Source: Herbidospora sakaeratensis (GTDB lineage Bacteria > Actinomycetota > Actinomycetes > Streptosporangiales > Streptosporangiaceae). From it: DNA of 64,000 nucleotides. The DNA lies in the NCBI RefSeq assembly GCF_001570525.1, contig NZ_BBXC01000009.1, positions 240,363 to 304,362 of the forward strand, written 5' to 3'. Below, piece after piece: positions 1 to 64,000 of the stretch. How positions within the stretch are numbered: the first letter of the stretch is position 1; every line of letters starts with the position of its first letter. The notes beneath the pieces are model-generated. The model saw only the letters and a list, made by a program, of their open reading frames with translations. It did not search any database and was not told the DNA's origin. The translations under genes were made by a program, and so were the position numbers.

Positions 1-813
1 GACCTGGCCCACATCGCGCGGTGGGCGCCCCGGTCGAACGTCTTCTGCCGGATCGCGGTCGAGCCGCCCGACGCGGTGATGCCCTTCGGCGGCAAGTTCG
101 GCTGCGACCCCGACGCCGCCGCCCAACTGCTCGCCGACGCCGCGGCGAACGGGCTCCGGCCGCTCGGCCTGACCTGGCACGTCGGCTCCCAGCAGTGCAA
201 CCCCGACGCCTGGGACGTCGGCATCGCGGCGGCGGCGAAGATCGCGCTCCAGCTGGAGCCGGCCGGCGTCAGGCTGCCGATGATCAACCTCGGCGGCGGC
301 CTGCCGATCTCGTACAACCCCACCCCCGCTTTTGGGAACCGGCCGCTCATCGAGGTGTTCGGCGAGGCGGTCAACTCCTCGGTCAACCGTCACTTCGGCA
401 GCCGCAACCGCCCGCGCCTGCTGCTGGAGCCGGGCCGCGCGATGGTCGGGGCGGCCGGTGTCATCCGCTCGGAGGTGGTGACCGTCAGGGAAGGGCGGGC
501 CGCCGACCACCGTCGCTGGGTGTTCCTGGACGTCGGCCGCTACAACGGCCTCGTCGAGACCGAACGCGAGGCCATCGCCTACCGGCTGCGCACCCCCGGC
601 GTGACCGGTCCCACCGGCCCCGTCGTGCTGGCCGGGCCGACCAGCGACGGCGACGACGTCATCTACCAGCGTGTCCAGTACGAACTCCCCCTGGCGCTGG
701 CGCCCGGCGACGTGGTGGAGATCCTGGACGCCGGCGCGTACACCTCCAGCTACTCGTGCGCCGCCGTGAACGGGCTGCCCGCGCTCCCCACGTTCTGCGT
801 GGAGGAGCGATGA
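1..813 (+). CDS. PLP-dependent ornithine/lysine-type decarboxylase (type III fold), 5' end outside window
   Basis: The frame is open from base 1, so only the C-terminal 270 residues are present; the PLP-binding lysine would lie upstream. Visible family marks are HVGSQ, the NLGGG phosphate-binding loop, the EPGRA motif and the C-terminal DAGAYTSSY segment. The family decarboxylates ornithine, lysine or arginine in the cytosol; next to speD and speE, ornithine to putrescine is the likely reaction. The loop that normally reads GPTCDG in ornithine decarboxylases reads GPTSDG here (about base 640), so the active-site cysteine is replaced by serine. The stop overlaps the speD start by 4 bp, so the three genes form one translationally coupled operon. 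Substrate is inferred from context only. Confidence 0.85.
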   Translation, partial: DLAHIARWAPRSNVFCRIAVEPPDAVMPFGGKFGCDPDAAAQLLADAAANGLRPLGLTWHVGSQQCNPDAWDVGIAAAAKIALQLEPAGVRLPMINLGGGLPISYNPTPAFGNRPLIEVFGEAVNSSVNRHFGSRNRPRLLLEPGRAMVGAAGVIRSEVVTVREGRAADHRRWVFLDVGRYNGLVETEREAIAYRLRTPGVTGPTGPVVLAGPTSDGDDVIYQRVQYELPLALAPGDVVEILDAGAYTSSYSCAAVNGLPALPTFCVEER

Positions 814-1190
814 CCGTCGCGATCGGCGAGTTCGCCGGATGTCACGTGCTCGCCGAGCTCCGGGGGGTCGACGCCGGCCTCCTCGACGACCTCGCCCACC
901 TGGAGGTCGCGCTCAAGCGGGCGCTGGCCGCGGCGGGGGCGACCATCCTGGAGATGAGCTCGCACCGGTTCATCCCCCAGGGGGTCACCATCCTGGCGCT
1001 GCTGGCCGAGTCCCACGCGTCGCTGCACACCTACCCGGAGCACGCCGCCGTGTTCGTCGACGTGTTCACCTGCGGCACGGCCGACCCGCGCACCGCGGTC
1101 GACCTGCTCACCCACGAGCTCCAGCCCGGCCAGGTCACCGTCCAGGTGATCCGCCGGGGCGACCCGCCTTCGTCGGAGGTATCCGCATGA
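810..1190 (+). CDS. speD: S-adenosylmethionine decarboxylase proenzyme, prokaryotic class 1B
   Basis: A 126-residue pyruvoyl enzyme that decarboxylates S-adenosylmethionine to give the aminopropyl donor for spermidine synthesis. The self-cleavage site is AESHASLHTYPEH, with cleavage between Glu67 and Ser68, Ser68 becoming the pyruvoyl group. His73 and Cys88 (VFTCG) fall at the spacing of the class 1B catalytic residues. Length is normal for the small bacterial form. The ATG at 810 shares ATGA with the stop of the upstream decarboxylase, and its own stop overlaps the start of speE, so it is the middle gene of a polyamine operon. Confidence 0.95.
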   Translation: MTVAIGEFAGCHVLAELRGVDAGLLDDLAHLEVALKRALAAAGATILEMSSHRFIPQGVTILALLAESHASLHTYPEHAAVFVDVFTCGTADPRTAVDLLTHELQPGQVTVQVIRRGDPPSSEVSA

Positions 1191-2110
1191 TCACCATCAA
1201 CGGCACCACCTGGGTCGCCGAGCCCATCGCCGACGGCATGGAACGGCTCTGGCGCGTCGACGAGGTCATCCACAGCGAGATCACGCCCTTCCAGACGCTC
1301 GACTTCGCCCGCACCGCCCACGGCATCACCCTGTTCGCCAACGGCGAGCGGCAGAGCAGCGAACAGACCCAGGAGGTCTACCACGAGGCGCTGACCGTCC
1401 CGCCGGTGCTTCTGGCCGACCGGGTCGAGCGCTGCCTCGTCATCGGATCGAGCGAGGGCGTCGCCTGCCAGATGCTGGTGGCCTGCGGCGCGACCCGGGT
1501 CGACCACGTCGACATCGACGAACAGGCGGTCAAGCTCTGCGCGAGCCGCCTGCCCTACGGCTACACGGAGAAGGAACTGGCCGCCGCCGAGGGCGACGAG
1601 GGCCCGATCCACGTCCACTACGAGGACGGCTACGCCTTCGTCGAGGCCGCCGTCGCGGCCGGCCGGACGTGGGACGTCGTCATCGTCGACCTCCCCGACG
1701 AGACCGACGACGGCCAGGCCCAGCACGACCGCCTCTACAGCCCCACGTTCCTGAACCTGTGCGCCCAGGCGCTGGCCCCCGGCGGCGTCATCGCCACCCA
1801 GGCCGGCTGCCCGACCATGTGGCGCCAGACCACGTTGCGCCGCTCGTGGCACAACTTCATCGCGGCGTTCCCGACGGTCGTCTACTTCGGCTCGGCGGCC
1901 CACGAGTGGGCCTTCATCAGCGGCCGCCGCGACGTCGTCGACCGCCCCCACGCCGTGATGACCACCCGTCTCCGCACGTTGCCGTACCGCCCGGCCAGCA
2001 TCGACGTGCGAACCCTGGACGCCGCCCTCGTCCCCCCGCTGGAGATCCGGGGAAAATACCCGAAGCCCTGGCGGCGCCGTCCTTTCGGGGGCCCGTCACC
2101 CCGATCGTGA
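1187..2110 (+). CDS. speE: Spermidine synthase-like aminopropyltransferase
   Basis: A 307-residue Rossmann aminopropyltransferase expected to transfer the aminopropyl group from decarboxylated SAM to putrescine, releasing 5'-methylthioadenosine. Visible motifs are YHEAL, the acidic nucleotide-ribose loop VDIDEQAV, and the DLPDE segment replacing the usual DSTDP. The glycine-rich loop reads GSSEG rather than GGGDG, so the acceptor or donor pocket may differ from classical SpeE. The ATG at 1187 overlaps the speD stop (ATGA). A strong hairpin terminator follows 56 bases after the stop. The MTA it makes would feed the mtn genes downstream. Confidence 0.88.
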   Translation: MITINGTTWVAEPIADGMERLWRVDEVIHSEITPFQTLDFARTAHGITLFANGERQSSEQTQEVYHEALTVPPVLLADRVERCLVIGSSEGVACQMLVACGATRVDHVDIDEQAVKLCASRLPYGYTEKELAAAEGDEGPIHVHYEDGYAFVEAAVAAGRTWDVVIVDLPDETDDGQAQHDRLYSPTFLNLCAQALAPGGVIATQAGCPTMWRQTTLRRSWHNFIAAFPTVVYFGSAAHEWAFISGRRDVVDRPHAVMTTRLRTLPYRPASIDVRTLDAALVPPLEIRGKYPKPWRRRPFGGPSPRS

Positions 2111-2128
2111 CGCTCACGGTCGGCGGGG

Positions 2129-2602
2129 TCAGCGCGGTTCTCTGGCTCCCCGAAGGCTGACCGCCGAAGGGCCCCGGACCACGTCCGGGGCCCTTCTTCC
2201 GCCGGTCGCCCCCAACCGGAAGAATCCCCAGCTGATCACCAGGGCCGGGACCACGCCCACGACGGCGAGGACGACGCCGCCCAGGCGCTCGCCCCCGCTC
2301 CACCCGGTGGCGCCGACGCTGACGACCGTGAACCACAACGCCAGCCAGGAGATCCACCGGTTCGTGTCGGCCCGCAGCCACACGAGCGACGCGAGAAGCG
2401 CGATGGCCCCGCCGATGGCCACCGGGGCCGCGTACACGGTCCAGTTGCCGGAGTACACGATCCCGGCGTAGGCGAACGGGAGCCAGGCCAGCCAGCCGGC
2501 CCCGATGGCCACGACGACGGCGGCACGCGAGGCCGCGAAAGTTCTCACCCCTTCACCGTCGGAGGTGGCGGGCCGGGGGGTCAAGGCGTCCGGAGGTCTC
2601 AC
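2129..2602 (-). CDS. Small four-helix membrane protein, function unknown
   Basis: 157 residues with four predicted membrane segments (roughly residues 27-52, 54-78, 85-104 and 110-131), a charged N-terminus and an Arg-rich tail. No family is recognised. The start is a GTG at 2602 preceded by GGGGACGAAGG on the minus strand; starts closer to the first helix are possible. It is divergent from the cyclotransferase-peptidase fusion and convergent with speE. Its last codons contain the speE terminator hairpin, which makes the exact C-terminus slightly uncertain. Confidence 0.6.
   Translation of the reverse strand: MRPPDALTPRPATSDGEGVRTFAASRAAVVVAIGAGWLAWLPFAYAGIVYSGNWTVYAAPVAIGGAIALLASLVWLRADTNRWISWLALWFTVVSVGATGWSGGERLGGVVLAVVGVVPALVISWGFFRLGATGGRRAPDVVRGPSAVSLRGAREPR
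2167..2195. terminator. Perfect hairpin terminator after speE
   Basis: A 13-bp perfect inverted repeat, AAGGGCCCCGGAC and GTCCGGGGCCCTT, separated by 3 bases and followed by CTTCC. It lies 56 bases after the speE stop and is symmetrical, so it could also act on the minus strand, where it falls inside the 3' end of the convergent membrane-protein gene. Confidence 0.8.
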
Positions 2603-2655
2603 CTTCGTCCCCTATATCCTGCGGACTCAGGTCGGCGTCGTGATGGGGGTTCGCT

Positions 2656-3678
2656 TTGTCTGATCACCTGCTTTTCTCCTACGGCACGCTGCGGCTCCCG
2701 CAGGTCCAGCGGGCCCGGTTCGGCCGTGAGCTCGACGGCCGTCCCGACGCCCTGGCCGGGTTCCGCCTGGAGACGGTGAAGATCACCGACGCGTCCGTGG
2801 TCGCCGACAGCGGCAGTGACGAGCACCCCGTCGCCGTCCCCTCGCCGGACCCCGGAGACTCCGTCGAGGGCATGGTCTTCACCCTCACCCCCGACGACCT
2901 CAAGGCCGCCGACGCCTACGAGGTCGACGACTACCTGCGGGTCAAGGCCGACCTGCGGTCGGGGGAGAAGGCGTGGGTGTACGTCGACGCCGCGAGCGCC
3001 GAGCGGTTCCGCGCCACCCGGCTGCTGACCGCGCAGGCCAACGCGGTCACGCTGTTCGACGAGATCGTCCGGCGGGAGCTCATCGCGCCGGGGCGGACCG
3101 AGAAGGACCTCAGCGACGCCGTCCGCGACCTGGCCAACGAGATGTTCGGCACCACCCGCCACTGGCACAAGCGGATCGTCCGGTCGGGGCCGAACACCCT
3201 GCTGCCCTACCGGGAGAACCCGCCGAACCGCGTCGTCGAGGCCGACGACATCCTCTTCTGCGACTTCGGGCCGATCTTCGAGGAGTTCGAGGCCGACCTC
3301 GGGCGCACCTACGTCCTGGGCGACGACCCCGTGAAGCACCGGCTGGCGGCCGATCTGCCGGTCGTCTTCGAGGCCGGGCGGCGGTTCTTCGCCGCCGACC
3401 CCGGGATGACGGGCGCGCGGCTGTTCGCCGAGGTCGACCGGCTGGCCCGGGAGCGCGGCTGGGTGCTCGGGCACGTGCACGCCGGGCATCTCGTCGGTGA
3501 GTTCCCGCACGAGAAGATCGACGCCGACGACATCGAGTCGTACATCGCCGAGGGCAACACGACGCCGATGCGGCGCACCGACAAGGCCGGCCGGGTCGCC
3601 CACTGGATCCTGGAGATCCACCTGGTCGACGCCGGGCGCGGCTTCGGCGGGTTCTACGAGCAGCTGCTCGACCTCTAG
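2656..3678 (+). CDS. Gamma-glutamylcyclotransferase domain fused to M24 metallopeptidase
   Basis: 340 residues in two domains. Residues about 5-112 are an AIG2/GGCT-type fold: FSYGTLR near the start, the DGRPDALAGF stretch, and LKAADAYEVDDYLRV carrying candidate catalytic Glu89, ending in a WVYVD strand. Residues about 125-338 are a creatinase/aminopeptidase P-like M24 domain with all five metal ligands in place: Asp203, Asp214, a His in GHVHAGH (273-278), Glu320 and Glu334. GGCT proteins release 5-oxoproline from gamma-glutamyl amines or peptides, and M24 enzymes cut N-terminal residues or related amide bonds. A joint role in gamma-glutamyl peptide turnover is my inference. The TTG start at 2656 is chosen because GGGGG lies about 6 bases upstream. 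Confidence 0.85.
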   Translation: MSDHLLFSYGTLRLPQVQRARFGRELDGRPDALAGFRLETVKITDASVVADSGSDEHPVAVPSPDPGDSVEGMVFTLTPDDLKAADAYEVDDYLRVKADLRSGEKAWVYVDAASAERFRATRLLTAQANAVTLFDEIVRRELIAPGRTEKDLSDAVRDLANEMFGTTRHWHKRIVRSGPNTLLPYRENPPNRVVEADDILFCDFGPIFEEFEADLGRTYVLGDDPVKHRLAADLPVVFEAGRRFFAADPGMTGARLFAEVDRLARERGWVLGHVHAGHLVGEFPHEKIDADDIESYIAEGNTTPMRRTDKAGRVAHWILEIHLVDAGRGFGGFYEQLLDL

Positions 3679-3687
3679 CGGCCGGCC

Positions 3688-4611
3688 GTGAGCGGCACCA
3701 GCTGGACCTATGCACTCGTGACGCCGGACGCGCTGGTCACCCAGGCGCTGTCCCGGCTGTTGCACGCCTTCCGCCCGGCCGGACTCGATCCGGTCGCCGC
3801 CGAGCTGATCCGCCTGGACGCGGAGACCATGGTGCGTCTCTACGACGAATCGGCGCGCGGTCGCCCCATCACGCTGCCGCCGCACCGCGCCTTCCAGTTG
3901 TGGTACGCCCTCGGCCCGGCCTGTCTCACGATCCTGCGACACGACGGAGCCGACGCGTGTGCGGCGATGGGCCTGCTCAAAGGGGCCACCGATCCGGCCT
4001 CGGCCCGGCCCGGTTCCATCCGGCACACCGGCGAGAACATCCTGATGAACCTGGTGCACTGCCCGGACGACGAACCTTCCGCACTCGCCGAGCTGCACCA
4101 GCTGGTCGGTCCCCGGCACGCCGAGGCGCTCCGGCGCCAGGCCGCCAGGCCCGACGACCGGGTCCGTCTGCTCACCGCCGGCACCGTCGAGGCGTCGGCG
4201 CCCCTGTTCGGCGGCCCGCTCGCCCTGTCACTGCCGTCGGCGGTGAACCGCCTCCGCCTGCGGGTCGTGCAGCGCCTGGCGATCACCGGGATCGCCGTGC
4301 CCGGCCTGCTGCCCCTGCTGGAGAAGGCGCGCCTCGCCCTGCTGGAGGAGCGCGACGAGCTCACCGGCATCGAAACGAGCCCTGCCCGGACGGCCGCCGC
4401 CCGGGCGCGCGACGGCCGGACACGGGCGCTGTTGCGGGAGGCCACCCGCGTTGCGCGGAGCCCGGCCATGGAGGACGCCGTGACCAGGCTCTCCGACGTG
4501 CTCATGGGGTCGTCCGAGCGCTGGGCGACTCTCCTGGAGGCCATCCGCGCCGCGGAGGTCTACCTGTCGGACATGGAGAGTGCCGTGCTGGAACAGAGCC
4601 ACTACGTCTGA
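3688..4611 (+). CDS. Nucleoside-diphosphate-kinase-like domain protein with helical C-terminal extension
   Basis: 307 residues. Residues about 7-145 resemble nucleoside diphosphate kinase: YALVTPDAL near the N-terminus, [15 protein letters not shown] (the GTIR loop) and [12 protein letters not shown], where His124 matches the phospho-accepting histidine. The lysine normally found in the KPD motif is Thr12 here, so classical NDK activity is doubtful. Residues 150-307 are helical, charged and unrecognised. The GTG start is 9 bases after the GGCT-M24 stop, so the two genes are probably co-transcribed. The 3' end overlaps the convergent mtnD by 10 bases. Confidence 0.75.
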
Positions 4612-5174
4612 GAGCGGCCGGCCGCGATCGTGTCGTAGTCGGGGATGCGCGCGGCGATCGGGTCGCCGGTGAAGTCGCCGACCCAGCCGTCGTCGTCGTG
4701 GAAGAAGCGGATGGCGGTGAAGTGCGGCCGGGTGCCCATGTCGAACCAGTGGGTGGTCTGCTTCGGCACGCTCAGCAGGTCGCCGGGCTCGCAGAAGACG
4801 GCGTGCACCCTGCCGTCGACGTGCAGGTAGAAGATGCCCGACCCCGCCACGAAGAAGCGGACCTCGTCGTCGTCGTGGGTGTGCTCGTTGAGGAACTTGG
4901 CGCGGGCCGAGGCGGCGACGTCGGCGGGGGCGTCGGGGCCGAGCTGGGCGACGTCGACGAAGGTGTAGTTCTCTTCGGCGACGACGGCGGCGACCTGGTC
5001 GCGGTAGGCGGCGAGCACCTCGTCCTGGGTCGCGCCGTCGAGGCCGTCGACGATCTCCCAGTGGCGCAGGCGGACGCCGATCTCCTTCAGGCTGGTCGCG
5101 ATCTCGGCCTGGTCTTCGGTCCGCAGGAGGGTCTCGGGGACCGGGCCGTCGGTGTACACGGTGAGGTAGGTCAT
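4602..5174 (-). CDS. mtnD: Acireductone dioxygenase
   Basis: 190-residue cupin that oxidises acireductone (1,2-dihydroxy-3-keto-5-methylthiopentene) to 2-keto-4-methylthiobutyrate and formate in the methionine salvage pathway. The metal site is visible as [11 protein letters not shown] with His98, His100 and Glu104, and a fourth ligand His142 in THWFD. Length and motif order match bacterial ARD. It stands alone on the minus strand, divergent from the sugar ABC/mtnK operon, with 85 bp of shared control region. The metal (Fe or Ni) cannot be told from sequence. Confidence 0.95.
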
Positions 5175-5200
5175 GGGCTTCGTCCCTAATCAGCGGCTAT

Positions 5201-5215
5201 CTGCGTAAATCCTAC
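5201..5215. promoter_or_regulatory. Candidate regulator site upstream of mtnD and the ABC-mtnK operon
   Basis: The 15-mer CTGCGTAAATCCTAC (minus strand GTAGGATTTACGCAG) lies in the divergent control region. It shares 11 of 15 positions with CTACACAATTCCTAC at 16238-16252, in front of the other salvage-related operon. A common repressor or activator site is inferred; the regulator is not identified. Confidence 0.4.
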
Positions 5216-5223
5216 TTGAAAAG

Positions 5224-5260
5224 TGGACAATACTCCCAGGGGCTGCCTAGCATCCGAGTG
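5224..5260 (+). promoter_or_regulatory. Promoter for a leaderless ABC-mtnK transcript
   Basis: TGGACA at 5224-5229, an 18-base spacer, and TAGCAT at 5248-5253 make a plausible SigA-type promoter. The GTG start codon lies 7 bases after the -10 box and has no clear ribosome binding site, which fits leaderless initiation, common in actinobacteria. Confidence 0.5.
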
Positions 5261-6354
5261 TGATTCACGCACGACTTCTCGGCGCATCCCTTCTCCTCGG
5301 CGTCCTGGCGCTCGCGGGCTGCTCCCAGGGAACCTCCACCACGACCACCTCCGCGCCCTCGTCCGCCGCCCCGGCGGCCCCGGTCGCGTCGCCCACCGTT
5401 TCCGTTCCGGCGAAGTTCGCCGCCGGGGGAGTTCGGGTCGCTCTCGTACGTCAGCTCTCGTCCGGCGACTACTTCGAGCAGTGGCTCGCGGGGGCGCAGG
5501 CCGAGGCGCAGGCCCTCAAGATCACGCTGGAGGTCTCCAGCGGCGACGGCAACAACGACAAGCAGGCGCTCAACCTGGAGCAGGCCGTCCAGCAGAAGGC
5601 CGACGCGATCATCGTCGACCACGGGTTCGCCGACACCGTCCAGCCCGCCATCAAGAAGGCCGCCGACGCCGGCGTCCCGCTGGTCGCCTTCGACGTCGAC
5701 CCCGGCACGCCCAAGGCCGTCGCGCTGACCCAGGACGACCACCAGATCGCCGAACTGGCCCTCGGCGCGCTGAAGGCCGACACCGGGGGGACCGGCGACG
5801 TCCTCTACGTGTACGTCTCGGGCTTCGCCCCCCTCGACCGCCGCAACGAGGTCTGGACCCAGTTCAAGAAGGACAACCCGGGCATCAAGGAGGTCGCCCA
5901 GATCGGCGTGGTCAACAACTCCACCGCCTCGGCCGTGGCCGACCAGGCCAAGGCCGCCCTCCAGGCCAACCCGGGCGTGAAGGCGATCTTCGCGCCGTAC
6001 GACGAGTTCGCCAAGGGCGCCGCCATCGCGGTCAAGGAGCTCGGCCTCCAGGACCAGATCAAGATCTACGGCGCGGACATCTCCACCGCCGACATCGGCG
6101 TCATCACCGAGCCGAACAGCCCGTGGGTGGCGACCGCCACGACCGACCCGTCGAACGTCGGCCGGATCGCGGTCCGGGCCGCCGCGCTGCTGGTCGCCGG
6201 GGAGCAGGTCGGCGCCGAGATCAAGATCCCGCCCGCCCTGGTCACCCAGAAGCAGCTGCGCGACGGCGGCATCGCCAACATCGAGCAGCTCACCGGCGCC
6301 GTGCCCGAACTGACCACGCCCGACGTCGCCCGGGTGCCCTGGGCCGCTCCGTGA
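5260..6354 (+). CDS. Sugar-type ABC transporter substrate-binding lipoprotein
   Basis: 364 residues. A lipoprotein signal ends in LALAGC with Cys21 as the lipidated residue, followed by a Ser/Thr/Pro/Ala-rich linker to about residue 50 and then a periplasmic-binding type 1 (RbsB-like) domain. Motifs include DAIIVDHGF, GVPLVAFDVD and the ATTDPSNVGRIA stretch near the C-terminal lobe. It is the first gene of a three-gene unit with an RbsC-type permease and mtnK, so the ligand is plausibly 5-methylthioribose or a related pentose; this is inference from context. Start GTG 5260 is chosen because a -10 box sits just upstream. Confidence 0.85.
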   Translation: MIHARLLGASLLLGVLALAGCSQGTSTTTTSAPSSAAPAAPVASPTVSVPAKFAAGGVRVALVRQLSSGDYFEQWLAGAQAEAQALKITLEVSSGDGNNDKQALNLEQAVQQKADAIIVDHGFADTVQPAIKKAADAGVPLVAFDVDPGTPKAVALTQDDHQIAELALGALKADTGGTGDVLYVYVSGFAPLDRRNEVWTQFKKDNPGIKEVAQIGVVNNSTASAVADQAKAALQANPGVKAIFAPYDEFAKGAAIAVKELGLQDQIKIYGADISTADIGVITEPNSPWVATATTDPSNVGRIAVRAAALLVAGEQVGAEIKIPPALVTQKQLRDGGIANIEQLTGAVPELTTPDVARVPWAAP

Positions 6355-7325
6355 CCCGTCTGCTCTACCGGTACGGCCTGCTCGTGATCCTGGCCGCCCT
6401 GCTGGTCGTCTTCGCGGTGCTCCGGCCCGCCTTCGCCTCGTACGCCAACGCGCTGATCATCCTTCAGTCGGTGGCGATCGTCGGGGTGGTGGCGCTCGGG
6501 GTGACCGTGTCGATGACCACGGGCGGCTTCGACCTGTCGGCGGGCGCGGCGGTCGGCGCGGTCGTCATGACGACCGCGCTGACGATGGTCCGGTTCAACC
6601 TCACCGGCGGCACCGCCATCGTCGTCGGCCTGCTCACCGGGCTGCTGGTCGCGGGGGTGAACGCGCTGCTCACCGTGGTCGCGAAGATCCCCGACCTGGT
6701 GGCCACGCTGGGCACGATGTTCCTGTTCCAGGGCCTGGCCCTGATCATCACCTCCGGCACGTCGGTCGCGCCGGGCATGACCGTCGACGGCGCCCCCGCG
6801 CCCGGCCGCTACACCGAGGGCTTCGCCTGGATCGGATCCGGCAAGATCGGCTCGGTGCCGGTCCCGGTCGTCGTGTTCACGCTGGTCGCGGTGGTCGTCT
6901 ACCTGTTCCTCGAACGCACCCGCTGGGGCGTCGCCCTCTACGCCATCGGCGGCAACGCCGAGGCCGCGCGCCTGGCCGGCATCCGGGTGGCCCGCTACCG
7001 GGCGCTGGCCTACGCCGTGTCGGGGATCTGCGCGGCCATCGCCGGGATCATGTTGTCGGCCCGGCTCGGCCGGGGCGACGTGGGCGCGGGCGACCCCTAC
7101 CTGCTCCAGTCGGTGGCGGCGGCGCTGATCGGCTACGCCGTGCTCGGCGCCAACCGCCCCAACACCGTCGGCACGGTCGTCGGCGCCGTCTTCATCGGCG
7201 TGGTGATCAACGGCATGACCATGCTGAACGCCCCCTACTACACCCAGACCTTCGTCCAGGGCGCCCTGCTGGCGGGCGCCCTCGTCGTGAGCTACACCCT
7301 CAGGAGTTCCGTTGAGCGCCTATGA
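6351..7325 (+). CDS. RbsC-type ABC transporter permease
   Basis: 324-residue polytopic membrane protein of the CUT2/branched-chain permease superfamily, with about nine hydrophobic segments. The family motif TTGGFDLSAGAAVG appears near residue 55 and a cytoplasmic loop NAEAARLAGIRV near residue 205. It should form the channel for the lipoprotein encoded upstream; the GTG start overlaps that gene's stop (GTGA). The 3' end overlaps mtnK by 14 bases. No ATPase gene is in this operon, which is unusual for this type; the RbsA-like ATPase at 13683-15164 or one elsewhere in the genome would have to serve it. Confidence 0.85.
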   Translation: MTRLLYRYGLLVILAALLVVFAVLRPAFASYANALIILQSVAIVGVVALGVTVSMTTGGFDLSAGAAVGAVVMTTALTMVRFNLTGGTAIVVGLLTGLLVAGVNALLTVVAKIPDLVATLGTMFLFQGLALIITSGTSVAPGMTVDGAPAPGRYTEGFAWIGSGKIGSVPVPVVVFTLVAVVVYLFLERTRWGVALYAIGGNAEAARLAGIRVARYRALAYAVSGICAAIAGIMLSARLGRGDVGAGDPYLLQSVAAALIGYAVLGANRPNTVGTVVGAVFIGVVINGMTMLNAPYYTQTFVQGALLAGALVVSYTLRSSVERL

Positions 7326-8487
7326 GCTGCTGACCGTCGACAACGTGCCCGGCTACCTGGCGAGCCGCCCCGCGCTGGCGGCGTTCGCGAACCCGGTCTC
7401 GGTCCGGGAGATCGGCGACGGCAACATGAACACCGTGTTCGCCGTGGAGGTCGAGGGCGGCCCCGGCGTGGTGCTCAAGCAGTCGATGCCCTACGTCCGG
7501 GTCGACCCGGCCTGGCCGATCACCCCCGACCGCAACCGCATCGAGGCGGCCGTGCTGGCCGAGCACGGCCGGGTGGCCCCCGGGCTCGTGCCCGCCCTGC
7601 TCGACGCCGACCACGACCGGCACGTCGTCGCCCTGGAGGACCTCTCGGACCACCGGGTCTGGCGCGGGCTGCTCAACGAGGGCGTGCGCACCGACGGGGT
7701 CGCCGCCGATCTCGGCCGGTACGTCGCCAGGGTCGCCTTCGGCACCTCGGTGTTCGGCCTGGGCAACCACCGGCACAAGGCCGCCCTGGCCGCCGCCGTC
7801 AACCCCGAGTTGTGCGAGATCACCGAGGACCTGGTCTTCACCGAGCCGTACATCGAGCACGAGCACAACAAGATCCTGCCCGCCACCAAGGCCGACGTGG
7901 CCGCCTACGTGGGCGACCCCGACGTGCGGACCGCGATCGGGCTGGCCAAGCTGGCGTTCATGACGCGCGCCGAGGCGTTGATCCACGGCGACCTGCACAC
8001 CGGCTCGGTGCTGGTGAAGCCGGGCTCGACCCGGGCGTTCGACGTCGAGTTCGCCTTCTACGGGCCGGTCGGCTTCGACCTGGGCGCCCTGTGGGGCAAC
8101 TACGTGCTCGCGGCGGCGCGCGGCTTCGTCCAGGGAGACGACGACCATGCCCGATGGGTGCTGGGGCTGGCCGAGGAGACGTGGGCGGCCTTCGAGACCG
8201 AGTTCCGGGCCCTGTGGCCGGAGCGGGTGGACCCCCGGATCTACGGCGACGGGGTGCTGGAGGGGTACCTCGGGCAGGTCAGAGCCGATGCCGCCGTGTT
8301 CGGCGCGGCCAAGGCGGCCCGGCGGATCATCGGGTTCGCCCGGGTCAGCGACATCGAGACGCTGCCCGAGGCCGAGCGGGCCGTGGCGATCAGGCGGTCG
8401 CTGCGGGCGGCGCGGCACCTGCTGACCGCCGAACCCGGCCGGGACCTGTTCGACCGGGTCGGCGCGTATCTTGAGGCAGATTCCTGA
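7312..8487 (+). CDS. mtnK: S-methyl-5-thioribose kinase
   Basis: 391-residue kinase of the aminoglycoside-phosphotransferase/choline-kinase fold that phosphorylates 5-methylthioribose to 5-methylthioribose 1-phosphate. Features typical of MtnK are IGDGNMNTVFAV (nucleotide loop), VVLKQSMPYVRV with the ATP-site lysine, the catalytic IHGDLHTGSV (His225-Gly-Asp227) and FDVEFAFYGP with metal-binding acidic residues. Length fits the family. The TTG start at 7312 follows AGGAG and lies inside the end of the permease gene, so it is coupled to the importer. This supports uptake or internal generation of free methylthioribose. Confidence 0.93.
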   Translation: MSAYELLTVDNVPGYLASRPALAAFANPVSVREIGDGNMNTVFAVEVEGGPGVVLKQSMPYVRVDPAWPITPDRNRIEAAVLAEHGRVAPGLVPALLDADHDRHVVALEDLSDHRVWRGLLNEGVRTDGVAADLGRYVARVAFGTSVFGLGNHRHKAALAAAVNPELCEITEDLVFTEPYIEHEHNKILPATKADVAAYVGDPDVRTAIGLAKLAFMTRAEALIHGDLHTGSVLVKPGSTRAFDVEFAFYGPVGFDLGALWGNYVLAAARGFVQGDDDHARWVLGLAEETWAAFETEFRALWPERVDPRIYGDGVLEGYLGQVRADAAVFGAAKAARRIIGFARVSDIETLPEAERAVAIRRSLRAARHLLTAEPGRDLFDRVGAYLEADS

Positions 8488-8488
8488 C

Positions 8489-8525
8489 GCGAGCCACAGC
8501 CGGCCTTCGGCCGTCCGCGGCTCGC
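8489..8525. terminator. Hairpin between convergent mtnK and mtnB
   Basis: Outer arms GCGAGCC (8489-8495) and GGCTCGC (8519-8525) enclose an inner CGGCC-TTC-GGCCG stem-loop, with a few mismatches between. It sits in the 43-bp gap between the two convergent stops and could end both transcripts. Confidence 0.6.
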
Positions 8526-8530
8526 TCTGT

Positions 8531-9142
8531 CTAGCGAATCGCGATCCGGTAGGCCAGCAGCCACTCGACGCACTCGGTGACGTGCCGGGCCCGGTGCAGG
8601 GTGGGCGCCCACGTGTAGAGGCCGTGGTTGGCGACGATCACGGCGGGCGTCGCCGGGTCGTACACGGCCTCGAAGCGGTCGCCGAGTTCGGCCATGTCCT
8701 GGCTGTTCTCGATGACGGGGATGACCACCTCGTCGTCGTGGGCCAGGCGGCCGATGCCCTTGAGGGTCTCGACGTCCTTCAGGAGCACCCCCTTCGGCCA
8801 GTGGTGGGCGGCCACCACGGCGTTCAGGGCGTGGACGTGCACGATCGCGTCGGCGCCGGTCACCGCCGCGACCCGCGCGTGCAGCCCGGCCTCGGCCGAG
8901 GGGGTCAGCGGCTCGACGCCCGCCACCTCGACCGGTTCGCCCCGCTCGCCGACGACCGCGACGTCGGAGGCGGTGAGCTCGCCCTTGTCGAGGCCGCTCG
9001 CGGTGACCGCGAGCCGCAGCGGGTCGCGCGTGAGCACCTCCGAGAGGTTGCCGGAGGTGCCGCGCATCCAGCCGATGCCGGTGTACCTCGCGGACTCCAC
9101 CGCCAGCCGCCCCCCGGCGGCCAGCACGTTCTCCCTGTTCAT
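8531..9142 (-). CDS. mtnB: Methylthioribulose-1-phosphate dehydratase
   Basis: 203-residue class II aldolase/adducin-fold enzyme that dehydrates 5-methylthioribulose 1-phosphate. The zinc ligands HVHALN (His102, His104) and the acidic residue in PSAEAGLH (Glu84) are in place; RGTSGNLS is the usual phosphate-binding loop and VANHGLYTWAP carries the third His. The ATG at 9142 overlaps the mtnC stop (ATGA). It is the last gene of an eight-gene minus-strand run that starts with the nucleoside-binding lipoprotein. Confidence 0.94.
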   Translation of the reverse strand: MNRENVLAAGGRLAVESARYTGIGWMRGTSGNLSEVLTRDPLRLAVTASGLDKGELTASDVAVVGERGEPVEVAGVEPLTPSAEAGLHARVAAVTGADAIVHVHALNAVVAAHHWPKGVLLKDVETLKGIGRLAHDDEVVIPVIENSQDMAELGDRFEAVYDPATPAVIVANHGLYTWAPTLHRARHVTECVEWLLAYRIAIR

Positions 9143-9798
9143 ACGATCTCCTCGAAGCTCGTGACCACCCGGTGGCCGCCGAAGTCGGCCCGCTCGCTGG
9201 GCTCGCCGGGCCGCCGCAGCCCGATCGCCTGCCATCCGGCCGCCGCCGCGGCGTCGAGTTCCGCCGGTACGTCCGACAGGAACAGCAGGTCGTCGCTGCC
9301 CAGCGTGGCGGCGATGCGCTCGTAGGAGGCGCTGTCGCGTTTGGGGCCCGCGTTGACGGTGTCGAAGTGGTGCTCGATCAGCACCGACAGGTCGCCGTCG
9401 GCGCTGTGCCGGAACCACGGCCGCTGGCTGGAGACCGACCCCGACGAGAAGACGGCCAGGCGGGTCCCCCGGGCGTGCCACCGGTGCAGCGCGGGCGCGA
9501 CGTCGGGGAAGAAGTGGGAGGTCAGGTCGCCGCTCGCGAACCCGGCGGCCCAGATCTGCCCCTGGAGGGTCTTCAGCGGGGTCGCCTTGACGTCGCCGTC
9601 CATCCAGCCGTGCAGGATGGCGACGGTCTCCTCGGTCGTCGCGCCGCCGGTCTCCCGCACCGCCTGGGCGACCTCGGGGTCGTCGCGGTGGGCGTCGATC
9701 CACGGGCCGAGGCGCGAGCGGGCGTAGGAGTAGAGGCCCACGTGCACCGACTCGGTCGAGCTCGTGGTGCCTTCGATGTCCAGCACGATCCAGCTCAT
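9139..9798 (-). CDS. mtnC: Enolase-phosphatase E1 (acireductone synthase)
   Basis: 219-residue HAD-superfamily enzyme that enolises and dephosphorylates 2,3-diketo-5-methylthiopentyl 1-phosphate to acireductone, the substrate of MtnD. The HAD nucleophile motif is DIEGT (Asp7 with Glu9), specific for this family where most HADs have DxDGT. Motif II is VFSSGSVSSQ, motif III the lysine in NAGPKRDSASY, and motif IV LFLSDVPAELDAA. It overlaps both neighbours by 4 bases, showing tight coupling with mtnB and the nucleoside hydrolase. Confidence 0.95.
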   Translation of the reverse strand: MSWIVLDIEGTTSSTESVHVGLYSYARSRLGPWIDAHRDDPEVAQAVRETGGATTEETVAILHGWMDGDVKATPLKTLQGQIWAAGFASGDLTSHFFPDVAPALHRWHARGTRLAVFSSGSVSSQRPWFRHSADGDLSVLIEHHFDTVNAGPKRDSASYERIAATLGSDDLLFLSDVPAELDAAAAAGWQAIGLRRPGEPSERADFGGHRVVTSFEEIV

Positions 9799-10745
9799 CG
9801 GGTCAGAACCTCCACGAAGTCGGCGACGAAGCGGGCCGCGTCCACCTCGGTGATCACCTTGGTGGGCGGGGCGGGCTGGTAGGGGAAGGCTGGCGGCAGG
9901 CCGTCGTGGGTCCGCATCAGCCTGGCCCTGGCCAGGAAACCGTCGGTCCGTACGTTAACCGGCCCGTCGACCGACGCGGTCGCGAACGTGGGGTCGAGCA
10001 GGATGCCGGCCGCCAGGGGGTCGTGCAGCGGGATGATCCGCCGGCCCCACTCGTTCTGGTAGAAGTCCAGGTAGGCGTCGAGGATCTCGGTCGCGAACCG
10101 GGCGACCGGGGTGCCGGCGGCCCGCAGGGCGTTGATGGCCACCTCGTCGAGGATCGTGGTGGCGGTGACGTTCACGCCGACCATGACCAGCTCGTTGCGC
10201 GGGGCCGAGAAGACCGCGCTCGCCGCCTCCGGGTCGTTGTTGATGTTGGCGTCCACCATCAGCAGCTCGCCGGGCGGGGCGTACGGGCCCGAGCCGCCCA
10301 TCAGCACGACCGAGCGGTAGCGGGTGAACAGATCGGGGTCGAGGCGCAGCGCCTGGCCCAGGTTGGTCAGCGGGCCGAGGGCCAGCAGGTCGAGTTCGCC
10401 CGGCTGCTCCCGGCCCAGCCGCACCAGTAGTTCGGCGGCGCTCTCGCCGGTGGTCTCCGGCAGGGGGCGGTCGTAGCCGACGTCGCCGAGGCCGTCCTTG
10501 CCGTGGACGTACCCGGCGATGTGCGCCGTGCCGGTCAGCGGTTCGGCCGCGCCCCGGGCGATCGGCACGTCGAGGCCGAGCAGGCCGTTGACGTAGGCGA
10601 TGTTGCGGGCGGCGTCGGGCTCGACGCAGTTGCCGAACACCGAGGTGACCGCCACGATCTCGGCGTCGGGGCGGCCGGCCAGGTAGAGCAGGGTGTGGGC
10701 GTCGTCGATGCCCGTGTCGGTGTCGACGACGATGCGCCTGGTCAT
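9795..10745 (-). CDS. Inosine/uridine-preferring-type nucleoside hydrolase, candidate MTA-cleaving enzyme
   Basis: 316-residue ribohydrolase with the calcium-binding N-terminal signature DTDTGIDDA (Asp8, Asp10, Asp14, Asp15), the LALGPLTNLG core motif, LMGGSG, and the C-terminal HDPLA calcium ligand. The family hydrolyses the N-glycosidic bond of nucleosides. It is embedded, with 4-bp overlaps, between mtnC and mtnA, and the window has a methylthioribose kinase but no mtnN nucleosidase or mtnP phosphorylase. I infer that it releases adenine from MTA to give methylthioribose for MtnK. General purine nucleoside scavenging is the alternative. Confidence 0.88.
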   Translation of the reverse strand: MTRRIVVDTDTGIDDAHTLLYLAGRPDAEIVAVTSVFGNCVEPDAARNIAYVNGLLGLDVPIARGAAEPLTGTAHIAGYVHGKDGLGDVGYDRPLPETTGESAAELLVRLGREQPGELDLLALGPLTNLGQALRLDPDLFTRYRSVVLMGGSGPYAPPGELLMVDANINNDPEAASAVFSAPRNELVMVGVNVTATTILDEVAINALRAAGTPVARFATEILDAYLDFYQNEWGRRIIPLHDPLAAGILLDPTFATASVDGPVNVRTDGFLARARLMRTHDGLPPAFPYQPAPPTKVITEVDAARFVADFVEVLTR

Positions 10746-11731
10746 AGTGCTTGTCTCACATTCTCCGGGCGGAAGGCGCCCTTTTCGGTGACGATCCGGG
10801 TGACCAGGTCAGGTGGTGTCGTGTCGAAGGCCGGGTAGTGGCCGGTGACGCCGTGGGCGGCGGTCCTGACCCCGAGGACGTGCAGCACCTCGTCGGGGTC
10901 GCGGTGCTCGATCACCACGTCGGCGGGGGTGGGGGCCTGCGGGTCGGGGCGCTGGACGAGCGCGTGGAAGGGCACGCCGAACCGGTGCGCGGCCAGGGCG
11001 ACGCCGAGCGTGCCGACCTTGTTGATCACGTGGCCGTCGAGGGTGACGCGGTCGGCCGCGACCAGGGCGACATCGGCGACGCCGTTGGCCAGGGCCGCGG
11101 CGGCCATGCCGTCGGTGATCACCGTGGGTTCGTAGCCCATCTCGACCAGGGTCGCCGCGGTCAGCCGCGCGCCCTGCAGGTAGGGGCGCGTCTCGGTGCA
11201 GACGAACTCCAGGTACTTGCCCTGCTCCTGGGCGGCCTGGACGGTCGCGATCAGGTAGTAGTCGGCCCAGCAGTGGGTCAGCACGGTCGAGCCGTCGGGC
11301 AGCAGGCCGGCGGCGTGCCGGCCCAGGGCGGCCGACCGGTCGCGGTAGGCCCGGTCGTGCGCGGTGGCGGCCGCTTCGACCTGCTCGGCCAGGTCTCCCT
11401 CTCGCAGCTCCGCGAGGATCGCGGCGACGGCGTCGCGGATGTGGTTGTTGGTGGGACGGGTGGCGACGAGCCGGTCACCGGCGGCCTGGAGCTCCTTGAC
11501 GGCCACGTCGTAGGGCTGGTGCCGGACCGAACGGGCGGCCAGCACCATCGCGGCCGTGGTCGCGAACAGGGGGCCCGAGCTCTGCGTGACCATGGCCCTG
11601 ATCGCCTGGGCGACCTCGTCGCTGGTCGTGCAGCGCACCCATCTCCGCTCGAACGGGTAGACGCGCCGGTCGAGGATCTCCACCGCGTCACCGGTCAGCC
11701 GCACCGAATTGGCCAGTTCAGGCGTGTTCAT
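10742..11731 (-). CDS. mtnA: S-methyl-5-thioribose-1-phosphate isomerase
   Basis: 329-residue eIF2B-like isomerase converting methylthioribose 1-phosphate to methylthioribulose 1-phosphate. Visible motifs are TRPTNNHIRDA, THCWAD with catalytic Cys154, ETRPYLQGARLTA, and AADRVTLDGHVINKVGT with catalytic Asp227. The RPT loop differs from the common RPTAVNL form, so relatives acting on ribose 1,5-bisphosphate were considered, but the mtnK/B/C/D context favours MtnA. Its start lies inside the end of the upstream permease gene (14-base overlap). Confidence 0.88.
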   Translation of the reverse strand: MNTPELANSVRLTGDAVEILDRRVYPFERRWVRCTTSDEVAQAIRAMVTQSSGPLFATTAAMVLAARSVRHQPYDVAVKELQAAGDRLVATRPTNNHIRDAVAAILAELREGDLAEQVEAAATAHDRAYRDRSAALGRHAAGLLPDGSTVLTHCWADYYLIATVQAAQEQGKYLEFVCTETRPYLQGARLTAATLVEMGYEPTVITDGMAAAALANGVADVALVAADRVTLDGHVINKVGTLGVALAAHRFGVPFHALVQRPDPQAPTPADVVIEHRDPDEVLHVLGVRTAAHGVTGHYPAFDTTPPDLVTRIVTEKGAFRPENVRQAL

Positions 11732-12611
11732 AGGACCTCCTCCGCCGCCGCGTCACGGCGGCCAGCACCAGCGCGGCCAGGGTGATCACATAGGGGGCGG
11801 CGTCGGCCGCCTGCTGCGGCAGGCCCGCGCCCTGGAGCCGGAACCCGAACGCCTCGGCGACGCCGAACAGCAGGCAGGCCAGCAGCAGCCGCCCGGGGTA
11901 GACGCCGCTGAGCATGACCGCCACCACGGCGATCCAGCCGCGACCGGCGCTCATGCCCTCGCTGAAAAGCGTCACGTTGCCGAGCGAGAGCTGCGCCCCG
12001 GCCAGCCCGCACAGCGCGCCCGCGACCAGCGTCACGCCGTGCTGGTAGCCGGAGACGCGCAGGCCGACGGCCTGGGCGGCGTCGAGGTGCTGGCCCACGG
12101 CGCGCAGCCGCAGGCCCGACCGGGTACGGGTCAGCCACGTGGCCATCACGACCACCAGCAGCAGCGCGACCGGCACGAGCGGCGACTGCTCTCTCAGTAC
12201 GGGGACGTCGACGCCGAGCTCGCCCAGGTCGGGCAGGCCGGCCAGGTCGGGGGAGCTGTAGGTGCCGCCGCTGCCGAAGATCTGCCGCATCAGGAACGCG
12301 GTCAGCCCGAGCGCGAGCAGGTTGAGCCCGACGGCGACCACGATCGGGTCGGCCCGCAGCGCCACCGCCGGCCCCGACAACAACGCCGAGAAGAGCACGG
12401 TCGCCGCGACCGCGCCCGCGACGCCGGTCCACGCGCTGCCGGTCAGGTCGCTGACCACGACGGCGACGAACGCGCCCCACAACAACTGGCCTTCGAGGGC
12501 GATGTTGAACACGCCCGCGACCTGGCAGAGCAGCCCGCCGAGCGCGGCCAGCAGCACCGGCGTGGTGGCGGTCAGCACCCCGGCCAGGAACGACCACTCG
12601 AAGACGTTCAC
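11718..12611 (-). CDS. Nucleoside-type ABC transporter permease (NupQ/YufQ-like)
   Basis: 297-residue polytopic permease of the branched-chain/nucleoside subfamily. It opens with FLAGVLTATTPVLLAALGGLLCQVAG, shown in pieces as TATTPVLLAALGG, and continues with the family loop FNIALEGQLL and the cytoplasmic GLRLRAVGQHLDAAQAVG loop. It pairs with the upstream permease to form the membrane channel of a nucleoside importer. The GTG start at 12611 overlaps the previous gene's stop by 4 bases. Its position directly before mtnA suggests MTA or another purine nucleoside as substrate; that is inference. Confidence 0.85.
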   Translation of the reverse strand: MNVFEWSFLAGVLTATTPVLLAALGGLLCQVAGVFNIALEGQLLWGAFVAVVVSDLTGSAWTGVAGAVAATVLFSALLSGPAVALRADPIVVAVGLNLLALGLTAFLMRQIFGSGGTYSSPDLAGLPDLGELGVDVPVLREQSPLVPVALLLVVVMATWLTRTRSGLRLRAVGQHLDAAQAVGLRVSGYQHGVTLVAGALCGLAGAQLSLGNVTLFSEGMSAGRGWIAVVAVMLSGVYPGRLLLACLLFGVAEAFGFRLQGAGLPQQAADAAPYVITLAALVLAAVTRRRRRSYEHA

Positions 12612-13639
12612 CGCGCCCTCCTCGCCCGCAGGGTCGCCAGCACCGCCACGATCACGATGATCAGCCCCTGCACGATCTGGGTGAGCTGGCTCGGCACCCC
12701 GGCCTCCCGTTCCATCCCCTGGCCGCCGACCTGCAGGAACGTCAGCAGCGCCACGGTGAGCGGCACCACGACCGGGCGGGCGCCGGCCAGCAGCACCGCC
12801 GCGACGGCGGTGAAGGTGTAACCGGGCGCGGTCAGCGCGCCGTCGACGAACCGGTGCGGCGGCCCCAGCACGATCAGCGCCCCCGCGAGCCCGGCGAACG
12901 CGCCGCCGCCCGCCAGCGCGAGCGCGGCCACCCGGCCGACCCGGACGCCGCCGTAGCGGGCGAACTCCCGGTTCTGCCCGGTGGCCCGGATCTCGTAGCC
13001 GAGGACGGTCCGGCCGTCGGCGTAGAGCCACAGGGCGGTGAGCACGGCGACCAGCGGCAGGCCGATGGTGAGGTAGCCGCTGCCACCGAGGGCGGGCAGG
13101 TGGGCCGCCTCGGGCAGCGGCGGGGTCTGCGCGATGCCGGTGTTCGGTTCGGCCAGCGGGAACCGTACCAGGTAGGAGGCCAGCGAGACGGCCGGGGCGC
13201 TGATCAGCAGCGTGCTGACGATGGCCGGGATGCCGAGCCGGGTGCTGAGCGGCGCGGCGACCACGGCCACGACCCCGCCCGCGACCGCCCCCAGGACCAG
13301 CGGCAGCACCACGGCCACCCCCGGCGGCAACGGCGCCAGCAGCGCGACGGCCGCGGCGGTCACCCCGCCCAGCGCGAGCTGCCCGTCGCCGCCGAGGTTG
13401 AACTCACCCGCGCGCAGCGGCAGGGCGAACGCGAGCGCCATGCCGAGCGTGGGCACGAACGCGGCGATCGTGTATTCGAGGTTCCCGTCGAAGAGCGCGC
13501 CTCTGACCAGCGCGGGGTAGGCCAGCGTCGGATCGACGCCGACCACCACCATGACGAGGGTGGTGAGGAGGAGCGCCCCGGCCAGGGCCACGACGGGCGC
13601 GGAGGCCACCACGCGGCGGGCGACGGCGGGCGCGCTCAT
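12608..13639 (-). CDS. Nucleoside-type ABC transporter permease (NupP/YufP-like)
   Basis: 343-residue membrane protein with about ten hydrophobic segments; key family marks are the LRAGEFNLGGDGQLALG loop and the cytoplasmic YEIRATGQNREFARYGG loop. The ATG at 13639 (MSAPAVARR) is chosen because upstream codons in the frame are antisense-like, low-complexity and overlap the ATPase gene. It lies 43 bp after the ATPase stop and overlaps the second permease by 4 bases. It forms a heterodimeric channel with that protein. Confidence 0.88.
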   Translation of the reverse strand: MSAPAVARRVVASAPVVALAGALLLTTLVMVVVGVDPTLAYPALVRGALFDGNLEYTIAAFVPTLGMALAFALPLRAGEFNLGGDGQLALGGVTAAAVALLAPLPPGVAVVLPLVLGAVAGGVVAVVAAPLSTRLGIPAIVSTLLISAPAVSLASYLVRFPLAEPNTGIAQTPPLPEAAHLPALGGSGYLTIGLPLVAVLTALWLYADGRTVLGYEIRATGQNREFARYGGVRVGRVAALALAGGGAFAGLAGALIVLGPPHRFVDGALTAPGYTFTAVAAVLLAGARPVVVPLTVALLTFLQVGGQGMEREAGVPSQLTQIVQGLIIVIVAVLATLRARRAR

Positions 13640-13682
13640 GCGAACCCCCCGATCGGGCGCGCGGACCTCGGGTGGCCAAGCA

Positions 13683-15164
13683 TCATCCGGTCGCTCCCAC
13701 CATGGCGCGGCCGAGTTCGGTCTCGGTGGCGTCGCCGGGGAACTCGGCGACCACGCGGCCCTCGTACAGGACCAGGATGCGGTCGGCGAGGTCGCGGAGC
13801 TCCGAGAGTTCGCTCGACTGGAGGAGGATGGCGGCGCCCTCGTCGCGGGCCGTGCGCAGCAGGTCGTGGACACGTTCGCGCACGCCCACGTCGACGCCCT
13901 GGGTCGGCTCCTCGGCGACCACCACCTGAGATGAGCGGGTGAGCTCGCGGGCCAGCACCGCCTTCTGGGCGTTGCCGCCCGACAGGGCGCCGATCGGGAC
14001 GTCGACCGAGGCGGCGCTGATGGAGAAGCGGTCGACCAGGTCGCGGGCGCGGGCCCGGACCTTCGCGCGGGGGAGGCCCCCGCGGGAGGCCAGGTCGCGC
14101 TGGGCGCCCATCAAAACGTTCTCAGCGACCGACATCCCGGGCGCGGTGGCGCGGCCGTGGCGGTCCTCCGGCACGTAGGCGACGCGCGGGTCGCGGCCCG
14201 CCAGGACGGGGGTGCCGGCCAGGAACACGCCCGGGACGGCGCCGCGCAGGCCCGTCACCGAGTCGACGAGCTCGCGCTGGCCGCTGCCCGCGACCCCGGC
14301 GAGGCCGACGATCTCGCCGGGACGCACCGCGAAGGAGATCCCCGACAGGCGGGCCACGCCGTCGGCGTCGCGGACGGTCAGGTCGCGCACCTCCAGCAGC
14401 GGCTCGCCCTCCGGCACGCGGGCGCGGCGGGGCGCGGGCGGGGTCAGCGAGCGGCCGATCATGGCGTTGACCAGTTCGTCCGCGTCGGTCTCCGAGGCGG
14501 TGAACCGGCCGGTCACCCGGCCCTGGCGGAGCACGGTCACCCGGTCGCCGACGGCCAGCACCTCCGAGAGCTTGTGGGTGACCAGCAGGATCGAGACCCC
14601 GGTCGCGGCGACCGTGCGGAGCACCTCGAAGAGGCGGTCGGTCTCGCCCGGCGTCAGCACGGCCGTCGGCTCGTCGAGGATGAGCACTTCGGCGTGGCGG
14701 TAGAGGGCGCGCAGGATCTCCACCCGCTGGCGCACCCCCACCGGCAGGCCGCCGACCAGGGCCGACGGGTCGGCGCGCAGGCCGTAGCGCTCGGAGAGGG
14801 CGGCCACCGCCTCGTTCGCGGCGGCGCGGTCGAGACGGCCGCGCCGGACCGGCTCCGCCCCGATCACGATGTTCTCGGCCACGGTCAGGCCGGGGAACAG
14901 CCGGAACCGCTGGTGGACCATGCCGAGGCCGTGGCGGATGGCGTCGGTGGGGGAGCGCAGCACGATCCGGTTCCCGTCGCGGCGGACCTCTCCGGCGTCG
15001 GGGCGGTGCAGGCCGTACAGGATCGACATCAGAGTGGACTTGCCGGCCCCGTTCTCCCCGACCACGGCGTGCACCTCGCCCCTGGCGACCGCCAGGTCGA
15101 TGCCGTCGTTGGCGAGGACGGGGCCGAACCGCTTCGTCACTCCGACGAGTTCGGCGGCGTACAT
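13683..15164 (-). CDS. Nucleoside-type ABC transporter ATP-binding protein (two NBDs)
   Basis: 493-residue double ATPase of the RbsA/YufO family. The first domain has Walker A GENGAGKST, a degenerate signature LPVGVRQRVEIL and Walker B VLILDEPTA. The second has the degenerate Walker A GVAGSGQREL, a canonical LSGGNAQK signature and VVVAEEPTQGVD. This asymmetry is normal for the family. Its ATG overlaps the lipoprotein stop by one base (TGATG). It powers the nucleoside importer and may also serve the ATPase-less sugar permease at 6351-7325; the second point is speculation. Confidence 0.92.
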   Translation of the reverse strand: MYAAELVGVTKRFGPVLANDGIDLAVARGEVHAVVGENGAGKSTLMSILYGLHRPDAGEVRRDGNRIVLRSPTDAIRHGLGMVHQRFRLFPGLTVAENIVIGAEPVRRGRLDRAAANEAVAALSERYGLRADPSALVGGLPVGVRQRVEILRALYRHAEVLILDEPTAVLTPGETDRLFEVLRTVAATGVSILLVTHKLSEVLAVGDRVTVLRQGRVTGRFTASETDADELVNAMIGRSLTPPAPRRARVPEGEPLLEVRDLTVRDADGVARLSGISFAVRPGEIVGLAGVAGSGQRELVDSVTGLRGAVPGVFLAGTPVLAGRDPRVAYVPEDRHGRATAPGMSVAENVLMGAQRDLASRGGLPRAKVRARARDLVDRFSISAASVDVPIGALSGGNAQKAVLARELTRSSQVVVAEEPTQGVDVGVRERVHDLLRTARDEGAAILLQSSELSELRDLADRILVLYEGRVVAEFPGDATETELGRAMVGATG

Positions 15165-16192
15165 CAGCTCTGGAGCGGGTCCGCGACGGTGATCTTCCCG
15201 GCGACGATGTCGTCGCGGGTCTGCTTGACCTTCGCCACCACGTCGGGGCTGGCCGCGACCGTGCAGCCGGAGGAGGCCAGGTCGTCGCCCAGGGCGGTCA
15301 CGCCCACGCCGCCCTCGGCCAGGCCGTAGACCTTCACGCCGCCGGTCTTGCCGCCGAAGATCTCCTTGATGGCGGCGTGCTCGGCGACGTCCACGTTCTT
15401 GAGGACGTTGTCGACGACGTTGCCGGGGCTCAGCGCGCACTGGTTGACGTCGACGCCGAACGCCTTGCCGCCGGACGCGGCGACCGCCTCGAACACGCCC
15501 GGGTTGCCGCCGGAGGCCGCCGCCGCGATGAGGTCGACGCCGCGTCCGGTGAGGGTCTGGGCCTGCGACTTGGCCCTGGCCGGGTCGCTGAACGGGTTGC
15601 TGCCGCCGACGTAGAGCGGGGTGCCCTGGACGCCGGGCTTGACCGAGGCCGCCCCGGCGAAGAACGGCTCGATCCACCGGTGCACGAACGGGGTGTCGAG
15701 CGCGGCGACCACGCCGATCTGGCCGCTCTTGGACAGCAGGCCCGCCTCGACGCCGGCCAGGTAGGCGGCCTCGTGCTCCTTGAACGACACGCAGGCCAGG
15801 TTGGGCGCCTGGTCCTTGGCGCACGAGTCGACCTGGAGGAACTGCTGGTCCGGGTTGGCCTTCGGGACGGTGTTGAACACGTCGTCGAAGGAGAAGCTGA
15901 TGCCCACGATCACGGTCGGCTTGGCCCGGACGGCCGCGTCGACGTTCTGCGCGATGGAGGTGGGGTCCTTGCTCTCGTACAGCTTGAAGGAGGCGCCGAG
16001 CTCCTCGGCGGCGGCCTCGGCGCCCTTGACGCCGAGCTGGAGGAAGCTGTTGGTGCCGACCGGGTTGGGGGTGATCAGGATGATCGACTTGGCCGGAACG
16101 GCCTCTGCTTCGGGGGTGTTCTCGCCGCCGCCACAGGCGGCGAGGCCGAAGAGGAGGAGGGCTGCGGCGGCGATCGTGGAGGTGCGTCTCAT
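15164..16192 (-). CDS. BMP-family nucleoside-binding lipoprotein
   Basis: 342 residues with a lipoprotein signal (LFGLAAC, Cys20), then a Bmp/PnrA domain. Family marks are VGTNSFLQLGVKGAE, the VGISFSFDD segment, LACVSFKEHEAAYLAG and the AEGGVGVTALGDD stretch near the C-terminus. BMP proteins bind purine nucleosides outside the cell for ABC import. It leads the eight-gene run BMP-ATPase-permease-permease-mtnA-hydrolase-mtnC-mtnB, so MTA is an attractive ligand, though not shown by sequence. Confidence 0.88.
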   Translation of the reverse strand: MRRTSTIAAAALLLFGLAACGGGENTPEAEAVPAKSIILITPNPVGTNSFLQLGVKGAEAAAEELGASFKLYESKDPTSIAQNVDAAVRAKPTVIVGISFSFDDVFNTVPKANPDQQFLQVDSCAKDQAPNLACVSFKEHEAAYLAGVEAGLLSKSGQIGVVAALDTPFVHRWIEPFFAGAASVKPGVQGTPLYVGGSNPFSDPARAKSQAQTLTGRGVDLIAAAASGGNPGVFEAVAASGGKAFGVDVNQCALSPGNVVDNVLKNVDVAEHAAIKEIFGGKTGGVKVYGLAEGGVGVTALGDDLASSGCTVAASPDVVAKVKQTRDDIVAGKITVADPLQS

Positions 16193-16237
16193 GGGTTCCC
16201 GGTTCCGAGCTGCGGAGATGGTGCATCGAGAGCATAT

Positions 16238-16252
16238 CTACACAATTCCTAC
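16238..16252. promoter_or_regulatory. Candidate regulator site, copy 1, BMP/accD divergent region
   Basis: CTACACAATTCCTAC, whose reverse complement GTAGGAATTGTGTAG closely resembles both GTAGGAAATGTAG on the plus strand at 16309-16321 and the site at 5201-5215. It lies 46 bases upstream of the BMP lipoprotein start on the minus strand. A shared regulator is inferred. Confidence 0.42.
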
Positions 16253-16308
16253 CGGAACAAGCGGGTATCTCCCCTCGTTGACGTGCCGAGATATTGCATG
16301 GTTTCTTA

Positions 16309-16321
16309 GTAGGAAATGTAG
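16309..16321. promoter_or_regulatory. Candidate regulator site, copy 2, in front of the carboxyltransferase gene
   Basis: GTAGGAAATGTAG, an inverted copy of the site at 16238-16252 (ends GTAGGA and GTAG conserved, centre two bases shorter). It ends 18 bases before the ATG at 16340, a position suited to repression of that gene. Confidence 0.4.
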
Positions 16322-16339
16322 GTAGTTTCGGGAGCCTTC

Positions 16340-17749
16340 ATGACCATCACCCCCGAACGTGTCGACCATCGTTCTCCCCTCGTCCGGCTGGACGCCCTCT
16401 TCGACGAGGGAAGCGCGGTCCGCGACGGCGACCCCGGCCGCAGCGGGGTCACCGTCGCGCACGGCCGCGTCGGCGGCTCGCCCGTGATCGCCTACTGCAC
16501 CGACGCCACCGTCATGGGCGGCGCGCTCGGCATGGCGGGCGCGGTCAAGATCGCGGCGGCCATCGACGAGGCCGTGGTGCGCCGCCGGCCCGTCATCGGC
16601 CTGTGGCACTCGGGCGGCGCGCGGCTGGCCGACGGCGTCGAGTCGATGGACGGCGTCGGCCGCATGTTCCAGGCCATGATCCGGGCCTCCGGCCGGGTGC
16701 CGCAGATCTCCGTCGTGCTCGGCCCGGCGGCGGGCGCGGCGGCCTACGGGCCCGCCCTCACCGACGTCGTCATCATGTCGGCGGACGCCCGCGTGTTCGT
16801 CACCGGCCCCGACGTCGTGCACACCGTCACCGGCGAGCGCATCGACATGGCCGGGCTGGGCGGGCCCGACGTCCACGCCAGGAAGTCGGGCGTCGTGCAC
16901 GTCGTCACCGAGTCGGAACCGGCCGCCTACCTGCGGGCCCGCCGCATCACCGGGCTGCTGGCCCGGCCGGGCGCCTTCGACGTCGGCGAGGCGGGCGACG
17001 ACGACCCGGACCTGGCCGCGCTGCTCCCCGTCCAGGTGCGCCGCGCCTACGACGTGCGCCCGCTGCTGCGCCGCCTGCTCGACGGCGGCGGCGACGCGCT
17101 GGAGGAGCTCCAGCCCAAATGGGCGGCCAACATGGTGGTCGGCTTCGGCCGCCTCGGCGGCCGGACGGTCGGCGTGGTCGCCAACAACCCCATCCGCAAG
17201 GGCGGCTGCCTCGACTCCCTCAGCGCCGAGAAGGCCGCCCGGTTCGTCCGCACCTGCGATGCCTTCGGGGTGCCGCTGCTGGTCGTCGTCGACGTGCCCG
17301 GCTACTTACCGGGCGTCGGCCAGGAGTGGGACGGGGTGGTCCGCCGGGGCGCCAAGCTGCTGCACGCCTTCGGCGAGTCGGTCGTCCCACGCATCACCCT
17401 GGTCACCCGCAAGTCCTACGGCGGCGCCTACATCGCGATGAACTCCCGCTCCCTCGGCGCCGACGCGGTGTTCGCCTGGCCCGGCGCCGAGGTGGCGGTG
17501 ATGGCGGCCGAGCCCGCCGTCAACGTGCTGCACCGCAAGGCCCTCGCGGCCGCCTCCGACGAGGAGCGTGAACCGTTGCGCGCGGCCCTGATCGAGGAGC
17601 ACACGCGCATCGCGGGCGGCGTCGACCGGGCGCTCGGCCTGGGCGTCATCGACGAGGTCGTCGATCCGGCCCGCACCCGCCGCCGCCTCATCGAGGCGTT
17701 CGCCGGCCTTCCGGAGACCCGGGGGCGGCACGGCAACATCCCCCTCTAA
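16340..17749 (+). CDS. Acyl-CoA carboxylase carboxyltransferase (beta) subunit, AccD6/PccB-like
   Basis: 469 residues in two crotonase-like halves. The N-terminal half has GGALGMAGAVKIA, LWHSGGARLADG and the oxyanion loop GPAAGAAAYGPAL. The C-terminal half has VDVPGYLPGVGQEW, KSYGGAYIAMNSR and the C-terminal RHGNIPL, typical of propionyl/acetyl-CoA carboxylase beta chains. It transfers carboxyl from biotin to acetyl- or propionyl-CoA to make malonyl- or methylmalonyl-CoA. It is shorter than PccB and close in length to AccD6. No biotinylated alpha subunit is nearby. It overlaps the convergent kinase gene by 4 bases. Substrate cannot be fixed from sequence. Confidence 0.9.
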   Translation: MTITPERVDHRSPLVRLDALFDEGSAVRDGDPGRSGVTVAHGRVGGSPVIAYCTDATVMGGALGMAGAVKIAAAIDEAVVRRRPVIGLWHSGGARLADGVESMDGVGRMFQAMIRASGRVPQISVVLGPAAGAAAYGPALTDVVIMSADARVFVTGPDVVHTVTGERIDMAGLGGPDVHARKSGVVHVVTESEPAAYLRARRITGLLARPGAFDVGEAGDDDPDLAALLPVQVRRAYDVRPLLRRLLDGGGDALEELQPKWAANMVVGFGRLGGRTVGVVANNPIRKGGCLDSLSAEKAARFVRTCDAFGVPLLVVVDVPGYLPGVGQEWDGVVRRGAKLLHAFGESVVPRITLVTRKSYGGAYIAMNSRSLGADAVFAWPGAEVAVMAAEPAVNVLHRKALAAASDEEREPLRAALIEEHTRIAGGVDRALGLGVIDEVVDPARTRRRLIEAFAGLPETRGRHGNIPL

Positions 17750-19191
17750 CCCGCCTTGTGCAGCGACGCCATGATCAACTTCGCGAACGCGTCGATGGTC
17801 GTGTATCCGGTCTTCGGGCCCGAGTAGTAGAGCCACATCTGCACGTTGGCCGTGCGGACCACCAGCCTGGTCTGGTTGTACGCCCCCGCGTCGCGCGTCC
17901 ACCCGATGGTCGCGTCGCCGATGCGCGCGCCGAGCCGCAGCTTGGTCGTCGGGTCGCGTTTGGGCTCGTCCTCCTCGGTGGCGCGGCTGGTGTCGAAGGT
18001 GAGCCGCGCGGTGGTCTCGGAGTCGAGCTGGACCTTCTGGATCTGGAGGTACTCCCCGCCCGCGGCCATCCACTGGCAGGCGTCGTTCGTCATGAACTCC
18101 TGCTTGGCCGCCGTGCCGAGCAGCTTGCGGATCTGCGCCTGGCTGACCAGGGAACACGCCTCGGGGTTGCTGGTCAGCACCGCCTTGCTCGGCGGCGCCG
18201 CGGTGACCTTGGTCGCGGTGGTCGTCGTCGGTCCGGAGGGCGTGCCCACGGGGGTCTCGCCGGGCGAGTTCAGGTAGAGCACGCCCCCGCCGACGCCCAC
18301 CACGAGCACCGCCAGCCCGGCGGCCGCGAACGCGGGCGTGCGGCTCTTCTTCGGCTTGCGCGCCGACACCACGGTCGGGCCGGTGCCGCCGGCCACGGCC
18401 CGCAACTGGGCGGCGGCGTGCGCGGCCGGGATGCGGCGGGCGGGATCCTTGTCGAGCATCGCCGCGAGCACCGGGCCGAGCGGCCCGGCCCGCCGCATCG
18501 GCGCCGGTTCGTGCATCAGCACGGCCGCCATCACCGCGGCCGGGTTGTCGCGATGGAACGGCGCGTTCCCCTCGACCGCCGTGTAGAGCGTCGCCGCGAG
18601 CGACCACAGGTCGGACGGCGGCCCGTCGGGCTCGCCGCGCAGCCGTTCGGGCGCGATGTAACCCGGCGAACCCGACACCAGGCCGGTCTGGGTCAGGTTG
18701 ACGTCGCCCGCGACGCTGGCGATGCCGAAGTCGGTCAGCAGCACCTGCCCCTGGTCGGTGACCATGACGTTCCCGGGCTTCACGTCACGGTGCAGGATGC
18801 CCATCGTGTGGGCGGCGGAGAGGGCGTCGAGCACGGTCGCGCCGATGGCGGCGGCCCGCTGCGGCGGCAGCGGCCCCTCGTGCCGGACGAGCGCCTGCAG
18901 CGTGCGCCCCCGGACCAGTTCCATGATGATCCACGGCCGCCCGTCTTCGAGCACCACGTCGTGGACGGTCACGATCGATGGGTGGGAGCGCAGCCGCGCC
19001 GCGGCCCGTGCCTCGCGGAGGGTGCGCTCGCGCATCTCGGCGAGCTGGGGTTCGGCGAGTTCGCGGGGGAGCAGCACCTCTTTGACCGCGACCTCCTGGC
19101 GCAGGAGTTCGTCGACGGCGTGCCAGACGGCGCCCATGCCGCCCTGGCCGATGCGGGAGAGCAGCCGGTAACGGCCGGCCAGCAACGTCAC
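17746..19191 (-). CDS. Membrane-anchored Ser/Thr protein kinase (PknB-like)
   Basis: 481 residues. Kinase domain residues about 7-265: glycine loop IGQGGMGAVW, Lys37 in VAVKEV, catalytic HRDVKPGN (Asp136), DFG at 154-156 and APE near 182. After a basic stretch KPKKSR comes one membrane helix (about 288-307), then a Thr/Pro-rich linker and an extracellular domain of about 150 residues containing EACSLVSQAQIRKLLG, reminiscent of DUF3558-type lipoprotein domains, with two cysteines. The extracellular part may sense a ligand; targets are unknown. It is downstream of the TetR gene on the same strand, 15 bases apart. Confidence 0.92.
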   Translation of the reverse strand: MTLLAGRYRLLSRIGQGGMGAVWHAVDELLRQEVAVKEVLLPRELAEPQLAEMRERTLREARAAARLRSHPSIVTVHDVVLEDGRPWIIMELVRGRTLQALVRHEGPLPPQRAAAIGATVLDALSAAHTMGILHRDVKPGNVMVTDQGQVLLTDFGIASVAGDVNLTQTGLVSGSPGYIAPERLRGEPDGPPSDLWSLAATLYTAVEGNAPFHRDNPAAVMAAVLMHEPAPMRRAGPLGPVLAAMLDKDPARRIPAAHAAAQLRAVAGGTGPTVVSARKPKKSRTPAFAAAGLAVLVVGVGGGVLYLNSPGETPVGTPSGPTTTTATKVTAAPPSKAVLTSNPEACSLVSQAQIRKLLGTAAKQEFMTNDACQWMAAGGEYLQIQKVQLDSETTARLTFDTSRATEEDEPKRDPTTKLRLGARIGDATIGWTRDAGAYNQTRLVVRTANVQMWLYYSGPKTGYTTIDAFAKLIMASLHKAG

Positions 19192-19206
19192 GGCACAAAC
19201 CGTACT

Positions 19207-19851
19207 TCATCCGGCCTGGCGGAGGCGTTCGAACCCGTCGAGGAGGAGGTCGAGGGCGTACTCGAACTCGAACTGGTCGTCGCAGCCCGACCCGACGACG
19301 GTCTTCTCGTCGTGAGCCACCCGCAGCGCCATCTCGGCCAGCCACGGGAACGTGGCCGCCATGGCGTGCGCCGCCTTCTCCTGGGCGTCGGGGTCGGCAG
19401 GGGTGTCGTCGAACAACTCCTGGCTGAAGCCGAGGATCCGGCTGCCCAGGGCGTGGATCGCGTGGTGGACCTCGTCGACGCCGAACCCGCCCGCCCGGAA
19501 CAGGCCGATGATCGAGTCCATGTACGCCAGCACCGCCGGCGTCGGGTTGCGCCGCCCCTCGATGGCCCCCGACGCCCACGGGTGCCGCAGCAGCGCCTGA
19601 CGGGCGGCCAGGATGCGGCTCCTGATCGCCGGTTTCCAGTCGCCCTCGGCCGGGCCGAGTTCGATCTCCGAGACGACCGCGTCGATGATGCCGTCGAGCA
19701 GCTCGTCCTTGTTGGCGACGTGCTTGTAGAGGGCCATCGGCACCACGCCGAGTTCGGTCGCGAGCCGGCGCATGCTCAGCCCGTCGAGCCCGGCCTCGTC
19801 GGCCAGGGCCACGGCGGCCTCCAGAACCCGTTCGCGGCTGAGTCGAGCCAA
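19207..19851 (-). CDS. TetR-family transcriptional repressor
   Basis: 214 residues from a TTG at 19851, which has AAGGAGG 10 bases upstream. The frame extends further to a GTG at 19914, but that start would put the operators inside the gene. Residues about 3-55 are the TetR helix-turn-helix with LSMRRLATELGV and ALYKHVANKDELL; the rest is a helical ligand-binding domain. It is divergent from an NADPH:quinone-reductase-like gene. The two palindromes between them are the likely binding sites, so it probably represses that gene and itself. The inducer is unknown. Confidence 0.9.
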   Translation of the reverse strand: MARLSRERVLEAAVALADEAGLDGLSMRRLATELGVVPMALYKHVANKDELLDGIIDAVVSEIELGPAEGDWKPAIRSRILAARQALLRHPWASGAIEGRRNPTPAVLAYMDSIIGLFRAGGFGVDEVHHAIHALGSRILGFSQELFDDTPADPDAQEKAAHAMAATFPWLAEMALRVAHDEKTVVGSGCDDQFEFEYALDLLLDGFERLRQAG

Positions 19852-19866
19852 TGTTTCGTCGCCTCC

Positions 19867-19895
19867 TTGACGGGTGTACAGCGTACACCTATGGT
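19867..19895 (+). promoter_or_regulatory. Promoter of the oxidoreductase gene, with operator as spacer
   Basis: TTGACG at 19867-19872 and TATGGT at 19890-19895 are separated by exactly 17 bases, and that spacer is the first operator palindrome. Repressor binding would block RNA polymerase directly. The start codon is at 19935, with GAGGGG before it. Confidence 0.75.
19873..19889. promoter_or_regulatory. TetR operator 1
   Basis: GGTGTACAGCGTACACC: 7-bp perfect arms GGTGTAC and GTACACC around a 3-base centre. Its centre is 26 bp from that of operator 2. Confidence 0.85.
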
Positions 19896-19898
19896 CTA

Positions 19899-19915
19899 GG
19901 TGTACGCCGTACACC
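19899..19915. promoter_or_regulatory. TetR operator 2
   Basis: GGTGTACGCCGTACACC: the same 7-bp arms as operator 1 with a different 3-base centre. It lies over the expected transcription start of the plus-strand promoter, so it could reinforce repression and cover the divergent tetR promoter. Confidence 0.85.
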
Positions 19916-19934
19916 CACAGAGAGGGGAACCCCC

Positions 19935-20900
19935 GTGAAGGCGATTGTGCAGGACCGTTACGGCCCGCCCGACATCCTGGAGTGCAGAGACGTCCCGGCG
20001 CCCACCCCCGGGCCGGGAGAGGTGCTGGTCAAGGTGATGGCCGCGTCCCTTAACGCCCGCGACTGGCACGTGCTGCGCGGCGACCCCTACCTGGCGCGGC
20101 TGAGCTTCGGGTTACGCAGGCCCAAGGCGCCGATCCTGGGCACCGACTTCGCGGGGGTCGTCGTGTCGGGGGAGGGCTTCGAGCCGGGCGAGGAGGTCTA
20201 CGGCGAGTTCGGCGGCGCGTTCGCCGAGTACGTCGCCGTCCCGGCGGACCGCGTCGACCGCAAGCCCTCGAGCCTCACCTTCGCGCAGGCCGCCGCGATG
20301 CCGCTGGCCGCCAACACCGCGTTCCAGGGGCTGCGCACCCTGGAGAAGGGGCAGACGGTGCTGATCAACGGCGCGTCGGGCGGGGTCGGCACGTTCGCCG
20401 TCCAGATCGCCAAGGCGCGGGGCGCGCGGGTGACCGCGGTGTGCAGCGCCAGGAACACCGACCTGGTCGCCGGCCTGGGCGCCGACCGCGTCGTCGACTA
20501 CCGCAAGGAGGACTTCGCCCTGACCGGCGACCGCCACGACCTGGTCTTCGACCTGGTCGGCAACCGGTCGCTGCGCGACCTGCGCAAGGCCCTCGTGCCG
20601 GGCGGCACGCTGGTCATCTCGGGCGGCGGGGTGTTCACCGGCGGCAGCCTCTTCGGGCCGATGGGGCTCATGATCCGGGCCCGGCTGGCCGCCCGGTTCG
20701 TCAAGGACAAGATCCTGATCCTGGACGCCGTGCAGAGCCGCGCCGCCCTGACCGCCCTGCGCGAACTGGCCGACGGCGGTTCCCTGGTCCCGGCCGTCGA
20801 CCGCACCTACGCCCTCGCCGACGCCGCCGAGGCCATCCGCTACATGGAGGTCGAGCACGCGAGGGCCAACGTCGTCCTCACCGTTCATGCGGCACCTTGA
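19935..20900 (+). CDS. Zinc-less medium-chain NAD(P)H-dependent oxidoreductase (quinone-reductase type)
   Basis: 321 residues from GTG 19935 (MKAIVQDRYG). The N-terminal GroES-like part has the LGTDFAGVV motif and lacks the zinc ligands of alcohol dehydrogenases. The cofactor domain has NGASGGVGTFAVQIAK, and VDYRKEDF follows the second strand. Such enzymes reduce quinones, enones or similar electrophiles with NADPH. It is controlled by the divergent TetR gene through two palindromes. Physiological substrate is unknown; detoxification of an inducer compound is a fair guess. Confidence 0.88.
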   Translation: MKAIVQDRYGPPDILECRDVPAPTPGPGEVLVKVMAASLNARDWHVLRGDPYLARLSFGLRRPKAPILGTDFAGVVVSGEGFEPGEEVYGEFGGAFAEYVAVPADRVDRKPSSLTFAQAAAMPLAANTAFQGLRTLEKGQTVLINGASGGVGTFAVQIAKARGARVTAVCSARNTDLVAGLGADRVVDYRKEDFALTGDRHDLVFDLVGNRSLRDLRKALVPGGTLVISGGGVFTGGSLFGPMGLMIRARLAARFVKDKILILDAVQSRAALTALRELADGGSLVPAVDRTYALADAAEAIRYMEVEHARANVVLTVHAAP

Positions 20901-20969
20901 CCAATTCCGGCACGAAACGACGACCTCGCCTCCCCGTCCGGGCGGACCCGGCCTGAAGATCATGAGGGC

Positions 20970-21497
20970 ATGTCCTCGATGCGTCTCCTGATCGCCGCCG
21001 GAGCACTCGCCGCCGCCGCCGTCACTCCGGTCCCCGCGTCGGCCGCCGCCGCGCCGGGCGCCGTCACCTGTACGGGCGGGGAGATCGCCGTCACCATCAG
21101 CCCCGGCCTCACCCTCACGCCCCGGGCCCAGTGGCTGAGCCTGGCCGGCCCCCTCGGCCACTGCGTCGCCCCCGGCCATCCGGCGATCAGCTCCGGCGTG
21201 CTGCGCGCCCACGGCGCGTTCGACGGCGCCTGCCCCGGCCCGTTCGCCCCGGCCGACCTGGAACTGAGCATCACCTGGAACGACGGCTCGGTCAGCACGG
21301 TCACCGGGGCCAGGCTCCACGGCGACGTCAAGCAGTGGGCGCTGCTGCCCGGCACGGTCACCTCCGGCCCGTTCACCGGCGACCGCCTCGCCGCCCTCGG
21401 CCGGAGCCGGGGGCTGCCTGACCCGTGGGTCATCCCCTGCGTCGCCGGCGGCCTCAACCACCTGGGGACGGCCGTCACGGCCTTCGCCATCGGCTGA
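20970..21497 (+). CDS. Small secreted protein, function unknown
   Basis: 175 residues with a Sec signal peptide (hydrophobic core LLIAAGALAAAAVTPV, likely cut after ASA near residue 25). The mature part is about 150 residues and has four cysteines, in VTCTGG, GHCV, GACPG and IPCV, so two disulfides are likely. It looks beta-rich. No family is recognised. ATG 20970 is the outer start; ATG 20979 has a better spaced GAGGG and gives a more typical signal sequence. It stands 9-51 bases upstream of the hydrolase gene and may share its transcript. Confidence 0.65.
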   Translation: MSSMRLLIAAGALAAAAVTPVPASAAAAPGAVTCTGGEIAVTISPGLTLTPRAQWLSLAGPLGHCVAPGHPAISSGVLRAHGAFDGACPGPFAPADLELSITWNDGSVSTVTGARLHGDVKQWALLPGTVTSGPFTGDRLAALGRSRGLPDPWVIPCVAGGLNHLGTAVTAFAIG

Positions 21498-21548
21498 CCG
21501 GTCCGCGTGGCCTACGCTCGGCTGAGCCCGGCCAGGAAGCATCCCCCC

Positions 21549-22292
21549 ATGGTGACCGCACCCGACGGAGTCGAGATCTCCGTCACCCGCACCGGCACGG
21601 GTCCCGCCCTCGTCGTCATCGACGCGGCGGGCAACTACAGCGGCTTCCGCCCGCTCGCGGCCCCCGTCGACCTCCTGGCGGAGCACTTCTCCGTCTACGT
21701 GTACGACCGGCGCGGGCGCGGCGCGAGCGGCGACGCCGCGACGTACACGGTCGAGAAGGAGGTCGGCGACCTGGCCGCGCTGATCGACGCGGTCGGCGGC
21801 TCGGCCTGCCTCTACGGCATGTCGTCGGGCTGCCTGCTGGCCGTGCACGCCGCCGCCGCGGGCCTTCCGGTCAGGAAGATGGCCCTGTTCGAGCCGCCGC
21901 TGTCGTTCGACCCCGACCCGGCCTTCACGGCGGCGGTCCGCGACGTGCTGACCACGCGGGGCCGCCGGGCGGCGGTCGAGTTCTTCAACCGGGCCATCGG
22001 CGTGCCCGACGACCTCATCGCCGGGTTGCCCGCGGAGGCGTGGTCGGTGGGCCACACGCTGGTCTACGAGTGCCTGCTCCTGGAGACGGCCTCACCCGAA
22101 CTGCTCGGCGCGGCCGACGTGCCGGCGCTGGTGATCGACAGCACCGGCAGCGCGGGCCCGCTGGCCGACATGGCCCGGCTGGCGGCCGGCCACCTGCCGA
22201 AGGCGACCCGGCGCACGCTGCCAGGAGAGTGGCACGGGGTGGCCGGAGAGGTGCTCGCGCCGGTGCTGCGGGAGTACCTTCTGCACGACTGA
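21549..22292 (+). CDS. Alpha/beta-hydrolase fold protein
   Basis: 247 residues from ATG 21549, chosen because AGGAAG precedes it; a GTG at 21507 would add 14 residues with no ribosome site. Visible are the oxyanion region VVIDAAGNYSGFRPLA, YVYDRRGRGASGD, nucleophile elbow GMSSG with the serine, and a terminal His in GEWHGVAGE; an Asp in PALVIDSTG completes the triad. This resembles small esterases/haloperoxidase-like hydrolases that act on unknown esters. Followed 17 bases later by the ADP-ribosylglycohydrolase gene. Confidence 0.85.
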   Translation: MVTAPDGVEISVTRTGTGPALVVIDAAGNYSGFRPLAAPVDLLAEHFSVYVYDRRGRGASGDAATYTVEKEVGDLAALIDAVGGSACLYGMSSGCLLAVHAAAAGLPVRKMALFEPPLSFDPDPAFTAAVRDVLTTRGRRAAVEFFNRAIGVPDDLIAGLPAEAWSVGHTLVYECLLLETASPELLGAADVPALVIDSTGSAGPLADMARLAAGHLPKATRRTLPGEWHGVAGEVLAPVLREYLLHD

Positions 22293-22309
22293 CGACTGAT
22301 GGAGAGCAC

Positions 22310-23299
22310 ATGAAGCCCGAACGCGTCCGGGGTTGTCTCATCGGCGGCGCCATCGGCGACGCGCTCGGCGCCCCCGTCGAGTTCGACTCGCTGGCCCGGA
22401 TCCGCGCCACCTACGGCCCCGGCGGCATCGCCGACCTGACCGACGGACTGGTCACCGACGACACCCAGATGACCCTGTTCACCGTCGAGGGCCTCATCCG
22501 AGGTTCGGTCCGCACCAGGGAACGCGGCCACGGCGACGTCCCCTCGACGGTCCGCCACGCCTACCTGCGCTGGCTCGACACCCAGGACCATCCGGGACCC
22601 CCTTCGGGCGACGCCCTGCACCGCACCGGCTGGTTACGCGAGCAGACCTGGCTCTACGCCCGCCGCGCCCCCGGCAACGCCTGCCTGTCGGGCCTGCGCG
22701 GCCACGTCGCCGCCGACTCCAAGGGCTGCGGGACGGTCATGCGCTCGGCCCCCTTCGGACTCGGCCCCTGGCCGGCCGGCCAGGCGTACGAGTGGGCGGC
22801 CGAATGTTCGCAGTTCACCCACGGCCACCCCACGGCCACCGCCTCGGCGGGCGCGCTGGCGGCGATCGTCTGCCACCTGGTCGACGACACCACGCTGGAG
22901 AACGCCGTCGCGGCCACGCTCCCGCTCGTCGACGACCCCGCCACGGCCGACGCGCTGCGGGCCGCCGTCGACCTCGCCCACGCCGGGCCGCCGTCGGCCG
23001 ACAAGGTCGAGTCGCTCGGCGAGGCGTGGGTGGCCGAGGAGGCGCTGGCCATCGGCGTCTACTGCGCCATCGCCGGCCGGTCGTTCACCGAGGCGCTCGT
23101 CCTGGCCGCCAACCATTCGGGCGACAGCGACTCGACCGCCGCGATCTGCGGCAACCTGCTCGGTGCGGAGGGCGTGCGCATCCCGCCCGCGTGGATCGAC
23201 CGGGTCGAGGGCCGCGACACGATCGAGCGGCTCGCCGACGACTTCGTGAACGAGATGACCCGGGGCGGCGCCCCGCGCGACCGCTACCCCGGCCACTGA
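22310..23299 (+). CDS. ADP-ribosylglycohydrolase (DraG-type)
   Basis: 329 residues, all-helical di-magnesium enzyme that removes ADP-ribose from modified proteins, nucleic acids or small molecules. Opening motif GCLIGGAIGDALGAPVE, metal motif TDDTQM near residue 57, the mid-protein KGCGTVMRSAP, and the C-terminal metal motif HSGDSDSTAAICGN are all intact. GGAGAG precedes the ATG by 3-4 bases. No ADP-ribosyltransferase partner is visible, so the target is unknown; not nitrogenase-specific on this evidence. Confidence 0.92.
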   Translation: MKPERVRGCLIGGAIGDALGAPVEFDSLARIRATYGPGGIADLTDGLVTDDTQMTLFTVEGLIRGSVRTRERGHGDVPSTVRHAYLRWLDTQDHPGPPSGDALHRTGWLREQTWLYARRAPGNACLSGLRGHVAADSKGCGTVMRSAPFGLGPWPAGQAYEWAAECSQFTHGHPTATASAGALAAIVCHLVDDTTLENAVAATLPLVDDPATADALRAAVDLAHAGPPSADKVESLGEAWVAEEALAIGVYCAIAGRSFTEALVLAANHSGDSDSTAAICGNLLGAEGVRIPPAWIDRVEGRDTIERLADDFVNEMTRGGAPRDRYPGH

Positions 23300-23300
23300 C

Positions 23301-23957
23301 CTAGTACGAGTACTGCTGCGGCACGGGCCGGGGAAGGGTCTGCAGCGAGGTGATCCGGTTGAGCACCACGATGGCGAGGATGCCCGACAGCAGCGTCAGC
23401 GGGAAGAACAGCATCTCGACGAGCGCCGCGTTCCGCAGGTCGGGCAGCTCGGCGGCCCCGATCAGGAACCGGGCGACCAGGTTGGAGCCGAACACCGCGA
23501 GCACCCAGGTGACCCACCAGGTCATCGCCAGCCCGCCGGGCTTGCGGTGCTGCGGGTCGGAGGCGGTCCAGACGTCGTCCACGATCTGCTTGGGGAACCA
23601 GAACGACACGATCGGGACGATCCACGCAAAAATCAGCCAGGGCTTCCCGAGCCGCTGCCTGACGTGCGGCGCCAGGATCTCGGCGTTGGCCCTGACCCGG
23701 AACAGCCAGATCCAGTAGAAGAGGCCGGCCAGCAGCAACGTGCCGGCCTGGAGGAGCCCGGTGAAGTCGTAAAGGCTCGCGCTGTCCATGACCTCGGCGA
23801 CGTCGACGCCGAGCGGACTCGCGACGAACTCCCCGATCTTCTGGTAGAGGTCGAGGCTGACGAAGACGGCGGCGGCCTCGACGAGCAGGTTGAAGGCGAT
23901 CGCGATCGTCGCGACGACGGCGAGCCCACGGGCGGGACGGACGGGTTGGGGATACAT
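23301..23957 (-). CDS. DUF4328-type membrane protein
   Basis: 218 residues with about five or six membrane helices. Diagnostic DUF4328 elements are WLFRVRANAEIL, the FAWIVPIVSFWFPKQ helix, and DVWTASDP followed by a second tryptophan-rich helix. Function unknown. ATG 23957 is chosen because AGGA lies 6 bases upstream; a TTG at 23963 is inside that site. The mRNA leader can fold so that the ribosome site is paired (see hairpin at 23959-24028). Convergent with the ADP-ribosylglycohydrolase, one base apart. Confidence 0.82.
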   Translation of the reverse strand: MYPQPVRPARGLAVVATIAIAFNLLVEAAAVFVSLDLYQKIGEFVASPLGVDVAEVMDSASLYDFTGLLQAGTLLLAGLFYWIWLFRVRANAEILAPHVRQRLGKPWLIFAWIVPIVSFWFPKQIVDDVWTASDPQHRKPGGLAMTWWVTWVLAVFGSNLVARFLIGAAELPDLRNAALVEMLFFPLTLLSGILAIVVLNRITSLQTLPRPVPQQYSY

Positions 23958-23958
23958 G

Positions 23959-24028
23959 CGCAATCCTTGGATCGGGGAGAGAAAGAGCGCATAACGCTAA
24001 CTTTCCGGGGCCCGAATCCAGGATTGCG
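23959..24028 (-). promoter_or_regulatory. Leader inverted repeat that can pair the ribosome site of the DUF4328 gene
   Basis: On the minus strand the arm CGCAATCCT (part of 24013-24028) is perfectly complementary to AGGATTGCG (23959-23967), which holds the ribosome binding site. The pairing continues with GGAT/ATCC after one bulged base. The loop is about 40 bases. Translation control is possible, but coincidence is not excluded. Confidence 0.4.
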
Positions 24029-24045
24029 GACGCGGTAATCGCGGC

Positions 24046-24512
24046 TTAGTGGTTCATTCGCCAGCGCGGGCGGCAGCCGTAATGGGCCACTTCATCCGGC
24101 GGCAGCGGATGCCGCAATTCCCATCGGACCTGACCGGACGTTCGCCCTCGTCGGACGGGTAGGTCATCGGCCCGGCGTAGAGATGGGCGGCGCGCCCTGT
24201 TTCGTCTCCCGGATGAACAAATGCACGGTCGTCTCACCGGAACGATAACGGTCGGCCGCCGGAGTCCCGACTGCGATTCCCACTGGAACAGCGGGTCCGT
24301 GATGGCGCGGTCGGCGAATAATGCACGACGGATTTGTCGATGGTCACGAAGAACACGTCGGCCCGCGCGTCCCGCACGAAGGCCTCCCGCATGTGCTCCG
24401 GATCGGCCGGATCGAGATGGCGGGATTGTGCCAAATCGCCGTGGGCGGCCAGGTGCCGCTGCCATCCTTCCGTGACGAGTTTCTCGTAGACGCCGGGCGC
24501 GAGTTCCGTCAT
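24046..24512 (-). pseudogene. Decayed DUF3427-domain protein (helicase/restriction-linked C-terminal domain)
   Basis: Reading from ATG 24512 gives MTELAPGVYEKLVTEG, then a link into FVRDARADVFFVTIDKS and HYSPT. The likeness to DUF3427 then continues only by changing frame: AITDPLFQWESQS in a second frame, TVHLFIRETKQGAPP in a third, YAGPMTYPSDEGERP back in the first, and QVRWELRHPLPPDE in the second. These are the conserved blocks of DUF3427 in the right order, so at least four indels have broken one ancestral gene. The N-terminal piece resembles the start of the larger PLD-helicase-DUF3427 proteins, so most of that protein appears deleted. Divergent from the SNF2 helicase gene. Confidence 0.7.
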
Positions 24513-24573
24513 GGCCGGCACCGTACCCAACCGGGCCGGTCTGTTCGGTAGCTTTCCGGGCAGAGGAGGGATC

Positions 24574-26658
24574 ATGGGTGTACGCGAGGCCGACGACCTC
24601 TGCCGGGTGGCCGAGGGCCTGGTGCGCAATGCCCGCACCCTCCTCGCCGACCACGCCGCCGTCCAGAAGCAGGCCCTGGCCGCCCTCGACACGCTGCGCA
24701 GGCACACCGTCCGCGACGACCTCGCGCGCATGCCCGTCGCCCGGCTCAAGGACGTCACCGGCGGGCGGTTGCGCACCGGCATGCTCGAACGGTCCGGCAT
24801 CACCACCGTCCTCCAAGTCCACGACCTGTCGGCCTACCGTCTCCAGGAGCTCCCGGGCGTGGGGCCGCAGACGGCGCGGCAGATCAGGGCGGCCGCCGAC
24901 CAGATCGAGGAGGCCGCCCGTCAGCTGGCGAGCGTGCGGATCGAGCGGGGCGACTGGATGTCCGAGGCGCTCGTCGTCGCGGTGAAGCGGCTGCTCGACG
25001 CCGGGACCGAGGTGCCGTTCCACGTCAGGGCCGCCCGTGACATCGACGCCACATTCCGGCCGCTGCTGAAGGCCGCGCATCCCGCCCGGTCCCGCTGGCG
25101 GCTGGTCACCTCCGGCAGGCGGCGGCGGGCCGAGGCCCGCGAGGCGGTCGGGACCATCGACGCGCTGCTCGACGGCGCGACCCAGGCGGGCCGAGAGTTT
25201 CCGCAGGTCATCACCGATCTGTTGCGGCCGCCGTCGACGGGTCCCGAGGCGTGGGCCGACTTCGAGTACCGGTCGGCCGACTACTACTCCCTGCTCGCCG
25301 ACCTCGCGGGGGAACGGGTCACCGAGGGCGTGCTGCCCGACGACGTCCTGGCCCGGGTGAACGCGCAGCCGCTCGACGACGCCTTCCGGCGGGTCTCGCT
25401 GCGCGGCTACCAGTCGTTCGGGGCGCGGTTCGCGCTCGCGCAGAAGCGGGTGATCATCGGCGACGAGATGGGGCTCGGCAAGTCGATCGAGGCCATCGCG
25501 GCGCTGGCCCATCTCGCCGCCGAGGGGGCGACCCACTTCCTGGTCGTCTGCCCGGCCAGCGTCGTCGTCAACTGGGTGCGCGAGATCGAGGCGCGCAGCA
25601 CGCTGAAGGCGCAGAAGGTGCACGGGCCGCGCCGTGAGGCCGCGCTCGACGAGTGGCGGCAGGAGGGCGGGGTCGCCGTCGTCACGCTCGACGGGCTCCA
25701 CCGGCTGACGCCGACGCCGGAGGTCGCGATGCTGGTCGTCGACGAGGCCCACTACGTCAAGAACCCGGCCACCAAGCGGGCCAAGGCGGTCGGGGCGTGG
25801 TGCCGTACCGTCGAGCGGGTGCTGTTCCTGACCGGCACGCCGATGGAGAACCGGGTCGAGGAGTTCCGCGCGCTGGTCGCGCACGTCGATCCGGGGCTGG
25901 AGATCAGCCAGGGCGGGCCGCAGGCGTTCCGCAGGTCGGTCGCCGCGACCTACCTGCGCCGCAACCAGGAGGACGTGCTGCACGAGCTGCCCGACCGGGT
26001 CGAGGCCGACGAGTGGGTCGAGTTCTCCGGCGACGACCTCGACGCCTACCGGCAGGCGGTCGCCGACCGGCACTTCCCGCGGATGCGCCGGGCCGCGTTC
26101 GCCCATCCGGCGACCTCGGCCAAGCTGAAGCGGCTGACCGAGCTCGTCGAGGACGCCGAGGCCAACGGGCTGAAGGTGATCGTGTTCTCCTTCTTCCGCG
26201 ACGTCCTGACCGCCGTCGGGGAGGCCCTGGGCACGCCGCACAAGCTGACCGGCGACCTCGATCCCGATCAGCGTCAGGAGCTCGTCGACGCCTTCTCGGC
26301 CACCCGGGGGCACGCCGTGCTGCTCAGCCAGATCGTGGCCGGCGGGGTCGGGCTGAACCTCCAGGCCGCCTCCGTGGTGATCATCTGTGAGCCGCAGCTA
26401 AAGCCGTCGACCGAGACCCAGGCCATCGCGCGCGCCCACCGCATGGGGCAGACCCGGAAGGTCCAGGTGCACCGGCTGCTGGCCGTCGACTCGGTCGACC
26501 AGCGGCTGCTGGAGATCCTCGCGGCCAAGACCCAGCGGTTCGACGAGTACGCCCGCCGCAGCGATCTGGCCGAGTCGAGCCCGGCCGCCGTCGACGTCTC
26601 GGAGCAGGCGCTCGCGCATCAGATCATCGAAGAGGAACAACGCCGCCTTTTGGGTTAA
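24574..26658 (+). CDS. HhH-SNF2-family DEAD/DEAH helicase
   Basis: 694 residues. Residues about 70-112 contain a helix-hairpin-helix (LQELPGVGPQTARQIR) for DNA binding. The SNF2 motor follows: motif I GDEMGLGKS (Lys303), motif II DEAH (390-393), motif III LTGTPMEN, then RecA-like domain 2 with VIVFSFFRD, ending in AGGVGLNLQAAS and QAIARAHRMGQ (motif VI). Such proteins translocate on duplex DNA and remodel protein-DNA complexes; repair or defence roles are both known in bacteria. ATG 24574 is preceded by GAGGAGGG. It stands next to a broken DUF3427 gene, which may point to a former DNA-processing or defence locus. Confidence 0.9.
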   Translation: MGVREADDLCRVAEGLVRNARTLLADHAAVQKQALAALDTLRRHTVRDDLARMPVARLKDVTGGRLRTGMLERSGITTVLQVHDLSAYRLQELPGVGPQTARQIRAAADQIEEAARQLASVRIERGDWMSEALVVAVKRLLDAGTEVPFHVRAARDIDATFRPLLKAAHPARSRWRLVTSGRRRRAEAREAVGTIDALLDGATQAGREFPQVITDLLRPPSTGPEAWADFEYRSADYYSLLADLAGERVTEGVLPDDVLARVNAQPLDDAFRRVSLRGYQSFGARFALAQKRVIIGDEMGLGKSIEAIAALAHLAAEGATHFLVVCPASVVVNWVREIEARSTLKAQKVHGPRREAALDEWRQEGGVAVVTLDGLHRLTPTPEVAMLVVDEAHYVKNPATKRAKAVGAWCRTVERVLFLTGTPMENRVEEFRALVAHVDPGLEISQGGPQAFRRSVAATYLRRNQEDVLHELPDRVEADEWVEFSGDDLDAYRQAVADRHFPRMRRAAFAHPATSAKLKRLTELVEDAEANGLKVIVFSFFRDVLTAVGEALGTPHKLTGDLDPDQRQELVDAFSATRGHAVLLSQIVAGGVGLNLQAASVVIICEPQLKPSTETQAIARAHRMGQTRKVQVHRLLAVDSVDQRLLEILAAKTQRFDEYARRSDLAESSPAAVDVSEQALAHQIIEEEQRRLLG

Positions 26659-26706
26659 TGTTCATGAGCGCTCCCAACGCCACTCCTCTCAGATGGGGTT
26701 CCTGGG

Positions 26707-27855
26707 ATGCGTTCCTCGATCTATCTCTCCTACGCGGCGTTCGTGCTCGTCGGGATCGGCGCCGCGGTCGGCGGGGTGTTGTTACCCGCCCAGATCGCCG
26801 ACTACGAGGTCGACAAAGCCCTGATCGGGCTCGGCTTCTTCACCAACTCGGCCGGCTTCCTGCTGGCCGGGCTCACCAACGGCGCGCTCATCGAGCGGCT
26901 CGGGCTACGGCTGGCCCTCGTCGCGGGCAGCGCCGTGTTCGTGCTCGCCGCCGTCGTCACGGCGGCGCGGCCCTCGTTCTGGGTGCTGATCGCCGCCCAG
27001 TTGTTCTGCGGGTACGGCGTCGGAGTGCTCGAATCGGTGCTGAACGTGCACCTGGCGGCGCTCCCGAACGCGGCCACCCTGCTCAACCGGCTGCACGCCT
27101 TCTTCGGCGTCGGCGCGCTGGCCGGCCCGGCCATCGCGGCCGTGACCCTCACCCACGCCCCTTGGACCGCGATCTGGTGGGGCCTGGCGGTCGCGACCGC
27201 CCTCATGGGCGTCGCCTTCTACGCGACGTTCCCGGCGAGGGTCGTCCAGGAGAAGGAGGAGAAGACGGCCGGCCTGCTGCCGACGGCCCTGCGCAACCGG
27301 ACCGTGCTCCTCGCGTCGGTCTTCCTCACCGTCTACCTCGGGGTGGAGATCGGGGTGGGCAACTGGGCCTACTCCTACCTGCGCGAGGTCAACCTGGAGA
27401 GCCACCTGATCGCCGGGTACGCGGTCAGCGGCTACTGGGCGGGGCTCACCGCGGGCCGCTTCGTGATCAGCCCGATCGCCGGCCGGCTCCGGCTGACCCC
27501 GGCGCAGACGTCGCTCTGGTGCTGCGTCGGCGTCGCCGCCTGCACGGTCCTGATCTGGCTCGGCGTGGTGCCGGTCGCCGGGTTCGTGCTGCTCGGGTTC
27601 TTCCTCGGCCCGCTGTTCCCGACCACGATGGCGATCCTGCCCGAACTGCTCCCGGCCCGCCTGGTGCCGACCGCCATCGGGGTGCTCAACGGCGGCTCGG
27701 TCATCGGCGGCTCGCTGCTGCCGTGGACGGCCGGGGCGCTGGGCCAGGGCGTGGGCATGCAGGCGCTGATGCCCTTCGCCCTCGTGCTGGCCCTGGTCCA
27801 GCTCGGCGTCTGGTACTACTTGTCGGCCCCCTCGTTGGCGCCGCGCACGAAGTAA
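26707..27855 (+). CDS. MFS transporter (FucP/YfkF-like sugar-type)
   Basis: 382 residues with 12 predicted membrane helices. The inter-helix 2-3 loop NGALIERLGLRLAL matches the MFS signature region, and the central loop is at about residues 180-195 (FPARVVQEKEEK). The helix 7 segment with GVEIGVGNWAYSYL resembles fucose/hexose permease relatives. It lies beside a carbohydrate ABC operon, so a sugar or sugar-derived substrate is plausible. It overlaps the convergent permease gene by 40 bases. Confidence 0.82.
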   Translation: MRSSIYLSYAAFVLVGIGAAVGGVLLPAQIADYEVDKALIGLGFFTNSAGFLLAGLTNGALIERLGLRLALVAGSAVFVLAAVVTAARPSFWVLIAAQLFCGYGVGVLESVLNVHLAALPNAATLLNRLHAFFGVGALAGPAIAAVTLTHAPWTAIWWGLAVATALMGVAFYATFPARVVQEKEEKTAGLLPTALRNRTVLLASVFLTVYLGVEIGVGNWAYSYLREVNLESHLIAGYAVSGYWAGLTAGRFVISPIAGRLRLTPAQTSLWCCVGVAACTVLIWLGVVPVAGFVLLGFFLGPLFPTTMAILPELLPARLVPTAIGVLNGGSVIGGSLLPWTAGALGQGVGMQALMPFALVLALVQLGVWYYLSAPSLAPRTK

Positions 27856-28670
27856 CGCTGGAACACCACGAAGATGATCGCGACCGGGATCGTCGCCAGC
27901 ACCGCCGCGCCCAGCTTGAGCGGATACTGGTTGCCCGACCCGAGCGATCCGCTCACCAGCACCGCCAGGCCTCGCGGCAGCGTGTAGAGATCGGGGCTCT
28001 GCACCGCCACGAGGCTGTGGGGGAGCTCGTTCCACGAGCTCTGGAACGAGATGATCGTCAACGTGATCAGGGCCGGGCGGCCCATCGGCAGCACGACCGA
28101 CCAGAAGGTCCGCCACGTGCCCGCGCCGTCGATCCGGGCCGCCTCCTCCACGCTGCGGGGGATCGACTCGAAGAACTGCTTCATGATGAACACGCCGCCC
28201 GCGTCGGCGATGATCGGCAGGATCAGGGCCGTGTACGTGTCGTACATGCCGAACTGCTTCAGCACCAGGAACTTCGGGATGAACAACACGACGCCCGGCA
28301 CCGCCAGGATGGCGATCACGGCCGAGAACAGCGCCTTGCGGCCCCGGAAGCGCAACCGCGCCAGGGCGTAGCCGGCCATCGAGTCGAGCAGCACCCGGCC
28401 GAGCGTGATCGCGACCGTCACGACCAGCGAGTTGCCCAGCCACAGCGGCATGTCGGTGCTGAGGAACACCTTGTGGTAGGCGTCGGTGACGAACGGGTCG
28501 GGCACCGGGTTCAGCGGGTTGAGCGCCGCGTTCGGCTCGGTCTTGAACGACGCCGACAGCTGGATGACGAACGGGTAGATGAAGACCAGCGCGAAGAAGA
28601 TCAGGATGAAGTAGCCGACGAACGTCGACGCCACGGTCCGCGCGCCGTGGTTGCCCCTGACGGTGGCCAT
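27816..28670 (-). CDS. Carbohydrate ABC transporter permease, MalG type
   Basis: 284 residues with six membrane helices. The cytoplasmic EAA loop is SVEEAARIDGAGTWRTFWSVVLP, seen here as EEAARIDGAG, the contact for the ATPase. The ATG at 28670 shares one base with the stop of the MalF-type gene (TGATG). No ATPase gene is in the operon; actinomycetes commonly use a shared MsiK-type ATPase. The substrate is probably an alpha-glucan oligosaccharide, judged from the divergent debranching-type glycosidase. Confidence 0.9.
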   Translation of the reverse strand: MATVRGNHGARTVASTFVGYFILIFFALVFIYPFVIQLSASFKTEPNAALNPLNPVPDPFVTDAYHKVFLSTDMPLWLGNSLVVTVAITLGRVLLDSMAGYALARLRFRGRKALFSAVIAILAVPGVVLFIPKFLVLKQFGMYDTYTALILPIIADAGGVFIMKQFFESIPRSVEEAARIDGAGTWRTFWSVVLPMGRPALITLTIISFQSSWNELPHSLVAVQSPDLYTLPRGLAVLVSGSLGSGNQYPLKLGAAVLATIPVAIIFVVFQRYFVRGANEGADK

Positions 28671-29695
28671 CAGGCGTTCCTTTCCCTCAGCAACCACCGC
28701 TGCACGATCGTGAACAGCACGATGATCGCGAACAGCACGAACGAGATGGCCGTCCCGGTGCCGTACTCGAAGTTGTCGAACGCCTGCGTGTACGACAGGT
28801 ACGCCGGCGTCAGCGTCGTCTTGCCGGGGGCGCCCTGGCTCATCACGTAGACCTGGTCGAAGACCTGCCAGGTCGAGATGATGCCCATGGTCAGCACGAG
28901 GAACAGGGTCGGTTTCAGCATCGGCAGCGTGACGTACCGCAACCGCTTCCACCGGCCCGCGCCGTCGAGCATCGACGCCTCTTCGAGGGTGACCGGGATG
29001 TCCTGGAGGGCGGCCAGGAACATCAGCATGAACGTGCCGGAGGTCGTCCAGATGACCAGGAGCATGATCGTCGACATCGCCACCGACGGACCGGCCAGCC
29101 AGTCCCACCAGCTCAGCCCGAACGGGCCGCCGTCGAGCAGCCAGGCCGGCGGGTTGTCCACGTCGACCAGGCCGAGGCCGCCGAGGGCCAGGTGCAGCAG
29201 GCCGCGCGCGTCGGCGAACCACTGCGGGCCCTGGATCCCGAAGAACGCCAGCAGGTTGTTCACCGCGCCGGAGCTGGCGAAGATGAACAGGAAGACCACG
29301 CTGATCGCGACCGAGCTGGTCACCGACGGGAAGAAGAACGCGGCCCGGAAGAAGCCCTTGCCCTTCAGCATCCGCGCGTTGACCACCAGCGCCAGCCCCA
29401 GCGCGAGCACCGTCTGCACGGGCACGACGATGCCGACGTAGTAGATGTTGTTGCGCACGCTGGTCATGAAGTCCTGCCGCGTCAGCCCCTCGTCGGTGAA
29501 CAACTTCGCGTAGTTGTCGACGCCGACGAACGGCACGCCCGCCTTGAACGGGCTGCCCTGGCCGTTCCAGTCGGTCAGGCTGACCCACATCGCCATCAGG
29601 ATCGGCAGCAGCATGAACAGGCCCAGGATCACGATCACCGGGGCGACGAACAACCAGCCCGCGATGTTCTCCCTGGCCTTGGCCGAGAGCCGCAT
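28670..29695 (-). CDS. Carbohydrate ABC transporter permease, MalF type
   Basis: 341 residues, six or seven membrane helices with a large periplasmic insertion (about residues 140-190, Gly/Trp-rich, GPQWFADARGLLHLALGG region). The EAA loop reads EEASMLDGAGRWKRLRYVTLP, quoted here as EEASMLDGAGRW. It is longer than most MalF-type UgpA-like permeases of about 300 residues because of that insertion. It lies 74 bases after the binding-protein gene and is coupled to the MalG-type gene. Confidence 0.9.
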   Translation of the reverse strand: MRLSAKARENIAGWLFVAPVIVILGLFMLLPILMAMWVSLTDWNGQGSPFKAGVPFVGVDNYAKLFTDEGLTRQDFMTSVRNNIYYVGIVVPVQTVLALGLALVVNARMLKGKGFFRAAFFFPSVTSSVAISVVFLFIFASSGAVNNLLAFFGIQGPQWFADARGLLHLALGGLGLVDVDNPPAWLLDGGPFGLSWWDWLAGPSVAMSTIMLLVIWTTSGTFMLMFLAALQDIPVTLEEASMLDGAGRWKRLRYVTLPMLKPTLFLVLTMGIISTWQVFDQVYVMSQGAPGKTTLTPAYLSYTQAFDNFEYGTGTAISFVLFAIIVLFTIVQRWLLRERNA

Positions 29696-29769
29696 GGGCG
29701 GTACCTCCTCTTACGCGGGATGACCGCGCCCGGCGCCCTCCCCGATGAGTGCCGGACGCGGAGTCGTGC

Positions 29770-31032
29770 CTACTCGCCGAGCGCGGCCTGGGTGTTCTTC
29801 TGCACCCGCGCGAGCAGCGTCTTGGGCGCGAGGGAGGTGAGCTGCTGGATGCCGGTGTCGAAGTCGGCCAGCACGCTGTCCATCTTCGGCGCGTTCACCG
29901 GGCCCTGGGCGTACTCGGCGCCGTTCACGAACGGGGCGTCGTTGGGGAACTCGGCGGTGTAGGCGTCCTTGGCCGACTGGCGCGAGGGCATGACGCCGAA
30001 CGCCTTGGCGTAGGTCATCTGCTGCTCGGCCGTGGTCATCGCCTCGACGAAGCTGATCGCCGCCTCCTTGTTCTTGGACTTGGCGGCGACGCCCCAGCAG
30101 GTGGTGAACGACAACGTGCCCTTGCCGGCCGGCCCGGCCGGGAGCTCGTGGACGCTGTACTTCACGTCGGGGAAGTCGTTGGTCAGCGCGCCCTTGATCC
30201 AGTTGCCCTCGATCGTCATGGCCGCGGCGCCCTTGCCGAACGCCTCGCCGCCCCAGCCCGCGCTCAGCTGCTTGGGGTACTGGGCGGTCTTGTCCTTGAC
30301 CAGCTTCTGCACGTACGTCAGGGCTTCGAGGTTCTCGGGGGAGTCGGCCGTGGCGGTCTTCCCGTCGGCGCTGGTGATCCAGCCGCCCGCCTGCACCATG
30401 AACGCGCCCACCCGGTCGCGCGTGTCGCCCAGCGCCAGCGGCGTGATGTCCTTGGCCTTCAGCTTCTCGCCGACGGCGGTGAGCTGGTCCCACGTGGTGG
30501 GGATGTCGGCGTCGGTCAGCCCGGCCTTGCTCCACAGGTCGGTGTTGACGATGAGCGCCAGGGTCGAGAAGTCCTTGGGCGCGCAGTAGAACTTGCCGTC
30601 GAAGGTGAAGGTGGTGCGCAGGCTCTCGTAGAAGTCGGTCGGGTTGGTGATCTTGTCGCCGTACGGCTCCAGCGCGCCGACGCTGGCGTAGTCGGCGAAG
30701 CGGCCGGCGTCCACGTAGAACACGTCGGGCGGGGTGTCGCCCGCGAAGGCCTGGCCGAGCTGCTGGCCGAGGTCCTGGGCGGGGGTGACGGTCGCGGTGT
30801 TGCCGGTGGCCGCGCCCCACGCGGCGGCGGCGTCGGTCACCGCCTTGGTCTCGGCGTCGCCGGAGGAGCCGATGAGCACCTGCAGCTGGGCGGGGCCCGC
30901 CGAGACCTGGCTGGGCTGCGCGGCCGGGTCGTCGGTCTCCTCGAAACCACTGCCGCCGCAGGCTGCGGAGGACAACAGGACGGCGCCGACGGCCGTTGAC
31001 AGGGCCGCCTTCCGGACGTTGCTGCGCTTCAT
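29770..31032 (-). CDS. Carbohydrate ABC transporter substrate-binding lipoprotein
   Basis: 420 residues; lipoprotein signal ending in LLSSAAC (Cys25), then an extracellular solute-binding family 1 domain. Useful marks are TPPDVFYVDAGRFADYA, the WDQLTAVGEKLKA segment, GEAFGKGAAAMTIEGNW and the C-terminal domain from about residue 340. AAAGGA precedes the ATG by 8 bases. First structural gene after the LacI regulator on the same strand (37-base gap), so probably a LacI-repressed operon binding a maltodextrin-like sugar. Confidence 0.9.
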   Translation of the reverse strand: MKRSNVRKAALSTAVGAVLLSSAACGGSGFEETDDPAAQPSQVSAGPAQLQVLIGSSGDAETKAVTDAAAAWGAATGNTATVTPAQDLGQQLGQAFAGDTPPDVFYVDAGRFADYASVGALEPYGDKITNPTDFYESLRTTFTFDGKFYCAPKDFSTLALIVNTDLWSKAGLTDADIPTTWDQLTAVGEKLKAKDITPLALGDTRDRVGAFMVQAGGWITSADGKTATADSPENLEALTYVQKLVKDKTAQYPKQLSAGWGGEAFGKGAAAMTIEGNWIKGALTNDFPDVKYSVHELPAGPAGKGTLSFTTCWGVAAKSKNKEAAISFVEAMTTAEQQMTYAKAFGVMPSRQSAKDAYTAEFPNDAPFVNGAEYAQGPVNAPKMDSVLADFDTGIQQLTSLAPKTLLARVQKNTQAALGE

Positions 31033-31069
31033 CGCGATTTCCTTTGTTTCTGTTCTCAGGTGGAGGGGG

Positions 31070-32098
31070 TCAGCCCGACGCGCGGACGACCAGGGAGGGC
31101 GGAAGCAGGAGGTACTCCGGAGACGCCCCCGCGCCTCCGTCGAGCCGGTGGGTGAGCAGCCGCAGGCAGCTCGACGCCACCTCCGCCAGCGGCTGCCGGA
31201 CGCTCGTGAGGCCGATCGCCTTGGCGACCGGGGTGTCGTCGAACCCGACGACGGCGACCGGGCGGTGCGGATGGCCGCCCGCGAGCCAGGCGGGGCCGGG
31301 GGCACGCGCCACGTGCAGGGCGCCGAGCGCGAGCGAGTCGCTCGCGCAGACCAGGGCGGTGATCTCGGGGTCGCGTTCGAGCAGGTCGCGGGCCGCGTGT
31401 TCGCCGGGGGCGACGTCGTCCTCGGTCTCGCGGTGCAGCCCGGAGACGCCGAGGCCGACCTCGGCCAGCGCCCGCCGCCAGCCCTCGCGCCGGTCGTCGC
31501 CGACGCCGGAGCCCGTGGGCCAGCCGAGGAAGCCGATCCGGCGGTGGCCCTGGGAGAGCAGGTGGCGGGTGGCCGCCTCGGTGCCGGCGGCGCCGTCGAC
31601 GTCGACCCAGCAGTGGGGGGCGGCGGGCTCGCTCCACGCCCGGCCGAAGGTGACGAACGGCACGCCGCGCTCGGCCAGCCAGCTCGTGCGCTTGTCGTCG
31701 TGGTGGGTGGCCATCAGCACGAACGCGTCGGGTTCGTACGCGCCGAGCAGGTCGTCGAAGGCGGCGGTCTCGGCGTCGTCGCCGTCGGCGGTGTAGAGCA
31801 GCACCCGGTAGCCCTCACGGGCGGCCGTCTCGGTGAGGCCGTGCAGGAACCGGTCGCCGACCGAGCCGTTGATGCCGTCCTGCTCGGGGTCGATGCGGGC
31901 GGCGATCAGCCGCGACCGGCCGGTCCGCATCTGCCGGGCCGCCTGGTTGACCCGGTAGCCGAGCTCCTCGACGACGTCGAGGACCCGGCGGCGGGTCTCC
32001 GCGCGGACCACCTCGGGGGTGTTCAGAGCGTTGGAGACCGTCTGGCGAGATACGCCCGCAGCACGCGCCACGTCGGCGATCGTCACCTTGTCGGCCAT
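31070..32098 (-). CDS. LacI-family transcriptional regulator
   Basis: 342 residues. Residues 4-55 hold the LacI helix-turn-helix VTIADVARAAGVSRQTVSNAL and the hinge ARQMRTGRS, quoted in pieces of the usual pattern. The effector domain is a periplasmic-binding fold with ALVCASDSLALGAL and VVGFDDTPVA near the C-terminus. It heads the binding-protein/permease operon and faces the glycosidase gene. Two inverted TTGAACGATCAA-type sites lie just upstream of its start, so it likely controls both directions and itself. Confidence 0.92.
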   Translation of the reverse strand: MADKVTIADVARAAGVSRQTVSNALNTPEVVRAETRRRVLDVVEELGYRVNQAARQMRTGRSRLIAARIDPEQDGINGSVGDRFLHGLTETAAREGYRVLLYTADGDDAETAAFDDLLGAYEPDAFVLMATHHDDKRTSWLAERGVPFVTFGRAWSEPAAPHCWVDVDGAAGTEAATRHLLSQGHRRIGFLGWPTGSGVGDDRREGWRRALAEVGLGVSGLHRETEDDVAPGEHAARDLLERDPEITALVCASDSLALGALHVARAPGPAWLAGGHPHRPVAVVGFDDTPVAKAIGLTSVRQPLAEVASSCLRLLTHRLDGGAGASPEYLLLPPSLVVRASG

Positions 32099-32117
32099 CT
32101 GTGCACCTTTCGGGGGG

Positions 32118-32130
32118 TTGAACGATCAAA
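32118..32130. promoter_or_regulatory. LacI-type operator 1
   Basis: TTGAACGATCAAA, containing the near-palindrome TTGAACGATCAA. It is the exact inverse of operator 2, 29 bp away, in the LacI/glycosidase intergenic region and 20 bases before the lacI-type start. Confidence 0.72.
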
Positions 32131-32146
32131 CGGAAGTAATGCATGA

Positions 32147-32159
32147 TTTGATCGTTCAA
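32147..32159. promoter_or_regulatory. LacI-type operator 2
   Basis: TTTGATCGTTCAA, the perfect reverse complement of operator 1. A third, weaker palindrome, CTTGATCTGTCAAG, occurs at 32194-32207, closer to the glycosidase start. Spacing of the sites suits cooperative repression of both divergent transcripts. Confidence 0.72.
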
Positions 32160-32232
32160 GTTAAGGAATTGTTTCGCAATCTGCACCCCTGCTCTTGATC
32201 TGTCAAGACACAACTTCGTGAAGGACCACCGC

Positions 32233-34287
32233 GTGCCTGCCGACTCCCCTTCTGCCGCCGACGTCCGGCTGCAGCCGCTCCTGCACGACCTGGTCAGCAC
32301 CGTCATGGCGCCCACGAGCGCGCTGAGCGGGGCCGACGGCCAGATACGGGCGGCCGGGGTGCAGGGGACCTTCCACGCCGACCGGCGGGTGGTCTCGGAG
32401 GCGGTCCTGCTGATCGACGGCCGGGAGGCCGAGCCCATCGCGCACGCCGCCGCCGGCCCCGGCCGCAGCCGGTTCACCTCGCTGGCGCGCTGGCTCGGCG
32501 ACGTGCAGCCCGACCCGGTGGTCCGCGTCGACCGGCTGCGCGAGATCCGCGCCTACGGCATGACCGAGGAGATCACCATCGCCTCCACGGCCACCATGCC
32601 GGTGACGATGACCGTGGCGATGCGGGTCGACTGCGACCTGGCGGCCATCGAGACCGTCAAGTCGGGCCACGACGCCGAACCGGTGACCCCGGTCGCCGGC
32701 GAGCTGACCTGGGCGTCCGGCGGCACGACCGTCGCGATGACGGGTGAGGGCGCGCAGGTGCACGGCCGCGAACTGCGCTGGCGGGTGACGCTCCAACCCG
32801 GCCAGACCACGACGTTGTGCTGGCGGGTGATGGTGACCGACCCGGCCGCCGTCGTGGCGGCGCCCTCGGGCCCGGTCGAGTGGTCTGCGCTCAGGGTCGT
32901 GGCGGCCGACCGCCGGATTCCGGCACTGCTCGCGCAGAGCCTCGACGACCTCGCCGGCCTGCGCCTCACCGAGACCGGCCACCCCGCCGACACCTTCCTG
33001 GGCGCGGGCGTGCCGTGGTTCCTGACCGTGTTCGGCCGCGACAGCCTGTGGGCCGCGCGCATGCTGCTGCCGCTCGGCACCGACCTGGCCCGGGGCACCC
33101 TTCGGGTGCTGGCCCGCCGCCAGGGCGTCAAGCACGACCCGCTGACCGGCGAGGCCCCCGGCAAGATCATGCACGAGCTCCGCAGGGGCGAGTTCGTGGT
33201 GCCGGTGAACGGCCTGCGGCTCCCGGCCGCCTACTACGGCACGATCGACGCCACCCCGCTGTGGATCAGCCTGCTGCACGACGCCTGGCGCTGGGGCCTG
33301 CCCGACGGCGAGGTCGAGGCGCTGCTCCCGGCCATGGAGGCGGCCCTGGGCTGGCTCGCCGGCGACGCCGACCCCGACGGCGACGGCTTCCTGGAGTACA
33401 TCGACGTCAGCGGGCGCGGCCTGGCCAACCAGGGCTGGAAGGACTCCGGCGACTCGGTCAGGTTCCACGACGGACGCCTGGCCGACCCGCCCATCGCCCT
33501 GGCCGAGGTCCAGGGCTACGCCTACGAGGCCGCCGTCAAGGGCGCCGCGATCCTGGACGCCTTCGGCCGCCCCGGCGCCGACGTCTGGCGCGCCTACGCC
33601 GCCTCGATGGCCCGCCGATTCCGCGAGCGGTTCTGGGTCGAGGGCGGTTACCCCGCTCTCGCGCTCGACCGCGACAAGCGGCCGGTCGATGCGCTGACCA
33701 GCAACATCGGCCACCTGCTCGGGACCGGCCTCCTCAACCACGAGGAGTCGGCCCGGGTAGCCTCCCTGCTCGCCTCACCCGAGATGTCGGCCGGGTTCGG
33801 CCTGCGCACGATGTCGTCGGCCGACAAGGGCTTCAGCCCGCTGTCGTACCACTGCGGCTCGGTCTGGCCCCACGACACCGCCATCGTGATCGCCGGCCTG
33901 GCCCGCGACGGCTTCGGCGCCGAGGCCGCCGTCCTCGCCGAGGGGCTGCTGGCGGCGGCCGAGCCGTTCGAGAACCGGCTGCCCGAACTGCTCTCGGGCG
34001 ACGCCCGCGACGCGGTCGGCCGCCCGGTGCCCTACCCCGCCTCCTGCCGTCCGCAGGCGTGGTCGGCGGCGGCCGCCGTGGTGATCACCCACGCGGCGCT
34101 CGGCCTCCACCCCGACGTGCCGGGCGGGACGGTCGAGCTGCGCCCGATGACCGGCGCGCCCCTCGGCGCGGTCGCCGCTGACGGGTTCGTGGTCGCCGGT
34201 ATGCCGGTGTCCGTATCGGTCGACGCCGCCGGGACCGCCGAGATCGATCGGTTGCCCGACCGATTCAAGGTGGTAACCACGGGTTAA
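32233..34287 (+). CDS. Glycogen-debranching-type (amylo-alpha-1,6-glucosidase-like) glycosidase
   Basis: 684 residues. An N-terminal beta domain (about 15-215; GDE_N-like, with TFHADRRVVSEAVLLIDG) is followed by an (alpha/alpha)6 barrel with GAGVPWFLTVFGRDSLWAARML, quoted in pieces: FLTVFGRDSLWAA, QGWKDSGDSVR, and SYHCGSVWPHDTAIV. These are the usual substrate-site and catalytic-acid segments of GH15-like/MGH-type debranching proteins. GTG 32233 is chosen because GAAGGA lies 7 bases upstream; GTG 32218 is alternative. It would hydrolyse alpha-linked glucose oligomers inside the cell after ABC import. No secretion signal. Controlled by the divergent LacI regulator. Confidence 0.88.
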   Translation: MPADSPSAADVRLQPLLHDLVSTVMAPTSALSGADGQIRAAGVQGTFHADRRVVSEAVLLIDGREAEPIAHAAAGPGRSRFTSLARWLGDVQPDPVVRVDRLREIRAYGMTEEITIASTATMPVTMTVAMRVDCDLAAIETVKSGHDAEPVTPVAGELTWASGGTTVAMTGEGAQVHGRELRWRVTLQPGQTTTLCWRVMVTDPAAVVAAPSGPVEWSALRVVAADRRIPALLAQSLDDLAGLRLTETGHPADTFLGAGVPWFLTVFGRDSLWAARMLLPLGTDLARGTLRVLARRQGVKHDPLTGEAPGKIMHELRRGEFVVPVNGLRLPAAYYGTIDATPLWISLLHDAWRWGLPDGEVEALLPAMEAALGWLAGDADPDGDGFLEYIDVSGRGLANQGWKDSGDSVRFHDGRLADPPIALAEVQGYAYEAAVKGAAILDAFGRPGADVWRAYAASMARRFRERFWVEGGYPALALDRDKRPVDALTSNIGHLLGTGLLNHEESARVASLLASPEMSAGFGLRTMSSADKGFSPLSYHCGSVWPHDTAIVIAGLARDGFGAEAAVLAEGLLAAAEPFENRLPELLSGDARDAVGRPVPYPASCRPQAWSAAAAVVITHAALGLHPDVPGGTVELRPMTGAPLGAVAADGFVVAGMPVSVSVDAAGTAEIDRLPDRFKVVTTG

Positions 34288-34343
34288 CCGGCTGACCGCA
34301 CACTGGGCTCTCCCGATCTTCGACGCGCCCAGGAGCGTTCCAT

Positions 34344-34877
34344 ATGGCCGAGCCGGTGCAGCCGCCGCGCCCCGCGATGTTCTCCCTGACCGACACGCGG
34401 GACGCGGAGGAGGTCTCGGTACGCGGCCTGGTGTTCACCGGCCTCCTGCTGGCGGCGCTGGTCGCCACGTCGTGGATCCTGCTCACCGTGCCGACCGTGC
34501 TCACCGAGCAGTGGATCGTCGGCGCGACCGTCACGCTGACCGGCATCGTCGCCTTCTTCGGCCTCTACGCGTCGGTCAGGAAGATGCGGGTCGCCCTGGC
34601 GGGCGCGCTGTTCGTGGCCTGGCTGCTGCTGAACACCTACGCGTTCGTCATCGGCCCGCTCGACGACCGCAAGGAGTTCTGGGACACGCTGCGCCAGTTC
34701 ATGACGGTCGCCGTCGCGTTCTACTTCGGCTCGGAGACGATCGTGCAGGCCACGAAGGTCTTCCAGGCCGGGAAGATCACCTCGGAGACCATCCGCCGGA
34801 CCGGCATGGCGCCCGATCCGGCGGGGGTGCGGGCCGCCCTCAACGTGGACGCCGAACGCGCCCGCCGCAAGGGTTAA
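34344..34877 (+). CDS. Membrane protein of unknown function
   Basis: 177 residues with three or four membrane helices (about 29-49, 57-76, 83-104 and a weaker one near 118-135), a Pro-rich cytoplasmic N-terminus and a charged C-terminal tail after residue 140. AGGAG precedes the ATG by 8 bases. No family is recognised. It stands alone, overlapping the convergent deacetylase gene by 4 bases. Confidence 0.7.
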   Translation: MAEPVQPPRPAMFSLTDTRDAEEVSVRGLVFTGLLLAALVATSWILLTVPTVLTEQWIVGATVTLTGIVAFFGLYASVRKMRVALAGALFVAWLLLNTYAFVIGPLDDRKEFWDTLRQFMTVAVAFYFGSETIVQATKVFQAGKITSETIRRTGMAPDPAGVRAALNVDAERARRKG

Positions 34878-35683
34878 CGCAGCCCGCGGAACAGGTCGTC
34901 CTCGACTCCGTCGGCGGCCGGGACCGTCGACCTGACCAGCGTGTAGGCCTCGCCCGAGAACATCGCGCGCTGCGTCTCGGACGGCAGGCCCAGGAAGAAC
35001 GCGCTATCACCCTGGCTGCCGTGGGCGGTGATCGCCTTGATCTTGTGCTCGACGTAGCCGGACGTGTCGAGGATCGCGCTGATCTCCTCGTCGGGGGTGG
35101 TCCAGCTCTCGTACTCGTCCCAGCCCTCGGTGTCCATGCCGGCGGCGACCATGCCGTCGTACATGGACTTCATCCAGCTGCGCGGGGTCGCGGTGTAGTA
35201 GAACTTCGCCGGCACGCCGCTCAGCTCGACCGCCCGCGCCGCCACCCGGTGGGCCTGGATGTGGTCGGGGTGGCCGTAGCCGCCGTTCTCGTCGTAGGTG
35301 AGCACCACCTGCGGCCGGTACTTGCGCATCAGCTCGGCCAGCCGTTCGGCCGCCTCGTCGACCGGCACGTTGGCGAACGCGCGCTCGTCGTTGTTGCCGT
35401 CCCAGCCGTCCATGCCCGAGTCGCGGTAACCCAGCAGCTCCACGTCGGAGATGCCGAGGTGGGCCGCCGACTCCTGCAGCTCGGCCAGCCGGACCTTCGC
35501 CACCGCCGCGTCGTCGTGGCCCGGCTCGCCCGGTTTCACCCCGTCGGGCCCGTCTCCCTGCTCCCCGTTGGTGCACGTCACCAGCACCGTCCGCACGCCC
35601 TGGGCGGCGTAATGGGCGAACGTGCCGCCCGTTCCCATCACCTCGTCATCGGGATGGGCGTGCACGGCCATCAGTGTGAACAT
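34874..35683 (-). CDS. PIG-L family zinc deacetylase (MshB/Mca-like)
   Basis: 269 residues. Zinc motif AHPDDE at residues 9-14, the third ligand in GHPDHIQAHR (about residue 135), and the ENGGYGHPDH loop are typical of MshB/Mca, which deacetylate GlcNAc-Ins or cleave mycothiol S-conjugates. The NGEQGDGPDGVKPGE insert is also found in this actinobacterial branch. It could be a mycothiol-conjugate amidase; length is a little short of typical Mca (about 290). GGAGG precedes the ATG by 8 bases. Confidence 0.85.
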   Translation of the reverse strand: MFTLMAVHAHPDDEVMGTGGTFAHYAAQGVRTVLVTCTNGEQGDGPDGVKPGEPGHDDAAVAKVRLAELQESAAHLGISDVELLGYRDSGMDGWDGNNDERAFANVPVDEAAERLAELMRKYRPQVVLTYDENGGYGHPDHIQAHRVAARAVELSGVPAKFYYTATPRSWMKSMYDGMVAAGMDTEGWDEYESWTTPDEEISAILDTSGYVEHKIKAITAHGSQGDSAFFLGLPSETQRAMFSGEAYTLVRSTVPAADGVEDDLFRGLR

Positions 35684-35839
35684 CTCATTACCTCCACGAA
35701 TTGCTAGAACATCCCGCCCCCATGGGCGATTCCAGTTGCGTCACGAGCATCGAGGGCCATGAACTTTGACCGTCATCGGCGAGTCTCACTCCCCGAGAGA
35801 CGTTTTCAGGACGAACCGACCACCCCCGGGGGAAACCGA

Positions 35840-36589
35840 ATGACCCGCCCGCTGATCGCCGCCGCCGTGACCGCCCTGGCCGCGACCACACTCGCGTCGA
35901 CACTCATGGCCGCACCGGCCGCCGCCACCGCGAAGACCCAGACCATTTACGGCTACGCCTGGGCGGACGGTTCCAACCATCTGCGCATCACTCCGGCCAA
36001 GGCCAAGCTGGTGACCCAGCACGGGGTGCGCCGCTACAAGCTGACCACCGTGCCGGGCGCGAAGGAGCGCCGCGTCTTCACCGACGGGGTGCGCTTCCGG
36101 CGCATCACCACCGCCTGCGACCTGAAGGAGACCGAGGGCCGGATCAGGCAGGACAAGAAGGGCCTGGGCACCACCGACTGCGACGCCCTCGACCTGAAGT
36201 TCGTGCTCAGCCTCGGCCCCACCCCGGTGAAGATCACCATCACGCCGTCGCTGACCACGGTCGCCGAGTTCCTCGCCGTCCCGACCAACCCGGTCACCGC
36301 CTACGGTCAGCTCACCCGCGTCGACGACCGCACGGTGCTGTTCAAGCGCTCCGGCAGGGCCGCCGTCAAGCTCCGCTACACCCATCTCGGTTTCAACCGC
36401 GTGACGAAGAGCTGCTCCGACGGCTGGACCGCGAACGTGCCGAACGAGGAGGCCGGCATCGGCACCAAGCCGTGCAGCGCGACGGCCTTCCGCAAGGCCA
36501 TCAGGCACGCGGGCCCGGTGACGGTGAAGGTCTACTACCAGCCGGTCAGCGGTCATCTGTGGGAGGTCTGGGAGGCCCTGGGCGACTGA
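35840..36589 (+). CDS. Secreted protein with two tandem related domains, function unknown
   Basis: 249 residues from ATG 35840 (CGGGGG a few bases upstream). The signal peptide is long and Ala-rich (MTRPLIAAAVTALAAT... through APAAATA, about 31 residues). The mature chain has two related halves: TTACDLKETEGR...GLGTTDCDALDLKF...PVKITITP and TKSCSDGWTAN...GIGTKPCSATAFRKA...PVTVKVYY. Each half has a C-x(22-25)-C pair and a closing PVxI/VKxxxxP strand, so an internal duplication is clear. No known family. The end overlaps the convergent methyltransferase by 37 bases. Confidence 0.75.
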   Translation: MTRPLIAAAVTALAATTLASTLMAAPAAATAKTQTIYGYAWADGSNHLRITPAKAKLVTQHGVRRYKLTTVPGAKERRVFTDGVRFRRITTACDLKETEGRIRQDKKGLGTTDCDALDLKFVLSLGPTPVKITITPSLTTVAEFLAVPTNPVTAYGQLTRVDDRTVLFKRSGRAAVKLRYTHLGFNRVTKSCSDGWTANVPNEEAGIGTKPCSATAFRKAIRHAGPVTVKVYYQPVSGHLWEVWEALGD

Positions 36590-37059
36590 CCCGCCACCGC
36601 GAACACCTTCGGCCCGAGCACGCGCACCTCGGGCCGGAGGCCGTGGCGGGCGAACACCGCCGACAACCGGTCGCCCAGCTCGGCCGGCCGCTCGCCGGGG
36701 GTCTCGTAGAAGAGGGCGAGTGAGCCGCCCGGAGCCAGCAGCGCCAGCAGCCGCTCCATCTCGGCGGCCGGATCGTGTACCCAGAAGTGGTTGACGTTGA
36801 CCGCGAAGACGACGTCGAACTCGCCCTCGACCGACAGCCGCTCCAGCGCCTCACACCGGAAGTCGGCCTCCGGCACCCTCTCGCGCGCCGTTCGGATCGC
36901 GGTCTCCGACCGGTCGACGCCCAGATAACGGCCGGTCGTCAGCTTCTCCGTCACCAGCCGCGCGGCGGCCCCGCGGCCGCACCCGATCTCCAGCACCCAG
37001 GCGTCGGGCCGCAGATCGAGCGCGTCGACCGCGAGGGTCAGTCGTCCGGGAACCGCCAT
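36553..37059 (-). CDS. Class I SAM-dependent methyltransferase
   Basis: 168 residues, short for the class. Motif I VLEIGCGRGAAARLV, acidic loop GVDRSETAI, and motif near DVVFAVNVNHFW; LLAPGGSLALFYE is the post-II strand. These mark SAM binding; the acceptor cannot be predicted. The adjacent symporter gene begins upstream on the same strand, with its stop 9 bases before this start, so it may be the last gene of that transcript. Confidence 0.85.
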   Translation of the reverse strand: MAVPGRLTLAVDALDLRPDAWVLEIGCGRGAAARLVTEKLTTGRYLGVDRSETAIRTARERVPEADFRCEALERLSVEGEFDVVFAVNVNHFWVHDPAAEMERLLALLAPGGSLALFYETPGERPAELGDRLSAVFARHGLRPEVRVLGPKVFAVAGQSPRASQTSHR

Positions 37060-37068
37060 GCGGCCACG

Positions 37069-38715
37069 CTAACGAGCGCCACCGACATTCTTCGCCTGCT
37101 GCCCGTGGGCGCCCGCGCCGGTGAGCGCCCGCACTGACAACTCCGAATAGCGACCCGGGTCGGCCTTCTCCCTGCTCAGCAGCGTGCCGGCGACCGCGCA
37201 CAGGAACGCGAACGGGATCGACACCAGCCCGGGGTTCTCCAGCGGGAACACCTGGAAGTCGACCGGCGGCGGCAGCAGCGAACGCGGCCCGCCCGACACC
37301 ACCGGCGACAGCGCCACGAGCACGATCGAGCCCAGCAGGCCGCCGTAGATGCCGCAGACCACGCCGGTCGAGTTGAAGCGCCGCCAGAACAACGACAACA
37401 CGATCGCCGGCAGGTTGGCCGAGGCGGCCATCGCGAAGGCCAGCGCCACCAGGAACGCCACGTTCATGTCGCGCACCAGCACGGCCAGGAACACCGCGAA
37501 CACCCCGATGACGAACGCCGAGAAGCGCGCCACCGCGACCTCTTGCGACTCCTTCGGCTTGCCGAACATCAGCACGTGCCCGAAGAAGTCGTGCGCCAGC
37601 GACGTCGAGGACGCCAGCACCAGGCCCGACACCACGGCCAGGATCGTCGCGAACGCCACCGCGCCGATGAAGGCGAGCAGGATCTCCCCGCCGACCGGCC
37701 CGGCCACCGACTCGCCGACCGCCCGCGCGAGTTGCAGCGCGGCGGTGTTGCCCGACGGGTCCTGCGCGGTGATGGCCTCCTGCCCGACCAGCGCGGTCGC
37801 CCCGAACCCGAGCGCGAGGGTCATCAGGTAGAACGCGCCGACCAGGCCGATCGCCCAGTTCACCGACGTGCGGGCGGCGCGCGCGTCGGGCACGGTGAAG
37901 AACCGGCCGACGATGTGCGGGAGCCCCGCCGTGCCCAGCACCAGCGCGACCGCCAGACTGACGAAGTCGAGCTTGCCGACGATGCCGTCGGCGTCCTTCG
38001 CGTAGCGCTGGCCGGGGTTGAGGAACTGGCCGGGACGGCCGCTGCGGGCGTCGGCCGCGCCCAGCATCTCGCTCAGGTTGAAGCCGAACCGGCTCAGCAC
38101 CAGGACGGTCAGCGCGGTGGTCCCGGCCATCAGCAGCACGGCCTTGATGATCTGCACCCAGGTGGTGCCCTTCATGCCGCCGTAGCTGACGTAGAAGATC
38201 ATCATCATGCCGACGACCAGGATCGTGATGACCTTCGCGGCCTCCGGCGAGATGCCCATGAACGTCTCGCCCGGGTGGATGCCGAGCAGCAGCGACACCA
38301 GCGCGCCCGCGCCGACCATCTGGGCGACCAGGTAGAACACCGACACGGTCACCGTCGAGACGGCGGCGGCGGTGCGCACCATCGGCCGCCTGCCGCCCCG
38401 GTAGGACAACACGTCGGCCATGGTGAACCGGCCCGCGTTGCGCATCAGCTCGACCAGCAGCAGCGTCAGCAACCACGCCACCAGGAAGCCGATCGAGTAG
38501 AGGAACCCGTCGTAGCCCGACAACGCGATGATCCCGGCGATGCCGAGGAACGACGCCGCCGACATGTAGTCGCCCGCCAGGGCCAGGCCGTTCTGCGCGC
38601 CGGAGAAGGTCCGGCCGCCGGCGTAGAAGTCGTCGGTGCCCTTGGTGTTGACGCGGGCCCAGATCGTCACCCCGAGGGTGATCACGATGAAGACGGCGAA
38701 CAGCCCGATGGTCAT
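37069..38715 (-). CDS. actP: Cation/acetate symporter (ActP-like, SSS family)
   Basis: 548 residues with 13 predicted helices. Family marks are FYAGGRTFSGAQNGLALAGDYMSAASFLG (seen as GGRTFSGAQNGLA), the sodium-site helix around SYGGMKGTTWVQIIKA, and GLPHIVGRFFTVPDA. It takes up acetate or similar short monocarboxylates with Na+ or H+. The ATG overlaps the DUF485 gene's stop (ATGA); the pairing of DUF485 with ActP is the usual operon form in many bacteria. Confidence 0.9.
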   Translation of the reverse strand: MTIGLFAVFIVITLGVTIWARVNTKGTDDFYAGGRTFSGAQNGLALAGDYMSAASFLGIAGIIALSGYDGFLYSIGFLVAWLLTLLLVELMRNAGRFTMADVLSYRGGRRPMVRTAAAVSTVTVSVFYLVAQMVGAGALVSLLLGIHPGETFMGISPEAAKVITILVVGMMMIFYVSYGGMKGTTWVQIIKAVLLMAGTTALTVLVLSRFGFNLSEMLGAADARSGRPGQFLNPGQRYAKDADGIVGKLDFVSLAVALVLGTAGLPHIVGRFFTVPDARAARTSVNWAIGLVGAFYLMTLALGFGATALVGQEAITAQDPSGNTAALQLARAVGESVAGPVGGEILLAFIGAVAFATILAVVSGLVLASSTSLAHDFFGHVLMFGKPKESQEVAVARFSAFVIGVFAVFLAVLVRDMNVAFLVALAFAMAASANLPAIVLSLFWRRFNSTGVVCGIYGGLLGSIVLVALSPVVSGGPRSLLPPPVDFQVFPLENPGLVSIPFAFLCAVAGTLLSREKADPGRYSELSVRALTGAGAHGQQAKNVGGAR

Positions 38716-39089
38716 CGGCGCGTCCAGTTCTCGATGCGGTGGCGCTCGGCCAGGATGCGGCGTTCGCGCTCGCGTTCGGCCTGGCGCTGGCCGGCCTCGT
38801 CGCGCAGCTCGGCCGACAGCGGGTCGAGCATGCGGCGGGCGTAGCGGGTGTAGCGCCAGGCCAGCGCGAACGTCGAGACGAACTGCAGCACGCCGAGCAG
38901 CAGCGCGACGTTGACGTTGCCGATCGCGGGCAGGGCCATGAAGTCGCGGGCGAAGGCCGACAGAGCGATGTACAGGAAGTACCAGCCCAGGAACGCTCCA
39001 ACGATCGTCAGCGCCAGTCGCCGGAACCGTGCTTTGAGCAGGCGGAACCGCTCGTCGGTCGCCAGCCCGGCCAGGTCGTCCGCCTGCAC
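38712..39089 (-). CDS. DUF485 membrane protein (YjcH-like)
   Basis: 125 residues from a GTG at 39089 behind GGAGG. Two membrane helices (about residues 27-48 and 60-82) with the DUF485 pattern RFRLLKARFRRLALTIVGAF, FLGWYFLYIALSAFARDF (seen as YFLYIALSAFA). The C-terminal third is highly charged (RDEAGQRQAERERERR). Usually an ActP partner of unknown detailed role. The frame stays open far upstream on this strand, but that part is antisense to the amidohydrolase gene region and is not coding. Confidence 0.85.
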   Translation of the reverse strand: MQADDLAGLATDERFRLLKARFRRLALTIVGAFLGWYFLYIALSAFARDFMALPAIGNVNVALLLGVLQFVSTFALAWRYTRYARRMLDPLSAELRDEAGQRQAERERERRILAERHRIENWTRR

Positions 39090-39172
39090 GGGGCCTCCAT
39101 CAGGGGAAAGATCTCTTGCGGTGACCGTCCGTACACGAGTCACTCCGCACCGAGACCTCACCATAAAGGGGG

Positions 39173-40393
39173 TTACGCCGATTTTCCGGGGAACGCGGGA
39201 AAGTGGGTCAGGGAGTTGGTCGAGGCGATCACCCGGCCGCCCACGACGACGTGCCGGGGCGGGTTGTGGCGGGTCAGCGCCTCCCTGATCGTGGTCCCGT
39301 CGAGGACGACGAAGTCGGCCGGGGCGCCCTCGGTGAGGCCGTCGGTCTCCCGGCCGATCACGCGGGCGGCGGTGGTGGTGACCATGTCGTACAGGTCGTC
39401 GAGGCGGTTCGGGCCGAGGACGTGCGCGGCCAGGAAGGCGACCTCCAGCAGGTTGTGGCGGCCGAAGGGGTAGTAGGCGTCCTCGATGTCGTCCTGGCCG
39501 AGCGCGACCGGCACCCCGGCGTCGGTCAGCGGGAAGACCGGCAGGTGCAGCGGGCCGGTGTGCGGGTCGCTGACCAGGCCGAGGCCGGCCCTCGTGATCA
39601 GCCCGGTCAGCCGGCGCAGGTAGGGCTCGGGGTAGAGGGCCATCGCGCGGGCGTGCTGGGCGCTGGCCCGGCCCGCCATGTCGTGGGCGAGCAGTTCGGC
39701 GGCCAGCGTCTCGGTGGTGCGCAGGCCGGGGTCGCCCGCGTCGTCCACGAGCATCGCGACCCGCCTGCCGGTGCGCCTGGCCAGCGCCACCATGCGCCGC
39801 ACGTGCTCGGCGGCGGCGGCGTCGGTGAACTCGATCCACGGGATGCCGCCGACCACGTCGGCGCCCAGGGCGACGGCCTCCTCGACGAGTTCCTCGGTGC
39901 CGGGGGCCTTCAGCAGGCCGTCCTGCGGGAAGGCGACGACCCTGACGTCGACGAACTCCCGGAACTCCTCCTTCAGCGCCAGCAGCGCCCGCACCCCGGT
40001 GAGCCCGGCGGCCGGGTCGACGTCGGCGAACGCCTGCACCGCCCGCACCCCGTGCCGGACCGACTCGACCAGCGCCGCGCGGGCCCGGACGGTGACGGCC
40101 TCCTCGGTCTGGCCGGCCTTCACGGCCGCGGCGCCGTCGATGGCGTCCATGGCCGCGCCCATGGTCCCGTTCGTGTACGCCGCCAGCGGCCCCCCGCCCG
40201 CCAGGTCGAGCGTGTGGACCTTGCAGAGGTGGAGGTGGGCGTCGACGAAGGGCTCGGTGACCAGGTTGCCCTCGGCGTCGAGGCCGGAGGCGGCGCCGGA
40301 GTCGGGGGTGATCGAGGTGAGGCGGCCCCGCTCGGCGGTGAGCGTCCATCGTCCGGGGCGGCCGCGCAGGGCGGCGTTGTGCACGGTCAACAT
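39173..40393 (-). CDS. Cytosine-deaminase-like amidohydrolase with an altered metal site
   Basis: 406 residues, TIM-barrel amidohydrolase related to CodA and TRZ/ATZ enzymes. The HxH motif VDAHLHLCK (His53, His55) and the barrel-end Asp in ALGQDDI are present, as is the His in SAQHARAM. The segment that reads HCDEIDD in CodA (metal His plus catalytic Glu) reads LVDDAGD here, so one metal ligand and the proton-shuttle Glu seem lost. That argues against ordinary cytosine deaminase activity. C-terminal GGRVIASTNSL ends the metal-domain in the CodA way. Stands alone. Confidence 0.75.
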   Translation of the reverse strand: MLTVHNAALRGRPGRWTLTAERGRLTSITPDSGAASGLDAEGNLVTEPFVDAHLHLCKVHTLDLAGGGPLAAYTNGTMGAAMDAIDGAAAVKAGQTEEAVTVRARAALVESVRHGVRAVQAFADVDPAAGLTGVRALLALKEEFREFVDVRVVAFPQDGLLKAPGTEELVEEAVALGADVVGGIPWIEFTDAAAAEHVRRMVALARRTGRRVAMLVDDAGDPGLRTTETLAAELLAHDMAGRASAQHARAMALYPEPYLRRLTGLITRAGLGLVSDPHTGPLHLPVFPLTDAGVPVALGQDDIEDAYYPFGRHNLLEVAFLAAHVLGPNRLDDLYDMVTTTAARVIGRETDGLTEGAPADFVVLDGTTIREALTRHNPPRHVVVGGRVIASTNSLTHFPAFPGKSA

Positions 40394-40443
40394 GAGGGGA
40401 CGCTAGGCGGTTGTAGCGTCGGAGAAAAGTTCTTCCGCGCCGG

Positions 40444-40470
40444 TGTCCATCCGGCGCCGGCCCGTTCGTC
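40444..40470 (+). promoter_or_regulatory. Possible ECF-sigma promoter for the DGPF/ECF operon
   Basis: TGTCCA at 40444-40449, a 17-base spacer, then CGTC at 40467-40470. This resembles the TGTC...CGTC class of ECF promoters reported for ECF42 groups. It lies 40 bases upstream of the first DGPF gene, so autoregulation is likely if real. Confidence 0.4.
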
Positions 40471-40509
40471 GTCATCCCGTCAGACCACGGAACAGAGGAG
40501 CACAGGCTC

Positions 40510-40830
40510 GTGAAATACATGCTCTTGATCTACAGCGGCGGCGCGGCGGGCGACTTCGAGGCCTGGATGGACTACGACAAGTCGGTCAAGGAGGCCGGCG
40601 TCTACGTCTCCGGGGAGTCCCTCACCGACGTCGCCCAGGCCACCACCGTCCGCGTCGACGGCACTGAGCGCGTCGTGACCGACGGGCCGTTCGCGGAGGC
40701 GCGGGAGGTCCTCGGCGGCTACTACGTCCTCGACGTGCCCGACAGGGAGACCGCCCTCGACTGGGCGGCCCGCTGTCCCGGCTCCTGGGAGGGCGGCGCG
40801 GTCGTGCTGCGGGAATGCGAGGTCTTCTGA
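40510..40830 (+). CDS. DGPF/YCII-family protein 1
   Basis: 106 residues, ferredoxin-like YCII fold with N-terminal KYMLLIY, the name motif VVTDGPFAEAREVLGGYYVLDV, and a closing strand with VVLRECEVF. GTG start at 40510 follows GGAG-like AGAGGAG. DGPF proteins are small, of unknown function, and almost always linked to ECF42 sigma factors. It is the first gene of a three-gene operon with a second copy and the sigma factor. Confidence 0.88.
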   Translation: MKYMLLIYSGGAAGDFEAWMDYDKSVKEAGVYVSGESLTDVAQATTVRVDGTERVVTDGPFAEAREVLGGYYVLDVPDRETALDWAARCPGSWEGGAVVLRECEVF

Positions 40831-41156
40831 TGAAGTACATGCTGCTGATCCACGGCGCCAGCGAGAAGTGCACAACCGACGACTGGGTGGCCTACGGCAG
40901 GGCCCTCCAGGACGCCGGCGTCTACGTCGGCAGCGCGCCGCTGGCCGACGACAGCCTCACCACGACGGTCCGGGTCTCCGACGGCGGCGAGACCGTCGTC
41001 ACCGACGGCCCCTTCGCCGAGGCCCACGAGGTGCTCGGCGGCTACTACATCATCGACGTGCCCGATCTCGACGCGGCGAGCGACTGGGCCGCCCGCTGCC
41101 CGGGGGCGCGCTTCGGCGGCCGGATGGTGGTCCGCCCGATCGTCGAGTTCCCCTGA
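40830..41156 (+). CDS. DGPF/YCII-family protein 2
   Basis: 108 residues, paralogue of the preceding gene: KYMLLIHG start, VVTDGPFAEAHEVLGGYYIIDV motif and a final MVVRPIVEF strand. The ATG overlaps the upstream stop by one base (TGATG). The two proteins may form heteromers or have diverged sensing roles; both are inference. Confidence 0.88.
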   Translation: MKYMLLIHGASEKCTTDDWVAYGRALQDAGVYVGSAPLADDSLTTTVRVSDGGETVVTDGPFAEAHEVLGGYYIIDVPDLDAASDWAARCPGARFGGRMVVRPIVEFP

Positions 41157-41161
41157 CGCCC

Positions 41162-42385
41162 GTGACCGGCGACGTCAACGCGTCGGTCGAGGCGATCTTC
41201 CGTGAGGAGCGCGGCCGGTTGCTGGCCGCGCTCGTCCGGCGGTTCGGTGACCTCGACCTGGCCGAGGAGGTCACCTCGGAGGCGATCGAGGCCGCCCTGA
41301 TCCGGTGGCCGGTCGACGGGGTGCCGGCCAGCCCGGGGGCCTGGCTGATGACCACCGCCCGCCGCCGCGCCGTCGACCGGTTGCGCCGCGACCAGACGTA
41401 CGCCGCCCGGCTGGCCCTGCTGCAGGTCGAGGCCGACCGGGCGGGGCCGCCGGTGGTCGACGGCGTGCTGCCCGACGAGCGGCTGCGGCTGTTCTTCACC
41501 TGCTCCCACCCGGCGCTGCCCGAGGCCGACCGGGGCGCGCTCACCCTGCGCTACCTGGCCGGCCTGACGACCGCCGAGGTGGCGCGGGCCTACTTGGTCC
41601 CGGTGGAGACCATGGCGAAACGCCTGGTCAGGGCCAAGAAGAAGATCAGCGGGGCGCGCATCCCGTTCCGGGTGCCGGACGTGCGTGAACTCCCGGCCCG
41701 GCTGCCCGGCGTGCTGCGCGCGATCTACTCGATCTTCACCGAGGGCTACGCCGCCAGCGCCGGGCCCGATCTCGTCCGCCACGACCTGGCCGAGGAGGCG
41801 CTGCGCCTGGCCCGCATCCTGCACCGCCTGCTGCCCGGCGAACGCGAGGTCACCGGCCTGCTGGCGCTGATGCTGCTCACCCACGCCCGCCGCGCCGCCC
41901 GGACCGGCCCCGACGGCGGCCTGGTCCTGCTGGAAGACCAGGACCGCTCCCTCTGGGACCGCGCCATGATCGACGAAGGCGAGCCCCTGGTCGTCGCCGC
42001 CCTGACCGGCGGCCCTCCGGGCCCCTACGGCGTGCAGGCCGCCATCGCCGCCCTGCACGACGAGGAGCCGACCGACTGGCCCCAGATCGTCAGCCTGTAC
42101 GACGTCCTCCGGTCGCTCACCCCCTCGCCGGTGGTCGACCTCAACCGCGCGGTCGCCGTCGCCATGCGCGACGGCCCGGAGGCGGGCCTGGCCCTGCTCG
42201 ACGACCTGGCGGGGGAGCCCCGGCTGCGCGGCCTGCACGTCTTCCCGGCCGCCCGGGGCGAACTGCTGCGCCGGCTGGGCCGCCCGGCCGAGGCGGCGCA
42301 CGCCTTCCGCGAGGCCCTGGAGCTGGTCGGCAGCGAACCCGAACGCCGCCACCTGCGAGCGCGGCTCGACGAGGTCGGCGGCTAG
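41162..42385 (+). CDS. ECF RNA polymerase sigma factor with C-terminal extension (ECF42 type)
   Basis: 407 residues from GTG 41162, five bases after the DGPF gene. Sigma region 2 lies at about 7-75 (LAEEVTSEAIEAAL and PGAWLMTTARRRAVDRLRR), region 4 at about 110-165 (LTLRYLAGLTTAEVARAYLVPVETMAKRLVRAKKKI, seen in part). The remaining 240 residues form the helical, TPR-like extension (PVVDLNRAVAVAM) typical of ECF42, which has no anti-sigma factor. It likely directs transcription of its own operon. It overlaps the convergent NAD kinase by 4 bases. Confidence 0.9.
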   Translation: MTGDVNASVEAIFREERGRLLAALVRRFGDLDLAEEVTSEAIEAALIRWPVDGVPASPGAWLMTTARRRAVDRLRRDQTYAARLALLQVEADRAGPPVVDGVLPDERLRLFFTCSHPALPEADRGALTLRYLAGLTTAEVARAYLVPVETMAKRLVRAKKKISGARIPFRVPDVRELPARLPGVLRAIYSIFTEGYAASAGPDLVRHDLAEEALRLARILHRLLPGEREVTGLLALMLLTHARRAARTGPDGGLVLLEDQDRSLWDRAMIDEGEPLVVAALTGGPPGPYGVQAAIAALHDEEPTDWPQIVSLYDVLRSLTPSPVVDLNRAVAVAMRDGPEAGLALLDDLAGEPRLRGLHVFPAARGELLRRLGRPAEAAHAFREALELVGSEPERRHLRARLDEVGG

Positions 42386-43245
42386 TCGACCTCGGCGCTC
42401 CCGTTGACCCGCAGTTTGCGCCGGGCCCGCTCGTAGAACGACGTCGTGCCCAGCCGCACCACCCGGGCCGCCGCCCGGACCGCCGTGACGGTGATCCGGT
42501 GGCCGGGAGACAGGTGCCCGGCGATCGTCCCGTCGACCTCGACCGCGATGTGCCCGCTGGTCGGCAGCACCTCCAGCGTCACCTCCTCGTCGGCCGAGAG
42601 CACCAGCGCCCGGTTGAACGTCGAGTGGGCCGCCGCCGGCACCACGAGGAAGCCCTCGACGTTGGGGGAGACGATCGGCCCGCCGGCCGAGAAGCTGTAG
42701 GCCGTCGACCCGGTCGAGGTCGCCACGATCACCGCGTCGGCCGCCAGCCGGACGAACGGGTGCCCCGCCACCGACACCGCCACGGCCGCCATCCCGTCGC
42801 CGGGGTGCCGGACCAGCGCGATGTCGTTGAACGCCAGCACCTCGCCGTCGCCGGGGAGCTGGGTCCGCACGGCCATCCGCGCCTCGACGAAGTGCTCGTG
42901 GCCGTCGATCGCGGTCAGCGCCGGGGGCAGTTCCTCGACGTCGATCTCGGCCAGGAACCCGAGCTTGCCCAGGTTGACCCCGAGCACCGGGGTCGGCAGC
43001 CCGGCGATCAGCCGCATCGCCCGCAACATGGTTCCGTCGCCGCCGAGGCTGACCATCAGGTCAGACCGCGCGGCCAGTTCGGCGGGCCCGACGGGCAGGG
43101 CGCTGCAGTCGATCCGCCCGACCTCCTCGGGCAGCCCGACCACCGTCACGCCGCGCCCGCGAGCCCACTCGATGATCGTGTCGATGGCCTCTTTGGAGTC
43201 GCGGCGCGGATGCAGGACCAGCCCGACCGTGTTCACCATGCCCAT
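42382..43245 (-). CDS. nadK: NAD kinase (ATP/poly-P dependent)
   Basis: 287 residues making NADP from NAD. Motifs are the conserved VSLGGDGTMLRA (GGDGT), GVNLGKLGFLAE (substrate loop), VATSTGSTAYSFSAGGP, and the C-terminal beta domain. The start is ATG 43245, with an internal ATG two codons later (43239); both are plausible. Normal length for actinobacterial NadK. Divergent from the uridine-kinase-like gene, 30 bases apart. Confidence 0.94.
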   Translation of the reverse strand: MGMVNTVGLVLHPRRDSKEAIDTIIEWARGRGVTVVGLPEEVGRIDCSALPVGPAELAARSDLMVSLGGDGTMLRAMRLIAGLPTPVLGVNLGKLGFLAEIDVEELPPALTAIDGHEHFVEARMAVRTQLPGDGEVLAFNDIALVRHPGDGMAAVAVSVAGHPFVRLAADAVIVATSTGSTAYSFSAGGPIVSPNVEGFLVVPAAAHSTFNRALVLSADEEVTLEVLPTSGHIAVEVDGTIAGHLSPGHRITVTAVRAAARVVRLGTTSFYERARRKLRVNGSAEVD

Positions 43246-43275
43246 CCGCCCACTTTAGGGCGGCATGATGGCCTG

Positions 43276-43893
43276 ATGGGTGTGCGGCCGGTCTCCGTCG
43301 AAAGGCTCGTCGCCGAGCTGGCCGGGCAGATCGCCGACCGGCCCGGCCGGCTGCGGGTGGCCGTCGACGGCGCCGACGCGGCAAGGCCGTGGGAACTGGC
43401 CGACCTGATCGCCGAGAAGCTGAAGGTGCATCGGCACGTGCTGCGGGTGTCGGCCCGGGACTTCCTCCGGGCCGCCTCGCTCCGCTACGAGTTCGGCAGG
43501 CAGGACCCCGACTCCTACTACGACGGCTGGCTCGACGTGAAGGGCCTGACCCGGGAGGTCCTCCAGCCGCTCGAACCCGGCGGCACCGGCCGGGTCGTGC
43601 CCTCGTTGTGGGACCCGGTCAGAGACCGCGCCACCCGCGCGCCCTACCAGGTGCTGCCCGAGAACGCGGTCGTCGTCCTCGACGGTCCGCTGCTCCTCGG
43701 GCAGGGTCTGCCCCTCGATTTCTCCGTTCACCTGAGCCTCTCGAAGAAGGCGCTGGAACGGCGTACCGGCGAACAGTGGACGCTGCCCGCCTTCGAACGC
43801 TACGCCGATGAGGTGAGGCCGCAGGATTGGGCGGATGTGGTGGTTCGGGTGGATGATTCCCGACACCCCGCACTGGTAGAAATTGATCCATGA
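43276..43893 (+). CDS. Uridine-kinase-like protein with a degenerate P-loop
   Basis: 205 residues. The overall order resembles the uridine/cytidine kinase family: an N-terminal strand LRVAVDGADAARPWELADLI at the place of the Walker A, FLRAASLRYEFGRQDPDSYYDGWLD (the substrate lid, seen in part), LDGPLLL and RRTGEQW. The P-loop GxxxxGKS is replaced by GADAARPW, so a nucleotide triphosphate is not held in the usual way. Non-catalytic role possible. GATGG start follows GGCCTG; overlap with the peroxiredoxin gene is 4 bases. Confidence 0.75.
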   Translation: MGVRPVSVERLVAELAGQIADRPGRLRVAVDGADAARPWELADLIAEKLKVHRHVLRVSARDFLRAASLRYEFGRQDPDSYYDGWLDVKGLTREVLQPLEPGGTGRVVPSLWDPVRDRATRAPYQVLPENAVVVLDGPLLLGQGLPLDFSVHLSLSKKALERRTGEQWTLPAFERYADEVRPQDWADVVVRVDDSRHPALVEIDP

Positions 43894-44348
43894 AAATCGG
43901 TGAGCTCGTCGCGGACTTCGCGCTTCCGGACGAGAACGGGGAGACCCGTCGCCTTAGCGAGTTCCTCGAAGAAGGGCCCGTGGTGCTCTTCTTCTACCCG
44001 GCGGCGATGACCTCCGGATGCACCGCCGAGACCTGCTACTTCCGTGACCTCGCCGCCGAATTCAAGGCGGTTGGAGCGGTCCGGGTCGGGATCAGCAAAG
44101 ACAAGGTGAAACGGCAGAAGTTGTTCGCCGAGACCAACTCGCTCGGCTACCCGCTGCTGTCCGACGAAGACGGCGTGGTGGCCAAGCAGATGGGGGTGCG
44201 CCGGTCGGTCGCCGTGGGGCCGTTCGTCACCCGCCGTGTCACCTTCGTCATCGACACCGACTTCACGGTGCTCGACGTCATCCACAACGAGGTGATGATG
44301 ACCGACCACGCCGACCGCGCGCTGAAGACCCTCAGGGATAGAGGCTGA
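43890..44348 (+). CDS. Thiol peroxidase / bacterioferritin comigratory-type peroxiredoxin
   Basis: 152 residues, PrxQ/BCP-type. Peroxidatic Cys and resolving Cys lie five residues apart in TSGCTAETCYFRD, the helix-2 arrangement of PrxQ. It reduces hydrogen peroxide and alkyl peroxides, using thioredoxin. ATG 43890 overlaps the upstream gene's stop, so the pair is coupled. The 3' end overlaps the convergent unknown gene by 17 bases. Confidence 0.93.
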   Translation: MKIGELVADFALPDENGETRRLSEFLEEGPVVLFFYPAAMTSGCTAETCYFRDLAAEFKAVGAVRVGISKDKVKRQKLFAETNSLGYPLLSDEDGVVAKQMGVRRSVAVGPFVTRRVTFVIDTDFTVLDVIHNEVMMTDHADRALKTLRDRG

Positions 44349-44775
44349 CGCGGTCGTCGACCTCGTGGTCGAACCCGCCCTCCAGGCCGACGCCGTGGGC
44401 GAGCGTGACGGTCCACTGCTCGTAGTACCACTCCAGGCTGTGCCCGCTGAACCGGAAGTTGGCCCGGTAGCGGGCCCGCTGGCCGGGGGCCAGGGTGAAC
44501 AGCTCGACCGGCCGCCGGTCGCGCGGGTGGGAGGCGAACACGGCGGCGCGCGACACCCGGCCGCCCGGCTCGACGCGCAGACCGGCCATGGTCGCGGGCA
44601 GGGTCAGTTCGCGGAGCGTCTCGGTGCGCGGTGAGAGCAGCACGTCGTGGAAGACGACCTCTCCCGTGCAGGCCGGCAGCGGCACCCGATCCGGCAGCGA
44701 CCCCCGCAGCGTGGCCGCGGCCGCACCGCGGCCGGCCTTGGACCAGCGAGTCAGCACCCGCTGCACCACGAGCAT
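44332..44775 (-). CDS. Hypothetical protein
   Basis: 147 residues, soluble, basic N-terminus followed by a beta-rich C-terminus with FTLAPGQRARYRANFRFSGHSLEWYYEQWTV, seen in part. No signal peptide and no recognised family. ATG 44775 is preceded only by weak Shine-Dalgarno-like bases. Divergent from the DUF998-type gene by 18 bases. Conserved elsewhere or not cannot be judged here. Confidence 0.6.
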   Translation of the reverse strand: MLVVQRVLTRWSKAGRGAAAATLRGSLPDRVPLPACTGEVVFHDVLLSPRTETLRELTLPATMAGLRVEPGGRVSRAAVFASHPRDRRPVELFTLAPGQRARYRANFRFSGHSLEWYYEQWTVTLAHGVGLEGGFDHEVDDRVSLYP

Positions 44776-44793
44776 GGTGGCATTTTAGAGAGC

Positions 44794-45408
44794 ATGCGCG
44801 TTCCCGCCCAGGCCGGTCTCGGCGCCATCGCCGTGGCCGCCGCCGCCATCCTCACCCTCGAGTTCTCCTCGGGCCTCGACCTGACCCGCCGGACGATCAG
44901 CGAACACCAGCTGGGGGAGCACGCCTGGTTGTTCGGGATCTCGGTGGCCCTGATCGCGCTGGGTTCGCTCGGCATCGGGGCGACCCTCGTCGCGCAGCGC
45001 CGCGCCCGCCCACCGGGCCTCGTCGCACTGGCCGGGTGGAGCCTCGGGCTGCTGGTCGTGGCCGCCTTCCCCAAGCACGACTGGTCGGTCGGGCCGTCGT
45101 TCTCCGGGTCGGTCCACCGGGTCGGCAGCGTGGTGGCCTTCGTCTGCCTGCCGGTCGCCGTGTTGCTGCTGGCCCGGCCGTGGCGCGACACGATGGCGCG
45201 GGTGGCGGCGGCGCTCGGGCTCGGGGCCGTGGTGTGGATCGCCGGGATCGTGCTGGTCGGCTACACCGCCGCCCGTGACGGGATCCCGTGGTGGCGGGCG
45301 ATGCCGGTCGGGCTCGGCGCGGTGGAACGCGGGCTGGTGTTCACCGAGATCGCGGCGCTGGCGGCGTTGGGGATTTGGGCCATTGCCCGACAGGGGCGTA
45401 GGGCATAA
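44794..45408 (+). CDS. DUF998-type membrane protein
   Basis: 204 residues, six predicted membrane helices. The pattern RTISEHQLGEHAWLFGISVALIALG and FPKHDWS with Ser/His residues in the loop, then VHRVGSVVAFVCLP, is that of DUF998 (FeS-like name aside, a small integral membrane family). ATG 44794 is preceded by TTTTAGAG, a weak ribosome site. Function unknown. Confidence 0.78.
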   Translation: MRVPAQAGLGAIAVAAAAILTLEFSSGLDLTRRTISEHQLGEHAWLFGISVALIALGSLGIGATLVAQRRARPPGLVALAGWSLGLLVVAAFPKHDWSVGPSFSGSVHRVGSVVAFVCLPVAVLLLARPWRDTMARVAAALGLGAVVWIAGIVLVGYTAARDGIPWWRAMPVGLGAVERGLVFTEIAALAALGIWAIARQGRRA

Positions 45409-45471
45409 ATGGACCTATTCCATGCGGAACCGCGCTGATAGATTCCTCGTTTGCAAGATGGGGGATAAACG

Positions 45472-45981
45472 TTGCGCGATTTCCTGGACGCCGCATTCGG
45501 CTTTCCGGCTGTCCTGTTCAGCTTCGCGCTGATTGTGGTGATCGGATACTGGCTGCTGGTGGGCTTCGGCGTGGTCGACCTCGACGGTCTTCCGGCGGCC
45601 GAGGTCTCCGGGTTCGTGACCGCCGGGTGGTTCGCCGCGCTGGCCGGATCCGTCCTGTCACCCGGGCTCGGCTGGGCCGTCCTGGCCGCCGCGCTCGTCG
45701 TGGGCCTCGGCGCCGCGTTGCTGGTCCGCCGCCTCACGCCCGCGCCCGAGAAGGTGCCCTCACGGCACGACTTCGTCGGGCAGATCTGCGTCATCAGAAC
45801 CCAGTCGGTCTCCACCGACTTCGGTCAGGCCGAGATCCGCGCCGCCGACGGCTCGGCCTCGGTCATCCAGGTGCGCCAGACCGGCGCCGACGTCTTCCGC
45901 GCGGGCGGGGCCGCGCTGATCTTCCAATATGACGCGGAAGGCGAGTTCTTCTGGGTCATGCCTTACGAAGGGGGCCTGTAG
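45472..45981 (+). CDS. NfeD/YuaF-like membrane protein, flotillin partner
   Basis: 169 residues from a TTG at 45472 behind GGGGGAT. Three membrane helices (about 11-33, 51-70, 75-90) followed by a cytosolic OB-fold-like domain of about 75 residues: GQICVIRTQSVSTDFGQAEIRA, in pieces, ending IFQYDAEGEFFWVMPYEG. This matches the architecture of YuaF/NfeD1b proteins encoded before flotillins. The gene is 3 bases from the flotillin start, so the two are co-expressed and likely interact. Confidence 0.82.
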   Translation: MRDFLDAAFGFPAVLFSFALIVVIGYWLLVGFGVVDLDGLPAAEVSGFVTAGWFAALAGSVLSPGLGWAVLAAALVVGLGAALLVRRLTPAPEKVPSRHDFVGQICVIRTQSVSTDFGQAEIRAADGSASVIQVRQTGADVFRAGGAALIFQYDAEGEFFWVMPYEGGL

Positions 45982-45984
45982 TTC

Positions 45985-47994
45985 ATGGACGTCATCTCGG
46001 CGGGAGCCGGCATATTCATCGCGGTCGTGCTGATCGTCGTCATCGCGCTGGTGATCGTGGTCAGCCGGCTGTTCCGCAAGGTCGAGCAGGGCAAGGCCCT
46101 GATCGTGTCGAAGGTGCGCCGGGTCGACGTCACCTTCACCGGCGCCGTGGTCTTACCGGTGCTGCACAAGGCCGAGTTCATGGACATCTCGGTGAAGACG
46201 ATCGAGATCGAGCGCTCGGGCCACGAGGGCCTGATCTGCCGTGACAACATCCGCGCCGACATCAAGATCACCTTCTTCGTGCGGGTCAACAAGACCGCCG
46301 AGGACGTCGTGAAGGTCGCCCAGGCGATCGGCACCGCCCGCGCCAGCGACGAGTCGACCCTCCAGGCCCTGTTCAACGCCAAGTTCTCCGAGGCGCTCAA
46401 GACCGTCGGCAAGCAGCTCGACTTCGTCGACCTCTACACCCAGCGCGACGAGTTCCGCGACCAGATCATCCGCGTCATCGGCACCGACCTCAACGGCTAC
46501 TCGCTGGAGGACGCGGCCATCGACTACCTGGAGCAGACCCCGCTGTCCAAGCTCGACCCGGCCAACATCCTCGACGCCCAGGGCATCCGCAAGATCACCG
46601 AGCTGACGGCGATCGAGCACGTGCGGACCAACGAGTTCCAGCGCAACGAGGAGAAGGAGATCACCCGGCAGAACGTCGACGCCCGGGAGGCCATCCTCGA
46701 ACTGGAGCGCCGCCAGGCCGACGCCGAGATCAAGCAGAAGCGCGAGGTCGAGACCATGCGGGCCCGCGAGGAGGCCGAGATCTCCCGGGTCCGCGCCGAG
46801 GAGCGCCTCAAGGCCGAGGCCGCGTCCATCAGGACCGACGAGCAGATCGGCGTCCAGAGCGAGAACAAGGCCCGCGAGGTGGCCGTCGCCGAGAAGAACC
46901 GCGAGCGCGTGATCGCCATCGAGAGCGAGCGCATCGAGAAGGACCGGCTGCTGGAGGTCATCGCCCGCGAGCGGGAGACCGAGTTGTCGCGCATCGCCAA
47001 GGAGAAGGAGCTCGAGGTCGAGAAGCGCTCGATCGCCGAGGTCATGCGCGAGCGCATCGCGGTCGAGAAGACGGTGGCCGAGCAGGAGGAGCAGATCAAG
47101 CGCCTGCGGGTCATCGAGGAGGCCGAGCGCACCCGCCAGTCGGTCATCATCGCCGCCGAGGCCGAGGCGCAGGAGAACCTGGTCAAGGACATCAAGGCCG
47201 CCGAGGCCGCCGAGGCCGCGTCCAAGTTCAAGGCGCGCGAGGCGCTGGTGCTGGCCGAGTCGCGCCAGCAGGCCGCCGAGCTCGACGCCCGCGCCAAGAT
47301 CCGGCTCGCCGAGGGCGTGCAGGCCGAGGCCGCCGCGACCGGGCTGGCCGAGGTGCAGGTCAAGGAGCGCGCCGCCGCCGCGATCGAGAAGGTCGGCAAG
47401 GCCGAGGCGATCGTCGAGCGCGAGAAGGCCCTGGCGTCCGCCGAGGGCACCCGCGAGCGGCTGAAGGCCGAGGCCGACGGCGAGCAGGCCAAGGCCGTGG
47501 CCGCCGCGATGATGGTCGGGGAGAAGCTGAAGGCCGAGGCCGAGGGTCTCACCGAGAAGGCCGCCGCGCTGGCCGCGATGTCCGACGCGAGCCGCGTCCA
47601 CGAGGAGTACCGCCTGCGGCTGGAGGCCGAGAAGGAGATCCGCCTGGCCGGGGTCGAGGTGCACCGCAGGGTCGCCGAGGCGCAGGCCGAGGTGCTGTCG
47701 GCCGGCCTGTCGAAGGCCAACATCGACATCGTCGGCGGCGACAGCGTCTTCTTCGACAAGCTCGTCGGCGCGGTGACCATGGGCAAGAGCATCGACGGCT
47801 TCGTCGACAACTCCGAGGTGGCCCGCACCCTCGCCGAGCCCTACCTGAACGGCGACGCCAGCCTCAGCGCCGACGTCGCCAAGATCGTGTCCGGGGTCGA
47901 CTCGGGCGCCGTGCGCGACATGACCGTGTCGGCGTTCCTCGCCACCCTGATGAAGAACGGGGCCGCCCCGGCGATCACCCCGGTCGAGAAGTGA
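45985..47994 (+). CDS. Flotillin-like SPFH/band-7 protein
   Basis: 669 residues. N-terminal membrane helix (about 8-28), SPFH domain about 35-215 (with EQGKALIVSKVRRVDVTFTGAVVLP, quoted in part as GKALIVSKVRRV), then long coiled coil 215-560 rich in EAEAxAE/ERE heptads, and a conserved tail with IVGGDSVFFDKLVGAVTMGKSIDGFV. Flotillins assemble membrane microdomains that collect partner proteins. Its GTGA stop/start overlap with the giant ATPase gene makes that protein the likely client. Confidence 0.93.
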   Translation: MDVISAGAGIFIAVVLIVVIALVIVVSRLFRKVEQGKALIVSKVRRVDVTFTGAVVLPVLHKAEFMDISVKTIEIERSGHEGLICRDNIRADIKITFFVRVNKTAEDVVKVAQAIGTARASDESTLQALFNAKFSEALKTVGKQLDFVDLYTQRDEFRDQIIRVIGTDLNGYSLEDAAIDYLEQTPLSKLDPANILDAQGIRKITELTAIEHVRTNEFQRNEEKEITRQNVDAREAILELERRQADAEIKQKREVETMRAREEAEISRVRAEERLKAEAASIRTDEQIGVQSENKAREVAVAEKNRERVIAIESERIEKDRLLEVIARERETELSRIAKEKELEVEKRSIAEVMRERIAVEKTVAEQEEQIKRLRVIEEAERTRQSVIIAAEAEAQENLVKDIKAAEAAEAASKFKAREALVLAESRQQAAELDARAKIRLAEGVQAEAAATGLAEVQVKERAAAAIEKVGKAEAIVEREKALASAEGTRERLKAEADGEQAKAVAAAMMVGEKLKAEAEGLTEKAAALAAMSDASRVHEEYRLRLEAEKEIRLAGVEVHRRVAEAQAEVLSAGLSKANIDIVGGDSVFFDKLVGAVTMGKSIDGFVDNSEVARTLAEPYLNGDASLSADVAKIVSGVDSGAVRDMTVSAFLATLMKNGAAPAITPVEK

Positions 47995-50900
47995 CGGCAC
48001 TCGACGCCGGCACCTACGAGATCCTCCGCGCCCGGCTGGCCGAACAGGCCAAGGAGCTGGCCGGCCGGGCCGAGGAGCTCAACACCCGGCGCCTCGCGGT
48101 GTTCGGCGGCTCGGAGATGCGGCTGGTGGGGACCGAGCGCATCCGTACCGAGAACAACTGCGTGCCCCGGGACGTGGTCTCCGCCGGCGACACCATGATC
48201 TTCGGCTACAACGTGTTCATCGGCCTGCGGCCGCAGACCAGCGTCTCCGACGTCTTCTCCTTCCACCACTTCTCGCGCGACGGCGACGCGTTCACCTTCT
48301 CGGGCTCCGGGAGCGTGTTCGGCGACCCGGCCTTCGAGAAGGACTTCGGCGAGCTCTACCGCTACTACAAGGACACCCGGCTGCTGCAGCTGCGGAAGAT
48401 CGAGGGCAAGCTCCTGGCGATCTTCCAGACCGGGCCGCAGGACGTCCGGGTGCTGCGGTGGACGATGACCGCCGACGGCGCGCTGACCTACCTCGACTCG
48501 CGGGGCGAGCGCGACCACGTGCTGCCGCCCTCCCACGACTTCGAGTGGATCGAGACGACCCGCGACGACCACGTGCTCGGACGGCACCCGCACATCTCCA
48601 TCGGCGGCGAGCTGTTCGTCGAGACCGTCGGCGGCGACCTCACCATCAAGGTCGAGAACAACACCGAGTCGGGCGAGGGCGTCTACTCCGAGCCGGTCAC
48701 CGAGCGGCTGCAGAGCCTCGCCGACGCCGACGTGTTCCACGCGCGGGTCGGGCCGCTGATCCTGCTGAAGATCCGGCCCTACAAGGAGACCGACTGGCGT
48801 CACCTGGTCTTCAACACCCGGACCAAGAGCGTGACCAGGCTCGACGGGATCGGCCAGGCCTGCCAGCGGCTCCCGGAAGACCAGGGCGTCATCTTCCCCG
48901 GCGGCTACTACCTGACGACCGGCGTGGCCAAGACGTTCGAGACCGACGTGGCCGCGCTGGAGTTCGAGCGGGTGATCCGGAGCGAGGAGGACGTGCTCTA
49001 CGTCTTCCACGCGCGGGAGGAGGGGCGTTACCTCCTGCTTCCGTACAACGTGATCCGCAAGGAGGTCGCCAACCCGCTGCCCTGCCACGGCTACTCGTTG
49101 TTCGACGACGGCACGCTGGTGGTGTTCCGGGCGACCTCCGACGAGCCGTCGCGCGTCCACCCCATGCAGGTGTGGGACACCCCGTTCGCGGTCGAGCCGG
49201 CCGCCCCGGCCGGCACCGGCCCGCTGGAGCGCATCGGCAACGGCGAGCTGGTCAGAGGTGTCTCCGACTGCCTGTCGGTGGCCCGCATGGTCGACGAGAT
49301 GGCCCCCGCGCAGGCCGTCTTCGAGGCGCTGATCGCCGCCTGCGACCGCATCTCCGACGCCTACCACTGGCTCGGCGAACACGCCCTCGCCGAGCCGCTG
49401 GCGGCCCTGCGGGGCACCGCCGAGCAGGTGCTCGACGAGTTCGAGAACGTCCAGCGTCTCACCGAGGACGCCGCCAAGGCGGTGGCCGAGGCGCGCGAGC
49501 GCCTCGCCGCGATCCGCTCGACCGGCGTGACCCGCCTGGCCGAACTGCGCCGCGCCCAGGGCCACCTGGTGACCCTGCGCGAACGCCGGTACGCCGACCT
49601 CCCGGCCCTCGACGCCCTCGCCTCGGCCGTCGAGCAGCAGGTGACCGAGACCGCCGCCCAGGTGGTCGCCGACCTGCAACGCGACGACGCGTTCGCCGAC
49701 TTCCACGTCACGGTCGCCGCCCTCGCGGAGGAGGCCGAGGCGATCACGACCGTGGCCCACGCGGCCCCGGTGGCGGAGCGGCTGGCCGCCCAGTCGGACG
49801 GCCTGGAGGCGCTGATCGAGGTGGTCGGCACGCTGGAGGTCGAGGCGACCGCCCGCACCGTCATCCTGGAGAAGGTCGGCGCGGTCCTCGCCGAGATCAA
49901 CCGCGTGCGCGCCACCCTCGACGCACGACGGCGCGAACTGCTCGCCGCCGAGGGCCGGGCCGAGTTCGCCGCCGAGTTCGGCCTCCTCGGCCAGGCCGTG
50001 ACGGCCGGGCTGACCGGCGCCGACTCGCCCGAGAAGTGCGACGAGCGCCTCGGCCGGCTGCTGCTCCAGATCGAGGGCCTGGAGTCCCGCTTCGGCGAGT
50101 TCGACGACTTCCTCGGCCAGCTCGAACGCAAACGCGAGGAGGTCTACGAGGCGTTCTCGGCCCGCAAGCAGACCCTCCTCGACGACCGGGCCCGGCGCGC
50201 CGACCGGCTCGCCGACTCGGCCGACCGCATCCTCGGCACGGTCCGCCGCCGCTCCTCCACCCTGGCGACCCTCGACGAGGTGAACGCCTACTTCGCCGCC
50301 GACCCCATGGTCGCCAAGCTGCGCGCGGTCTCGGCCGACCTGCGGGACCTCGGCGACCCGGTCCGCGCCGACGAACTCGACGGCCGGGTGCGCGCCGCCC
50401 GCCAGGAGGCCGGCCGCGCCCTGAAGGACCGCACCGACCTGTTCGACGGCGACACCGTGAAGCTCGGCCGCCACCGCTTCGCCGTCAACACCCAGCCCCT
50501 CGACCTGACCCTGGTGCCCCACGACGGCGCGTTGTCGTACGCCGTCACCGGCACCGACTACCGCGCCCCCGTGACGGGCTTCACCGACACCCGGCACTTC
50601 TGGGACCAGCTGCTCGTCTCGGAGACGACGGAGGTCTACCGGGCCGAATACCTGGCGGCGTCGTTGTTCCCGGTCGAAGGCGACGTGGCCGAGGCGGTCC
50701 GCCGGGCCGCCGAGTCGCGCTACGACGAGGGCTACGAGCGGGGTGTGCACGACCACGACACCGTGCGCATCCTCGACGTCGTCACCCGCCTGCACGCCTC
50801 GGCCGGCCTGCTGCGTCACCTGCCCTCGGCCCGCGCGACCGCGCAGTTCTTCTGGGCGCACGGAAACCCGTCGCCGGCCTGGGAGGTCAGGGCCCAGTCC

Positions 50901-52655
50901 CTCACCCGGGCCCGGGAGTTGTTCGGCGGCGGTCCGGAGGCCCTCGACGCACTGGCGGCCGAACTGGCGTCGGCGATCGAGGCCCATGGCTGCCTCGAAG
51001 GCCCCGCCTCCCTGGCCGCCGACTACCTGGTCGAGGAGCTGGCCTCCGCACCCGCGGGCTTCGTCACCTCGACGGCGGCCCGCTCGTTCCTGGACGCCTT
51101 CACCACGGCCCTCGGCCCCGAACGTTTCACCGCCTTCACCGCCGAACTGGCGACCCTCGACCTGCCCGCCCGCATCCAGCTCGCCCGGGCCTGGCTGGCC
51201 GCCTTCGGCAAGGGCGACGTCTCACCCGAGGTCGTGGCGTTGTTGTTGTGCGACCTGCCCCGCTACGACTCCGCCGCGACGCTCGACGGGGTCGTCGAGG
51301 GTCTCCTGGGCGCCCACCCGCGCATCCAGGGCCGCTCCCTGCCGCTGCGCCTCGACGAGTTCCTCGCCAGGACGCGGATCTTCCGGTCGGAGCGGGTGCC
51401 GGCGTACCGGGACTACCAGCGCAGACGCGCCGAACTGGTGGCCGGCGAGAAGAAGCGCCTGCGCCTGGACGAATACCGGCCCAAGGTCATGGACTCCTTC
51501 GTCCGCAACGGGTTGATCGACCAGGTCTACCTGCCGCTGATCGGCGACAACCTGGCCAAGCAGCTCGACCACGGGATGGGATTGCTGCTGCTCATCTCCC
51601 CGCCCGGCTATGGGAAGACGACCCTGATGGAGTACGTCGCCAGCCGCCTCGGCCTGGTGTTCGTCAAGGTCAACGGCCCCGCCCTCGGACACGAGGTGAC
51701 CTCGGTCGACCCCGCCGACGCGCCCGACGCGACCTCCCGGTCGGAGGTCGAGAAGATCTCGTTCGCGCTGGAGATGGGCAGCAACGTGCTGCTCTACCTG
51801 GACGACATCCAGCACACCTCGCCCGAACTGCTGCAGAAGTTCATCTCCCTGTGCGACGCGCAGCGGCGGATGGAAGGCGTGTGGAACGGGACGGCGCGCA
51901 CCTACGACCTGCGCGGGAAACGCTTCGCGGTCTGCATGGCCGGCAACCCCTACACCGAGTCGGGCCAGGTGTTCCGGGTGCCCGACATGCTGGCCAACCG
52001 GGCCGACGTGTGGAACCTCGGTGAGGTGCTGAGCGGGAAGGACGACCTGTTCGCGCTGAGCTACATCGAGAACGCGCTCACCGCCAACTCCGTGCTGGCT
52101 CCCGTCTCCGACCACGGAGAGGTCGAGAAGCTGGTGCGGCTGGCCCGCGGGGAGGGCAGCGCCGACCAGCTCGCGCACCCCTACAGCACGGTCGAGCTCG
52201 ACCAGATCCTCAGCGTGTTGCGGAAGATGCTGCGGCTGCAGGAGGTGGTGCTGGCCAACAACCGGGCCTACATCGCGTCCGCCGCCCAATCCGACGCCAG
52301 CCGGACCGAACCTCCGTTCCTGCTGCAGGGGTCGTACCGGAACATGAACAAGCTCGCGCAGCGGGTGGTGCCGGTGCTGACCGACGCCGAACTGGAAGCC
52401 ATCATCGACGACCACTACCTGGGCGAGGCGCAGACCCTCACCTCCGGCGCGGAGGCGAACCTGCTGAAGCTGGCGGAGTTGCGCGGGATGCTGACCGACC
52501 CGCAGAAGGTGCGGTGGGAAGAGGTCAAGGCGGCCTACCGGCGAGCCCGGGCGATGGGCGGCGAAGACGACGACCCGACCACCCGAACGGTCTCCGCCAT
52601 CACCCACCTGGCCGACCGCCTCGGCGGCGCGATCACCTCCCTGAAGGACCGATGA
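47991..52655 (+). CDS. Giant AAA-type ATPase of the DUF3686 / 'DNA repair ATPase' family
   Basis: 1554 residues from GTG 47991. The N-terminal 400 residues form the DUF3686-like region (FGGSEMRLVGTERIRTENNCVPRDVV; GYNVFIGLRP), beta-rich and possibly propeller-like. A central helical/coiled-coil region covers about 430-800. The AAA core comes late: Walker A SPPGYGKTT with Lys1209, Walker B LLYLDDIQH (Asp1271, Asp1272), a sensor-like CMAGNPYTESG and a C-terminal helical lid. Usually annotated as DNA-repair ATPase, but the link with flotillin and an NfeD-like protein suggests work at the membrane. Real substrate unknown. Confidence 0.88.
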   Translation: MTALDAGTYEILRARLAEQAKELAGRAEELNTRRLAVFGGSEMRLVGTERIRTENNCVPRDVVSAGDTMIFGYNVFIGLRPQTSVSDVFSFHHFSRDGDAFTFSGSGSVFGDPAFEKDFGELYRYYKDTRLLQLRKIEGKLLAIFQTGPQDVRVLRWTMTADGALTYLDSRGERDHVLPPSHDFEWIETTRDDHVLGRHPHISIGGELFVETVGGDLTIKVENNTESGEGVYSEPVTERLQSLADADVFHARVGPLILLKIRPYKETDWRHLVFNTRTKSVTRLDGIGQACQRLPEDQGVIFPGGYYLTTGVAKTFETDVAALEFERVIRSEEDVLYVFHAREEGRYLLLPYNVIRKEVANPLPCHGYSLFDDGTLVVFRATSDEPSRVHPMQVWDTPFAVEPAAPAGTGPLERIGNGELVRGVSDCLSVARMVDEMAPAQAVFEALIAACDRISDAYHWLGEHALAEPLAALRGTAEQVLDEFENVQRLTEDAAKAVAEARERLAAIRSTGVTRLAELRRAQGHLVTLRERRYADLPALDALASAVEQQVTETAAQVVADLQRDDAFADFHVTVAALAEEAEAITTVAHAAPVAERLAAQSDGLEALIEVVGTLEVEATARTVILEKVGAVLAEINRVRATLDARRRELLAAEGRAEFAAEFGLLGQAVTAGLTGADSPEKCDERLGRLLLQIEGLESRFGEFDDFLGQLERKREEVYEAFSARKQTLLDDRARRADRLADSADRILGTVRRRSSTLATLDEVNAYFAADPMVAKLRAVSADLRDLGDPVRADELDGRVRAARQEAGRALKDRTDLFDGDTVKLGRHRFAVNTQPLDLTLVPHDGALSYAVTGTDYRAPVTGFTDTRHFWDQLLVSETTEVYRAEYLAASLFPVEGDVAEAVRRAAESRYDEGYERGVHDHDTVRILDVVTRLHASAGLLRHLPSARATAQFFWAHGNPSPAWEVRAQSLTRARELFGGGPEALDALAAELASAIEAHGCLEGPASLAADYLVEELASAPAGFVTSTAARSFLDAFTTALGPERFTAFTAELATLDLPARIQLARAWLAAFGKGDVSPEVVALLLCDLPRYDSAATLDGVVEGLLGAHPRIQGRSLPLRLDEFLARTRIFRSERVPAYRDYQRRRAELVAGEKKRLRLDEYRPKVMDSFVRNGLIDQVYLPLIGDNLAKQLDHGMGLLLLISPPGYGKTTLMEYVASRLGLVFVKVNGPALGHEVTSVDPADAPDATSRSEVEKISFALEMGSNVLLYLDDIQHTSPELLQKFISLCDAQRRMEGVWNGTARTYDLRGKRFAVCMAGNPYTESGQVFRVPDMLANRADVWNLGEVLSGKDDLFALSYIENALTANSVLAPVSDHGEVEKLVRLARGEGSADQLAHPYSTVELDQILSVLRKMLRLQEVVLANNRAYIASAAQSDASRTEPPFLLQGSYRNMNKLAQRVVPVLTDAELEAIIDDHYLGEAQTLTSGAEANLLKLAELRGMLTDPQKVRWEEVKAAYRRARAMGGEDDDPTTRTVSAITHLADRLGGAITSLKDR

Positions 52656-53311
52656 CCCCGCGCTCGGCCGAAGAGATCCGCGGCTACCTCGTCGCCCAGC
52701 TCAACGACGCGCTGCGCCGACCCGGCCTGTACGGCAACGAGATCGCCCTCCACGTCTTGTTCGACCACTACGCCTACGTGGAAGGCCGGGAGGACGTGTG
52801 GAAAGCGGAGATCGAAGCGATGCGCGAGCGGGGGGCCTTCGCGCCGACCGGCGTGCAGGGAGCGATCAGGTACGTCTTCGGCATCCCTGACGGAGAGCCC
52901 GCGGATGAGCACGCGGTGGCCTCGGTCTACGCGGAGTTCGCGAGATCCCAGGGGTGGTTGCGGACGGATCGGTCGCTGACCGCCGACGAGTACGCGTCGA
53001 TGCGCGACGACCTGGCGGTCGTGTGCGACGGCGACCGGACGTTCACCGAGGTGCGGGACAGGTTCGGCGTGCCTTCGGTGTTCATCGGCGGAAGCAATTC
53101 CCGTTTCGGGAAGACCCTCGGCTATTGCTCCGAAGACGTTGCCGACCCCATGGTCTTCTTCCACTTCTGGAACGGACGCGGCCCCGCAGGCGAATGGGCC
53201 ATGTATGAGGAACCGGCCCTGTTGGCGGCCCGCTGCGGCACCGGCAGGTTCGGCGACACCTTCACCTTCACCCCGATCGGCGCAAGCCGGACGAACCTGA
53301 AACTCTCCTGA
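52652..53311 (+). CDS. Unknown protein coupled to the flotillin-ATPase operon
   Basis: 219 residues; the ATG overlaps the giant ATPase stop (ATGA), so it is the fourth gene of that operon. Soluble, no signal peptide or membrane helix. N-terminal helical part (RSAEEIRGYLVAQLNDALRRPGLYGNEIALHVLFDH, in part) then a mixed region with GGSNSRFGKTLGY and a C-terminal beta segment. No family is recognised. It may be the system's effector, adaptor or immunity-like subunit; no evidence separates these. Confidence 0.75.
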   Translation: MTPRSAEEIRGYLVAQLNDALRRPGLYGNEIALHVLFDHYAYVEGREDVWKAEIEAMRERGAFAPTGVQGAIRYVFGIPDGEPADEHAVASVYAEFARSQGWLRTDRSLTADEYASMRDDLAVVCDGDRTFTEVRDRFGVPSVFIGGSNSRFGKTLGYCSEDVADPMVFFHFWNGRGPAGEWAMYEEPALLAARCGTGRFGDTFTFTPIGASRTNLKLS

Positions 53312-53330
53312 CGGCACCCCCGAACGCGCC

Positions 53331-56300
53331 CTACTTCTTTCCTTTCGGCGGACGACGCTTGCCCGCCTTTCCTCCGCCGAACAGGAAAGCTTTGATGCGC
53401 TCCTTGATGCCCTTCTGTTCTCCGCTCAGATTGCTCGGCGGTTCTTTGGACAACCAGGACAAGTACTGAAGGATGATCGCCTTCTGCGCGTTCGCTTCAT
53501 GAGGTGAGGAGAAGACGGAGGCCAACTCCATCGCCATCTTCGACGTCAGCGGGTTCTTCTTGCCGTGGGCGCGCAGGCTGATCTCCAGGGCCTCTCGAAG
53601 CAGCAAGCGGGCATCAGCCGTCTCTTCCAGAGCATTGAGGGTGGAGGCGAGGTTGACAATCGCGTTGAGGGTGTCGGGGTGTTCGTCGCCGAGGATGCGT
53701 TTGCGGGCGGTGAGGACGTGTTCTTGGATGGTGCGGGCTTCGCCGAATTCGCCCAATGCGCGGAGGGTGGCGGCGAGTTGGCTGTTTGCGCTGATGGTGT
53801 GGGGGTGTTCGTCGCCGAGGATGCGTTTGCGGGCGGTGAGGACCTGTTCTTCGATGGTGCGGGCTTCGCGGAATTCGCCCAATGCGCGGAGGGTGGCGGC
53901 GAGGTGGGCGTTCGCGTTGAGGGTGTCGGGGTGTTCGTCGCCGAGGATGCGCTTGCAGGCGGTGAGGACCTGTTCTTCGATGGTGCGGGCTTCGCGGAAT
54001 TCGCCCAATGCGCGGAGGGTGGCGGCGAGGTGGCCGTTTGCGTTGATAGTTAAGGGGTGTTGGTCGCCGAGGATGCGCTGACTTGCGGCGAGGACGTGTT
54101 CTTGCATGGTGCGGGCTTCGCGGAACTCGCCCAATGCGCGGAGGGCGGAGGCGAGGTTGGCGTTCGCGTTGAGGGTGTCGGGGTGTTCGTCGCCGAGGAT
54201 GCGTTTGCGGGTGGTGAGGACGTCTTCTTCCATGGTGCGGGCTTCGTGCAACTCGCCCAATGCGCGGAGGGTGATGGCGAGATCGGCCTTGGCGATGAGG
54301 GTGTGGTGGTGTTCCTCGCCGAGGATGCGTTTGCGGGCGGTGAGGACGTGTTCTTGGATGGTGCGGGCTTCGCCGAATTCGCCCAATGCGAGGAGCGTGG
54401 CGGCAAGGTTGGCGTTCGCGTTGAGGGTGTCGGGGTGTTCGTCGCCGAGGAGTCGGCAGCGTGTCTCCACAACACGTTCTTCCAGAGCGCGGGTCTTTCG
54501 GTATAGCCCGGCCGCACGTATTAGCGTCCCCTGATAGGCCACGGCAGTGACGGTTTCCAGGTCCTCTTCTCCGAGTATCGCAGTGAAGGCGTCGACAAGT
54601 TCGTTCTGCACTTCGGTGGCCTGTGCCCAGTGGCCTTGCAGATAGAGCGCCTCGACGAAATCGCGGCCGGCTCGCAGGGTGTCCACATCATGCGCCCCGA
54701 GCTGCTCAATCCTGGCTCGATAGACTTCTTCTTGCGCTTGCCGCGCCCCGTGAACGTCGCCTCGGGCCAGCAGGATCAGACCTTGCGTGTTACGGCAGCG
54801 AAGATAGTCGGGAAGCCGCCTGGCCGAGGTCAGAGCATCCTCGACGACCGATGCCGCACGCTCCAGTCGCCCGCGAGCGAGGAGATAGCGGGCGATCCGA
54901 TCCAGCAGGTCACTTGTTTTAGTGATATCGGCTTCGAACCGCTGAGCGTGCCCGGCACTGGCGAGCGCGTGGGCGAGCATCGTCTCGCAGGCAGGCCAGG
55001 AAGCAGGGATGCCGACCTCGCTGGGGAACATGGTGTTCATCGCGTCGAGGGCGATTTCCGCCCAGCGTGGTTGGTCGGCACCGAGTTCGGTTCGGGTGAC
55101 GGCTTGCACCATCCGATGTATAGACATCAGGCCGTCGCCGGTCTTGGCCAGGGAGTATTCGCCGAGAGCCTTCGTCGCCGCGAGTCGCTTGAACGGATCC
55201 TCCAGTACCTCCGTCAACTCGGCAGGCATGCCCCCTACTGGGACGAGTTGGTCGAGCGGGATCGCTTCTGCCCCGAGGAAGGCGGCAAGGCGGAAGAGAG
55301 CTACGGCGGCCGGTGAGCGATCTGCCAGGCGGTCGAAGGACACCCGCCACGTCGAAGCGATCGTCTCTTGGTGATTGCCCGCCGCGAAGAGGGCCGGTGA
55401 CTCCTTGCGGAGGTGGTCGAGGTATTCGGCAGCCGACATCCCGTCGGCGATGACACTCGCCGCCTGAGCCAAGGCCAGCGGAAGACACCCCAGAGCCTCC
55501 GCCAGCTCCGCCGCGGTGTCCGGGTCGGACACCCGGCCCCACTGCCTCAGATACTCCACCGCTGCGGGAACGGTCACCACGTCGAGGTGTCGCGCCTGCG
55601 CATGAGGCCACTCCGGCCTTCGGGAAGTTATGAGCACATGGCCGGTCAACTTGTCCGGAAGGAGTGGAAGCAGTTCCTTCGGGTCCTCGGCGTTGTCGAA
55701 GATCAATAACCAGTTCTTCCGCCCCCGCAGCGATTGGCGCAGGGCCGCGATGGCCTGGTCGTCGGTGTCGAACGGCAGGCCCAGTTCCTTCGCCAGCTCG
55801 ACGTAGTCGCCCCGCAGCGTGGCCGGGTCTTCGGCGCGGATCCACCAGACCAGGTCATAAGACCCGCCATGCCGGAACGCGTATTCGATGGCCACCTGGG
55901 TCTTCCCCAGCCCGCCCAACCCGGTGATCGCCTGGATGGCCGACGCCCTCAGGTCCCGATGCAGATCCGCGAGGAGTTCGTCGCGCCCGGTGAAACGCGG
56001 GTCGGAGCGATGCCCCCGGAGTTCCCACACCTCCTGCTCCGCACCGGGAAAACGCACCGGCTTCGCCGACTTGTTGGGAAAGCCGGCCCGTGCGACCCGT
56101 TCCACCTGACTTTCCACGCCGCCGAGCAGCCGTCGCCGGGCCTCGTTCTCGTCGACGTCGCAGAGGTCGATCGGCTGCAGCGCGGCGACGGACCCCGCCA
56201 CATCACCGTCGCGCAGCCGGATGGGTATCAGGGCCCGTTCCTTGCCCGCCAGTCCCTGGTGCTGAGCCGCCGTGCGCACGAGCGCTTCCGCGTCCTGCTC

Positions 56301-56507
56301 GGAGGACAGGAGGTGGAGGGTGTGGCGGCTGGTGGCCAGCGCCTTGTCGATCTCTTCTAGGCGGTTGTGGCCCGGCCGGATGTCCCACGCGGTCAGGATC
56401 ACCCCGTATCCCGCCTTCTCCAGTTCGCACGCGATCCATTCCGCCCAGGCCACGTCGTCGTCGGCGTGGTGGATGAAGAAGTCTCGGGTGTACTCCGGGT
56501 CAGGCAA
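53331..56507 (-). CDS. TIR-NB-ARC-TPR (NLR-like, FxSxx-TPR-type) protein
   Basis: 1058 residues from a TTG at 56507 (GGGAG five bases upstream; the start lies 8 bases inside the end of the TIR gene). Residues about 8-130: TIR-like domain (DFFIHHADDDVAWAEWIACELE). Residues about 165-440: NB-ARC with P-loop GLGGLGKTQ (Lys202), NWLLIFDNAED, HVLITSRRPEW and GCLPLALAQ. Residues about 560-1000: helical repeats, ending in seven 42-residue TPR/kinesin-light-chain-type units with ILGDEHPDTLNA. The TIR catalytic Glu is not found at the expected place. A lysine-rich tail ends the protein. The frame runs open upstream to 58724, but that is antisense to other genes. Confidence 0.88.
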   Translation of the reverse strand: MPDPEYTRDFFIHHADDDVAWAEWIACELEKAGYGVILTAWDIRPGHNRLEEIDKALATSRHTLHLLSSEQDAEALVRTAAQHQGLAGKERALIPIRLRDGDVAGSVAALQPIDLCDVDENEARRRLLGGVESQVERVARAGFPNKSAKPVRFPGAEQEVWELRGHRSDPRFTGRDELLADLHRDLRASAIQAITGLGGLGKTQVAIEYAFRHGGSYDLVWWIRAEDPATLRGDYVELAKELGLPFDTDDQAIAALRQSLRGRKNWLLIFDNAEDPKELLPLLPDKLTGHVLITSRRPEWPHAQARHLDVVTVPAAVEYLRQWGRVSDPDTAAELAEALGCLPLALAQAASVIADGMSAAEYLDHLRKESPALFAAGNHQETIASTWRVSFDRLADRSPAAVALFRLAAFLGAEAIPLDQLVPVGGMPAELTEVLEDPFKRLAATKALGEYSLAKTGDGLMSIHRMVQAVTRTELGADQPRWAEIALDAMNTMFPSEVGIPASWPACETMLAHALASAGHAQRFEADITKTSDLLDRIARYLLARGRLERAASVVEDALTSARRLPDYLRCRNTQGLILLARGDVHGARQAQEEVYRARIEQLGAHDVDTLRAGRDFVEALYLQGHWAQATEVQNELVDAFTAILGEEDLETVTAVAYQGTLIRAAGLYRKTRALEERVVETRCRLLGDEHPDTLNANANLAATLLALGEFGEARTIQEHVLTARKRILGEEHHHTLIAKADLAITLRALGELHEARTMEEDVLTTRKRILGDEHPDTLNANANLASALRALGEFREARTMQEHVLAASQRILGDQHPLTINANGHLAATLRALGEFREARTIEEQVLTACKRILGDEHPDTLNANAHLAATLRALGEFREARTIEEQVLTARKRILGDEHPHTISANSQLAATLRALGEFGEARTIQEHVLTARKRILGDEHPDTLNAIVNLASTLNALEETADARLLLREALEISLRAHGKKNPLTSKMAMELASVFSSPHEANAQKAIILQYLSWLSKEPPSNLSGEQKGIKERIKAFLFGGGKAGKRRPPKGKK
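53571..54452 (-). repeat. Seven tandem 126-bp coding repeats in the NLR-like gene
   Basis: Units of exactly 126 bp (42 codons) start at 54452, 54326, 54200, 54074, 53948, 53822 and 53696 on the minus strand. Middle units differ at only a few bases; the seventh has drifted. They are in the TPR/KLC-like part of the gene, so the array can shrink or grow by whole units without a frameshift. Confidence 0.9.
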
Positions 56508-56952
56508 GGGGGCTCCCGGGGAATCTCGGATCACGTCGTTCTCGGGGCACGGAATCGGCCACGCCCGCGAGCAGCCGGCGGCGGGCCTCGTCTTCGTCCA
56601 CGCCCGCCACGTCGATGTAGACCACCGGACCGAGCAGCGGCCCCGGGTCGCATTCGGCCACCCTGACCGGGATGAACGAGCGCGGCCGGCCGAGCAGCGT
56701 CTGGCGGTAGGCCGCCGTCCATTCGGCGCGGGTGAAGAGGGAGGCCAGGTAGTGGGGGGACAACACGCCCAGGGTCCGGCGACAGGTCGACAGGGCGTCG
56801 TCCATGGCCGCCATGAAGTTGTCTCCGGGCAGGAAGTTCCACGCCTGGATGACGGTCGTGTGGCCGGCCTTCTCCAGGGTTTCGGCGACCCAGGTCGCCC
56901 AAGCCTCGTCCTTGTGGTTGTACGTGATGAAGAAATCCCGCTGCTCCACCAT
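56500..56952 (-). CDS. Stand-alone TIR-domain protein
   Basis: 150 residues: DFFITYNHKDEAWATWVAETLEKAGHTTVIQAWNF, in part, then SPHYLASLFTRAEWTAAYRQ with Glu77 as the probable NADase catalytic residue (the AEW motif of TIR_2), and RSFIPVRVAECDPGPLLGPVVYIDV. Bacterial TIRs of this type cleave NAD or make cyclic-ADP-ribose isomers, often when triggered by a defence sensor. ATG 56952 follows GGAGGA by 8 bases. It is upstream of and overlaps the NLR-like gene by 8 bases, so the sensor-plus-effector reading is natural but not proven. Confidence 0.87.
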   Translation of the reverse strand: MVEQRDFFITYNHKDEAWATWVAETLEKAGHTTVIQAWNFLPGDNFMAAMDDALSTCRRTLGVLSPHYLASLFTRAEWTAAYRQTLLGRPRSFIPVRVAECDPGPLLGPVVYIDVAGVDEDEARRRLLAGVADSVPRERRDPRFPGSPLA

Positions 56953-57047
56953 CGGACCGATCCTCCACTGACGATGAGATGATCCCTGGGCAACATACCG
57001 TGACGTACCACGCGGTTCAGGCACGTTGACGGGGGCAGCCGACGTCC

Positions 57048-58697
57048 ATGCGCTTTCACGCACTGGCATGTGACTACGACGGCACCCTCGCCGCCGACGG
57101 CCGCGTCGACGACGGCGTCGTCGAGGCGCTCGACCGGCTGGCCCGCTCGGGCCGGCGGCTGATCCTGGCGACCGGACGTCACCTCGACGACCTGCTCGAC
57201 GTCTTCCCCCGCCTCGACCTGTTCGACCGCGTCGTCGCCGAGAACGGCGCGCTGCTCTACCGGCCGGAGGAGCGGGAACGGGTGCTGCTCGCCGAGCCGC
57301 CGCCGACCGCGTTCGTCGAGCGGCTGCGTGCGGCCGGGGTCGAGCCGCTGCACGTCGGCGAGGGTGTCGTCGCCACGTGGCAGCCGCACGAGGGCACCGT
57401 GCTCGACGTCATCCGGGACCTCGGGCTGGAGTTGCAGATCGTCTTCAACAAGGGCGCCGTCATGGTGCTGCCGCCCGGCGTCAACAAGGCGACCGGGCTC
57501 GCCGTCGCGCTCGCGGAGCTCGGGCTGTCGGCGCACAGCGTCGCCGGGGTGGGGGACGCCGAGAACGACCACGCCTTCCTCGCCGTCTGCGAGTGCGCGG
57601 TCGCCGTCGACGGCGCGCTCCCCGCGCTGAAGGAGAGGTGCGATCTGGTCGTCGGCGACGTGCCCGAACTCGTCCGGCTGATGGTGGACGAGGACCTCGC
57701 GCACGTCCCGCTCGACCGGCACGACATCCTGCTCGGCGACGACGTCACGGTCAGGGCCCACGGCGAGCGCATCCTGATCGCCGGGCCCTCGCACAGCGGG
57801 AAGTCGACCGTCGCGGCGGCGCTGGTCGAGCGCATCCATGAGGCGGGCTACCAGATCTGCCTCGTCGACCCCGAGGGCGACTACGCCGAAGGGCTCGGCG
57901 ACGCCGTCGTCCTCGGCGACCCGCGGCGTGCCCCTACGCACGACGAGGTGCTGCAGATCGTCGGTGACGCCTCCAGGAGCGTCGTGGTCAACCTGCTCGG
58001 CGTGCCCATCGACGACCGGCCCGGTTACTTCGAGGAGCTGGTCATGCGGGTCGGGGCCGTGTGGGGGCGGGCCGGGCGGCCGCACTGGCTGGTGATCGAC
58101 GAGGCGCACCACCTGCTGCCCGACGGCTTCGACCCGCAGTCGACGGCCGCGCTGGGGGCTCTGCTGGCCATCACCGTGCATCCCGATTCGCTCAGCGCGC
58201 CGGTGCTGGGGGAGTTCACCGCCGTCATCGCCGTGGGGGCCGAGCCCGGGGGCGTCCTGGACGCCTTCAGCCGGGCCGAGCGTCCCGGCGTCCCGGACGA
58301 ACTGGAGACCGGTGAACTGCTGCTCTGGCGGCCGGGCGAGGATCCCGTCCAGGTGCGGCTGACCCCGTCGCGGAACGAACGCCGCCGCCACATCCGGAAG
58401 TACGCCGCCGGCACACTGGGCGATGACTCCAGCTTCTACTTCCGCGGGCCCGGCGACCGGCTCGATCTCAAGGCCGACAACCTCGACCTGTTCCTCCGGC
58501 TGGGCGAGGGCGTCGACGAGGACACCTGGCAGTTCCACCGCCGGCAGGGCGACTACTCGCGCTGGATGGCCGAGTGCGTCAAGGACGAGGAACTCGCCGC
58601 CGCCGTCGCCGAGGTCGAGCGGTCGGACGACGGCGTGGACGCCGGCCGGACGCGCATCAGAGAACTGGTCGAGGAGCGCTACACGGCCCCCGAATGA
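57048..58697 (+). CDS. HAD phosphatase (Cof type) fused to HerA/DUF87-like ATPase
   Basis: 549 residues. Residues about 1-215 are a Cof-type HAD: Asp9-Tyr-Asp11-Gly-Thr motif I, motif II ILATGRH, motif III Lys in PGVNKATGL, motif IV GVGDAENDHAF. Residues about 235-480 form a P-loop ATPase: Walker A GPSHSGKST (Lys252), and LVIDEAHHLLP (Asp351-Glu352), like the DUF87/HerA class. C-terminal tail to 549. The first part would remove a phosphate; the second would couple ATP hydrolysis to moving DNA or a protein. Divergent from the TIR gene, about 95 bp apart, so may belong to that locus. Confidence 0.88.
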   Translation: MRFHALACDYDGTLAADGRVDDGVVEALDRLARSGRRLILATGRHLDDLLDVFPRLDLFDRVVAENGALLYRPEERERVLLAEPPPTAFVERLRAAGVEPLHVGEGVVATWQPHEGTVLDVIRDLGLELQIVFNKGAVMVLPPGVNKATGLAVALAELGLSAHSVAGVGDAENDHAFLAVCECAVAVDGALPALKERCDLVVGDVPELVRLMVDEDLAHVPLDRHDILLGDDVTVRAHGERILIAGPSHSGKSTVAAALVERIHEAGYQICLVDPEGDYAEGLGDAVVLGDPRRAPTHDEVLQIVGDASRSVVVNLLGVPIDDRPGYFEELVMRVGAVWGRAGRPHWLVIDEAHHLLPDGFDPQSTAALGALLAITVHPDSLSAPVLGEFTAVIAVGAEPGGVLDAFSRAERPGVPDELETGELLLWRPGEDPVQVRLTPSRNERRRHIRKYAAGTLGDDSSFYFRGPGDRLDLKADNLDLFLRLGEGVDEDTWQFHRRQGDYSRWMAECVKDEELAAAVAEVERSDDGVDAGRTRIRELVEERYTAPE

Positions 58698-58717
58698 CCC
58701 CGGGTCATGATGATCAC

Positions 58718-59668
58718 ATGGCATTGACGACGAGTTTCACGCAGTTGGTCGGGGTGCGGCAGCCGATCGTGTCCGCGCCGATGGCCTTCTCGGCCGGTGG
58801 CGAGCTGGCGGCGGCCGTCTCACGCGGGGGCGGGTTCGGGTTGGTGGGCGGCGGGTTCGGCGCGCGCGACTGGCTGGAGCGGGAGCTGCCGATCGTCGCC
58901 CACAGCACCCGCGAGCCGTGGGGCGTCGGCTTCGTCTGCTGGGCCGCCGAGGTCGCCGGGGTCGAGTACGCCCTGGAGTACAACCCTGCCGCGGTCCTGC
59001 TGTCGTTCGGCGACCCCACCCCGTTCCTGCAGCCGATCAGGCGGGCCGGGGCGCTGCTGATGATCCAGGTCACCGACCTGGCCGAGGCCCGCCAGGCCCT
59101 CGACGCCGGGGCCGACGTCATCGTCGTCCAGGGCACCGAGAGCGGCGGTCACGGCGCGCGGCGGGGCCGGTCGACGTTCCCCTTCGTGCCGGCGGTGGCC
59201 GACCTGGCGGGCGACACGCCGGTGCTGGCCGCCGGGGGCATCGCCGACGGGCGCGGGGTGGCCGCCGCGCTGGTGCTCGGCGCGTCCGGGGCGCTGCTGG
59301 GCACCCGCTTCCAGGCCACCGCCGAGGCGATCGTCGACCCGGCGATCACCCGGGCGATCGTGGAGAGCCACGGCGGCCAGACGGCGCGCAGCAGCGTGCT
59401 CGACATCGTCAAGGGCATCGACTGGCCCGAGAAGTACGACGGCCGGAGCCTCGCGCACCCGTACATCGACCGATGGCACGGCCGAGAGGACGAGCTCACC
59501 GGAGAGACGAGGCAGACGGCCCGGGACGAGATGGCCCGGGGCGCCGCGCCTCCGGCGGTCTGGGCGGGCGAGGCGGTCGACCTGATCGGCGACCTGCCCT
59601 CGGCCGAGGACCTCGTCGCCGCCCTGGCCGCGCAGGCCGAACAGGCGCTGGACCGGGTCGGGCGCTAA
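58718..59668 (+). CDS. Nitronate monooxygenase family (2-nitropropane dioxygenase-like)
   Basis: 316 residues, FMN-dependent TIM barrel. Motifs PIVSAPMAFSAGG, VVQGTESGGHGARRG and AAGGIADGRGVAAALVLGASGALLGTRF, in pieces, are the FMN-phosphate and active-site segments. The His in GGHGA is the likely catalytic base. The family oxidises nitronates or propionate-3-nitronate. ATG 58718 gives a 316-residue protein of normal length and lies 21 bases after the HAD-ATPase stop, so co-transcription is possible. Confidence 0.9.
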   Translation: MALTTSFTQLVGVRQPIVSAPMAFSAGGELAAAVSRGGGFGLVGGGFGARDWLERELPIVAHSTREPWGVGFVCWAAEVAGVEYALEYNPAAVLLSFGDPTPFLQPIRRAGALLMIQVTDLAEARQALDAGADVIVVQGTESGGHGARRGRSTFPFVPAVADLAGDTPVLAAGGIADGRGVAAALVLGASGALLGTRFQATAEAIVDPAITRAIVESHGGQTARSSVLDIVKGIDWPEKYDGRSLAHPYIDRWHGREDELTGETRQTARDEMARGAAPPAVWAGEAVDLIGDLPSAEDLVAALAAQAEQALDRVGR

Positions 59669-60705
59669 ACCGGCGCGGCCCGCCACGACTCCAGGACCGC
59701 GTCGATGCGGTCGCGGATCTGGGCGCGGGCCGTCATCCGGGGCACGCCCTTCATCAGCAGTTCGTCGTAGGCCGTGTCCCTGTGCCGGACCGACGCCACC
59801 ACCGCCAGCGTGATCACCGACTCGTCGAGGACCTTGGCCGCCGACGTGCGGCCCACGCGGCCGCTGCCGCGCACCGCCGCGTGGGCGGCGATCTCGTCGG
59901 CGCGGGGGCAGCCGGGGAACAGCCGCCGGATCTCGGCCGCCATCCGGCCCTGGAACTCGACGTCCTGGTGGGCGCGGCGGTCGGCGTCGCGGTCGCGGCG
60001 GCGGGCGCGCAGTTCCTCGTCCTCCAGGCAGAGGTCTTCGGCGCGGGCGAGCGCGGCCTCCTCGATGAGGACGCCGCGGCGTTCGAAGCGCTTGCGCCGG
60101 GAGTTGTACTCGACGACCACGGCCGACAGGCCGCTCTCCTTCTTGGCCCGGCGGCTGAGGGCCGCATTGCCGGCCGGGAGCATCACCAGATGGTCCATGT
60201 CGGCGCAGGTCAGGCAGTAGGGGGAGGCGTCTTCCATGATCAGGTAGGGGCCGGTGTCGCGGCAGCCGGCGCAGCGCCACGGCTCCTGGGGGACCAGCAC
60301 CCGCAGGTCGGGCGGGCGGTTCTGGGTCTCGGTCAGGCGGCGGCGGCGCGCGTCGGACATCGCCGGGCTGATCCACTGCCGGTGGAAGCTGCGCTCCTGC
60401 TCCTCCGAGCCGTCGCGGGTGAAGCGCAGCGCCGAGCGGTCGCGGCTGCCCGAGACGTACGCGGTCTCCCCGGCGATCAGGCCCTTGTCGCCCGCCCACT
60501 CGGCCAGCAGCGCCGCCGCGTCGGTCATGCGGGCGGCGTCGACGGCGGCGAGTTCCTCCAGGGAGCCGGCCCGCCCCTGCCGCCAGCTCTCGACGTGGCG
60601 GTGGTGCACCCACCGCAGGCCCGTCAGCACGTCGACGACCGTCACGTATTTGCGGGTCGCCAGTGCGATCTCGGCCGCTTCCGCGACCCGTCGTCCGAGT
60701 CTCAT
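59665..60705 (-). CDS. DUF2293 protein with a zinc-ribbon-like segment
   Basis: 346 residues. Residues about 145-180 contain two Cys pairs (CAGC and CLTC) resembling a treble-clef zinc site. The C-terminal 90 residues are DUF2293: FPGCPRADEIAAHAAVRGSGRVGRTSAAK (in part), VRHRDTAYDELL, and ARAQIRDRIDAVL. Function unknown; nucleic-acid binding is possible through the zinc site. The stop overlaps the nitronate monooxygenase stop by 4 bases; the start overlaps the next gene by 4 bases. Confidence 0.8.
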   Translation of the reverse strand: MRLGRRVAEAAEIALATRKYVTVVDVLTGLRWVHHRHVESWRQGRAGSLEELAAVDAARMTDAAALLAEWAGDKGLIAGETAYVSGSRDRSALRFTRDGSEEQERSFHRQWISPAMSDARRRRLTETQNRPPDLRVLVPQEPWRCAGCRDTGPYLIMEDASPYCLTCADMDHLVMLPAGNAALSRRAKKESGLSAVVVEYNSRRKRFERRGVLIEEAALARAEDLCLEDEELRARRRDRDADRRAHQDVEFQGRMAAEIRRLFPGCPRADEIAAHAAVRGSGRVGRTSAAKVLDESVITLAVVASVRHRDTAYDELLMKGVPRMTARAQIRDRIDAVLESWRAAPV

Positions 60706-61595
60706 CTAGCGAGGGCCGCCCGGTGGACGTCCCGGGCCAGCCGGGTGATCTTCGTGACGGAGTCGGACCAGCGGGAGGTCTGGGTGGTCAGGATGACCTC
60801 GATGTAGCGGTCGCCCGCGCCGACGACGCCGGTGGTGTGCAACACGGCGTTGGCGAAGTCGACGGGAGCCGGGGCCCGGTAGGAGGCCGCCGCGCCGTTG
60901 CCCTTGCAGCGGACCGGCGGGACCGAGCCGTAGCCCGACCAGCCCTGCTTGACCGCCCACGGCTTGGCGACGCCGCGCGGGATGCCGAAGTACTGGTCGA
61001 AGCCGTCGCTGCCGCACGGCCCGGCCTGACGGAGCTGGCCCATGATCGTGTTCCGGACGGCGGGGGAGGCCTGTTCGAGGATGTACTTGTAGACCTTGGC
61101 GATGTCGAGCGCGCTGATCGCGGTGTAGCCCCAGAAGCCGGGCTTGCCGGCCGGGGGCGGGCCCGAGTCGGTGAGCTTCAGCTTCTTCGCCACCCGCTGG
61201 ATGATCTTCCCCTGGCCGCCGAGCGACCACAACTTCGTCGCGGCGTCGTCGTCGCTGACCCGCAACATCGGCTTGAGCAGGGCCAGGTTCGGCTTCTTCA
61301 CCCGCTCCAGGTGGTCGATGGCGATCATCAGCTTCACGACCGACGCCGAGCGGAACCGCTTGTGGACGTTGCGGCTGACCGTCACCTTCTTCTGCAGCCG
61401 GTCGTACACGACATAGCCGGTCGTGACGCCGGAGGGCACGCTGACCGGCTTCGGCGCGAGCTCCGCGGTTTTCGCGGGGGCCGCCTTTTCGACGGCCGTC
61501 TTCACGACGGTCGTCCTCCCGACGGCCGCGTCGCCGCCGGGGGCGGCGGAACAGGCGGTCAGTAAGAGCAGGGATACGAGTAGCAGGCGCGGCAC
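60702..61595 (-). CDS. Beta-lactamase-fold (class A-like) lipoprotein
   Basis: 297 residues from GTG 61595. Lipoprotein signal LLLVSLLLLTAC (Cys15) and a Val/Ala/Lys-rich linker to about 55. The class A-like core has SASVVKLM (SxxK motif), SDDDAATKL at the SDN place, and AVKQGWSG where KTG is usual; so the fold is beta-lactamase-type but antibiotic hydrolysis is not assured. TAGCGT lies just 8 bases before the start codon, suggesting leaderless translation. It may act on peptidoglycan or a peptide substrate outside the cell. Confidence 0.8.
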   Translation of the reverse strand: MPRLLLVSLLLLTACSAAPGGDAAVGRTTVVKTAVEKAAPAKTAELAPKPVSVPSGVTTGYVVYDRLQKKVTVSRNVHKRFRSASVVKLMIAIDHLERVKKPNLALLKPMLRVSDDDAATKLWSLGGQGKIIQRVAKKLKLTDSGPPPAGKPGFWGYTAISALDIAKVYKYILEQASPAVRNTIMGQLRQAGPCGSDGFDQYFGIPRGVAKPWAVKQGWSGYGSVPPVRCKGNGAAASYRAPAPVDFANAVLHTTGVVGAGDRYIEVILTTQTSRWSDSVTKITRLARDVHRAALAR

Positions 61596-61600
61596 CCGGC

Positions 61601-64000
61601 CTACGCTAGCCGACCCCGGCCACGGCGATCGTCGCTTTCCCGCCAGGCGGCCACCCGGGGCGGCAGCGTCGGCACCACCCTGCGGGGGCGGTCGGCCGGG
61701 TTGGCGGTGTGGGCGGGGTCGCGGCCGAGGGAGTCGAGGGCGATCTCGACGGCCCGCTCCAGCTGGGCGTCGACGCCCATCGCGTACTCCTGCGGGGTGA
61801 TGTCGACCTCCACGTCGGGGTCGGCGCCGTAGTTCTCCACCCGCCAGCCGACGTCGTCGAACGCGAAGGAGAACTCCGGTTGGGTGGTCAGCGTGCCGTC
61901 GGCCAGGCGGTGCCGGGGCCAGACGCCGACCACGCCTCCCCAGGTGCGTCTGCCGACCAGCGTGCCGAGGCCGAGCAGCTTGAAGGTGTGGCAGAAGATG
62001 TCGCCGTCCGATCCGGCCCACTCGTTCGTCAGGCCCACGATCGGGCCGCGCGGCGACTCGTCGGGGTAGGGGGCCGGGACGCCCCAGCGCGGGAAGTCGT
62101 AGCCGAGCCGCCGCCGCGACAACTTCTCCAGCAGCAGCGCCGACACGTTCCCGCCGCCGTTGAAGCGCACGTCGACGATGAGGGCCTCGCGGTCGTACTC
62201 GGTCAGGAAGCCCCGGTGGAACTCGGCGAAGCCCTCGGGGCCCATGTCGGGGACGTGGACGTAGCCGACCCGGCCCCCGGTGTGCTCGTGGACGAGCAGG
62301 CGGTTGGCGTTCACCCAGTCGCGGTAGCGGGCCGGCTGCTCGTCGCACAGGGCCCGCACGACCACCAGGTGGTATTCGTCGTCGCGTTCGATGGTCAGCT
62401 CGACCTCCTCGTCGGCGAGGTTGACCAGCAGCCGGCCGGGTGAGGCGTCGGGGCCGACGGGCATGCCGTTGATGGCGGTCACGACGTCGCCGGGGGCGAC
62501 GTCCACCCCCAGGCGGTTCAGCGGCGAGGTGGCGAGCGGGTCCCACGGGTCGCCGGTGACGATGCGGCCGACGATGTAGCGGCCGTCCTCGTAGAGCCAG
62601 TCGACGCCGAGTTTGCCCTGCCAGTAGTGGGGGCGGTCGCGGTACTCGCCGCCCGACTCGAAGGCGTGGGAGGTGCCGAGCTCGCCCAGCAGCTCCCACA
62701 GCAGGTCGGAGAACTCGCCCCGGGTGCCGACCCGGTCGACCAGCGGCAGGTAGCGGGCGTAGACGCCGTCCCAGTCGATGCCGGCCATGTCCTCGTCCCA
62801 GAAGTTCTCGCGCTGGAGCCGCCACGCCTCGCGGAACATCTGCCGCCACTCCGCCTCGGGCGCGACCGACACCTTCACCCGGTCGAGGTCGATCCAGCCG
62901 TCGTTGCGGTCGGTCTCGTCGTCCTCCGACGGGCTCTCCCCGGCCTTGACGACGCGCAGCCGGTCGCCCGACCGGTAGAGCAGGGTCGAGTGGTCGCGGC
63001 CGAGGCTGAAGTCGGCGACGTCGGAGACGAGCTCCTCGGCCTTCTGCTTGGCGAACTCGTAGCAGTGCAGGGTCGAGCCGTGGTCGCCGACCACCGGGGT
63101 CGTGGTGTAGATGACCTTGCCCTTGAGCCCGGCGACCCGCTGGTAGCGGTTCTCGTCGACGGGGAAGGCGACGATCCGGTGGGTGAGGCCCTCGGTGTGG
63201 ATCTCGAAGTCGGGTTCCTCGGTGTCCTCGTGGTCGAGCGGCCGGGGTTCCGGTACGAACGGCGACCCGATCCCCTCGCGCAGCGCCACGGCGTAGGGGC
63301 GGGTGCCCATCGGGAAACCCAGGTCGAACTGGAGCTCGTCGTAGACGGGGTTGAACACCCGCTGCCCGATGAAGTAGAGGTAGCGGCCCTCGGGGTCGAA
63401 GGCGGGCCGCCGGTCGACCAGCACCGGGTCGGTCGCCGGGGCGATCTCGCCGGTCTCGGCGTTGAACAGCTTGATGACGGTCGTCTGCCGGGCGACCGGG
63501 CACGCGTAGGCGAGCCAGGTTCCGTCGGGCGACCACGCCGGGTCCTCGATGGCGCCGAACGGGCTGGCCTCCACCTCGGTCACCGTCGCCCCGTCGTCGT
63601 GCAGTTCGACGACCAGCAGCTCGTTGCGGTGGTTGGTGACGGCGAACCGGTCGCCCCTGGGAGAGACCTCCAGCTCGGTGATGCGGCCGGTGTCGGCGTC
63701 GTCGAGCCGAATCGGGTCCTCGTGCGACAACACGACCAGCACCTCGCGGTCGGCGTCGTCGCTGGCCGCCGCGACCAGCCGGTCGCCGTCGTCGTCGAGC
63801 CAGGTCAGGAACCGGTAACGGACGCCGTCGGGCTCGCCGTGCTGGAGCACCGGGCCCTCCCAGCAGGCGAACGAGAACGCCTTCCCCCGGGTGGTGACGG
63901 CCAGCCGCGAGCCGTCGGGGCTGAGGGTCGCGCTGTCGAGGTAGCCCGCCGCCGGCACGAACCGGCGGTTGCGCTGGGTCAGCGAACTGCCGAGCCGCAC
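61601..64000 (-). CDS. Tricorn-protease-like serine peptidase, N-terminus outside window
   Basis: At least 799 residues are visible; the start lies beyond 64000. The upstream part is a beta-propeller (repeated SPDG/SPRG/WSPDG motifs), then a helical domain, a PDZ domain (LGVDVAPGDVVTAINGMPVG) and the C-terminal protease domain with GLTNEWAGSDGDIF containing the nucleophile Ser. Tricorn degrades peptides released by the proteasome in the cytosol. Only 5 bases separate it from the lipoprotein gene's start on the same strand. Confidence 0.9.
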   Translation of the reverse strand: MRLGSSLTQRNRRFVPAAGYLDSATLSPDGSRLAVTTRGKAFSFACWEGPVLQHGEPDGVRYRFLTWLDDDGDRLVAAASDDADREVLVVLSHEDPIRLDDADTGRITELEVSPRGDRFAVTNHRNELLVVELHDDGATVTEVEASPFGAIEDPAWSPDGTWLAYACPVARQTTVIKLFNAETGEIAPATDPVLVDRRPAFDPEGRYLYFIGQRVFNPVYDELQFDLGFPMGTRPYAVALREGIGSPFVPEPRPLDHEDTEEPDFEIHTEGLTHRIVAFPVDENRYQRVAGLKGKVIYTTTPVVGDHGSTLHCYEFAKQKAEELVSDVADFSLGRDHSTLLYRSGDRLRVVKAGESPSEDDETDRNDGWIDLDRVKVSVAPEAEWRQMFREAWRLQRENFWDEDMAGIDWDGVYARYLPLVDRVGTRGEFSDLLWELLGELGTSHAFESGGEYRDRPHYWQGKLGVDWLYEDGRYIVGRIVTGDPWDPLATSPLNRLGVDVAPGDVVTAINGMPVGPDASPGRLLVNLADEEVELTIERDDEYHLVVVRALCDEQPARYRDWVNANRLLVHEHTGGRVGYVHVPDMGPEGFAEFHRGFLTEYDREALIVDVRFNGGGNVSALLLEKLSRRRLGYDFPRWGVPAPYPDESPRGPIVGLTNEWAGSDGDIFCHTFKLLGLGTLVGRRTWGGVVGVWPRHRLADGTLTTQPEFSFAFDDVGWRVENYGADPDVEVDITPQEYAMGVDAQLERAVEIALDSLGRDPAHTANPADRPRRVVPTLPPRVAAWRESDDRRGRGRLA

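What the first reader, a model, noticed from the sequence alone, without database searches (positions are those of the whole stretch)
45472..53311. Four-gene flotillin-giant AAA ATPase operon with an uncharacterised last gene
A NfeD/YuaF-like membrane protein, a flotillin, a 1554-residue DUF3686-type ATPase and a 219-residue unknown are joined by gaps of 3 bases or 4-bp overlaps. The ATPase is known only by a 'DNA repair' label, while the context says it works at a membrane scaffold. It lies head-on against a TIR/NLR locus. A membrane-stress or phage-response machine is possible; this is inference. The unknown fourth gene has no recognised family and is the best candidate for something new.
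Basis: partly seen in the sequence, partly recalled or inferred. Interest (0 to 1): 0.75.

Follow-up and report, generated by a model that had tools for sequence, protein, structure and literature searches.

The report
Flotillin–NfeD–giant ATPase operon plus passenger
A soil actinomycete carries a three-gene membrane-maintenance operon of an already described kind (membrane scaffold, its partner and a giant motor ATPase), and the unknown fourth gene beside it looks like a fast-changing local neighbour, not a part of the machine.

Summary
The four genes are as described: NfeD/YqiJ-like protein, flotillin, 1554-aa DUF3686 AAA+ ATPase and a 219-aa orphan, with a 3-bp gap and two 4-bp overlaps. 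The host is Herbidospora-like.

The first three genes are one conserved unit. A flotillin lies within 3 kb upstream of the ATPase in 60 of 60 loci and in 77 of 80 named loci; the other three have 250 bp or less of upstream DNA. This kind is in print: Ravi et al. 2024 describe flotillin + YqiJ/YuaF + beta-propeller AAA+ operons, in full form with CesT/Tir-PspA. Two plasmid copies show PspA-linked forms. I found no support for the "DNA repair" label.

It is near the ATPase in 5 of 60 loci, all one genus, and intact in 3 of 7 genomes there, while all seven have the ATPase. The TIR/NLR neighbour is shared by 2 of 60 loci.

The parts
45472..45981 (+). NfeD-like (YqiJ/YuaF/DUF1449-type) membrane protein, 169 aa, TTG start
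   Evidence: relationship to the protein at the YqiJ position of pQBR103 (E 3e-13) and to Hymenobacter DUF1449 (profile probability 99%); no Pfam NfeD hit itself
45985..47994 (+). Flotillin/SPFH protein, 669 aa, N-terminal TM, band-7 domain, long coiled coil
   Evidence: Band_7 E 1e-11 on the first 222 aa; 44% identity over 580 aa to the annotated SPFH protein of pQBR103; TM and coiled coil read by eye
47991..52655 (+). DUF3686-DUF7902-AAA+ ATPase, 1554 aa; Walker A, Walker B and sensor-1 residues invariant in 25 aligned sequences
   Evidence: AAA+ fold nearest to MoxR-type NorQ/CbbQ; motif names assigned by eye
52652..53311 (+). 219-aa orphan protein, accessory neighbour in Herbidospora, not part of the conserved core
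   Evidence: confident model (pLDDT 91.6)
53331..56504 (-). Convergent TIR-NB-ARC-TPR gene (outside the operon; upper end approximate, because the listed 1797-aa ORF has about 740 residues before the TIR domain)

Best explanation
The first three genes are an 'abbreviated' flotillin/NfeD/AAA+ envelope-maintenance operon of the kind described by Ravi et al. 2024. Shown here: order and conservation of the three genes, an intact AAA+ core that looks MoxR-like in a model, and linkage of two distant copies to PspA genes. Inferred: the flotillin forms a membrane-attached oligomer that NfeD stabilises through its cytosolic domain; clients (misfolded or unassembled membrane proteins, or a PspA-type polymer) gather there; the DUF3686 ATPase docks on the scaffold by its N-terminal part and its AAA+ ring pulls on or remodels the clients with ATP, adding an energy-driven step to the ATP-independent holdase action shown for FloA-NfeD. 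The 219-aa gene is a passenger downstream of the ATPase in the Herbidospora lineage that is being lost; it may be co-transcribed but is not needed by the machine.
Against: No experiment on a DUF3686 ATPase was found: 'DUF3686' occurs in 0 papers of the library. Client, docking and direction of action are inference. The one PspA match of this genome is on another contig. The beta-propeller is taken from the paper, not modelled here. Two plasmid proteins at the flotillin position (Hymenobacter, Streptomyces NBC_00080) gave no Band_7 hit when scanned whole, and the listed genes of the Streptomyces globosus plasmid show a methyltransferase, not an NfeD gene, before the flotillin. NfeD was detected in only 59 of 80 named loci. 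The flotillin-ATPase distance correlation (r 0.765) has no control for species relatedness. The model of the ATPase C-terminal part is of middling confidence (pLDDT 76, pTM 0.50). The 4-bp overlap with the fourth gene is kept at the junction in four Herbidospora genomes, which leaves a local coupling possible.
Confidence: 0.62

Rival explanations
1. The fourth gene is a lineage-specific adaptor or regulator of the ATPase, translationally coupled to it through the ATGA overlap.
For: The ATGA junction is present in the window, L039, L040 and L041; confident fold and dN/dS of 0.46-0.55, below 1.
Against: Found beside 0 of 54 non-Herbidospora ATPase loci (one of them, L091, holds only about 0.6 kb downstream) and 0 of 77 named non-Herbidospora loci (four of these with under 1.5 kb downstream); reduced or missing in 4 of 7 Herbidospora genomes that keep the ATPase; in one genome it lies 1.3 kb off, behind a luciferase-like monooxygenase gene; no ATPase match in the ten regions around its relatives elsewhere.
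Confidence: 0.1
2. The operon is a phage-defence or phage-response system working with the neighbouring TIR/NLR gene.
For: Convergent TIR-NB-ARC-TPR gene 19 bp away in the window; patchy distribution, 56 of 120 family genomes and 8 of 246 phylum genomes.
Against: TIR/NB-ARC near the ATPase in only 2 of 60 loci, both Herbidospora, and 1 of 80 named loci, also Herbidospora; a third Herbidospora genome has a relative near the start of another contig, so adjacency there cannot be judged (L042). No PADLOC family for the operon proteins apart from P-loop matches at E 0.0026-0.012; two distant copies sit with PSP envelope-stress genes. Defence-gene enrichment around the loci was not measured.
Confidence: 0.08
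3. The ATPase is a DNA-repair enzyme, as Pfam and the plasmid records name it, and the flotillin link is secondary.
For: Pfam text and the product name 'DNA repair ATPase'; weak sequence matches to RuvB P-loop models and to an SMC model; knock-out of a Shewanella flotillin of the COG2268 family raised mutation rate and peroxide sensitivity (title and passages).
Against: The nearest folds are MoxR-type chaperones; RuvB is not among the 50 rows shown, which does not exclude it. The constant partners are two membrane proteins. The RuvB matches cover about 40-75 residues around the P-loop. The Shewanella authors explain the DNA damage by leaking iron.
Confidence: 0.07
4. The ATPase is a Vps4-like partner that disassembles a PspA/ESCRT-III-type polymer.
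For: PspA genes stand in line with the ATPase gene in pQBR103 and Hymenobacter; the review of PSP systems proposes ESCRT-like roles in general (passages).
Against: AAA+ core resembles MoxR/NorQ, then midasin and dynein; no Vps4 row among the 50 shown, which is not an exclusion; classic-AAA proteins (Rix7, VCP) do appear among the weak sequence matches; PspA is not linked in this genome.
Confidence: 0.13

Closest known systems
Flotillin + YqiJ/YuaF + beta-propeller AAA+ operons of Ravi et al. 2024 (PMC11237479)
   Same: Same three gene kinds; the paper names the abbreviated form and says it is more widely distributed (section 19)
   Different: Here without the CesT/Tir-PspA dyad, and with a genus-specific fourth gene; the AAA+ is placed here near MoxR, a term that does not occur in the paper's main text
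FloA-NfeD holdase of Staphylococcus aureus (PMC11222466)
   Same: Flotillin plus NfeD pair
   Different: Acts without ATP according to the passages seen; no DUF3686 ATPase is mentioned in them
NorQ/NorD and CbbQ/CbbO (MoxR AAA+ chaperones)
   Different: The solved chains are 231-267 residues and NorQ works with a VWA protein (abstract starts in the listing); here no VWA in the operon and about 1150 residues precede the AAA+ domain
FtsH-HflKC
   Same: AAA+ ATPase working with an SPFH scaffold (abstract)
   Different: No peptidase domain found in the DUF3686 protein

Membership tests
Abbreviated flotillin/YqiJ/AAA+ operon (Ravi et al. 2024) | SPFH/flotillin gene upstream of the ATPase | tested here: met
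Abbreviated flotillin/YqiJ/AAA+ operon (Ravi et al. 2024) | YqiJ/YuaF-type membrane protein gene | tested here: met
   Pfam NfeD itself not matched
Abbreviated flotillin/YqiJ/AAA+ operon (Ravi et al. 2024) | AAA+ domain on the third protein | tested here: met
Abbreviated flotillin/YqiJ/AAA+ operon (Ravi et al. 2024) | N-terminal beta-propeller and coiled coil | not tested
   DUF3686 present; propeller taken from the paper, no model made of that part; that the paper's ATPase is DUF3686 is inferred from the operon and architecture
Full CesT/Tir-PspA-flotillin-AAA+ operon | PspA gene in the operon | tested here: not met
   the single PspA_IM30 match of the genome lies on another contig, C27; CesT/Tir genes were not searched for
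MoxR AAA+ family | AAA+ fold closest to MoxR-type ATPases | tested here: met
MoxR AAA+ family | VWA-domain partner encoded alongside | tested here: not met
   no VWA in the four operon proteins
Vps4/classic AAA | closest fold Vps4-like | tested here: inconclusive
   no Vps4 row among the 50 shown
FtsH-type membrane protease | peptidase domain | tested here: not met
   no peptidase family in the Pfam scan
Known anti-phage system | match to a defence model | tested here: not met
   only IetA and mads P-loop matches at E 0.0026-0.012 for the ATPase; none for the other three
DNA repair enzyme | repair activity or phenotype | not testable with these tools
   label only

The most novel reading that the evidence does not exclude
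The DUF3686 ATPase is a MoxR-clade assembly chaperone stationed at a cytosolic flotillin/NfeD scaffold: a soluble, non-proteolytic counterpart of FtsH-HflKC that rebuilds or loads membrane complexes (possibly metal-containing ones, as NorQ does) under envelope stress, with the N-terminal DUF3686 domain taking the role of the missing VWA adaptor.
Probability: 0.25. Interest if true: 0.6.

Novelty: new member of a known kind. Interest (0 to 1): 0.33.

Why it matters
It takes a misleading 'DNA repair' reading off a large ATPase family, shows that its constant partners are two membrane proteins, and gives a testable structural guess (MoxR-type remodeller at a flotillin scaffold). It also shows that the orphan fourth gene, although tightly joined here, is most likely a local passenger; tight spacing in one genome is weak evidence of shared function.

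Tried and rejected

TIR/NLR partnership: rejected. The distance correlation of flotillin and ATPase (54 loci) was kept as weak, having no species control. Promoter/terminator scan: no promoter found, 2 terminators against 2.8 in shuffles. PDB profile searches with the flotillin and NfeD alignments: no match at E<=0.1 and E<=1. A Foldseek 'pdb' search was never accepted (four tries for the 219-aa model, one for the ATPase model); only VIA-align results are used. Literature: 'DUF3686' 0 papers, 'DUF7710' 0 papers. A search for MoxR, flotillin and AAA+ (two of three terms) found 134 papers, 12 listed; none of the 12 holds both MoxR and flotillin. The other 122 were not seen, so no claim is made that the link is unpublished.

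Limits of the counts. The 60 loci are the window, 9 loci from the other genomes, 4 Herbidospora loci taken because they carry the 219-aa gene, and 46 loci. Of the 56 ATPase-bearing genomes, 7 were not fetched (G007, G014, G045, G051, G055, G387, G410). In L029 the ATPase is split over two ORFs and in L133 its called ORF is 238 aa. Two of the 60 (L091, L126) end about 0.6 kb past the ATPase. The 60 unnamed and 80 named loci overlap in part. Five of the 80 have under 1.5 kb downstream. NfeD was found in 59 of 80 by tblastn; it is short and diverged, and some of the misses have too little upstream DNA, but others have over 7 kb.

Full report

What the proteins are. The third protein has DUF3686 (E 1.4e-205), DUF7902 (1.3e-23) and an AAA domain (AAA_5 1e-6, AAA 5.2e-6). 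All 25 sequences of the alignment match both AAA models, and the GYGKT, DD and GNPY residues, which I take for Walker A, Walker B and sensor 1, are invariant in it. The second protein is an SPFH protein: Band_7 E 1e-11 on its first 222 residues, though not when scanned whole, and 44% identity over 580 residues to a plasmid protein annotated as SPFH. The first is a diverged YqiJ/DUF1449-type protein, without a Pfam NfeD hit of its own. The fourth has no family over a cut-off in Pfam, NCBIfam, PADLOC or PHROGs.

The core is a conserved unit. I compared 60 ATPase loci: the window, 9 loci of the other genomes, 4 Herbidospora loci chosen because they carry the fourth gene, and 46 loci (7 of its 56 positive genomes were not fetched). 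A flotillin lies within 3 kb upstream on the same strand in 60 of 60 and a recognisable NfeD within 5 kb in 58. Among the 80 best named loci (79 actinomycetes by name and one Acidobacteriota MAG), flotillin is present in 77; the three misses have 10, 145 and 250 bp of upstream DNA. NfeD is detected in 59 of 80. The ATPase is in 7 of 7 genus genomes, 56 of 120 family genomes and 8 of 246 phylum genomes, own genome included each time, and in none of the 14 control genomes.

Distant copies. tblastn finds 12 plasmid-collection records, from Streptomyces, Nonomuraea, Deinococcus, Proteus, Pseudomonas, Hymenobacter, Halomonas, Photobacterium and Vibrio. I opened 6 of these 12. Each has a gene of flotillin size (1.9-2.2 kb) just before the ATPase; three of the six are annotated as SPFH or flotillin, the rest as hypothetical. 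Of three scanned whole, one matched Band_7 and two did not. On pQBR103 the order is YjfI, PspA, rhomboid, DUF2491, DUF350, DUF1190, glutathionylspermidine synthase, a 217-aa YqiJ-like protein, SPFH, ATPase. In Hymenobacter it is a Tir chaperone, PspA, DUF1449, a 722-aa protein at the flotillin position, ATPase. The other four show no gene annotated as PspA in the stretch seen, and on the S. globosus plasmid the listed gene before the flotillin is a methyltransferase.

What is in print. Ravi et al. 2024 (section 19 read whole; other passages) describe operons joining CesT/Tir-PspA with a band-7/flotillin protein, a novel AAA+ ATPase with coiled coil and beta-propeller, and a YqiJ/YuaF protein. 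They note abbreviated operons without the PspA dyad. The window's core is such an abbreviated operon; that their ATPase is the DUF3686 family is my inference from the architecture and the gene order. The term DUF3686 is in no paper of the library. FloA-NfeD of S. aureus stabilises unfolded proteins without ATP, with NfeD's soluble domain facing the cytoplasm (passages). Deleting a COG2268 flotillin in Shewanella altered iron metabolism and raised peroxide sensitivity and mutation (title and passages); its stated operon is with a DUF1449 gene, and no ATPase is mentioned in the passages seen.

The TIR/NLR neighbour. TIR and NB-ARC segments of the window gene match 2 of the 60 loci (window and L039) and 1 of the 80 (L140, H. 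galbida) at E<=1e-5. A third Herbidospora genome has a relative near the start of another contig (L042). The proximity is local to Herbidospora.

Mechanism. Shown: conserved three-gene unit, membrane partners, intact AAA+ motifs, MoxR-like fold in a model, linkage of two opened copies to PspA. Inferred: flotillin-NfeD scaffold collects clients, the ATPase docks and remodels them with ATP. Confidence about 0.6 for envelope or membrane-protein maintenance by ATP-driven remodelling, and about 0.85 that the fourth gene is not part of it.

Verdict. A real, well-read operon of a kind already described by comparative genomics; the highlighted unknown gene is most likely a passenger. Interest is moderate: no experiment on a DUF3686 protein was found here, and the MoxR-like assignment gives a concrete test.

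Noticed in passing
window 53331-58724 (-): The 1797-aa TIR/NLR ORF is over-long: the TIR domain starts near residue 749. A second TIR copy (42% identical over 152 aa, 56940-56512, another frame) lies just upstream within a 189-aa ORF (57069-56500), so there are probably two tandem genes, a small TIR protein and a TIR-NB-ARC-TPR protein that also matches NCBIfam FxSxx_TPR (E 4e-193).
   Followed up: partly
L030, L032, L034, L035, L036 (upstream of the NfeD/flotillin genes): In 5 of 8 loci of one same-class genus (L029-L036) a divergent gene of one family precedes the operon; the L030 member has GGDEF_2 and PucR-type HTH domains, a candidate regulator not seen next to the Herbidospora operons.
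   Followed up: no
L049 8196-9149: A relative of the 219-aa protein carries a C-terminal DUF7710 domain (E 8e-28).
   Followed up: partly
L043 1750-14294: A relative of the 219-aa gene sits between ORFs with Tc-like toxin domains; other relatives have different neighbours.
   Followed up: no
window 43890-45408 (+): AhpC/TSA-type and DUF998 genes precede the operon and are kept there in the six Herbidospora loci, not in the other genera shown.
   Followed up: no
G147 and G321 (L029/L030, L032/L033): Two genomes of one genus carry two copies of the flotillin-ATPase pair each.
   Followed up: no
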